Positions 1 through 37,523 of a DNA stretch of 37,523 nucleotides are shown in pieces. The position numbers and the translations under genes are program-made. Below the pieces are notes generated by a model. The model was not told where the DNA came from. It saw nothing but the letters and a program-made list of their open reading frames with translations, and searched no databases. The DNA comes from Acetobacteraceae bacterium (GTDB lineage: Bacteria; Pseudomonadota; Alphaproteobacteria; Acetobacterales; Acetobacteraceae), in NCBI GenBank assembly GCA_027483995.1, contig JAIXTK010000429.1:1-37523 (forward strand), in the 5' to 3' direction. The number at the start of each line of letters is the position of its first letter. The stretch's first letter is position 1.

Positions 1-2
1 AC

Positions 3-308
3 AGCCCGGCCACGCACGAGGAATACCGCATGGGCGTGCAGGCGGCCGGCGGCAAGCCGTGCTTCAACGTGCTCTCGCCGGGGCCGGGGCCGATCCCGTC
101 GCGCGAGGAAGCCATCGCGCTGGGCGTGAAGATCGGGACGTACCCCACCATCATGCTCTCGCCGGCGGCCAACGCCATGCTGCAGGGGCTGGCGGCGCTG
201 AAGGCCGGTGGCAATGCCTCTGACCTCGCTCTCTCGGGGGCCGCGCATCGGGAGCTGATGGGGTATCCGGCCTACGATGAGATGGCGAAGCCGTATCGGT
301 TGGACTGA
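3..308 (+). CDS. C-terminal part of an isocitrate lyase/PEP mutase family protein (5' truncated by window)
   Basis: Frame open from window start; 'KPCFNVLSPGPGPIPSREEAIALGVKIGTYPTIMLSPAANAMLQGLAAL' resembles the C-terminal region of PEP mutase/isocitrate lyase superfamily enzymes. Confidence 0.6.
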   Translation, partial: SPATHEEYRMGVQAAGGKPCFNVLSPGPGPIPSREEAIALGVKIGTYPTIMLSPAANAMLQGLAALKAGGNASDLALSGAAHRELMGYPAYDEMAKPYRLD

Positions 309-310
309 AG

Positions 311-428
311 CAAGGAAGCGGTTCTTTTTTGAAAAAAGAACCAAAAAACTTTCATTCGTTTGCGCCGGGGCTTGCCTCGGCGCAAACGGGTGACGTCTGG
401 TTTGCTTGAGGAACGAGACGAGTCTTTA
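311..428 (+). repeat. Composite palindromic intergenic repeat, copy A (right end degenerate)
   Basis: GGTTCTTTTTTGAAAAAAGAACC palindrome (320-342), AAAAAACTTT, then inner perfect 11-bp stem CGTTTGCGCCG/CGGCGCAAACG (357-388), then degraded right module GTCTGGTTTGCTT...GAGTCTTTACTT. Related to copies at 1962, 33392 and 36774. Confidence 0.8.
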
Positions 429-1907
429 CTTGGTGACGTGAATTCCGGGTATCGCGCCGAACCACTCCGGTTTCGCGCGCTCGATCTGGGCGGCGACCTG
501 GATCAGAACATCCTCCGCGGCGAAGTTGCCGTGCACCTGCACGCCGATCGGCAGGCCGTCCGTGTCCAGCCCCGCCGGAAGCGAGATGCCGGGCATGCCG
601 GTTTCGTTGCCGGGCATGGTGTAGCGGCAGGCATCGGCCAGGCGGGCCATCCAGCTGTCCAGGTCCTCGTCGGCCAGCAGGGAGTAGGGGCCGTTGGCTT
701 CCGGAACGCGGATGGCGAGCGACGGGGTGAGCAGCACGTCGTAGCGCTCCATCAGCCGGCCGAAGCTGCGCGTGGTGGCGTTGTTGGCGGCCATCATGTC
801 GAACACGTCGAACTTGTCGTAGCGGCTATGTGCCTCGAAGTGCCGCCAGGTCATGCGGGAGAGGTAGCGGTTCAGCTCCTGCACCTCCACGCCGCGGGCG
901 CGGGCCATGGCCACGAAGCCGGCCCGGCTGCCGATCCATTGCTGGGTGTAGCCGCGCCACATCACCTCCCAATCGCAGATCGTGGTGTCGTCGATCTCCT
1001 CCACGATGTGGCCCAGCGTCTGCATCAGCACGCCCACCTCGCGCACGCGGGCGGCCACTTGCGGGTCGGTCTCCGTCGCGCGGCCCCAGCTTCCGGTGGA
1101 CAGGCCCACGCGCAGGCGGCCGGGCGCGATCGAGAGTGATTCCACGTAGCCGTGGCGGGGGGCTGCCAGCTTCATGAAGCTGCCGCCGTTCGGCACGCGG
1201 CTGAGGGTTTCATAGGCCGCCGCCGTGTCGCGCACGCTGCGGGTGACCACGCCATCGGCCGCGGTGCGCATCATGTATTCGTTCTGCGCCCAGGGGCGCG
1301 GCACCCGGCCGCGGCTGGCCTTCAGCCCGACCAGCCCGCAGAAGCTGGCCGGAATGCGCGTGGAGCCGCCGCCATCCGACGACAGGCTGATCGGCGTGAC
1401 CCCGGCCGCCACCATCGCCGCCGATCCGCCGGAGGAGCCGCCGGGGGTATGCGCGGGGTTCCATGGGTTGCGGGTGACCTTCACCTCGCCCAGGTAATCC
1501 GTGCTGGTATCGAAGCTCATGCCGAATTCCGGCGAGGTGGAGCGGCCGATCGGCACCAGCCCGGCGGCCAGCACGTTGTCGATCAGCGGGTCGTTCACCG
1601 TGGGCACGAAGCCGGCCCAGAGCCGGCTGCCGCTTTCCTGCCGGCGCCCGGCCATGGCCTGGCCGAGATCCTTCACGAAGACCGGCACGCCATAGAGCAG
1701 GCCGGCCTTGTTGGGGCCGTCGGCATCGGGGTTGGCGATCACGTCCTGGAACAGGCCCAGCACGCCAGAGAGCGTGCCATCCACGCGCGCCACGCCCTCG
1801 GCCACCTGGGCGGCCAGCTCCCTTGGCGAAATCTCGCCCTTGCGCACCAGCGCGGCCAGCGCGGTTGCGTCGTGCTTCGCCCATTCGTCCCAGGCCATTG
1901 CCGGCAT
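426..1907 (-). CDS. Amidase signature family protein
   Basis: Amidase signature GGSSGGSAAMVAAGVTPISLSSDGGGSTRIPASFCGLVGLKASRGRVP; start chosen at MPAMAWDEW (upstream Met at 1925 possible). Confidence 0.9.
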   Translation of the reverse strand: MPAMAWDEWAKHDATALAALVRKGEISPRELAAQVAEGVARVDGTLSGVLGLFQDVIANPDADGPNKAGLLYGVPVFVKDLGQAMAGRRQESGSRLWAGFVPTVNDPLIDNVLAAGLVPIGRSTSPEFGMSFDTSTDYLGEVKVTRNPWNPAHTPGGSSGGSAAMVAAGVTPISLSSDGGGSTRIPASFCGLVGLKASRGRVPRPWAQNEYMMRTAADGVVTRSVRDTAAAYETLSRVPNGGSFMKLAAPRHGYVESLSIAPGRLRVGLSTGSWGRATETDPQVAARVREVGVLMQTLGHIVEEIDDTTICDWEVMWRGYTQQWIGSRAGFVAMARARGVEVQELNRYLSRMTWRHFEAHSRYDKFDVFDMMAANNATTRSFGRLMERYDVLLTPSLAIRVPEANGPYSLLADEDLDSWMARLADACRYTMPGNETGMPGISLPAGLDTDGLPIGVQVHGNFAAEDVLIQVAAQIERAKPEWFGAIPGIHVTK

Positions 1908-1961
1908 TGTCGCCTCCCCGCACATAGGTTCGGGAGCGTGTCATGGGGGGAAGGAAAGGGT

Positions 1962-2097
1962 CAAGAAACTGCGTTCTTTTTTGAAAAAAAGAACCAAAAA
2001 ACGTTTGGAACTTTGGTCCCGGGTGTTTGAACCGCCTCGGCCCAATGTCCAAAAGTCTTTTTGCTTCTTTTTCTTCAGAAAAAGAAGAGTCTTCCTT
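1962..2097 (+). repeat. Composite palindromic intergenic repeat, copy B
   Basis: Left palindrome GTTCTTTTTTGAAAAAAAGAAC (1973-1994) + CAAAAAAC; right palindrome CTTCTTTTTCTTCAGAAAAAGAAG (2064-2087) preceded by AAAGTCTTTTTG. Inner hairpin weak in this copy. Confidence 0.85.
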
Positions 2098-2113
2098 AGT
2101 CCTGCACCAACCG

Positions 2114-4774
2114 CTAAGGCTCCACCCGCGCCAATGCGCGCTCCAGCGCCGCGGTGAGTTCCACCAGCTGGTAGGGCTTGCCCAGCGTTTCCACCGTGGG
2201 CGGCGGCGCGACGCTGGCGGCCTGGCCGCCATATCCGGTGGCCAGCACCACGGCCACCTGCGGGAACTGCGCCCGCAGGGCCTGGGCCAGTTCGTTGCCG
2301 CTCATGCCGCCCGGCAGCACCACATCGGAGAACACCGCGTCCACGGTGGTGCCGTCGCGCAGCATCGCCAGCGCCTGCACCGCGGTGGTGGCGGTGCGGG
2401 CCTGGTAGCCCAGCTCTTCCAGCAGGGAGGCGGCGAATTCGCCGGCGGCCACGTTGTCTTCGACCACCAGCACGGACTTGCCCTTGGGCGTGCGCAGGGA
2501 GCCGATGGCCGTGGCGTCGCCGCTGCCGGGGACTGCCGCGGCGCGCGGCAGCTTGATGGTGACGGTGGTGCCGAGGCCCGGCGTGCTGTCCAGCCGCAAA
2601 TCGCCGCCGGACTGGCGGGCGAAGCCGAACACCTGGGGCAGGCCGAGCCCGGTGCCGCGCCCGGCTTCCTTGGTGGTGAAGAAGGGCTCCAGCGCGCGTG
2701 CCAGCACCGTTTGCGGCATGCCCATGCCGGCATCCACCACGTCCAGGCACACATAATCGCCGGCCTGGCGCCCCTCCATGGCCGGCAGGGTCGCGTTGCG
2801 CGTGCGCAGCAGCAGCCGCCCGCCCTTTGGCATGGCATCGCGCGCGTTCATCGCGAGGTTCAGTACGGCCAGTTCCGTCTGGCCCGGATCGGCGTGGACC
2901 TGCCAGAGGTCGGGTGCCAGCGCCGTTTCCACCTGCACCAGGCCGCCCAGTGTTTGGCGCAGCAGGGCTGACATGCCGACGATGCGGGCATTGAGGCTGA
3001 AGGTCTGCGGCACCAGCGGCTGCTGCCGCGCGAAGGCCAGCAAGCGCCCGGTGAGTTCGCGTGCCGTCTCGCCCGCGCGTTCCATGCCTTCCAGCACGGC
3101 GACGCGGCGCGACTCCGTGATCCCTGGCCGGCGCAGCAGGGCGGCGCCGCTGCCGATCACCTGCAGCAGGTTGTTGAAATCATGCGCCACCCCGCCGACC
3201 AGCTGGCCGAGGGCGGCCAGCTTCTCGTGCTGGTGCACGGCTTCCTCCGCACGGCGCGTCTCGTCGGCGGTGCGCAGCAGGGCGGTGGTGCGCGCCTCCA
3301 CCAGCGCTTCCTGCTCGGCGTGGCTGCGCGCCAGCGTTTCGCGTGCCGCGTGCTCGGCGGTCATGTCTTGCACCGAGATGGCCAGGCGTTCCGCATCCAG
3401 CCGGACCACGGCGTTGCGGAACCAGCCGTTGAAGCGGCTGTTGCGCAGTTCCAGGTCCACCTCCCCGCCAGGTTCCGCACCGGCGAGGATGCGGCAGTAG
3501 CGCGGGAACAGCCGTGTGTCGGTGCGCGCCGCCGGCACCTGCGCCAGAAGCCGCACGCCCTGCAGCGCGCCGTTGGGCACGGCCACGGCGCGGTGCGCGG
3601 CGGGGTTGGCGTATTCCACCTCGAAATCCACCACATGGCCCTGGCTGTCGCGCACCGCGCGATGGATCGCGAAGCCGATCGGCGACAGTTCCTGGAAGGC
3701 GCGGAAGCGTGCCTCGCTGGCCTGCAGCGCCTCTGTGCGTTCGGACGCGCGCCGCTCCAGCAGGGCGTTGGCCTCTGCCAGCCGGCGCTGGCCGCGCCAG
3801 ACCAGCCGGGCCAGCGTGACCAGAGCCGCCATGGCCGGCAGGGCGATCAACAGGTGGAACAGCGCCTCCTGCCGCCAGGCGGCCAGGATGGCGGCGCGGT
3901 CGCGCCCGGCGCCCACCAGGATGCCGGGCCAGCCTTCCACGGCGCGGAAGGCGATCAGCCGGGGCGTGTTGTCCACGCGGGAGCGCGCCAGCACCACGCC
4001 GCGATCGGCGCTGCGCAGGGCCTGGGCCAGCGTGCCATCCGCGGGCAGTTGCGGCAGCGGCTGGTGGAAGGCCGGGTGGCGCGCCAGCACGTGGCCGTCG
4101 CTGCGGATCGCCGCCAGCGAATCCTGCGGGCCCAACAGGAGCCGGCCCAGCCCTTCGGACACCAGCCTGGGATCGACGGAGACGTTCACCTGGCCCTGGA
4201 AGGCGTTGTTCGCCGCAGTGCCGGTATCGCGCCGCGGCCGGGCGACGGCGAAGAACATGTTGTTCTCCGCGCGGCCGAGATACACGCGGCTCACCACTGT
4301 GGCCGGCGGGTTCGGCCCGGCCAGCAGCAGGTGGAACTCCCGGTCGGCGATGGAGATGCGCGGCACTGGCGCCATGGAGGCGCTGAGCAGCAGCATCCCC
4401 TCGGGATAGCTCACACTGGCGGTGGAAACCTGCGGCAGCTCCGGCACGATGGCACGCAGCCGGGCGTGCAATGCCGCCTCCTGCGCGCGGATCTCCGCAT
4501 CCGACAGGCCGCGCAGCAGGTCGTTCACCCGGTCGGCGGCGGCGCGGTGCCCATCCAGCACGCGGTGCATGTATTCGGCGGCGGAATCGGCGGCATGGGA
4601 GAGTTCCGAGCGCGCGGTTTCCCAGGTGCCGCGCCAGGCCAGCCAGGATCCGGCGCCGGCCATCAGCAGCGGCAGCATCACCGCCCCGGCCAACAGCCAG
4701 GGGAGCGGCGCCACCGCGCGGCGCAGGCGGAAGACGCCCGGCCCGGTCTGCGGCGTCTCCACGGCGATGCTCAT
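2114..4774 (-). CDS. Membrane-anchored hybrid sensor histidine kinase (extracytoplasmic sensor region, PAS-like, HisKA, HATPase, C-terminal receiver)
   Basis: N-terminal TM plus ~270-aa sensor region; 'LAALGQLVGGVAHDFNNLLQVIGSG' H-box; 'NLAMNARDAM', 'GRGTGLGLPQVFG'; receiver 'KSVLVVEDNVAAGEFAASLLEELGY...VFSDVVLPGGMSG'. Start set at MSIAVETPQTG. Confidence 0.9.
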   Translation of the reverse strand: MSIAVETPQTGPGVFRLRRAVAPLPWLLAGAVMLPLLMAGAGSWLAWRGTWETARSELSHAADSAAEYMHRVLDGHRAAADRVNDLLRGLSDAEIRAQEAALHARLRAIVPELPQVSTASVSYPEGMLLLSASMAPVPRISIADREFHLLLAGPNPPATVVSRVYLGRAENNMFFAVARPRRDTGTAANNAFQGQVNVSVDPRLVSEGLGRLLLGPQDSLAAIRSDGHVLARHPAFHQPLPQLPADGTLAQALRSADRGVVLARSRVDNTPRLIAFRAVEGWPGILVGAGRDRAAILAAWRQEALFHLLIALPAMAALVTLARLVWRGQRRLAEANALLERRASERTEALQASEARFRAFQELSPIGFAIHRAVRDSQGHVVDFEVEYANPAAHRAVAVPNGALQGVRLLAQVPAARTDTRLFPRYCRILAGAEPGGEVDLELRNSRFNGWFRNAVVRLDAERLAISVQDMTAEHAARETLARSHAEQEALVEARTTALLRTADETRRAEEAVHQHEKLAALGQLVGGVAHDFNNLLQVIGSGAALLRRPGITESRRVAVLEGMERAGETARELTGRLLAFARQQPLVPQTFSLNARIVGMSALLRQTLGGLVQVETALAPDLWQVHADPGQTELAVLNLAMNARDAMPKGGRLLLRTRNATLPAMEGRQAGDYVCLDVVDAGMGMPQTVLARALEPFFTTKEAGRGTGLGLPQVFGFARQSGGDLRLDSTPGLGTTVTIKLPRAAAVPGSGDATAIGSLRTPKGKSVLVVEDNVAAGEFAASLLEELGYQARTATTAVQALAMLRDGTTVDAVFSDVVLPGGMSGNELAQALRAQFPQVAVVLATGYGGQAASVAPPPTVETLGKPYQLVELTAALERALARVEP

Positions 4775-5072
4775 TCGGTCCTCGGCTCCCTGCAGCGTGT
4801 CGCCGTGCCAGCCCCCTTGGGGCGAAGCGCGGTCGGGCCCCGGTGCCGGCGGGCCTCTTCCTGCGGCGTCTCCCATGGAGCTGCGGCCGCATACGATGAT
4901 TCGGGCCGGTACGACGGCCCTGTCAAGCAAAGCTCCATTGTGGCTCTGGCACCGTTGCGGCGCTGCATGTGCGGTGCCGCACGCCAATGCGTGCCGCCGC
5001 GCCCCGATTCCGGTGGCCCATCCGCCCGTTGGCGGCTTTGCGCGGTCGTTGCGGAAATCTACCGGGGCGGCT

Positions 5073-6530
5073 TCACGATCCCGCGAGCCCGCGTGCCGGG
5101 CGCAAAGGCCGCAGTGCCGCATACAGCGCGCGATGCACCGCCCGGCGCGGCGCCAATGCCTCCTGCAGCTTTGGGTCCGGCGCGTGCACCGCCGCCACCG
5201 GCAGGGGCGTGAACACCTCTTCCGCCGTGCCGTCTCCGGCCGCCACACGGGCCAGCCGCGCCGCGCCCAGCGCGGAGCCGACCTCGCCGCCATGCACGGT
5301 GGCCACCGGCAGATCGAGGGACGCGGCCAGCAGCCGCATCCAGGCCGGCGAGCGGGCGCCGCCACTGATCGCCACCAGCGGGGCCATGGGTGCGCCGCGC
5401 GCGGCCAGCACCTCCATGCCGTCGGCCAGGGTGAAGGCCACGCCTTCCAGCACCGCGCGGGCGAGGTCGCCGCGGCCATGGGCGGCGCGCAGGCCGACGA
5501 AGGCTGCCTCGGCGCCGGGGTCGTTGTGCGGCGTGCGTTCCCCGGTCAGGTGCGGCAGGAAGACCGGCGGCGCCTCGGCGCTCTGCTCCATTTCCGCCAG
5601 CAGCGCCGCTTCGTTCGCGGCCCCGGTGGCGCGGGTGATCCAGGCCAGCGCGGAGGCGCCGGAGAGCGAGACGGTCATGCGGTGCCAGACATCGGGCACG
5701 CAGTGGCAGAAGGCATGCACGGTGCGGTCGGGGTCCGGCAGGAAGCCGGCGTCGCACACGAACAGCACGGCCGAGGTGCCGAGTGCGACGAAGCCCTGGC
5801 CCGGGCGCACGCAGCCGAGGGCGGCTGCCCCCGCGGCCTGGTCGCCCGCGCCGCCGGCGATGGGGATACCCGGGGGCAGGCCCCAGGCGGCGGCCACCTC
5901 CGCGCGGAGCCGCCCGGCGGGGGCGGTGCCTTCCACCAGGGCGGGCATGTGATCCGGCGAAAGCCCGGTCGCGGCCAGCATCGTGCCGGACCAGCGCCGG
6001 GCGCCGACATCCAGCCAGAGCGTGCCGGCGGCGTCGGACATATCCGTGATGGCCTCCCCGCTCATGCGCAGGCGCAGCCAGTCCTTGGGCAGCAGCACGC
6101 GGCGTGTGGCGGCGAAGATAGTGGGCTCGTGGGCGCGCACCCAGAGCAGCTTCGGCGCGGTGAAGCCGGGCATGGCGAGGTTGCCGGTAGCGGCCCGCAC
6201 GCCGGCCGCCTCTAGCCTCTCGCATTCGGCGGCGCAGCGCCCATCGTTCCACAGGATCGCCGGGCGCAGCACGCGGTCTGCGCCATCCAGCAGCACGGCC
6301 CCGTGCATCTGGCCGGAGAGGCCGATGGCGCGCACGCGCGACAAATCCATGCCCAGCCCTGCCACGGCCTGGCCCGTGGCGCGCCACCAGTCCTCGGGGT
6401 TCTGCTCGCTCCAGAGCGGGCGCGGGAAGGAACTCGGCACCGGCGCGGAGGCCTGGGCCAGCAAACTGCCGTCCATCCCGGTCAGCACCGCCTTCACCGC
6501 CGAGGTGCCGAGATCGATCCCCAGATGCAT
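5073..6530 (-). CDS. xylB: Xylulokinase (FGGY family)
   Basis: MHLGIDLGTSAVKAVLTG...SGQMHGAVLLD...ILWNDGR...GGAGDQAAGAAALG...ISGGARSPAWMRLLAASLDLPV. Confidence 0.9.
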   Translation of the reverse strand: MHLGIDLGTSAVKAVLTGMDGSLLAQASAPVPSSFPRPLWSEQNPEDWWRATGQAVAGLGMDLSRVRAIGLSGQMHGAVLLDGADRVLRPAILWNDGRCAAECERLEAAGVRAATGNLAMPGFTAPKLLWVRAHEPTIFAATRRVLLPKDWLRLRMSGEAITDMSDAAGTLWLDVGARRWSGTMLAATGLSPDHMPALVEGTAPAGRLRAEVAAAWGLPPGIPIAGGAGDQAAGAAALGCVRPGQGFVALGTSAVLFVCDAGFLPDPDRTVHAFCHCVPDVWHRMTVSLSGASALAWITRATGAANEAALLAEMEQSAEAPPVFLPHLTGERTPHNDPGAEAAFVGLRAAHGRGDLARAVLEGVAFTLADGMEVLAARGAPMAPLVAISGGARSPAWMRLLAASLDLPVATVHGGEVGSALGAARLARVAAGDGTAEEVFTPLPVAAVHAPDPKLQEALAPRRAVHRALYAALRPLRPARGLAGS

Positions 6531-6612
6531 CGCGCCGTTCCTCCCACGCGCACCCTGGCATGCCGGCCCGGCCCCGCCTACCATTCCGGCCTCAGCACCG
6601 CAGGAGGCCCGG

Positions 6613-7929
6613 ATGTCCACCTATGCCACACTCAGCCGCGGCTTTGCCGAGGGGATCGGCTCCCCGCGCGACCTGCTGGAAACCTGCCTCGCCCGCATCG
6701 AGGAGCGCGAACCGGTGGTGCGCGCCTTCGCGACGGTCGGTGCGGAGGCCGCCCGCCGCGCCGCGGATGCATCGACCGCCCGTTGGCGCGCCGGCACGCC
6801 GCTTTCGGCGATCGACGGCATGCCGATCGCGCTGAAGGACATCCTGGAAACCGCCGACCTGCCGACCGGCTTCGGCTCGCCGATCTTCGAGGGCAAGCAC
6901 TCTGGCCGCGATTCCGCCGTGGCCTGGGCGCTGCGCCGGGCCGGGGCGGTGATCGTCGGCAAGGCGGTGACCACCGAGTTCGCCGACATGGTGCCGGGCC
7001 CCACCACCAATCCGCATGACCCCACGCGGACACCCGGCGGCTCCTCCTCCGGCTCGGCTGCCGCGGTGGCCGCCGGCATGGTGCCGGTGGCCTTCGGCAG
7101 CCAGGTTGTTGGCTCCATCCTGCGCCCGGCCAGCTTCTGCGGCGTGTTCGGCTTCAAGCCCAGCTTCGGCGCCATCAACCGCGGCGGCATCAGCGACCAG
7201 TTCAGCCAGAACGCGCTCGGCACGCTGTCGGCCACGCTGGAGGATGGCTGGGCGGTGTGCCACGTGGTGGCCAGCATCGCCGGCGGCGACCCCGGCCACC
7301 CGCCCTTCACCGGCGGCGGGGTGCCCGAGGCACCGCGCAAGCCCGGCACGCTGGCCGTGCTGCAGACCGCGGGCTGGGCCGTGGCCGAGCCCGGCGCGAT
7401 CGATGCGTTCCAGGATTTCCTGCGCCGCCTGGCCGCCGACGGCGTTCATCTGATCGACCGCACCACCTCTGCGCGGGTCGCCCTGCTGGAGGAGGCGATC
7501 GCGGACGCCAGCCCGATCTCCCAGGCGATCAACCATTGGGAAAAGGCCTGGCCGCTGGCGGAGCTGGAAACCCGCCATGGCGAGGGCGTCAGCGCCCATC
7601 TGCGCAACGGCATCGCCGCGGGAAGGAACATGACGGCCGAGGAATACCGCGTGCTGCTGCACCGGCGGGACATGATGCGCGAGCGGCTCGTCCTGCTGGC
7701 CGATGTGGCCGATGCCTGCATCACGCTCGCCGCCCCTGGCCCGGCGCCGGTGGGGCTGGCCTCTACCGGCAACTCCATCTTCAACGCGCCCGGCTCTGCC
7801 CTGCGCTGCCCGGCGATCTCCGTGCCGAAGCTTTCGGTTGGCGGCCTGCCGCTGGGCGTGCAGCTGCTCGGGCAGCCGCTGGGTGAGCGCGCGCTCTCGG
7901 GCGTGGCCGCCTATGTGGCGGGGCTGTAG
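6613..7929 (+). CDS. Amidase signature family protein
   Basis: GMPIALKDILETADLPTGFGSPIFEGK...TPGGSSSGSAAAVAAGMVPVAFGSQVVGSILRPASFCGVFGFKPSFG. Confidence 0.92.
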   Translation: MSTYATLSRGFAEGIGSPRDLLETCLARIEEREPVVRAFATVGAEAARRAADASTARWRAGTPLSAIDGMPIALKDILETADLPTGFGSPIFEGKHSGRDSAVAWALRRAGAVIVGKAVTTEFADMVPGPTTNPHDPTRTPGGSSSGSAAAVAAGMVPVAFGSQVVGSILRPASFCGVFGFKPSFGAINRGGISDQFSQNALGTLSATLEDGWAVCHVVASIAGGDPGHPPFTGGGVPEAPRKPGTLAVLQTAGWAVAEPGAIDAFQDFLRRLAADGVHLIDRTTSARVALLEEAIADASPISQAINHWEKAWPLAELETRHGEGVSAHLRNGIAAGRNMTAEEYRVLLHRRDMMRERLVLLADVADACITLAAPGPAPVGLASTGNSIFNAPGSALRCPAISVPKLSVGGLPLGVQLLGQPLGERALSGVAAYVAGL

Positions 7930-8015
7930 GGCGAAGCCGTCACGAACACGTCGATTGTGCCCATCCGCAACGTCTGGCTAGCATCCTTCCTGCGATCCAG
8001 CAGGGGGGATGGGGC

Positions 8016-8831
8016 ATGGCCGGAAAGCCGGAGTTTGCCGGGGTAGGCCGGCCGATGAGCGAGGCCGGCATGGCCGCCGCGCTGGTGGCCATGGAGCTGG
8101 ACCCGGTGGCGGATCTGCCCGTGCTGTGGTCGGTGCTGACGGTGGAAAGCCGCGGCTTCGGCTTCCAGGCCGATCGCCGGCCCAAGCTGCTGTTCGAGCG
8201 CCACATCTTCCACAAGGAAACCGGTGGCCGCTTCGCGGCCGCAGCGCCGGACCTCTCCGCCCCCGCGGGCGGCGGCTATATCGGCGGCGCCGCGGAATAT
8301 GACCGGCTGGGCCGCGCACTCGCCCTGCTGAAGGCCGCGGGTGTGCCCGCCGAGCCGGCGCTGCGCAGCGCCAGCTGGGGTCTGGGCCAGGTGATGGGCT
8401 TCAACGCCGTGGCCGCCGGCTTCGCCAGCGCGGCGGACATGGTGGCCCGCATGGCCGAGGGCGAGGACTGGCAGCTGCTTGGCATGGCGAAGTTCATCGT
8501 TGCCAACCGCCTGAACCGCCATCTGGCCAAGCGCGACTGGGCCGCCTTCGCCCGCGGCTATAACGGGCCGGCGTTCTGGCAGAACCAGTACGACGTGAAG
8601 CTGAAGAGCGCCTTCGAAAAGTTCAGCAGCGGCGTGGGGCGAGACTTGGGCGCCCGCACCGCCCAGGCGGCGCTGGTCTATCTCGGCTACACCCCGGGCG
8701 ACCCCGATGGCGTGGTGGGCCAGAACACCCGCAACGCCATCGCCGCCTTCCGCAAGGCGGAAGGCCTGCCCAAGGGCGATGCGCTGGACCCTGCCACCAC
8801 CACCGCGCTGATGGCCAAGGCGGGGCTTTAG
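8016..8831 (+). CDS. N-acetylmuramidase (DUF3380-like) with C-terminal peptidoglycan-binding domain; endolysin-like
   Basis: N-terminal 'LWSVLTVESRGFGFQADRRPKLLFERHIFHKETGGRF...SASWGLGQVMGFN'; C-terminal 'AAQAALVYLGYTPGDPDGVVGQNTRNAIAAFRKAEGLPKGDALDPATTTALMAKAGL' resembles PG_binding_1. Confidence 0.85.
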   Translation: MAGKPEFAGVGRPMSEAGMAAALVAMELDPVADLPVLWSVLTVESRGFGFQADRRPKLLFERHIFHKETGGRFAAAAPDLSAPAGGGYIGGAAEYDRLGRALALLKAAGVPAEPALRSASWGLGQVMGFNAVAAGFASAADMVARMAEGEDWQLLGMAKFIVANRLNRHLAKRDWAAFARGYNGPAFWQNQYDVKLKSAFEKFSSGVGRDLGARTAQAALVYLGYTPGDPDGVVGQNTRNAIAAFRKAEGLPKGDALDPATTTALMAKAGL

Positions 8832-8834
8832 CCT

Positions 8835-9001
8835 TTACGGCGCCACCAGCTCGCGCGTGATCTCCGCCGGGCTGGCGGCCCCCGGCAGCGCCATCGCGGG
8901 TCGAACTCGTGCCGCAGCAGTGCCAGCGCCCGCGCGGCACCGTCCTGCCCGTAGGTGGCCGCGCGCAGGTCGGCGATGGCGCGGCAGTCCAACGCAGCCA
9001 T
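8835..9001 (-). pseudogene. Putative small hypothetical gene split by a one-base frameshift
   Basis: Frame 1 MAALDCRAIADLRAATYGQDGAARALALLRHEFDP continues plausibly in another frame as AMALPGAASPAEITRELVAP*; adding one C in the CCC near 8901 would join them. Confidence 0.35.
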
Positions 9002-9109
9002 CTCGGTCCCCTGGCGTTGCGGCAAGCGAGGCACATCCTGCACCGGCGCACCCCTTCAACGGCGCCGGGCTTCTCGGCTAGCCTGAACCGGATACAGGGA
9101 GAACAGGCC

Positions 9110-10261
9110 ATGGGCAGCGAAGCGGTGATCTCAGGCTGGGTGGCCCCGGGCTTCGCGGTGGTGGAGGACGCCTTCGCCGCCAATTTCCATCGCGAGGAGC
9201 CCGAGAGCGAACTGGGCGCGGCGCTCGCCGTCTATTTCGAAGGGCGCTGCGTGGTGGATCTCTGGGGCGGCTTCACCGACACCGCCCGCACCCGCCCCTG
9301 GGCGCGCGATACGCTGGTGAATGTCTGGTCCGCCAGCAAGGGCCTCACCGCGCTGGCCGTGGCGATCCTGGTCGACCAGGGGGCCGCCAGCTACGACGAC
9401 CCGGTGGCGAAGCACTGGCCGGAATTCGCGGCCAACGGCAAGGAGGCCATCACAATCGGCCAGATCCTGTCGCACCAGTCCGGCCTCAATGGCTGGGAGG
9501 CGCCGACCACCTGGGACGATCTCTACAACTGGCGCACCGCCACATCCCGCCTCGCCGCCCAGGCGCCGGCCTGGGAGCCGGGCACGCTCGCCTCCTACCA
9601 CGCCATCACCCACGGCTATTTGGCCGGGGAGGTAGTGCGCCGCATCACCGGCCAGCATCCCGGCCCCTTCATCCGCGACGCCATCGCCACCCCGCTGGGT
9701 GCGGATTTCCATGTCGGCCTGCCCGCAGGGCATGATTGGCGCGTGGCCGAAATGCTGCCCCCGCCGCCGGCCAACGCCACCCCGGGCGGGCCCGGCCTGC
9801 CGGAGATCGCGCGCCGCGCCGTGACCAACCCGGTGGCCGACCCGGCCCTGCCCAACACCCGCGCCTGGCGCGAAGCGGAGATCCCGGCCGCCAACGGCCA
9901 GGCCTCCGCCCAGGGCCTGGCCCGCATCTACGGCGCGCTGGCCCATGGCGGCACGCTGGATGGCATCCGCATCATCTCGCCGGACGGGATCGACCGGATG
10001 CGCGCCCCGCGCCATCTGGGGCCGGACCAGATGGTCGGCCCACGCCATTGGGGCGCCGGCGTTGCCAGCCACGTCGCCCCGGCCTTCGGCCCGCATGCGG
10101 ATACGTTCGGCCACACCGGCTGGGGCGGCGCCTTCGGCTGCGCCAACATGCGCCGGCAGGTTGGCATCGGCTATGTCATGAACCGCATGGGCGGCCAGAT
10201 CGCCAGCAACCCACGCGGCACCAGCCTGGCCGCCGCCGTCTTTGCGGCATTGGGCGACTGA
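9110..10261 (+). CDS. Serine hydrolase / beta-lactamase family (class C-like, EstB-type)
   Basis: 'VNVWSASKGLTALAVAILVDQG' (SxxK), 'QILSHQSGLNGWE', 'SYHAITHGYLAGEVVRRITG', 'FGHTGWGGAFG'. Confidence 0.9.
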   Translation: MGSEAVISGWVAPGFAVVEDAFAANFHREEPESELGAALAVYFEGRCVVDLWGGFTDTARTRPWARDTLVNVWSASKGLTALAVAILVDQGAASYDDPVAKHWPEFAANGKEAITIGQILSHQSGLNGWEAPTTWDDLYNWRTATSRLAAQAPAWEPGTLASYHAITHGYLAGEVVRRITGQHPGPFIRDAIATPLGADFHVGLPAGHDWRVAEMLPPPPANATPGGPGLPEIARRAVTNPVADPALPNTRAWREAEIPAANGQASAQGLARIYGALAHGGTLDGIRIISPDGIDRMRAPRHLGPDQMVGPRHWGAGVASHVAPAFGPHADTFGHTGWGGAFGCANMRRQVGIGYVMNRMGGQIASNPRGTSLAAAVFAALGD

Positions 10262-10312
10262 GCCGCGCCTGCTCCCGGCCTGAGGGGGGAAGGCACGTGC
10301 CACACGCAAGAA

Positions 10313-10337
10313 GGGCCGGGGGATCGTGCCCCGGCCC
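10313..10337. terminator. Hairpin between convergent genes, candidate bidirectional terminator
   Basis: GGGCCGGGG-GATCGTG-CCCCGGCCC perfect 9-bp stem between genes ending at 10261 (+) and 10368 (-); no strong U tract. Confidence 0.5.
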
Positions 10338-10367
10338 GGTTTGCTGAGGGATGGGACGGCTGGGCGT

Positions 10368-10634
10368 TCAGTTCGGCCGCCCGGTCCGCCACGCCTGCTC
10401 CGCCGCCTGGGACAGCGCGCCGGCGATCGACTTGTTCTTGTCGTGCAGGTAGCGATGGCGCGCCTTGTGCTCCGGGAACTGCTTCAGGTGCTGGCGGGTG
10501 ATGGAGAGGTATTCCAGCGACTCCTCCAGCGACAGGCCGCACAGCACCTCGTTGCCGCGACGGTCCACCGCCAGCGAGTGCAATTCGGAAAAATAGAGCC
10601 GATCTGGGGCGGCCAGCGGCAGGCGGTTCACCAT
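10368..10634 (-). CDS. Small hypothetical protein (88 aa)
   Basis: MVNRLPLAAPDRLYFSELHSLAVDRRGNEVLCGLSLEESLEYLSITRQHLKQFPEHKARHRYLHDKNKS...; protein-like composition and bounded by hairpin downstream. Confidence 0.65.
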   Translation of the reverse strand: MVNRLPLAAPDRLYFSELHSLAVDRRGNEVLCGLSLEESLEYLSITRQHLKQFPEHKARHRYLHDKNKSIAGALSQAAEQAWRTGRPN

Positions 10635-11018
10635 GGATCAACACTCCGTGAAGGTTGATCGCAATTGCGCGATTCCCCAGCCGGACGCAAGTTACGTTTT
10701 TCGATGTTCCAAGTGTGCAGCAATGAGTTTCCGAAAAGACAGCATACAGTTTGCATCGCCGCTGCAGCACCGGGCAGGGCGTGTGGGCTCAGTGCAAGGG
10801 TGCACCGGAGTTATCCGCATCGTCCGCAGTCAGGAGAGTGCAATCATTGCTTCATAGATAGGTAAGACATGCATGGTTCATAGGCCAGCCATGCGGCAAC
10901 CGTTCCGCCGCGGGCTCGCTCTGGCCACCTTGGTGCCCACGGCGCCATACAAGCGTTGCAGGTGTGGTGCTCCACCCCATGTCTCACGCTGAAGCGCCCA
11001 AGCCGACCTCCGACCGCG

Positions 11019-11762
11019 ATGGAATCCCCGATGCCGCCACCCCCCGCCGACGCCGAGGATGAGGGCCCCCAGACGGGAGCCACCACCGAACCCGCCTCTG
11101 CCCGCATCCGCAACCGCATCCGTCGTGCGCGCAAGCGGTTCCATGCCAACGACAACATCAGCGAATTCCTGCTGCCCGGCGACCTCGAGCAGTTGCTGGA
11201 CGAGGTCGCCGGCAAGATGCAGGGCGTGCTGGAAAGCCTGGTGATCGACACCGAGAGCGACCACAACACGCAAGACACTGCGCGCCGCGTCGCCAAGATG
11301 TATCTCAACGAGGTGTTCCGCGGCCGCTACGCCGCCGCCCCGCCGGTGACCGAGTTCCCCAATGCCGAGCAGCTCAACGAGCTGATGATCGTGGGCCCGA
11401 TCACCGTGCGCAGCGCCTGCAGCCACCATTTCTGCCCGATCATGGGGCGGCTTTGGATCGGGCTGATGCCGAACGAGCACTCCAACCTCATCGGCCTGTC
11501 CAAATATGCCCGCCTGGCGGATTGGGTGATGAGCCGCCCGCAGATCCAGGAGGAGGCGATCGCCCAGATGGCCGACCTGCTGATGAGCAAGGTGGCACCC
11601 GATGGCCTGGCGGTGGTGATGGAAGCCGACCATTTCTGCATGCACTGGCGCGGGGTGAAGGACACCAACACCAAGATGATCAACTCGGTCATGCGCGGCT
11701 CGTTCCTCAAGGACGCGGCGCTGCGGCGCGAATTCCTCTCGCTGATCAACCTGAAGGCCTAG
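11019..11762 (+). CDS. folE: GTP cyclohydrolase I
   Basis: 'DTESDHNTQDTARRVAKMYLNEVFRGRY', 'GPITVRSACSHHFCPIMGRLWIGLMPN', 'LIGLSKYARLADW', 'VMEADHFCMHWRGVKDTNTKMINSVMRG'. Confidence 0.9.
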   Translation: MESPMPPPPADAEDEGPQTGATTEPASARIRNRIRRARKRFHANDNISEFLLPGDLEQLLDEVAGKMQGVLESLVIDTESDHNTQDTARRVAKMYLNEVFRGRYAAAPPVTEFPNAEQLNELMIVGPITVRSACSHHFCPIMGRLWIGLMPNEHSNLIGLSKYARLADWVMSRPQIQEEAIAQMADLLMSKVAPDGLAVVMEADHFCMHWRGVKDTNTKMINSVMRGSFLKDAALRREFLSLINLKA

Positions 11763-11769
11763 CCCCCCG

Positions 11770-12198
11770 ATGCTTGTCCGCTGCCTCTACGCCAGCCGCG
11801 CCCGCCAGCCTCTCACCCCTGCCGTGGTCGATGGGATCCTGGAGCAGTCCCGCCGCAACAACCCCGCCCGCGGCATCACCGGCCTGCTCTGTTTCGTGGA
11901 CGACGTCTTCGTCCAGGTGCTCGAAGGCGGGCGGGACCCGGTGTGCGACCTGTTCGCCACCATCGTGCGCGACGACCGCCATAGCGGCGTGCGCCTGCTC
12001 TCCTATGAGGAGATCGGCGAGCGCCGCTTCGGCCACTGGAACATGGGCCAGGTGAACATCGCCCGCGTGAACACCGCGCTGCTGCTGAAGTATTCCGAAA
12101 AGCCGGTGCTGGACCCGTTCACCGCCTCGGGTGCGGCCACGCTGGCCCTGCTGCACGAGTTGGTGGACACTGCCCAGATCGCCACGCGCGGCAGCTGA
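11770..12198 (+). CDS. BLUF-domain blue-light photoreceptor protein
   Basis: MLVRCLYASRA...ILEQSRRNNPARGITGLLCFVDDVFVQVLEGGRDPVCDLFATIVRDDRHSGVRLLSYEEIGERRFGHWNMGQ; retains BLUF-typical Tyr, Asn, Gln and the Trp-x-Met motif. Confidence 0.93.
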   Translation: MLVRCLYASRARQPLTPAVVDGILEQSRRNNPARGITGLLCFVDDVFVQVLEGGRDPVCDLFATIVRDDRHSGVRLLSYEEIGERRFGHWNMGQVNIARVNTALLLKYSEKPVLDPFTASGAATLALLHELVDTAQIATRGS

Positions 12199-12218
12199 TC
12201 AACCGGGAGATCCCCAGG

Positions 12219-12971
12219 ATGGCCTACGACCTGCACTACTGGCCGACCCCCAACGGCAAGAAGGTCACCATCCTGCTGGAGGAGCTGGGGGCGCCCTACA
12301 CCGTCGTGCCGGTCAATATCGGCAGGGGCGACCAGTTCCGGCCGGAATTCCTGCAGATGAACCCCAACCACCGCATGCCCGTGCTGGTGGACAACGCGCC
12401 CTCCGATGGCGGCGCCCCGGTGCCGGTGTTCGAATCCGGCGCGATCATGCAGTACCTGGCGGAGAAGCACGCAGCCTTCCTGCCCGCCGATGCGCGCGGC
12501 CGCACCGAGGTGATGCAGTGGGTGTTCTGGCAGATGGCCAACCAGGGCCCCAAGCTCGGCGAATGCGGCCATTTCCGCCGGCTGGGGGACAGCAAGGGCG
12601 ACCAATCCTACGCCGTGCGCCGCTTCACCGATGAGGCGAACCGCCTCTACGGCGTGCTCAACAACCGCCTGCACAGCCGCCGCTACCTCACCGGGGACAG
12701 CTACACGATTGCCGACATGATCTGCTTCCCCTGGACGGTGAACTGGAAGGGGCAGGGGCAGGACATCGCCGAGTTCCCCTACTTCGCCCGCTGGCATGCC
12801 GAGCTGGCCGCCCGCCCCGCGGTGCAGCGTGGCCTTGCCGCCGGCGCCGGCTTCTCCGAAGACCCCGCCACCCTGCCGCAGGCGGAGCGCGACCGCCGCG
12901 CCGCCCTGCTCTACAACCAGCGCGCCCTGCCGGCCCCCGAGGGCGGCTTGCTGGTCATCCCGCCGGGCTGA
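12219..12971 (+). CDS. Glutathione S-transferase family protein (YfcG/Ure2p-like)
   Basis: MAYDLHYWPTPNGKKVTILLEELGAPYTVVPVNIGRGDQFRPEFLQMNPNHRMPVLVD...VFESGAIMQYLAEK...YTIADMICFPW. Confidence 0.92.
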   Translation: MAYDLHYWPTPNGKKVTILLEELGAPYTVVPVNIGRGDQFRPEFLQMNPNHRMPVLVDNAPSDGGAPVPVFESGAIMQYLAEKHAAFLPADARGRTEVMQWVFWQMANQGPKLGECGHFRRLGDSKGDQSYAVRRFTDEANRLYGVLNNRLHSRRYLTGDSYTIADMICFPWTVNWKGQGQDIAEFPYFARWHAELAARPAVQRGLAAGAGFSEDPATLPQAERDRRAALLYNQRALPAPEGGLLVIPPG

Positions 12972-13010
12972 TCCCCGGCCCCCTTCGTTTCACGATCCCG
13001 TCATTACCCG

Positions 13011-13039
13011 CGCCGCCCGGTCCCCCCGGGCGGCGTTTT
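13011..13039 (+). terminator. Rho-independent-like terminator after the GST gene
   Basis: CGCCGCCCGG-TCCCC-CCGGGCGGCG followed by TTTT. Confidence 0.65.
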
Positions 13040-13241
13040 CGCGTGTTTGTATCTCAACATCTCCAACAATGTTCACTTTTGTAAATTCTTACAAATTGGC
13101 TACCGCAATGCCTGCCGTGCTGTTGCGTTCCGCCCGGAAAGCGATCTACGGTTCATTTTATTAGACGTTTCTTTCAATGTCCTTTCGGCCCAGCGCGATG
13201 GGACACCCATTTGACCGCACCGTTTTCCAGGAGTGGTGGAC

Positions 13242-13676
13242 ATGAGTTTCTATCGGATCACCTGGCTGGCCTTCTTCTCCCTCGGCGCCATCGCCCTGGC
13301 CGGCTACGTCGTGGCCTTCGACAGTTGGGCCGTCCAAACCGCCGCTCCCGGCGCGGAGCTGCTGTGCCACGGCACGCTCGCCGGCAACATCCCCCTCACG
13401 CGCGCGCCGCTCTGCCTCGCGGTCTGGTTCACTGAGACCAAGGCCTGGCTCGGCCATGCGCAGGAGATGGTGCTGCACACCGCCTACGGCCTGCAGGGCG
13501 GGGAGCTGTTGCACACCGCCGATATCGGCCTGTTCGCCTTCGGCACGCTGGCCGGCGGCCTCGCGCTGAACTGGCTCTGGGCGACGGCCATGACCCATGT
13601 CGCCATCGCCCTTGTCGCTGCCTGCTACTCGCTGGTCCAGGGCCTGTCCCAGTTCCTGAGGAGCCACACCGCCTGA
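13242..13676 (+). CDS. Small membrane protein (hypothetical), tandem paralog 1
   Basis: AGGAG upstream of ATG; MSFYRITWLAFFSLGAIALAGYVVAFDSWA...LLCHGTLAGNIPLTRAPLCLA...ADIGLFAFGTLAGGLALNWLWATAMTH. Confidence 0.75.
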   Translation: MSFYRITWLAFFSLGAIALAGYVVAFDSWAVQTAAPGAELLCHGTLAGNIPLTRAPLCLAVWFTETKAWLGHAQEMVLHTAYGLQGGELLHTADIGLFAFGTLAGGLALNWLWATAMTHVAIALVAACYSLVQGLSQFLRSHTA

Positions 13677-13801
13677 CCCGCCATTCCCTACCCCCGGCCT
13701 ACCGCGTGCCCTGCCCAACGCCGCATCGCGCGCGTTGTTAAGGAAAAATTGACCCTCTGCCGCGCATTCCTGCGTGGCACCTCCTGCCGGACGCCTGAAC
13801 C

Positions 13802-14242
13802 ATGTACCGATCCATCTGGATGTACTACTTCATCACCGGCCTGCTCAGCTTCACCGCCGGCGTTCCGGCGATGGACAGCTGGGCCGACTCCCTGCTCCCG
13901 CCGGAAGGTGCGGCCTGCCACCTCACCCAGGCCATCGCAGGGCTCTCCCGCGCCGATCTCTCCCTGTGCCTGGCGGCCGGCATTGCCGAAGCCCGCACCG
14001 CCGCGGGCACCGGCCTGTCTGTGCTGGGCGACATCCACCAGGGCATGGCGCTGTCAGACTGGCTGCGCGTGGCGGATGTTGTGATGATCACCGCGGGCCT
14101 GATCGCCGCGGCCCTCGCGCTGGTCTGGGTCTGGGCCAACAGCATGACCCGCCTGGCCGGCCTCTCCCTTACCGGCACCTACACCCTGGTGCGCGCCGTG
14201 GGCATCGCGCTGGAGCGGCGGGGCTTCACCTCCGCCTCCTGA
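13802..14242 (+). CDS. Small membrane protein (hypothetical), tandem paralog 2
   Basis: MYRSIWMYYFITGLLSFTAGVPAMDSWA...AACHLTQAIAGLSRADLSLCLA...ADVVMITAGLIAAALALVWVWANSMTR; same layout as upstream gene. Confidence 0.7.
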   Translation: MYRSIWMYYFITGLLSFTAGVPAMDSWADSLLPPEGAACHLTQAIAGLSRADLSLCLAAGIAEARTAAGTGLSVLGDIHQGMALSDWLRVADVVMITAGLIAAALALVWVWANSMTRLAGLSLTGTYTLVRAVGIALERRGFTSAS

Positions 14243-14249
14243 CGGCACA

Positions 14250-14690
14250 TCAGCGCAGCGCGGCGAAGAAATCCTTCAGCAGCGCAGCCGCCTCGCTCTC
14301 CCGCACGCCGCCCACCACCTCTGGCCGGTGCTGTGCGCCCGGGGCGGCATAGATGCGCGGCCCATGCTCCACCCCGCCGCCCTTCGGATCGTAGGCGCCG
14401 AACACCACGCGGCGGATGCGGAACAGCCCCGCCGCCGCCGCGCACATCGGGCAGGGCTCCAGCGTTACCACCAGGTCGCACCCCACCAGCCGCGGCGAGC
14501 CCATCAGTTTTGCCGCCGCCCGCAACGCGATCATCTCCGCATGGCCCGCCGCATCATGCGCCGCTTCCACATTGTTGCCGGCCCGCGCCAGGATCCGCCC
14601 GTCCGGCCCGAGCACAACCGCACCCACCGGAACCTCCCCGCGCAGGGCGGCCGCCTTCGCCTCATCCAGTGCGGCGTTCATCGCGTTCAT
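14250..14690 (-). CDS. tadA: tRNA-specific adenosine deaminase (A34 to inosine)
   Basis: 'GHAEMIALRAA' (HAE) and 'LEPCPMCAAA' (PCxxC) deaminase motifs; MNAMNAALDEAKAAALRGEVPVGAVV. Confidence 0.92.
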   Translation of the reverse strand: MNAMNAALDEAKAAALRGEVPVGAVVLGPDGRILARAGNNVEAAHDAAGHAEMIALRAAAKLMGSPRLVGCDLVVTLEPCPMCAAAAGLFRIRRVVFGAYDPKGGGVEHGPRIYAAPGAQHRPEVVGGVRESEAAALLKDFFAALR

Positions 14691-14735
14691 GATCCGTCCT
14701 TGCCACCGCCGCACCCCGCGGCGTAGCAACCGCTT

Positions 14736-15488
14736 ATGAGCATGTTTACCAAGCCAGGGGGCAACCTCCCCACCATCGGCGTCACCCTCGATAGCGAGAA
14801 GCCCGGCGGCTACTCGAAATACCCCTGGTACGCGCTGCGCACCAACTACATGGATGCGGTGGCGGCCACCGGCGGCCTGCCCATGGCCCTGCCGCACAAC
14901 GCCAACCTCGCCGAAGCCATGCTGGACCGGATCGACGCGCTGATCGTCACCGGCGGCGCGTTCGACGTCGATCCCTCGCTCTACGGCGACGCCGGCCGGC
15001 ACGACACCGTGATCCTCAAGGAAGGCCGCACCGCCGCCGAACTTGCTTTGGTGCGCGGCGCGCTGGCCCGCAACATGCCGGTACTGGGCATCTGCGGCGG
15101 CGAGCAGCTGCTGGCCGTGGCCCTCGGCGGCACGCTGATCCAGCACATCCCGGATACGATCCCGAACGCACTGGACCACGAGCAGAAGAACCCGCGCAAC
15201 GAGCCGGGCCACGAGATCGCCGTGGTCCCCGGCACGCTGCTGCACCGCATCGTGGGATCCACGGCCATGAACGTGAACACCTCCCACCATCAGGCCGTCC
15301 GCGCGCCCGGGCCGCGTGCCCCCCGTGCTTCATTCATCGTCAACGCCACCTCCTCGGATGGCGTGATCGAGGGCATCGAGGACGCCAGCTATCGCTTCTG
15401 CCTCGGCGTGCAGTGGCACCCGGAATTCTTCATCGACCCCGGCGACCGCCGTATCTTCGATGCCCTCGCCGCCGCGGCGCGCGCATGA
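14736..15488 (+). CDS. Gamma-glutamyl-gamma-aminobutyrate hydrolase family (peptidase C26)
   Basis: 'VLGICGGEQLLAVALGGTLIQHIPD', 'LIVTGGAFDVDPSLYGD', 'GVQWHPEFF'. Confidence 0.92.
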   Translation: MSMFTKPGGNLPTIGVTLDSEKPGGYSKYPWYALRTNYMDAVAATGGLPMALPHNANLAEAMLDRIDALIVTGGAFDVDPSLYGDAGRHDTVILKEGRTAAELALVRGALARNMPVLGICGGEQLLAVALGGTLIQHIPDTIPNALDHEQKNPRNEPGHEIAVVPGTLLHRIVGSTAMNVNTSHHQAVRAPGPRAPRASFIVNATSSDGVIEGIEDASYRFCLGVQWHPEFFIDPGDRRIFDALAAAARA

Positions 15489-16240
15489 GCGATATCCCCG
15501 AGACCGATGCCCCGCCTGCGAGCCCCAAGGGCGAGCGCATCGCCAAGTGGCTCGCCCGCGCCGGCATCGCCAGCCGGCGCGACGCGGAGAAGCTGCTCAC
15601 TGAAGGCCGGGTGAAGCTGAACAACGTGGTCGTCACCCACCCCGCCACCTTCATCGAGCCCGGCGACCTCGTCACCGTCAACGGCACGCTGGTGAACGAG
15701 CCGGAGCGCACCCGCCTGTGGCGCTACCACAAGCCGGATGGCCTGGTGACGACCCATCGCGACCCCCAGGGCCGCCCCACCGTGTTCGAGAAGATGCCGC
15801 CGAGCATTCCGCGCGTGGTCAGCGTCGGCCGGCTGGATCTCAATTCGGAGGGCCTGCTGCTCCTCACCAATGACGGCACCCTGGCCCGCCGGCTGGAACT
15901 GCCCAGCAACGCCTGGGTCCGCCGCTACCGCGTGCGCGTTTTCGGCATCCCCACCGAAAGCCAGCTCGCCGCCCTGGCCAAGGGCATCACCGTCGCCGGC
16001 GAGCGCTACGGCCCGATCGAGGCGGGGCTGGACAGCCGCAAGGGCGACAATGCCTGGCTCACCGTGGCGCTGAAGGAAGGCCGCAACCGGGAGGTGCGCA
16101 AGGTGATGGCCCATCTCGGCCTGGAGGTCAGCCGCCTGATCCGCGTCGCCTACGGCCCCTTCCAGCTCGGCAACCTCAACCGCGGCGAGGTCTCCGAAGT
16201 GCCCACCAAGGTGCTGCGCGAGCAGATCCCGCAGGGCTGA
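15485..16240 (+). CDS. RsuA/RluB-family rRNA pseudouridine synthase
   Basis: S4 domain 'RIAKWLARAGIASRRDAEKLLTEGRVKLN'; 'VGRLDLNSEGLLLLTNDG', 'EGRNREVRKVMAHLGLEVSRLIRVAYG'; ATGA overlap with upstream gene. Confidence 0.93.
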   Translation: MSDIPETDAPPASPKGERIAKWLARAGIASRRDAEKLLTEGRVKLNNVVVTHPATFIEPGDLVTVNGTLVNEPERTRLWRYHKPDGLVTTHRDPQGRPTVFEKMPPSIPRVVSVGRLDLNSEGLLLLTNDGTLARRLELPSNAWVRRYRVRVFGIPTESQLAALAKGITVAGERYGPIEAGLDSRKGDNAWLTVALKEGRNREVRKVMAHLGLEVSRLIRVAYGPFQLGNLNRGEVSEVPTKVLREQIPQG

Positions 16241-16251
16241 GCGGGGCCGGG

Positions 16252-16800
16252 ATGCGCATCGTCGCCGGCCTCTGGCGCGGCCGCGCCCTGCTGGCCCCGA
16301 AGGGCGAGGCCACCCGCCCCACGGCGGATCGCGTCCGCCAGGCCCTGTTCGACATGCTGCTGCACGCCCCCTGGGCGGGCCGCGACAGCGTAGTCGGCGC
16401 CACCGTTCTGGATGCCTTCGCCGGCACCGGCGCGCTGGGCCTGGAAGCCCTCTCGCGCGGCGCGGCCCATGCCCATTTCCTGGAACGCGACCGCGCCGCC
16501 CTGGCGGTCCTGCGCGCCAATATCGCCGCGCTGAAGGCGCCCGCCACCCTCCACGCCATGGACGCCACAAGGCCCCCGCCTGGCCCGCCCTGCACCCTGG
16601 TCTTCCTGGACCCGCCCTATGGCCAGGGGCTGGTGGAAAAGGCGCTGGCCGCCCTCGCCCCCGCCGGCTGGCTCGCGCCCGGCGCGTTGGTGGTGGCCGA
16701 AACCGCCCGCGAGGAACCCCTCACTTTGTCCGCCGAAATCCTCGCCGAACGCTCCCATGGCGCAGCGAAGATCACGATCCTGCGCCTACAGGAAGGGTAA
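16252..16800 (+). CDS. rsmD: 16S rRNA (guanine(966)-N(2))-methyltransferase RsmD
   Basis: MRIVAGLWRGRALLAPKGEATRPTADRVRQALFDML...VLDAFAGTGALGLEALSRGA...LVFLDPPYGQGL. Confidence 0.93.
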   Translation: MRIVAGLWRGRALLAPKGEATRPTADRVRQALFDMLLHAPWAGRDSVVGATVLDAFAGTGALGLEALSRGAAHAHFLERDRAALAVLRANIAALKAPATLHAMDATRPPPGPPCTLVFLDPPYGQGLVEKALAALAPAGWLAPGALVVAETAREEPLTLSAEILAERSHGAAKITILRLQEG

Positions 16801-16884
16801 CCGCCAAGGCGCTGGGAACGCCAAGGGCTCGCCAAGAGAGGCACCCATGGCTCCTGGCGCGCTCTCTTGGTGTCCTTGGCGGTT
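16799..16884. repeat. Inverted repeat built from iterated CGCCAAG motifs, between convergent genes
   Basis: AACCGCCAAGG (16799-16809) / CCTTGGCGGTT (16874-16884) perfect 11 bp; inner CCAAGAGAG (16832-16840) / CTCTCTTGG (16862-16870). Confidence 0.85.
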
Positions 16885-16911
16885 GATCTTTCCTGGCCGC
16901 TCGCTTGCCTC

Positions 16912-17250
16912 TCAGTACCACTCCACCTCGGTATGGTTCATCGCCGCCCGCGCCGCCGCGAAGCTGTAGAACAGCAGCCCCACGCCCAGCGTCGCGATGC
17001 ACACCACCAGCCACCGCACCAGCTGCCCGTTGCCGCTCTCCACGTCGTAGCGGCACACTAGCCGGCCCACCGGCGTGCCCTTGGCATCGGTCAGCTCCAC
17101 GCTGTTGATCACCGCGCGGAAGAAATGCCCGGCCACCACCAGCCATCCCAGCCCCAGCGTGCACACCGACACCGCCAGCCACACGAGGAACTCCGGCCAC
17201 ACCTTGGCCAGGTCCAGCCGGCTCGCCAGCCTTAGCCCCGCAACGTTCAT
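16912..17250 (-). CDS. Small membrane protein with internally duplicated TM segment (hypothetical)
   Basis: MNVAGLRLASRLDLAKVWPEFLVWLAVSVCTLGLGWLVVAGHFFRAVINSVEL...LVRWLVVCIATLGVGLLFYSFAAARAAMNHTEVEWY. Confidence 0.75.
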   Translation of the reverse strand: MNVAGLRLASRLDLAKVWPEFLVWLAVSVCTLGLGWLVVAGHFFRAVINSVELTDAKGTPVGRLVCRYDVESGNGQLVRWLVVCIATLGVGLLFYSFAAARAAMNHTEVEWY

Positions 17251-17316
17251 GGCCCGTCTCTCCCCTCGCAGGTTCGCAAGGGTGACGACTGAGAACACAG
17301 GGTGCCTTGATCCGTA

Positions 17317-17937
17317 TCAATCCGGTGCTGCCGCCAGCTTGTCCTCGATCCCGCGCCTGGCCAGCGCGATCACCCTGGCGGCCACCCATGCCCGCAACCG
17401 TGCGGACACGAACTGCCCCGCCCCGAATGCGGCCGCAGCGGCAAGCAGCCAGTCCGGTTGGGGAAGTCCGGCGGGGAATAGCTGGAGTGTCCCTGGCCAA
17501 TGTGCCCAGAACGGCACCATGGCGGCCACGGCAGCCGTTATCTCGGCCACCACCGCCAGGCCCGCGGCACGGCCAAGGCCTTGGTTGCCGCGCAGCCGAT
17601 CCAGATCCGCCCGCACCGTCGCGGCGAACGCCTCCAGCCGCGCCGCGTCGTCGGGCAGGCTCCCGAAATCCTTCGGCAGGACGAGCACGGTGGTCCCGTC
17701 CGTTCCCAGCGACAGTCGCAGCCAGCGCTTTGGCCCGCTCAGTGTCGCAACCTTCAGCACCCCGCCCGACTGGCGGAGTTGCCGCCAATCGCCCTGCTCA
17801 CGGGCACTGAAGGCAATGTCGGCCGGCAATCGCCAAACCAGTCCCGCCAGTGCTCGCACCCGCCACACCACGCCATCGCGAACCAGGTCGAGGGCATACA
17901 GCAACGTGTCAGTCGCCAGCTTTCTTCGGCCCTGCAT
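17317..17937 (-). CDS. Hypothetical membrane-associated protein (gene 3 of unknown trio)
   Basis: MQGRRKLATDTLLYALDLVRDGVVWRVRALAGLVWRLPADIAFSAREQGDWRQLRQSGGVLKVATLSGPKRWLRLSLG... with hydrophobic C-terminal half; overlaps upstream gene by 29 nt. Confidence 0.7.
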   Translation of the reverse strand: MQGRRKLATDTLLYALDLVRDGVVWRVRALAGLVWRLPADIAFSAREQGDWRQLRQSGGVLKVATLSGPKRWLRLSLGTDGTTVLVLPKDFGSLPDDAARLEAFAATVRADLDRLRGNQGLGRAAGLAVVAEITAAVAAMVPFWAHWPGTLQLFPAGLPQPDWLLAAAAAFGAGQFVSARLRAWVAARVIALARRGIEDKLAAAPD

Positions 17938-18895
17938 CCGCCCGGTCCGCCGCGGGCGCGGCGCCATTGCCCAGCAGGAACCTGGCCGCCGTGCCGGCCC
18001 ATTTGCCGACGGTCTCCACCATGAAGCTCCAATGGCGGAAGGAGGCATCGACCGCCATGCGGTGCGCCGGTTGCAGCGCCTCCTGGCGCCCATCCATCGC
18101 GTCGGGATTGATCCGGTTCACCACATCGCCATCGATGCTGATCACGGTCTGCTGCACCACCACTTCGGTGCCGATCTCCCAGGTCTTGCGCAGCAGCACC
18201 ATGTCCTGGTTGAGAACCTGAAGATCCGTGGACCGTCCGAATGACGCCTCGCCAAGCGCCATCTCCTGCCGGGCGGCGCCGACGGTCATGGTAATGCTGA
18301 TCCCCTTCAGCTGGTCGCAATTGTGCCGGATGCGGTTGAGCACGCCGATATCGACACGGCCCAGCGCTTCTGCAGCAGCGGAGAGATCCTTCTTCACGGG
18401 TTCGTCCAGGTTGTTGCGGTGCAGCGGCTCCTTCACGCCCCGGTCGACAGCCTCCTGCAGCGGCGCCACGGGTCGCCCCTTGTGCAACAGCAGGCAGCGC
18501 TGGTGCATGTGCACCAGCCACAGCGCGATGCCGCGCAGCTTGTCAAAATCCCCCTCCGTCACCGTCGCCGGCTCCGTGGCAAGGAACTTGGGGTCGGCAA
18601 GGAAGTCGTCGTCGCGCGAGGCAGCCATGGTCCGCAGTCGCTGGGTGTTGGCAGGCGCGAACGGCTCAATCCCCCAGGCGAAGCGGTCGGACAGGTCTGC
18701 CGCCCACTCCGGCAGAACCGCGCCCGGCGTGCCGAAAGCCTGCGCGGCGAGGGTGCAGTAGCGCCGGTAGCCAAGCACGATATCCACCAACGCGTTGGTC
18801 GGCGTCGGCATGCGCTGGGCGGACATCCCCGCCTTCAGGACGGTGTTGACCTCCAGCACCAGCAGGTTGCGCGCGATCTCGGTGAAGTCGACCAT
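17909..18895 (-). CDS. Hypothetical protein, 328 aa (gene 2 of unknown trio)
   Basis: MVDFTEIARNLLVLEVNTVLKAGMSAQRMPTPTNALVDIVLGYRRYCTLAAQAFG...; no family recognised; coherent ORF starting 6 nt after previous gene. Confidence 0.75.
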   Translation of the reverse strand: MVDFTEIARNLLVLEVNTVLKAGMSAQRMPTPTNALVDIVLGYRRYCTLAAQAFGTPGAVLPEWAADLSDRFAWGIEPFAPANTQRLRTMAASRDDDFLADPKFLATEPATVTEGDFDKLRGIALWLVHMHQRCLLLHKGRPVAPLQEAVDRGVKEPLHRNNLDEPVKKDLSAAAEALGRVDIGVLNRIRHNCDQLKGISITMTVGAARQEMALGEASFGRSTDLQVLNQDMVLLRKTWEIGTEVVVQQTVISIDGDVVNRINPDAMDGRQEALQPAHRMAVDASFRHWSFMVETVGKWAGTAARFLLGNGAAPAADRADAGPKKAGD

Positions 18896-18901
18896 CGGGC
18901 G

Positions 18902-19258
18902 TCAGCCCTTCATCAACCCCGTCAGCAGGTCAACGATCGCCCTGATGTTCTGGTGAACGATCTCCTTGCTCTCGGCCACGCGCTTGAGGTGGCTTTCCAC
19001 CACCGCCTTGTGCTCGTCGCCCAACATCTTGGGCGACTGGTAGTGCCGCATGTCGCCGGTCACGAAGTGCAACTCGGTGAGCAGGCCATCTGCGGGGCCC
19101 TTGACCGGCGTCAGGATCACGGAATTCTGGTCTTTCGGATCGACGTCGACCTCCATTGACGTGATGGTCGTCTCGATGCGCAAGGTCTCGAGTTTCTCAA
19201 GGCGAGCAATGAGCTTGCTGAGGACGGATTGCGCTGTTTCCTGGTTGTTGCCGGACAT
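18902..19258 (-). CDS. Hypothetical protein, 118 aa (gene 1 of unknown trio)
   Basis: MSGNNQETAQSVLSKLIARLEKLETLRIETTITSMEVDVDPKDQNSVILTPVKGPADGLLTELHFVTGDMRHYQSPKMLGDEHKAVVESHLKRVAESKEIVHQNIRAIVDLLTGLMKG. Confidence 0.75.
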   Translation of the reverse strand: MSGNNQETAQSVLSKLIARLEKLETLRIETTITSMEVDVDPKDQNSVILTPVKGPADGLLTELHFVTGDMRHYQSPKMLGDEHKAVVESHLKRVAESKEIVHQNIRAIVDLLTGLMKG

Positions 19259-19334
19259 GTGGGGCCCCCGTTGCCTGTCGGAGGTTATTCTGTGCACGTC
19301 ACAAACATGCTGTCCACCGTGCTGCGCGCCCGCC

Positions 19335-21122
19335 TCACCGCCGCCCGAACAGCCGCTCGATCTCCGCCTTCGAGAGCTTCAGGTAGGTCGGCCGCCCATG
19401 GCTGCAGGTCGCCGCCCGTGGCGTGGCCTCCATCTGGCGCAGCAGCGCGTCCATCTCCGGCCCCGCCAGCCGCCGGCCGGCGCGGATGCTGCCGTGGCAG
19501 GCCAGCCGTGCCACCACCGCATCCAGCTTCGCCGCCAGCGCCAGCCCCTCGCCCATCTCGGCGAATTCGTCTGCGAGGTCGCGCAGCAGCGGCCCGGGAT
19601 CGGGGGCGCCGAGGGCGGCCGGCATCGCCCGCACCAGCACGGCACCGGCCCCGAACGCCTCGATCTCCAGCCCCAGCTTTTCGAGCGCCTCCGCCTGCTC
19701 CACCAGCCGCGCGGCATCGCCTGGCGGCAGGTCCACCACCGCCGGCATCAGCAGCGCCTGGCGCCGCACCTCGCCTTCCAGCAGCTGCGCCCGCAGCGCC
19801 TCATGCGTCAGCCGTTCATGCGCCGCATGCTGGTCTACCAGCACCAGGGCGCCATCGGCTGCCACCGCCAGGATGTAGGTATCCAGCACCTGCGCCACCG
19901 GCGCGCCCAGGGGAAAATCGACCGGATGGGCCGGCGCCACCTCGCGCAGCTCCACCGGCGGCAGCACACGCGCCGCCGGCATCACCTCCATCGGCAGCCG
20001 CGCCTCGGCAAAGCCCGTGCGCGATGGGGCAGGGGAGGGCGCCATCGGCCGCCGCAACGGCAGCCCGGAATACCGTGTCATGGCCGGCAGGCTCACCTCC
20101 GGCGCCGCTACCCCGGCGGCGCCGGCCGCCAATGCGCGCGACAGGGTGGAGATCACCAGCCCGCGCACCGCCTCGGGCGAGCGGAACCGCACCTCCGCCT
20201 TGGCCGGGTGCACGTTCACGTCCAGCTGCTCCGGGTCCAGCGTCAGGAACAGCGCCACGATCGGGTGGCGCCCGAAGGCGATCACATCGCGATACGCCAC
20301 CCGCACCGCCGTGCGCAGCACGGGGTCCGACACCGGCCGCCTGTTGACGATCAGCGCCTGCGCCGCCATCGTCGCCCGCGTCACGGTGGGGGCGGCAATG
20401 AAGCCGGTGAGCACCATCTCGCCCCCCTCCACATCCGCCCGCCGCCCCTCCACCGGGATCAGCACGCCGGCCGCCTCCGGTCCGAACAGCGCCGCCACCC
20501 GTGCGGCCCGGTCCTGCGCCGGCAGGTCGAACAGTGCCCGCCCGTCGCTCTCCAGACGGAACGCCACCTGCGGGGCCGCCATCGCCAGGCGCCGCACCGC
20601 CACCTCCGCCGCATCGGCCTCCGCCCGTGGCGACTTCAGGAATTTCCGTCGCGCCGGCGTGGCGAAGAACAGGTCGGCCACCACCACCCGCGTGCCCACC
20701 GCCCCGGCCGAGGGCGCCACCTCCCCCACCACGCCACCTTCCACGGCTATCGTGTGCGCGCTGTCCTCCTCCCGCGTGCGGGAGGTGATGGCCAGCCGCG
20801 CCGCCGCCCCGATGCTTGGCAGCGCCTCGCCGCGGAACCCCAGCGTCTCGATCCGCACCAGCATGTCGTCGGCCAGCTTCGATGTCGCATGCCGCTGCAC
20901 GCACAGCGCCAGCTCCGCCGCACTCATGCCGAATCCGTCATCCTCCACCTCGATGCGCGCGATCCCGCCGCCATCGATCGCCACCGCGATCCGGCTCGCA
21001 CCGGCATCCAGCGCGTTCTCCACCAACTCGCGCAGTGCCGCCGCCGGCCGCTCGATCACCTCGCCGGCGGCGATCCGGTTGACCGTCGCCTCCGGCAGCA
21101 GCCGGATGCGGCCCGCCCTCAC
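19335..21122 (-). CDS. mutL: DNA mismatch repair protein MutL
   Basis: MRAGRIRLLPEATVNRIAAGEVIERPAAALRELVENALDAGASRI...GFRGEALPSI; C-terminal DQHAAHERLTHE fits the DQHA(X)2E(X)4E motif. Confidence 0.96.
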   Translation of the reverse strand: MRAGRIRLLPEATVNRIAAGEVIERPAAALRELVENALDAGASRIAVAIDGGGIARIEVEDDGFGMSAAELALCVQRHATSKLADDMLVRIETLGFRGEALPSIGAAARLAITSRTREEDSAHTIAVEGGVVGEVAPSAGAVGTRVVVADLFFATPARRKFLKSPRAEADAAEVAVRRLAMAAPQVAFRLESDGRALFDLPAQDRAARVAALFGPEAAGVLIPVEGRRADVEGGEMVLTGFIAAPTVTRATMAAQALIVNRRPVSDPVLRTAVRVAYRDVIAFGRHPIVALFLTLDPEQLDVNVHPAKAEVRFRSPEAVRGLVISTLSRALAAGAAGVAAPEVSLPAMTRYSGLPLRRPMAPSPAPSRTGFAEARLPMEVMPAARVLPPVELREVAPAHPVDFPLGAPVAQVLDTYILAVAADGALVLVDQHAAHERLTHEALRAQLLEGEVRRQALLMPAVVDLPPGDAARLVEQAEALEKLGLEIEAFGAGAVLVRAMPAALGAPDPGPLLRDLADEFAEMGEGLALAAKLDAVVARLACHGSIRAGRRLAGPEMDALLRQMEATPRAATCSHGRPTYLKLSKAEIERLFGRR

Positions 21123-22765
21123 CCCCGCAACTCCGCGAACCGCGCCATCAGCGCCGCCGTGGAGCCGTCATGCACCCCCGCAGGCCCGCCCTCCAGCTCC
21201 TTCAGCACGCCGGATGCCAGCACCTTGCCCAGCTCCACCCCCCATTGATCGAAGCTGTTGATCCCCCACAGGCAGCCCTGCACTGCCACCTTGTGCTCAT
21301 ACAGCGCGACCAGCCGCCCCAACGTGAACGCATCCAGGCGCCGGAACAGGATCGTGGTGCTCGGCCGGTTGCCGGGGAACACCCGGTGCGGCGCCACGGC
21401 GGCCACCGCGGCATCATTCGCGCCGGCCGCGCGCATCTCCGCCTCCACCTGCCCCCGCGTCTTGCCCGCCAGCAGCGCCTCGGCCTGCGCGAAGGCATTG
21501 GCCGCCAGGATACGGTGCGCCCCATCGCGCCCATGATCCGCCTGCGCCGCCAGCAGGAAATCGACGGGGATCACCGAGGTGCCCTGGTGGATCAACTGCA
21601 TGAAGCTGTGCTGCGCATCCGTGCCGGGCTCGCCGAAGATCACCGGGCAGGTGGCCGCTTCGACCGCCCCGCCATCCAGCAGCACCGACTTGCCGTTGCT
21701 CTCCATCTCCAGCTGCTGCAGATGCGCCGCGAACCGGTGCAGCCGCGCGTCGTACGGCAGGATCGCCTGCGCCCGGTAGCCCATGGCATTGACATGCCAC
21801 ACCCCCACCAGCCCGAGGATCACCGGCAGGTTGTCCTCCAGCGGTGCATCACGGAAATGGCAATCCATCGCCCAGGCCCCGTCCAGCAGCGCCTGGAACT
21901 GGTCCCACCCCGCCGCCAACGCGATCGAGAGCCCCACGGCGGACCACAGCGAATACCGCCCGCCCACCCAGTCGCGGAACCCGAAGACCCGCTCCGCGGC
22001 AATGCCGAACGCCGCCGCCGCGGCATGGTTGGTGGAAAGCGCGGCGAAATGCGCCCCCACCGCCGCCTCGCCCAGCGTTCCGGCCAGCCAGGCCCGCGCC
22101 GCCGCCGCGTTGGCCATGGTCTCCTGCGTGGTGAAGGTCTTGCTTGCCACCAGCACCAGCGTCGTCGCCGGGTCCAGCCGGCGCGCCAGGGAGGCAAAGG
22201 CATGCCCGTCCACGTTCGAGAGGTAATGTGCCGCCATCACCCCGCCATCGGTCATGGTCAGCGCCTCGGCCACCATCCTTGGCCCCAGATCCGACCCGCC
22301 GATGCCAATGTTCAGTACCGCCTGGAACCGCTGGCCCGTCGCCCCGCGCAGCGTGCCGTCATGCACGGCGGCCACGAAGCGTTGCATCCGCGCCCGCTCC
22401 GCCGCCGCTAGCCCGCTCGCATCCTCGGTGCCGGCAAGCAGCCCCGCATCCGCCGGCCCGCGCAGCGCCATGTGCATTGCCGCCCGGCCCTCGGTGGCGT
22501 TCACCAGCGCCCCCCCGAACAGTCGCGCCCGGAACCGTTCCAGCCCCGCCTTGCGCGCCAGGCCGAACAGCGCCTCGCGCGCCGCATCATCGATCGCGGT
22601 CTTGGACCAGTCGAGCGTCAGGTCATCCAGCCGCGTTGAGAACCGCACCGCCCGTCCGGGATCACCCGCGAACAACGAACGGATGTCATGCGCCCCTCGC
22701 CGGGCCGCCAACGCGGCAAGCCGGGTCCATTCAGCGCGGAGATCGGCGGGCGAGTCGCTGTTCAT
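21119..22765 (-). CDS. pgi: Glucose-6-phosphate isomerase
   Basis: 'NIGIGGSDLGPRMVAEAL', 'VLVASKTFTTQETMANA', 'DWVGGRYSLWSAVGLSIAL', 'NSFDQWGVELGK'; ATGA overlap with mutL. Confidence 0.96.
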   Translation of the reverse strand: MNSDSPADLRAEWTRLAALAARRGAHDIRSLFAGDPGRAVRFSTRLDDLTLDWSKTAIDDAAREALFGLARKAGLERFRARLFGGALVNATEGRAAMHMALRGPADAGLLAGTEDASGLAAAERARMQRFVAAVHDGTLRGATGQRFQAVLNIGIGGSDLGPRMVAEALTMTDGGVMAAHYLSNVDGHAFASLARRLDPATTLVLVASKTFTTQETMANAAAARAWLAGTLGEAAVGAHFAALSTNHAAAAAFGIAAERVFGFRDWVGGRYSLWSAVGLSIALAAGWDQFQALLDGAWAMDCHFRDAPLEDNLPVILGLVGVWHVNAMGYRAQAILPYDARLHRFAAHLQQLEMESNGKSVLLDGGAVEAATCPVIFGEPGTDAQHSFMQLIHQGTSVIPVDFLLAAQADHGRDGAHRILAANAFAQAEALLAGKTRGQVEAEMRAAGANDAAVAAVAPHRVFPGNRPSTTILFRRLDAFTLGRLVALYEHKVAVQGCLWGINSFDQWGVELGKVLASGVLKELEGGPAGVHDGSTAALMARFAELRG

Positions 22766-22813
22766 GGCGCATCCTACCGCAGCTTGCGGTTGCGCCGAAG
22801 AGGGACGCCGAGG

Positions 22814-23380
22814 CTAGCGGAAGATCCGGTCGATCAGGCCGCGGCTGCGCGGCTGGATGATCCGGCTGTCGCCCTCGGCCACGTTCTGTCCCAGCGCCGC
22901 GTTCTCGCGCAGCCGCTGTGCCTCGCGCCGCGGGTCCACCTGCAGCCCGCCTTCATTCGGCGGCGTGCGCCAGAACATCAGCCGGTCCACCAGCGCCGAC
23001 GGCGAGCGATCGAGATGCGATTCACTGTCCACCTTGGCGCGGATATCGTCCTGCACCTGCGGCCCCGCGGCCTGCAGAAGCGCGGAAACCCCGGGCGAAA
23101 CCCCGGGCGCGCGTGCCCCCCCGGCGGCCAACGCGGCCTGTGGCGCCAGAACCGCCTGCGCGGCCTCGGGCCCCGACTGCTCCTGCGGCCGCGCCGCCCC
23201 CGGCCGGGGCGCGCGCAGCGCGAAATCCGGCGGCATGGACAGTGGCGCCCGCGTCGTCACCTGGAACTCGTCCGGCGCGTCGCGCTGAAGCCCGAAGCTG
23301 CGGGAGACGTCTTCACCGCAGCCGCCCAGCAGCAGCGGCAGCGTCAGGGCGAGGGTCGCGGCGGTCTGGGGAATGCGCAT
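22814..23380 (-). CDS. DUF3035-like lipoprotein
   Basis: Lipobox LLLGGCGED; 'RDAPDEFQVTTRAPLSMPPDFALRAPRPG' typical of DUF3035 proteins downstream of lspA in alphaproteobacteria. Confidence 0.85.
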   Translation of the reverse strand: MRIPQTAATLALTLPLLLGGCGEDVSRSFGLQRDAPDEFQVTTRAPLSMPPDFALRAPRPGAARPQEQSGPEAAQAVLAPQAALAAGGARAPGVSPGVSALLQAAGPQVQDDIRAKVDSESHLDRSPSALVDRLMFWRTPPNEGGLQVDPRREAQRLRENAALGQNVAEGDSRIIQPRSRGLIDRIFR

Positions 23381-23411
23381 GGCACCTGATTAGCCGGGAG
23401 GCGTGGCCGCA

Positions 23412-23921
23412 TCAAGGCGTCTGCCCTGGCACTTGTCCGGCACGGCCATCCTTGCGCCCGGCCAGCAGCGAATCCAGCAGCAGCAGCCCCACCCCGCAGA
23501 CGATCGCGGCATCGGCCACGTTGAACACGTACCAGCTCCAGCCCCCGGCATGGGCATGGAGGAAATCCACCACCGCGCCATAGGCGATCCGGTCGATCAC
23601 GTTGCCCACCGCGCCGCCCGCCACAGCACCCAGCGCCAGCGCCACCGCCATCCGCTCGGCCTGCCACAGCCACACCGTCAGCGCCGCCACCACGCCCAAA
23701 GCAACAGCAGCCAACAGCGCCGCGCCCCAGCCGGAATCGCTGCTCAGCAGCCCGAAGGTGATGCCGCGATTCCACACCATGGTCAGGTTCAGGAACGGCA
23801 GCACCGGCACCGACACCCGCGCCGGCAGGTCGAACACCTCCAGCACCCACCATTTGCTGATCTGGTCCGCCACCAGGATGGCCAGCGCCATCCCGATGCC
23901 GAACCCGCGCAGCCGGGTCAT
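23412..23921 (-). CDS. lspA: Lipoprotein signal peptidase
   Basis: 'LVADQISKWWV', 'LNLTMVWNRGITFGLL', 'GGAVGNVIDRIAYGAVVDFLH', 'WYVFNVADAAIVCGV'. Confidence 0.95.
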   Translation of the reverse strand: MTRLRGFGIGMALAILVADQISKWWVLEVFDLPARVSVPVLPFLNLTMVWNRGITFGLLSSDSGWGAALLAAVALGVVAALTVWLWQAERMAVALALGAVAGGAVGNVIDRIAYGAVVDFLHAHAGGWSWYVFNVADAAIVCGVGLLLLDSLLAGRKDGRAGQVPGQTP

Positions 23922-23931
23922 CCTGCGCTCC

Positions 23932-26733
23932 TCATCGGCATACCAGGCCGGACTCCACCGCATCCTCGCAGCGCGCGCACAGCCCGGGATGCGCGGCACT
24001 GCGGCCCACCTCCGGCAGCACCTTCCAGCAGCGCTCGCATTTCGTGCCCGGCGCCACCGCCGCCCGCGCGCCGGCCACCGCCGCCGTCTCCACCGTGGCA
24101 CCGGCCACGATCAGGATATCCGCCCAGGCCTCGGCCGAAAGCAGCCCGGCCTGCTCATCGGGCAGCGCCATCACCACCGCCGCCTGGGTGCTGGCGCCGA
24201 TGCGCTTATCGGCCCGCATCGCCTCCAGCTCCGTCGTCCCCAGCCGGCGCAGCTCACGCACCGCGTCCCACTTCGCCCCCAGCGCATCGTCGCGCCAGCC
24301 GGCCGGGATGGCCGGGAAGTCGTGCAGGTGAACGCTGTCCGCCTCGCCAAACCGCGCCGTCCACGCCTCCTCGGCGGTGAACACCAGCACCGGGGCGAGC
24401 CAGGTGCACAGGCAGCGATGCAGGTGGTCCAGCACCGTGCGCGTCGCCCGCCGGCGCAGCGTGTCCGGCCGGTCGCAGTACAGCGCGTCCTTGCGGATGT
24501 CGAAGTAGAAGGCGCTGAGGTCGGAGGAGCAGAAATTGTGCACGGCGGCATACACGCCGGTCCAGTCGTAGCTCTCCACGGCCGCGCGCATCACCCCGTC
24601 CAGCTCCGCCACCCGGTGCAGCACCCAGCGCTCCAGCTCCGGCATATCAGCCTCGGCCACGCGCTCCGCCTCGCTGAACCCGTCGAGCGAGCCCAGCAGC
24701 CAGCGCAGCGTGTTGCGCAGGCGGCGATACAGCTCGGTCTGCTGCTTCAGGATCTCCTTGCCGATGCGCATGTCCTCGCTGGTGTCCGACGACATCACCC
24801 ACAGCCGCAGGATGTCGGCCCCGTACTGGTCGTTCACCTCCTGCGGCGCCACCACATTGCCGAGCGACTTGCTCATCTTGCGGCCCTGCTCGTCCATCAC
24901 GAAGCCATGCGTCAGCACCGCCTTGAACGGCGCCACCCCGCGCGTGCCCACGGACTCCAGCAGGGAGGAATGGAACCAGCCGCGATGCTGGTCCGAACCC
25001 TCCAGATACAGATCCGCCGGCCACGCCAGCCCGCGCTTCTCCAGCACGAAGGCATGGGTCGAGCCGCTCTCGAACCACACATCCACGATGTCGAACACCT
25101 GCTCGTAATCGGCCGGGTTGCGCCCCTCGCCCAGGAACCGCTCCGGCGGCGACGAATACCACGCATCCGCCCCCTCGGTTTCGAACGCGGCGACAATCCG
25201 GTCCACCACCGCCTGCTCGCGCAGCACCTGGCCGCTGGCCTTCTCCACGAACACCGCGATCGGCACGCCCCAGGCGCGCTGCCGGCTGATGCACCAATCC
25301 GGGCGCGATGCCACCATCGAGCCGATCCGGTTGCGCCCCATGTCCGGCACGAACTTCGTCGCCGCGATCGCTTCCAGCGCCTTGCCGCGAATATCCTCCG
25401 GCCCGTCCATGCGGATGAACCATTGCGGCGTCGCGCGGAAGATCAGCGGCGCCTTGCTGCGCCAGGAATGCGGGTAGGAATGCACCAGCTTGCCGCGCGC
25501 CATCAGCCCGCCGGCCTCGGTCAGCGCCGCGCACATCGCATCGGCCACCTTGTACACATGATGGCCCGCGAAGCCCGGCACCCAGGCATTGTAGGTGCCG
25601 TCCTCGCCCACCGTCTCCGGCACCTCGATGCCGTGCAGGCGGCCGAGCTCGAAATCCTCCTCGCCATGGCCCGGCGCGATGTGCACGAACCCCGTGCCGG
25701 CATCCGTGGTCACGTATTCCGCCGAATACACCACCACATCATGGTCATAGCCGCGCCCACGCATCGGGTGCGCGCACACCGTGCCCAGCAGCTCGCGCCC
25801 CTTGTGGACATGCAGCACGTGGTGCGTCTCCACCCCCGCGGCCTCGCAGAGCTGCGGCAGCAGCGCGAGCGCCACCAGCACCCGCTCGCCGGACTGGGCC
25901 AGCGAGCCCTCCTTGGCGCTGTCGATCCGCACCACGGCGTAGTCGATGTCCTCGCCCAGCGCGATCGCTCGGTTGCCCGGCATGGTCCAGGGCGTCGTCG
26001 TCCAGATCAGGATCGCCGCACCCTGCAACGAAGCCACCGGGCAGGACACGATCGGGAACCGCACCGTCACCGTCGTGCTGGTGTGGTCGTGATATTCGAT
26101 CTCCGCCTCGGCGAGCGCCGTCTTCTCCACCGGAGACCACATCACCGGGCGCAGCCCGCGATACAGCGCCCCGTTCATCAGGAAGCGCCCGATCTCGCCG
26201 AAGATCGCCGCCTCGCTCGGCAAATCCATCGTGGCATAGCGCTGCGGCCAGTTGCCCAGCACGCCCAGCCGGCGGAACTCGCTCTCCTGCACGCCCATCC
26301 AATGCTGGGCATAGGCGCGGCATTCGGCGCGGAATTCCAGCAGCGGCACCGCATCCTTGTCCTTCTTGGCGGCGCGGTACTGCTCCTCGATCTTCCATTC
26401 GATCGGCAGGCCGTGGCAGTCCCAGCCCGGGATGTAGTTGGCGTCATAGCCACCCATCTGCCGGGCGCGGTTCACCACGTCCTTCAGGATCTTGTTCAGC
26501 GCCGTGCCGATATGCAGGTTGCCGTTCGCATACGGGGGGCCGTCATGCAGGATGAAGCTAGGCCGCCCCTGCTTCGCCCGCAGCTTGCCCCAGATGTCCA
26601 TCTGCTCCCACCGGGCCAGCATCCCCGGCTCCTTCTTCGGCAGGTCGCCGCGCATGGGGAAGGGCGTGTTCGGCAGGAACACCGTGCTGCGATAGTCGCG
26701 GCCGGCAGCCGGGGCGGAAGCATTGTCGGTCAT
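23932..26733 (-). CDS. ileS: Isoleucyl-tRNA synthetase
   Basis: 'HDGPPYANGNLHIGTALNKILKDVVNR' (HIGH), 'GRKMSKSLGNVVAPQ' (KMSKS), C-terminal zinc-finger-like CERCWKV...CARC. Confidence 0.97.
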   Translation of the reverse strand: MTDNASAPAAGRDYRSTVFLPNTPFPMRGDLPKKEPGMLARWEQMDIWGKLRAKQGRPSFILHDGPPYANGNLHIGTALNKILKDVVNRARQMGGYDANYIPGWDCHGLPIEWKIEEQYRAAKKDKDAVPLLEFRAECRAYAQHWMGVQESEFRRLGVLGNWPQRYATMDLPSEAAIFGEIGRFLMNGALYRGLRPVMWSPVEKTALAEAEIEYHDHTSTTVTVRFPIVSCPVASLQGAAILIWTTTPWTMPGNRAIALGEDIDYAVVRIDSAKEGSLAQSGERVLVALALLPQLCEAAGVETHHVLHVHKGRELLGTVCAHPMRGRGYDHDVVVYSAEYVTTDAGTGFVHIAPGHGEEDFELGRLHGIEVPETVGEDGTYNAWVPGFAGHHVYKVADAMCAALTEAGGLMARGKLVHSYPHSWRSKAPLIFRATPQWFIRMDGPEDIRGKALEAIAATKFVPDMGRNRIGSMVASRPDWCISRQRAWGVPIAVFVEKASGQVLREQAVVDRIVAAFETEGADAWYSSPPERFLGEGRNPADYEQVFDIVDVWFESGSTHAFVLEKRGLAWPADLYLEGSDQHRGWFHSSLLESVGTRGVAPFKAVLTHGFVMDEQGRKMSKSLGNVVAPQEVNDQYGADILRLWVMSSDTSEDMRIGKEILKQQTELYRRLRNTLRWLLGSLDGFSEAERVAEADMPELERWVLHRVAELDGVMRAAVESYDWTGVYAAVHNFCSSDLSAFYFDIRKDALYCDRPDTLRRRATRTVLDHLHRCLCTWLAPVLVFTAEEAWTARFGEADSVHLHDFPAIPAGWRDDALGAKWDAVRELRRLGTTELEAMRADKRIGASTQAAVVMALPDEQAGLLSAEAWADILIVAGATVETAAVAGARAAVAPGTKCERCWKVLPEVGRSAAHPGLCARCEDAVESGLVCR

Positions 26734-26905
26734 GGGATGTGTCTCGCGCGGCCGGAAGGTGCCGCCAAAGGGGTAGGGAATGCGCGCGTCGAACCCGGCT
26801 CTCTAGCGAGAGGCCGGGCGAATAATTCGCGCTATGACGATCCCAAACATGCCACGATCATGCCATCCGGGGCCCCAATCGGCAAGGCGAGCGGTGGCGG
26901 CAAAG

Positions 26906-27020
26906 GGAAGCGGTCACAGAGAGCACAGAGGACCACAGAGGGTCACAGAGAAGCGGAGCCAGGAAACCGGCGGCCAGATCGAAAACACCCCTCTGTGCTC
27001 TCTGTGTCCCCTTCGCTTCC
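26906..27020. repeat. Inverted repeat built from iterated CACAGAG motifs, between ribF and ileS
   Basis: CACAGAGAGCACAGAGG (26915-26931) / CCTCTGTGCTCTCTGTG (26990-27006) perfect 17 bp, plus outer GGAAGCG/CGCTTCC; CACAGAG occurs 4 times at 26915, 26924, 26934, 26944. Confidence 0.9.
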
Positions 27021-27031
27021 TGATCCCGTCG

Positions 27032-27952
27032 CTACCCCAGCAGCTCCCGCGCCTGCGCCGCATCGGCGGCAATCTGCGCCTTCAGCGCATCCAGCCCCGG
27101 GAATTTCTGCTCCCCGCGCAGATAGGCCACCAGCGACACCCCGATCTCCTGCCCGTAGAGATCGCCGGCGAAGTCGAACAGGTTCACTTCCAGCCGGCTC
27201 TCCGGCCCCTCGTTCACCGTCGGCCGCCGCCCGATATTGGCCACACCCTTGCAAACGCGCCCATCTGCCAGCGCGATCGTCACCGCATAGACCCCGCGCG
27301 CCGGCTCCAGATGCCGCCCCAGCGGCACATTCGCGGTCGGAAACCCGATCGTCCGCCCGCGCTTGTCGCCATGCGCCACCACGCCGCGGATTGCCCAGGG
27401 CCGGCCCAGCATCGCGGTCGCCCGTTCCGGATACCCGTCCTGCAGCGCGCGCCGGATCCGCGTGGACGAGATCGCCCCCTCGGCATCCAGCAGCGGCGGC
27501 ACCACGGAAAGCCCGATCCCCACCCCCGCCGCCCGCTCAGCCAGGAACGCCACATCCCCCCCGCGCCGGTGCCCGAAGGCAAAATCCGGCCCGCAGGCCA
27601 GGTGTTTTGCGCCCAGCCCGCCATGCAGCACCTCGGCCACGAAGGTCTCGGCACTCATCTGGCTGAAGGCGGCATCGAAGGGCAGTTCGTACACGAACGA
27701 AACCCCCAGCTCCGCCAACACCGCCGCCCGCTCGGCCGACAGCGTCAGCCGGAACGGCGGGTCATCCGCCCGGAACACCTCGCGCGGATGCGGCTCGAAG
27801 CTCAACACCGCCAGCTTCGCCTCTGGCCGCGCCGCATGCGCCGCACGCAGCACCTGGGCATGCCCGCGATGCACCCCGTCGAAATTGCCCAGCGCCACGC
27901 TCGCCCCGCGCGCATCTTCCGGCAGCGCCCGCCAGTCGCCGAACACCTGCAT
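27032..27952 (-). CDS. ribF: Bifunctional riboflavin kinase/FAD synthetase
   Basis: 'SVALGNFDGVHRGHAQVLRAAH', 'VEVLHGGLGAKHLACGPDFAFGHRRGGD', 'GRTIGFPTANVPL', 'EVNLFDFAGDLYGQEIGVSLVAYLR'. Confidence 0.95.
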   Translation of the reverse strand: MQVFGDWRALPEDARGASVALGNFDGVHRGHAQVLRAAHAARPEAKLAVLSFEPHPREVFRADDPPFRLTLSAERAAVLAELGVSFVYELPFDAAFSQMSAETFVAEVLHGGLGAKHLACGPDFAFGHRRGGDVAFLAERAAGVGIGLSVVPPLLDAEGAISSTRIRRALQDGYPERATAMLGRPWAIRGVVAHGDKRGRTIGFPTANVPLGRHLEPARGVYAVTIALADGRVCKGVANIGRRPTVNEGPESRLEVNLFDFAGDLYGQEIGVSLVAYLRGEQKFPGLDALKAQIAADAAQARELLG

Positions 27953-28764
27953 CAGCCGGCCTCTTCCGGGTCGGACCCAGTTGTCGCCATCCGCTGCTTC
28001 GCCCAATCCGAGAGCTGCACGGGATGCCCCAGATATGCCGACAGCACCTCCGCCGGCGGCCCGTCGGCGCGCACCCGCCCCTGGTCCATCCACAGCGCCC
28101 GCGTGCACCACTGCAGCACCACGTCGGTTGCGTGGGAGGAGAGCACCAGGATCTCCACCCCCCGCACCAGGTTCTCCAGCCGCACCCGCGCCTTCTCCAT
28201 GAAGCCGGCATCGCCGGCCAGGAACCACTCATCCATCAGCAGCACCTGCGGCTGCACGGAGGTCGCCAGCGCGAAGCCCAGCCGCACGATCATGCCGGAG
28301 GAATAGATCCGCACCGGCAGGTCGAGGAAATCCGTCAGCTCCGCGAACGCGGCCACGTCCTCGGCCAGCCCCTCGATCGCCTTCCTGTCGAGGCCGAGAT
28401 ACATGCCGCGCAGCATGATGTTCTCGCGCCCGGTCAGCTCCGGGTTCATGCCCAGATGCGGGTCCACCAGCGCGTTCAGGCTGCCCTGCACCCGCACCCG
28501 TCCGGCCACCGGCTCGTAGATCCCGGCCATTGCCCGCAACAGCGTCGTCTTGCCCGCTCCGTTGCCGCCCACCAGCGCCAGCCGGTCCCCGGGCCGCAAC
28601 GCCAGGTTCACGTCGCGCAGCGCCTCCACCACCACTCGGTTGCGGTTATCCGCCGCCATCCGCCCTGTCACGGTCGAAAGCACCGTCTTCTTCAGGCTGC
28701 GCGCATTGCCATGGTACAGCGGAAAGCTGAGCGACAGGCCTTCGACGTCGATGGAAGAGGTCAT
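27952..28764 (-). CDS. ABC transporter ATP-binding protein, polysaccharide/O-antigen export type (Wzt/KpsT-like)
   Basis: Walker A GGNGAGKTT; 'NPELTGRENIMLRGMYLGLDR'; 'YSSGMIVRLGFALATSVQPQVLLMDEWFLAGDAGF'. Confidence 0.9.
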   Translation of the reverse strand: MTSSIDVEGLSLSFPLYHGNARSLKKTVLSTVTGRMAADNRNRVVVEALRDVNLALRPGDRLALVGGNGAGKTTLLRAMAGIYEPVAGRVRVQGSLNALVDPHLGMNPELTGRENIMLRGMYLGLDRKAIEGLAEDVAAFAELTDFLDLPVRIYSSGMIVRLGFALATSVQPQVLLMDEWFLAGDAGFMEKARVRLENLVRGVEILVLSSHATDVVLQWCTRALWMDQGRVRADGPPAEVLSAYLGHPVQLSDWAKQRMATTGSDPEEAG

Positions 28765-28852
28765 CGCCTGCGTCCTGCCCGCGCAGGCCGGCCAAAACAG
28801 GATGTCCCGCATATGGGCATCGACCAACCTGCGACGTAGGGGGAGTGGGACA

Positions 28853-29725
28853 TCACAACCAAAATGCGATCCGGCCGCGCACCCGCGCGAACACCAGCCA
28901 GGTGATCGCGAACAGCGCGGCGCTGTAGCCTAGCGCGCAACCCACCACCAGCAGGCTCGGCGGCGTGCCGAACAGCGGCCCGCGCACCACTTCCAGCAGG
29001 CAGAAGAACGGGTTGAACGCCAGCATCCACTGCCGATCGTCCAGCTGCTCCGGCTTCCAGATCACGGCGGACAGGAAGAACGCCATCTGCATCACATTGG
29101 CCACGATGGGCGGTATGTCGTGCAGCCGCGCGCACAGCGCCCCCAGCAGCAGCGCCAGGCTCAGCGACACCGCCAGCCACAGCACCATTCCCGGCAGCGC
29201 CAGCCACGCCACCCCCGCCGGTGGCCAGGTCCACAGCACCAGGTTCGCCACCACCACCACCACGGCGTTGTGCCCCAGGATGATCAGGTTGCGCACCACG
29301 ATCCGCGCCGCATACAGCGTGAACGGCATCCGCACCGAGCGGATCATCCCCTGGTTGGTCGTGAACGCCCCGCAGGCATCGCTCACCAGCGCGCCCACGA
29401 AACCCCACAGCACCAGCGACAGGCCGAGATAGGGGATGTAGTCGCGCAGCTCCAGCCGGAACAGCACCGCATACAGGATGCCCATGGCCGCGACCATCGC
29501 GCCGGTGGAGATCGTCAGCCAGAATGGCCCCAGCACCGATCCGCGGTATTTCAGCCGGATATCCAGCCAGGCCAGCGTCCACACCAGCCGCCACTGCGCC
29601 AGCCCGTCGCACACATCGCGCCAGGCAGCCCGGTTGCGCTCGCCCCAGCTCTGGTCCGCCGCAAGGTCGAGGACCACGTTCTCGCTGGGCTGCAGGTGGG
29701 AGGAGCCTTCCATCGGCGGCGCCAT
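28853..29725 (-). CDS. ABC-2 type transporter permease, polysaccharide export (Wzm/KpsM-like)
   Basis: 'LAWLDIRLKYRGSVLGPFWLTISTGAMVAAMGILYAVLF...FNPFFCLLEVVRGPLFG'; multiple TM segments; start at MAPPMEG uncertain. Confidence 0.9.
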   Translation of the reverse strand: MAPPMEGSSHLQPSENVVLDLAADQSWGERNRAAWRDVCDGLAQWRLVWTLAWLDIRLKYRGSVLGPFWLTISTGAMVAAMGILYAVLFRLELRDYIPYLGLSLVLWGFVGALVSDACGAFTTNQGMIRSVRMPFTLYAARIVVRNLIILGHNAVVVVVANLVLWTWPPAGVAWLALPGMVLWLAVSLSLALLLGALCARLHDIPPIVANVMQMAFFLSAVIWKPEQLDDRQWMLAFNPFFCLLEVVRGPLFGTPPSLLVVGCALGYSAALFAITWLVFARVRGRIAFWL

Positions 29726-29852
29726 ACCCGATCCGTCCGCCGCGGGCAACCAAGCGGCGCCGACGTTCCCGTTATCCGCCCATCATCCGTGCCGAACGGG
29801 GCCGGCATGAGTCCTTGCCTTGCGCGCGGCCATCGGCCAGCCCCGCGCGCGA

Positions 29853-29901
29853 TACCACCCGGCGCAACGGCCGGAAGAGCCGGCCATTGCGCCAGGTGGT
29901 A
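29853..29901 (-). terminator. Long imperfect hairpin abutting the stop codon of the SlyB-like gene
   Basis: TACCACC(C)GGCGCAA(C)GGCCGG-AAGAG-CCGGCC(A)TTGCGCC(A)GGTGGTA: 20 pairs, two C/A mismatches. Confidence 0.6.
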
Positions 29902-30372
29902 CTAGGTCGCCCGGCCGATGCGCGTCCGTGCCCCGCGCGTCAGCACCACGCGCTCGCCCGCCTGGAACCGCTCCTCGTTGGTCTGCACCACCGACACGGT
30001 CTGCCCGTCATCCTCGCGGATGATGAACTCCATCGCCTCGCCGGTGTTCACCGAACGCTCCACCGCGGTCCCGGCCAGCCCGCCGATGATCGCACCCCCG
30101 ATCGCGCCCAGGATGTTCACCCGCGGATCACCGCCGATGAAGCTGCCGGCCACGCCACCGGCCGCCGCCCCACCCAGCGTGCCCACGCCGCTCTGGCCCT
30201 GGATCGTCACCGGCCGCATGGAAACGATCACGCCATAGCTCACCTGCGCGCTGCGCCCGATATCGGAGGGCGAGTAGGTGGTGTTGGTGTTGCGCGGCCC
30301 GGCACAGGCCGAAAGCCCCAGCAGGGCAACCAGGCAGGCAGCGGCAACCATCGGGCGGGACAAAACAGGCAT
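29902..30372 (-). CDS. Glycine-zipper 2TM outer-membrane lipoprotein (SlyB-like)
   Basis: Lipobox GLSACAG; 'VGTLGGAAAGGVAGSFIGGDPRVNILGAIGGAIIGGLAGTAVE' glycine zipper. Confidence 0.9.
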   Translation of the reverse strand: MPVLSRPMVAAACLVALLGLSACAGPRNTNTTYSPSDIGRSAQVSYGVIVSMRPVTIQGQSGVGTLGGAAAGGVAGSFIGGDPRVNILGAIGGAIIGGLAGTAVERSVNTGEAMEFIIREDDGQTVSVVQTNEERFQAGERVVLTRGARTRIGRAT

Positions 30373-30637
30373 CGGCCATCTCCTTCACGGCGTCCAGCGC
30401 GGCACTTCCCAGCATGCGCCGCGATTTTGCCGCATCGTTCTGCCCATCATTTGCGGCCGGATCAGGGCCGCCACAAGGTTGCCCAGGGAAGGGATTTCGG
30501 ATAAGGGTTTGCAGTGAATTGCTGCGAATACCGTTCAACGGATACCTCCAGGTAACCGGTCCTACTCAGTTTACCCGCGGGTTTCGTTGCCCCAAGGGCG
30601 CCCCCTTGGCGCACCCAAGCCGGAGAGAGAGAGCCGC

Positions 30638-31858
30638 ATGCCGTCCCCGAGCCTGTCTCCGGCCCTCACCGTCCGCGCCTCCAGGCTCCGTGCCCCCGGG
30701 CTCCGTTCCTTCGCGCGTCTCGCAATGTGCGTGGCCGCCATCGGCCTGCTCGCCGCCTGCTCCTCCAAGACCCAGGTCTCGCGCAGCGCGTCTGACTACG
30801 CTTCCCGCGCCAAGGGCAACTATGCCCCGCCGGGCCCGCCCGGCGACCCCTGGGGCCCCTACATCACCAAGGCTTCCGCGCGCTTTGACGTGCCGGAACG
30901 CTGGATCCGCGAGGTCATGCGCGTCGAATCCGGCGGCCAGATGTACCAGGGCGGCAAGCTCACCACCTCCAGCGCCGGCGCCATGGGCCTGATGCAGGTC
31001 ATGCCCGGCACCTATGAGGAACTGCGCATGCGCCACGGGCTGGACGACGACCCGTTCGACCCGCACGACAACATCCTGGCTGGCACCGCCTACATCCGGG
31101 AGATGTACGACCTCTACGGCTCGCCCGGCTTCCTCGCTGCCTACAATGCCGGCCCCCGCCGCTTCGAGGACTACGCGATCCGCAATCGCGGCCTGCCCAA
31201 CGAAACCCGCCGCTACGTCGCCAAGATCGCCCCGTTCATCGCCGACCACCGCCCCAACCGGGAGTCGGAGGCCGCGCAGATGGCGATGTACCAGATCCCA
31301 ACCGACATCCCCGCCGGCCCGCGCTACCCGCGCGGCGGCCGCGACCCGGCCCCGGTCGCCCTCGCCCAGGCCAGCCCGCCCTCAGGCCGGGATGCCTTCC
31401 GGCGCGCCGATTCCACCGTCTCGGCCTCCAACCTGCCGCCGCCGCCGGCCATGCCGCCGCGCGCCAGCGTCGTCGCCATGGCCGCCCCGCCGCCGCCGCC
31501 CCCGGCCCCGCCGGCCGCCGAGTCCGCCCGCGGCTTCTCCCTCATCGCCCCCGCCATGGCCGGCAGCCTGCCATCCCGCCCCGCGGCCGTGGCTGGCACC
31601 GTCGGCCCCTGGGCCATCCAGGTCGGCGCCTTCGCCAGCGAAAGCCTCGCCCGCTCCGCTGCCGAATCCGCCCGCGGCCAGGCGCGCGACGTGCTCGCCC
31701 AGGCCCGCCCCGCCGTCGGCGCCGTGCGCAGCGGTGGCGGCACGCTCTTCCGCGCCCGCCTCGCCGGCCTCTCGCGTGAAGCCGCCACCCAGGCCTGCGA
31801 AAAGCTCGCCAAGAGCCGCGGCACCTGCATCGTCCTCTCGCCGGACGCGCAACTCTAA
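30638..31858 (+). CDS. Lytic transglycosylase (SLT domain) with C-terminal SPOR domain
   Basis: Lipobox LLAACSS; 'EVMRVESGGQM...SSAGAMGLMQVMPGTYEELRMRHGL...LAAYNAGP'; C-terminal 'GPWAIQVGAFASESLARSAAESARG' SPOR-like. Confidence 0.9.
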   Translation: MPSPSLSPALTVRASRLRAPGLRSFARLAMCVAAIGLLAACSSKTQVSRSASDYASRAKGNYAPPGPPGDPWGPYITKASARFDVPERWIREVMRVESGGQMYQGGKLTTSSAGAMGLMQVMPGTYEELRMRHGLDDDPFDPHDNILAGTAYIREMYDLYGSPGFLAAYNAGPRRFEDYAIRNRGLPNETRRYVAKIAPFIADHRPNRESEAAQMAMYQIPTDIPAGPRYPRGGRDPAPVALAQASPPSGRDAFRRADSTVSASNLPPPPAMPPRASVVAMAAPPPPPPAPPAAESARGFSLIAPAMAGSLPSRPAAVAGTVGPWAIQVGAFASESLARSAAESARGQARDVLAQARPAVGAVRSGGGTLFRARLAGLSREAATQACEKLAKSRGTCIVLSPDAQL

Positions 31859-31987
31859 CACCACAGATCGCCGAAACCCGGCGCGCCCCCGTTGCGGGCG
31901 CGCGCCGCCGGCGCCATGATCGCACCGACTGACCCCTGAAGGGGCCGGGAGGACTCGCATGACCATCAGCAACAGGATGACGACGGC

Positions 31988-32665
31988 ATGATCAACAAGA
32001 TCGTCCAGAACATGGCCGAGGCCATGGCGGGCGTGAAGGACGGGATGACGGTCCTGCTCGGCGGCTTCGGCCTCGTCGGCCAGCCCAACGCCCTGGTCGA
32101 CGCGCTGATCGAAACCGGCGTGAAGGACCTCACCGTCGTCGCCAACAACGCCGGCGGCGGCACCACCGGCCTCACCGCCCTCATGGAGCACGGCCGCGTC
32201 CGCAAGCTCGTCTGCTCCTTCCCGCGCAGCAACAACACCATCTTCGAAGATCTCTACCGCGCCGGTAAGATCGAGCTGGAAATCGTCCCCCAGGGCACGA
32301 TGGCCGAGCGCATCCGCGCCGCCGGCGCCGGTGTCGGCGCCTTCTTCACCCCCACCGGCGTGGGCACGAAGATGGCCGAGGGCAAGGAAGTCCGCGAAAT
32401 CAACGGCCGCATGATGGTGATGGAATACGCCCTGCCCGGCGACATCGCCCTCGTCGAGGCCTGGGAAGCCGATCGCTGGGGCAACCTCACCTTCAAGCTC
32501 TCCGGCCGCAACTTCAATCCGGTCATGGCCACCGCCGCCAAGACCACGATCGTGCAAACCCAGCACATCGTCGAACTCGGCGCGCTCGACCCGCAGCACA
32601 TCATGTGCCCCGGCCTCTACGTCGACCGCGTCATCCACATCCCCTACGGCGACCCGCCGTTCTGA
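31988..32665 (+). CDS. pcaI: 3-oxoadipate CoA-transferase subunit A (3-oxoacid CoA-transferase family)
   Basis: MINKIVQNMAEAMAGVKDGMTVLLGGFGLVGQPNALVDALIETGVKDLTVVANNAGGGTTGL...; general similarity to PcaI/ScoA. Confidence 0.85.
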   Translation: MINKIVQNMAEAMAGVKDGMTVLLGGFGLVGQPNALVDALIETGVKDLTVVANNAGGGTTGLTALMEHGRVRKLVCSFPRSNNTIFEDLYRAGKIELEIVPQGTMAERIRAAGAGVGAFFTPTGVGTKMAEGKEVREINGRMMVMEYALPGDIALVEAWEADRWGNLTFKLSGRNFNPVMATAAKTTIVQTQHIVELGALDPQHIMCPGLYVDRVIHIPYGDPPF

Positions 32666-32731
32666 TTCCTGTGACCCAACGCGGCGGCAGCGCGCAGCGC
32701 GCGAGCCGCACTTAAATCAGGAGACACGCAT

Positions 32732-33391
32732 ATGGATGCGAAGCCTCAAGCCAAGGGCTGGGACCGTCTGCAGATGGCCGAACGGGCCGCCCAGGACATC
32801 CCCGAAGGCTGGTACGTCAACCTCGGCATCGGAATGCCCACCGGCATCGCCGACTACGTGCCGCTCGACCGCGAAGTGGTCTTTCACTCCGAAAATGGCG
32901 TTCTCGGCATGGGCCCCAAGCCCCCCGAAGACCAGCGCGACCCCTGGCTGATCAACGCCGGCAAGCAGCACGTTACCCTGCGCAAGGGCGGCAGCTTCGT
33001 CCACCACGCCGACAGCTTCGCCATGATCCGCGGCGGCCATCTCGATCTCTGCGTCCTCGGCGCCTTCGAAGTGGCCGAGAACGGTGACATCGCCAACTGG
33101 GCCACCAGTGAGAACGATGCCGCGCCGGCCGTCGGCGGCGCCATGGACCTCGCCGCGGGCGCCAAGCGCCTGTGGGTCATCATGGACCACAGCACCAAGT
33201 CCGGCGGCAAGAAGCTGGTCAAGAAGTGCACCTACCCGCTCACGGCCCTCGGCGCCGTGAAGCGCGTCATCACCAATCTCGGCGTCTTCGATGTCACCGA
33301 GCGCGGCTTCGTCGTCGTGGAACTCGCCCCGGGCGTCACGCTGGACCAGGTCCGCGCCCAGTCCGAGGCCGAGATCCATACCCAAGGCTAA
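32732..33391 (+). CDS. pcaJ: 3-oxoadipate CoA-transferase subunit B (3-oxoacid CoA-transferase family)
   Basis: 'VNLGIGMPTGIADYVPLDREVVFHSENGVLGMGPKP...GGHLDLCVLGAFEVAENGDIANW'. Confidence 0.85.
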   Translation: MDAKPQAKGWDRLQMAERAAQDIPEGWYVNLGIGMPTGIADYVPLDREVVFHSENGVLGMGPKPPEDQRDPWLINAGKQHVTLRKGGSFVHHADSFAMIRGGHLDLCVLGAFEVAENGDIANWATSENDAAPAVGGAMDLAAGAKRLWVIMDHSTKSGGKKLVKKCTYPLTALGAVKRVITNLGVFDVTERGFVVVELAPGVTLDQVRAQSEAEIHTQG

Positions 33392-33528
33392 AGCAAGCGG
33401 TTCTTTTTTGAAAAAAAGAACCAAAAAACTTTTTTGACTTTGCACCGAGCGCCCACACCGGGCCTCGGTGTAAATTCATAAAGTCTTTTTGCTTCTTTTT
33501 CTTCAGAAAAAGAAGACTCTACCTTACT
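33392..33528 (+). repeat. Composite palindromic intergenic repeat, copy C (most complete)
   Basis: Left GGTTCTTTTTTGAAAAAAAGAACC (33399-33422) + AAAAAACTTTTTTGACTTT; inner TTTGCACCGAG/CTCGGTGTAAA (33439-33474); AAAGTCTTTTTG + right CTTCTTTTTCTTCAGAAAAAGAAG (33492-33515). Confidence 0.9.
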
Positions 33529-33540
33529 GAAAGTACCCAG

Positions 33541-34611
33541 ATGAGCGCAGCTTCCTCCGACGATCGCGCCGAATCCGTCCGCCTCATCCGCGACAGCGCC
33601 GCCGGCCTCGCCCCGCGCACCGGCGACCTGCGCCGCATCCGCGCCCTGCGCTTCGAGGATCCCGGCTTCGACCGCGCCGTCTGGAAGCAGATGTGCGAAA
33701 TGGGCTGGCCCGGCCTGCGCCTGCCGGAAGACGCCGGCGGCTCCGCCCTCGGCATGGCCGAATACTGCGCCATCGCCGAGGAAGTCGGCGCCGCCCTGGC
33801 CCCGGAACCCCTCGTCTCCGCCACCATGGCCGCCCGCGCCCTGGCCGGCACCCCCCACGCCACCGCCATCCTCACCGGCGAACGCCTCATCCTCCCCGCC
33901 TGGCAGGAACGACCGAACACGCTGGATACCAAGGGCGACACGACCGTCGCCGGCGGAAAAGCCAACGGCCGTAAGATCTTCATCCCCCAGGCCGCGGGCG
34001 CAGACGCCTTCCTCGTCTCCGGCAAGGACGGCCTCGCCCTCGTCGAACGCGACGCCCCCGGCCTCACCCTCACCACCGAACGCACGCAAGACGGCGGCAA
34101 TTTCGGCACCCTCTCGCTCGAAAACGCCCCCTGCACCCCCGTCCCCGGCGACCTCACCGAAGCCCTGGAGGAAGCCGCCCTGGCCACCGCCGCCAGCCTC
34201 CTCGGCGTCATGGACCGCGTCTTCACCATGACGGTCGACTACCTCAAAACCCGCGTCCAGTTCGGCAAGCCCATCGGCAGCTTCCAAGCCCTGCAGCACC
34301 GCGCCGCCGACCTCAAGATCCAGGTCTCCCTCTCCCGCGCCAGCGTCGAATCCGTCGCGGCCAGCTTGGATAACGGCCTCACCGGCCCCGCCCGCCTCGC
34401 CGCCATCTCCCGCGCCAAAGCCCGCGCCTCCGACTCCGGCATGCTCGTCTGCCGCCAGGCCATCCAACTCCACGGCGGCATCGGCTACACCGACGAAGCC
34501 GACCCCGGCCTCTTCCTCCGTAAAGCCATGGTCCTCTGCAACCTCTACGGCTCCGCTACCCTCCACCGCACCCGCTTCGCCACCCTGGCGGTCGACAGCG
34601 ACGAAGGCTGA
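33541..34611 (+). CDS. Acyl-CoA dehydrogenase (small-subunit-like, 356 aa)
   Basis: 'MCEMGWPGLRLPEDAGGSALGMAEYCAIAEEVGAALAPEPL...YLKTRVQFGKPIGSFQALQHRAADL...QLHGGIGYTDEADPGLFLRKA'. Confidence 0.92.
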   Translation: MSAASSDDRAESVRLIRDSAAGLAPRTGDLRRIRALRFEDPGFDRAVWKQMCEMGWPGLRLPEDAGGSALGMAEYCAIAEEVGAALAPEPLVSATMAARALAGTPHATAILTGERLILPAWQERPNTLDTKGDTTVAGGKANGRKIFIPQAAGADAFLVSGKDGLALVERDAPGLTLTTERTQDGGNFGTLSLENAPCTPVPGDLTEALEEAALATAASLLGVMDRVFTMTVDYLKTRVQFGKPIGSFQALQHRAADLKIQVSLSRASVESVAASLDNGLTGPARLAAISRAKARASDSGMLVCRQAIQLHGGIGYTDEADPGLFLRKAMVLCNLYGSATLHRTRFATLAVDSDEG

Positions 34612-34635
34612 TGCAGTCGGCCTCTGGGCAAGTAA

Positions 34636-34830
34636 GACCAGGGGCTTTGCCCCTGGACCCCACCAGGGACCTGAGGTCCCTGGACCCACATGTGTTCCGC
34701 CTTCGGCGGGGAGGGGCCATCCGGGTCTCTCCACCACCCAGACGGCCCCTCCCCGCCGAAGGCGGAAAAGGTAAAGGGGTCTGGGGCCTAAGGCCCCAGC
34801 GGGTCCAGGGCAGAGCCCTGGCCTTTCTTA
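34636..34830. repeat. Dyad-symmetric five-hairpin intergenic element
   Basis: CCAGGGGCTTTGCCCCTGG (34638-34656); CCAGGGACCTGAGGTCCCTGG (34663-34683); central perfect 22-bp IR CCGCCTTCGGCGGGGAGGGGCC (34697-34718)/GGCCCCTCCCCGCCGAAGGCGG (34744-34765); CTGGGGCCTAAGGCCCCAG (34781-34799); CCAGGGCAGAGCCCTGG (34805-34821). Confidence 0.92.
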
Positions 34831-34846
34831 ATCAGGAGCCCACCGC

Positions 34847-35608
34847 ATGAGCCTCCTCACGGTCACCCGCCAGGGTGCGACGTTGGTGCTGGAGATGAAC
34901 GAGCCGGCCAGGCGCAATGCCTTGAGCATGGCGATGCGCGCCCGCTTCATCGAGGAACTGGAGGTGGCCGAGAAGGACAAGTCCGTCCGCGCGGTCGTTA
35001 TCACCGGCGCCGGCGGCCAGTTCTGTTCGGGCGGCGACATCAGCGGCATGGACAGTTCGGATTTCGCCGCGGGGCGGGAGCGCTTCCGCATCACTCACGC
35101 CATGGTGAAGGCCATCATCGAGAGCGGCAAACCCTTCGTCGCCGCCGTCGAGGGCTGGGCGGCCGGGGCCGGGGTGGGCTTGGCGATCGCCTGTGATTGC
35201 GTGGTGGCGGCGGAGGGCGCGAAGTTCCTCACCCCCTTCGTCCGCGTCGGCCTGGCCCCCGATTTCGCCCTGATGCACACCTTGCCGCGCCGGGTTGGGG
35301 AGGGCAGGGCGCGTAACATGTTCTTCGCGGCGGAGCCCGTGGACGCCGCCGAGGCCCTGCGCATCGGCCTGGTCGACCACGTCGCCCCCAACGGTACTGC
35401 CCTCGAGAAAGCCCTGGAACGCGCCGCCAAGTTTGCCGAGGGCGCACCGGAGGCCATTGCCATGACCCGCAGCATCCTCGCCCGCGGCCTGGCTGATGCA
35501 TTGGAATGGGAACGCACCGCCCAGGCCGCCTTGTTCACCACCGCCGACCACGCCGAGGGCAAGCTCGCCTTCGCCCAGAAGCGCAAGCCCGTCTTCAAGG
35601 GAGCCTGA
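34847..35608 (+). CDS. Enoyl-CoA hydratase/isomerase family protein
   Basis: 'ITGAGGQFCSGGDISGM', 'GKPFVAAVEGWAAGAGVGLAIACDCVVAAEGAKF'. Confidence 0.93.
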   Translation: MSLLTVTRQGATLVLEMNEPARRNALSMAMRARFIEELEVAEKDKSVRAVVITGAGGQFCSGGDISGMDSSDFAAGRERFRITHAMVKAIIESGKPFVAAVEGWAAGAGVGLAIACDCVVAAEGAKFLTPFVRVGLAPDFALMHTLPRRVGEGRARNMFFAAEPVDAAEALRIGLVDHVAPNGTALEKALERAAKFAEGAPEAIAMTRSILARGLADALEWERTAQAALFTTADHAEGKLAFAQKRKPVFKGA

Positions 35609-35609
35609 C

Positions 35610-36779
35610 ATGACCGCCGTCACCCCGCACCAGCCCGAAGACCTCAACCATCTGTCGGACGACGCCTTCCGCCAGCACATCCGCCAATGGATCGAGGCCA
35701 ACTACCCGCCGGAGCTCCGCAATCCCCCGAAGCGCCTGCACTGGTCCGAAAACCAGGTCTGGTACTTCAAGCTGGCGGAACAGGGCTGGCTCTGCCCCTC
35801 CTGGCCCCGCGAGCACGGCGGCATGGGCCTCTCGGCCGGCAAGCAGATCATCATGGTCGAGGAGTACGAGCGCCACGGCGTCGCCCGCACCAACGACCAC
35901 GGCATCCTCATGGTCGGCCCACTGCTCATCGCCCACGGCACGCAGGACCAGCGCGACTTCTTCCTGCCCAAGATCCTCGCCGGCGAGCATATCTGGTGCC
36001 AGGGCTACAGCGAGCCCAACGCCGGCTCCGACCTCGCCTCCCTGCGCACCGAAGCCGTGGCCGATGGCGACGACTGGATCATCAACGGCTCCAAGATCTG
36101 GACCACCCTGGCCAACGACGCCAACTGGATCTTCCTCCTCGTCCGCACCGACAAGAACGCCAAGAAGCAGGAAGGCATCACCTTCCTCCTCGTCCCCATG
36201 GACACGCCCGGCATCACCGTCCGCCCGATCTGGACGATCGACCTGCACGATGAGTTCTGCGAGGTCTTCTTCGACAACGTCCGCGTCCCCCAGAAATGGA
36301 CCGTCGGCGCCGTCAACCAGGGCTGGACCATGGCCAAGGCCCTGCTGGGCCACGAACGCATCTATCTCGGCTCGGCCAAGCTCTCCCAATACGCGCTCGA
36401 CCGCCTGAAAACCCTGGCCGACCGCATGGGCGTCGCCGAAGACCCCGATTTCATCGACCGCTACACCCGCCTCAAGCTGGAAATCGCCGACCTCAAGAGC
36501 CTTCACGCCACCTACGTGGACGTCGTCCGCCGCGGCGAGGAACTCGGGCCGGATGTCTCCATGCTCAAGGTCATCCAGACCGAGCTGTTCCAGAAGATCA
36601 CCGACACCATGATGGAAGTCGCCGGCGAGAACGCCGCCCTGCTGGAACCCATGGAAGGCAACCGGGAACTGAACCCATCCGGCCTGTTCCTCCAGGCACG
36701 GCCGTCCACCATCTATGGCGGCAGCAACGAGATCCAGCGCAATATCCTGGCCAAGAACGTGCTCAGGCTACCAGGGTAG
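35610..36779 (+). CDS. Acyl-CoA dehydrogenase (large-subunit-like, 389 aa)
   Basis: 'WCQGYSEPNAGSDLASLRTEAV', 'NGSKIWTTLANDANWIFLLVRTD', 'GGSNEIQRNILAKNVLRLPG'. Confidence 0.93.
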   Translation: MTAVTPHQPEDLNHLSDDAFRQHIRQWIEANYPPELRNPPKRLHWSENQVWYFKLAEQGWLCPSWPREHGGMGLSAGKQIIMVEEYERHGVARTNDHGILMVGPLLIAHGTQDQRDFFLPKILAGEHIWCQGYSEPNAGSDLASLRTEAVADGDDWIINGSKIWTTLANDANWIFLLVRTDKNAKKQEGITFLLVPMDTPGITVRPIWTIDLHDEFCEVFFDNVRVPQKWTVGAVNQGWTMAKALLGHERIYLGSAKLSQYALDRLKTLADRMGVAEDPDFIDRYTRLKLEIADLKSLHATYVDVVRRGEELGPDVSMLKVIQTELFQKITDTMMEVAGENAALLEPMEGNRELNPSGLFLQARPSTIYGGSNEIQRNILAKNVLRLPG

Positions 36780-36898
36780 GATTCTTCTTTTTTCTGGAGA
36801 AAAAAGAAGCAAAAAAGACTTCATTCGTTTGCGGCGGGAAGGCCCGTTCTTCCTCGCCGCAAACGAAGAACGGGTTCTTTAGAACAGAACCGCTTCCT
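36774..36898 (-). repeat. Composite palindromic intergenic repeat, copy D (inverted orientation)
   Basis: CTTCTTTTTTCTGGAGAAAAAAGAAG (36784-36809) + CAAAAAAGACTTCATTCG; inner perfect 13-bp stem TTCGTTTGCGGCG/CGCCGCAAACGAA; degenerate left module GGTTCTTTAGAACAGAACC, reverse complement of the left module of A-C. Confidence 0.85.
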
Positions 36899-37073
36899 TC
36901 ACCGCCTCCAACATCGGCCGCACCGTCTCCCGCAGCCTGCCGCCGTTGCGTCCCGGCCACTGGATCACCACCCCGAACACCACGCGGCGCCCGTCGCCCT
37001 GCATCAGCGCCAGGAACAGCGCATCGGCCGAGTCGCCCAGCCGCTCGGCCGGAAAGGGAATGACCGTAGCCAT
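36879..37073 (-). CDS. Small hypothetical protein (64 aa)
   Basis: MATVIPFPAERLGDSADALFLALMQGDGRRVVFGVVIQWPGRNGGRLRETVRPMLEAVKEAVLF; last residues lie in repeat copy D. Confidence 0.6.
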   Translation of the reverse strand: MATVIPFPAERLGDSADALFLALMQGDGRRVVFGVVIQWPGRNGGRLRETVRPMLEAVKEAVLF

Positions 37074-37201
37074 CGAAGGATCTCCACAGCGCGCCCGATC
37101 AATACACGATCGCGCACCGCCGTTGCGGCCGATGCCATTCAACTATCCGTGGATGCCAACGCCACCGCCTCCCTGTGTTGCATCCGCCGCAGGCGGGCAC
37201 G

Positions 37202-37226
37202 AAAAAAGGGGCCCGAAGGCCCCTTT
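37202..37226 (-). terminator. Intrinsic terminator of ilvC
   Basis: On the - strand AAAGGGGCC-TTCG-GGCCCC followed by TTTTTT; immediately downstream of ilvC stop. Confidence 0.85.
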
Positions 37227-37251
37227 CCCGTCCGTCCGATAAGGGCGCGGC

Positions 37252-37523
37252 TCAGTTCTTGGTCTTGTCGACCAGCTTGTTCTTCGCGATCCACGGCATC
37301 ATCGCGCGCAGGTTCTCGCCCACCTGCTCGATCGGATGCTCCGAAGCGATCCGGCGCATCGCCTTGAAGTTCGCCTGGTTCACCTTGTTCTCCAGCATCC
37401 AGTCGCGCGCGAAACGCCCGCTCTGGATATCGGCCAGCACGCGCTTCATCTCGGCCTTGGTCTCGGCGGTGATGACACGCGGGCCGGTGACATACTCGCC
37501 ATACTCGGCGGTGTTCGAGATCG
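37252..37523 (-). CDS. ilvC: Ketol-acid reductoisomerase, C-terminal part (truncated by window)
   Basis: '[46 protein letters not shown]' characteristic of IlvC C-terminus. Confidence 0.92.

Follow-up and report, generated by a model that had tools for sequence, protein, structure and literature searches.

Small interspersed palindromic repeats are a known kind of element, and what is unusual in the family described here is its tie to stop codons. Among Alphaproteobacteria, RIME and the rhizobial mosaic elements are intergenic palindromic mosaics, a description that also suits this family. REPs carrying a GTAG tag often provide the stop codon of flanking ORFs, and CGTC repeats are reported as absent from Acetobacteraceae (PMC3733652). 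In E. coli, REPs located within 15 nt of a stop codon are associated with ribosome stalling, according to work cited in PMC12306157. SPRITE is a single 18-bp duplex with a U-rich tract and AAAA/TTTT ends (PMC3049150). The RepRanger survey places Lichenicola cladoniae, a member of Acetobacteraceae, among the high-REP genomes, and these REPs may be the A/T-arm family presented below, for which no earlier description in Acetobacteraceae was found in the open-access literature.

The window, i.e., the whole stretch of 37,523 nucleotides analysed here, carries four copies of this family, named A to D. With a probability of roughly 0.6, the family is a small dispersed, probably non-autonomous mobile element of Acetobacteraceae that resides at gene 3' ends and has the anatomy of a bidirectional terminator.

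Element Architecture

The unit consists of two inverted A/T-rich hairpin arms around a GC-rich hairpin and covers ~125 bases, or ~120-145 bp when the tails are included. Two of the copies, B (1972-2097) and C (33392-33528), have all parts and read as a tail, the left palindrome GGTTCTTTTTTGAAAAAAAGAACC, AAAAAACT, the inner hairpin, AGTCTTTTTG, the right palindrome, and a tail. The first-pass annotation had attributed this fixed architecture to all four copies, which holds for B and C, whereas A is devoid of the right palindrome and the left arm of D has decayed. The paired inner stem that it described in A, C, and D is indeed well paired in these three copies, and weakly in B. The features are as follows.

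309..428 (+), partial copy A, with tail AGCAAGGAAGCG, left arm at 320-350, and inner hairpin CGTTTGCGCCG..CGGCGCAAACG, without right arm
1973..2003 (+), left arm of copy B, L type
2004..2053 (+), inner region of copy B, weak pairing
2054..2087 (+), right arm of copy B, R type, AGTCTTTTTGCTTCTTTTTCTTCAGAAAAAGAAG
33389..33391 (+), TAA stop ending the CoA-transferase subunit B-like gene upstream, immediately before the left tail of copy C
33392..33399 (+), left tail of copy C, AGCAAGCG, GNAA kind
33400..33430 (+), left arm of copy C, L type
33431..33481 (+), inner GC hairpin of copy C
33482..33515 (+), right arm of copy C, R type
33516..33528 (+), right tail of copy C, ACTCTACCTTACT, CTTN kind
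36774-36898 (-), whole of copy D, inverted
36784..36820 (-), right arm of copy D, six-T variant with one additional A/T pair, TTTTTTCTCCAGAAAAAA
36821..36872 (-), inner GC hairpin of copy D
36873..36891 (-), decayed left arm of copy D, GGTTCTGTTCTAAAGAACC

Written outward, the R arm is AGTCTTTTTG-CTTCTTTTTC-TTCA-GAAAAAGAAG, the R' arm AGTTTTTTTG-CTTCTTTTTG-TTCA-CAAAAAGAAG, and the L arm AGTTTTTTG-GTTCTTTTT-TTCA-AAAAAGAAC, the fourth arm type being the six-T variant of R. By eye, the TTCA loop is constant across arm types while the closing and basal pairs exchange as pairs (C-G to G-C), so that conservation seems to bear on the hairpin as such. The A/T arms are nearly invariant, even across genera, and the outer palindromes, previously proposed as an additional layer, are supported as an extra conserved one. 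As RNA, the + strand of the element is computed to fold into three hairpins.

The inner region has a median length of 50 nt and a mean identity between copies of 56%. Its true halves fold at -22.0 kcal/mol versus -14.2 kcal/mol when halves are exchanged between copies; 62% of the inner regions fold at z < -2, and about a fifth fold no better than shuffles. Inner stems are genus-specific, as with GGCGTCCCGC..GCGGGACGCC in the genus of genome G333 and in Pseudoroseomonas cervicalis, while the arms are common to genera.

Some copies have a composite structure. Orphan R arms in L129, L133, L181, and L130 are attached to a different left half with GGCGGGTCCGCTTCGCGACCCGCC hairpins and constitute chimeric elements. 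A widespread GGATTGCTTCGCTGCGCTCGCAATGAC repeat is nested in or beside elements in L158 near 15182, L136 near 16300, and L134 near 12025.

Copy Number and Host Range

The genome-wide family predicted by the first-pass annotation, a claim that few other copies would have undermined, is clearly borne out. Indeed, the right-arm core AGTCTTTTTGCTTCTTTTT, allowing at most two mismatches, is found 109 times on the + strand and 112 times on the - strand of the whole draft genome of the window (G000; 5.02 Mb, 501 contigs, 89% complete), giving 221 matches, well above chance, versus 0 for the control, which is the same pattern reversed. To judge from its closest named relatives, this genome belongs to an Acetobacteraceae bacterium. 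Annotation of 0.97 Mb of contigs selected for carrying arms yielded 40 orphan arms and 99 paired elements, the latter comprising 78 L..R, 15 with L and a six-T right arm, 3 R..R', 2 L..R', and 1 R'..R'.

The arm is present in 98 of 398 Acetobacteraceae genomes, distributed over 34 of 102 genera. Genomes of the window's genus contain ~200-500 arm matches each, with a maximum of 500 in one genome. Outside Acetobacteraceae, two single matches only were obtained in a 290-genome sample of Alphaproteobacteria. The family is confined to Acetobacteraceae, and horizontal spread beyond it was rejected with no multi-copy carrier among 286 other Alphaproteobacteria. Phages were also rejected as carriers, the one match, 37 bp long and located in a cattle-blood Microviridae record, being probably due to chance or contamination. 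Fifteen IMG/VR contig stretches (L332-L346) contain the exact right arm, some in two or three copies, and are probably proviral or flanks from Acetobacteraceae hosts. The Rfam 15 covariance models gave 0 matches in the window at the gathering score.

Placement at Stop Codons

Elements are located directly behind genes. According to our GC-frame ORF calls, which are uncurated and drawn from draft genomes, the hairpin lies at most 15 nt from the upstream stop in 29 of 32 tandem gene pairs, and in 18 of 20 convergent pairs the element directly adjoins the stops on either side. An open-frame test led to the same picture: a long coding frame with its stop at -14 to +18 nt adjoins 178 of the 227 arm sides, versus 235 of 3000 random positions, and for 34 of these 178 the stop is within the arm itself. 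In another genus, 29 of 49 arm sides behave in this way. The annotated P. cervicalis plasmids NZ_CP115853 and NZ_CP115852 display the same stop-codon placement, and on NZ_CP115853 two convergent stops are separated by a gap that the element occupies in full. In the window, copy A is found between two convergent genes. At copy D, the upstream + strand gene ends with TAG at 36777-36779, and the minus-strand gene runs through the tail and stops at a TAA within it.

Among element-adjacent stops, TAA accounts for 61 of 87 (70%) versus 90 of 592 elsewhere (15%). Since TAAG is one tail unit (NAAG with N = T), the 3' end of many genes is probably derived from an element.

Distances from stop to hairpin cluster at 4, 8, and 10-12 nt. 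These clusters, the TAA excess, and the stalling attributed to E. coli REPs are the features expected if the elements exert translational control, where a hairpin 3-15 nt past the stop would stall the terminating ribosome or protect the mRNA 3' end, and the TAA bias would compensate with a strong stop. Translational effects are thus conceivable for A/T-arm elements in view of the E. coli report. As an explanation of the family, this control is nevertheless rather unlikely, as TAAG is a plain tail unit and the TAA bias is possibly a by-product of the joining of element and gene.

Possible Terminator Function

A bidirectional terminator core had been deduced from the order of A-tract, GC stem, and T-tract. 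The layout stands, and the GC hairpin followed by a T-tract, a feature of intrinsic terminators, is present in sequence and fold, but the placement statistics do not support a simple terminator role. It could be proposed that the elements are dedicated bidirectional intrinsic terminators of the host, the family owing its maintenance and spread to selection for stopping the transcription of neighbouring genes. This is a reading that we take seriously while doubting it. It accounts for the tract order, for an inner stem that keeps its structure, for the outer hairpins followed by T-rich tails that score as terminator-like, and for the near-absence of the elements from divergent (5'-5') gaps, where 3 of 55 placements are found versus 18% expected. 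However, the convergent share of placements is 0.38 versus 0.35 under a random-stop-codon model (p = 0.66), hence without enrichment. Tight tandem gene pairs host 19 of 32 element placements (59%) versus 178 of 305 in the background (p = 1.0), and the fact that they are not avoided weakens a dedicated strong-terminator role, as a strong terminator there cuts off the next gene. Copy C, followed 25 nt downstream by the ACAD start codon, exemplifies the problem. Moreover, a simple terminator scan identified 9 terminators versus 8.5 expected from shuffles and picked the arms rather than the GC core. Divergent gaps are the sole ones avoided. Placement statistics thus argue against strong selection for termination, and the preferred reading is that of a mobile element whose presence behind stops is tolerated and whose effects on termination or on 3' ends are partial.

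Evolution at Orthologous Sites

Between sister genomes, orthologous copies have arms 97-100% identical, flanks 82-94% identical, and inner stems 67-90% identical, these ranges excluding G212 and G275, in which arms have deletions, and G171, with two comparable sites only. The inner hairpin of copy C differs in sequence at the same site in sister genomes and retains its pairing. At L122:16361, the entire inner stem is swapped between genomes, with arms and neighbours unchanged.

In alignable orthologous inner stems, the correct register shows 28 double changes, with pairing retained in 16, whereas shifted registers give 12-17 and 5-9, respectively; one-sided pair breaks number 34 in the correct register versus 64-82 when shifted. 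As orthologue pairs are not independent, these counts constitute moderate evidence that inner-stem pairing is under selection. The selection on inner-stem structure suggested at first sight is supported by both the comparison of true and swapped halves and these joint in-register changes.

Mobility

The elements are mobile, with gains (and losses) at orthologous sites. Element C is present in genomes G000, G033, G275, G212, G171, and G245, and absent from G399 and G119. The two latter each contain one private copy at a site that is empty in the other genomes compared. The private copy of G119, the clearest case of a new insertion, is inserted at TTCTA^ACCC, yielding TTCTAGGAAGC...CTTCCACCC; the empty relative G245 reads TTCTAACCCTTCCCACAGGAG, and the occupied site TTCTAGGAAGCAAGCATG...TTCTTCCTTCCACCCTTCC. 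Comparison of both sequences indicates that the tails arrived with the element and that the entry point is within the stop codon. In empty/occupied alignments, of which TTCTA^ACCC is the best case, a clear target-site duplication was not apparent. An empty site may in some instances reflect a loss rather than a gain, as for L122:16361, where G212 is without a copy that is found in more distant relatives. At the L122:15080 site, G275 (L247) displays a fused remnant of both arms, as expected from deletion between inverted repeats.

The elements could be proposed to belong to the REPIN/BIME family moved by a RAYT (Y1 HUH) transposase, as the inverted palindrome pair, structured spacer, many extragenic copies, and ability to provide a stop are all reported for REPs (PMC3733652). 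This identity is nonetheless very improbable. The Y1_Tnp domain (PF01797) occurs in just 6 of 25 element-rich genomes, being missing from the richest, G119, G298, and G171, which led to the rejection of RAYT as the mobiliser. RAYT genes are usually flanked by their repeat. Around the Y1_Tnp gene of G000, arms are absent over ~1 kb, and an L arm is found only in locus L279. The element flanks do not contain a GTAG or CGTC tag, the junctions carrying (GNAA)n tails instead.

Arms are found in two places around a gene-sized insert splitting the inner stem, namely L162:2910-3578 (a GNAT-like gene, 604 bp) and L136:16194-17007 (752 bp). Such inserts, combined with constant ends and a variable middle, recall the integron attC-like recombination sites that bound gene cassettes. 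Yet nearly all copies are gene-free, arrays are absent, and visual inspection revealed no attC boxes, so that this identity appears the most remote of those considered. These two being the sole gene-sized inserts, and neither an obvious transposase by eye, an autonomous copy with a transposase between its arms was rejected for the 0.97 Mb of the window's genome that was read, in which no related transposon was seen either. No mobilising enzyme was found.

Tails and Other Repeat Families

Outside the arms, elements are bordered by (GNAA)n tails on the left and (CTTN)n tails on the right, with at least two units in 110 of 164 flanks versus 1 of 840 random positions. The variable base N does not co-vary between left and right tails (19 of 73 equal), contrary to what pairing of the tails would predict. 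In other genera, the tails are purine/pyrimidine-rich and less regular.

These tails are also found on other repeats. In intergenic DNA of the window's genome, 107 of 118 (GNAA)2G runs are joined to one of four palindromic repeat families, as assigned by a simple motif. The second family, F2, is unrelated in sequence to the A/T-arm family (F1) and displays the same hairpin-stem-hairpin layout.

34627..34833 (+), F2 copy (also delimited as 34633-34825)

It comprises a GCAAGTAAG tail, a CCAGGGGC..GCCCCTGG hairpin, a central GC stem TCCGCCTTCGGCGG, a CCAGGGC..GCCCTGG hairpin, and a CTTTCTT tail. In G399 and G119, the orthologous junction is free of F2, which occurs in dozens of copies in sister genomes. 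In both F1 and F2, the outward hairpin with its tail scores as terminator-like, so that the tails may serve as U-tracts, represent a mark of insertion, or combine the two. A third kind of repeat, CACAGAGAGCACAGAGG.. with tails GGCAAAGGGAAGC / CTTCGCTTCCT, occupies the intergenic site orthologous to L262:8337-8454 (also in L257 and L259). G171 carries an A/T-arm element in the same gap instead, which points to independent insertions of different families.

Tails common to unrelated families point to a shared insertion mechanism. Tentatively, a non-RAYT insertion system might place several unrelated palindromic families exactly at Acetobacteraceae stops, leaving or requiring (GNAA)n/(CTTN)n tails, which would run on from the coding frame and provide its TAA, and exchanging the inner hairpin while keeping the ends. 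The first-pass annotation included neither the proximity to stop codons and the TAA excess, nor the tails, the empty sites, and the F2 family that bears these tails in the window.

Proposed Mechanism and Implications

For a mobile element at gene 3' ends, the following scheme can be proposed. Copies would insert at, or survive solely at, gene 3' ends, where the terminal tails could provide an in-frame stop (TAAG). Most likely, the mobilising system recognises the outer arms as ends, and these arms, with the U-rich tail behind each of them, would double as hairpins of terminator-like character. Once transcribed, a copy would fold into three hairpins, with a core of A-tract, GC stem, and T-tract readable on either strand. 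The element could then serve as a bidirectional 3'-end element, acting as a partial intrinsic terminator, an activity suggested by its layout, and as a 3' mRNA cap.

The family looks like a selfish repeat settled just past the stop codon, the one location where compact operons can receive an insertion without harm. In each genome, hundreds of genes may have had their stop codons and 3' ends rewritten by it. Identical gene pairs that carry or lack the element, or carry it with differing inner hairpins, in genomes 93-96% identical, offer a natural experiment that makes the role of dispersed palindromes testable, be it termination, mRNA stability, ribosome release, or nothing.

Comparison with Known Systems

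The family is REP-like in a broad sense, its numerous extragenic palindromic copies sharing one consensus. As in REP/BIME/REPIN systems, it includes hundreds of short extragenic palindromes in inverted pairs, with structured variable spacers and termini able to give stops (PMC3733652). It differs from them by its A/T-rich arms, the lack of a GTAG/CGTC tag, its (GNAA)n tails, its three-hairpin unit, and the absence of RAYT from most carriers. With MITEs, it shares a small non-coding body, insertion polymorphism, and inverted termini, here formed by the arms and the GNAA/CTTN tails, whereas no parent transposon was found in the 0.97 Mb read, no clear target-site duplication was apparent in the alignments, and the ends are constant around a variable centre. 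SPRITE is likewise dispersed, AT-rich, terminator-like, and enriched at CDS 3' ends (PMC3049150); the present family is distinguished by three hairpins, a family-wide host range, and clear empty sites, no comparable one having been found for SPRITE. Finally, inverted DNA uptake sequences of Neisseria and Pasteurellaceae are also dispersed repeats making terminator hairpins at gene ends (PMC1852404). Uptake signals are ~10-nt words, generally in at least 1000 copies, whereas the elements described here are ~125 bp long and show insertion polymorphism.
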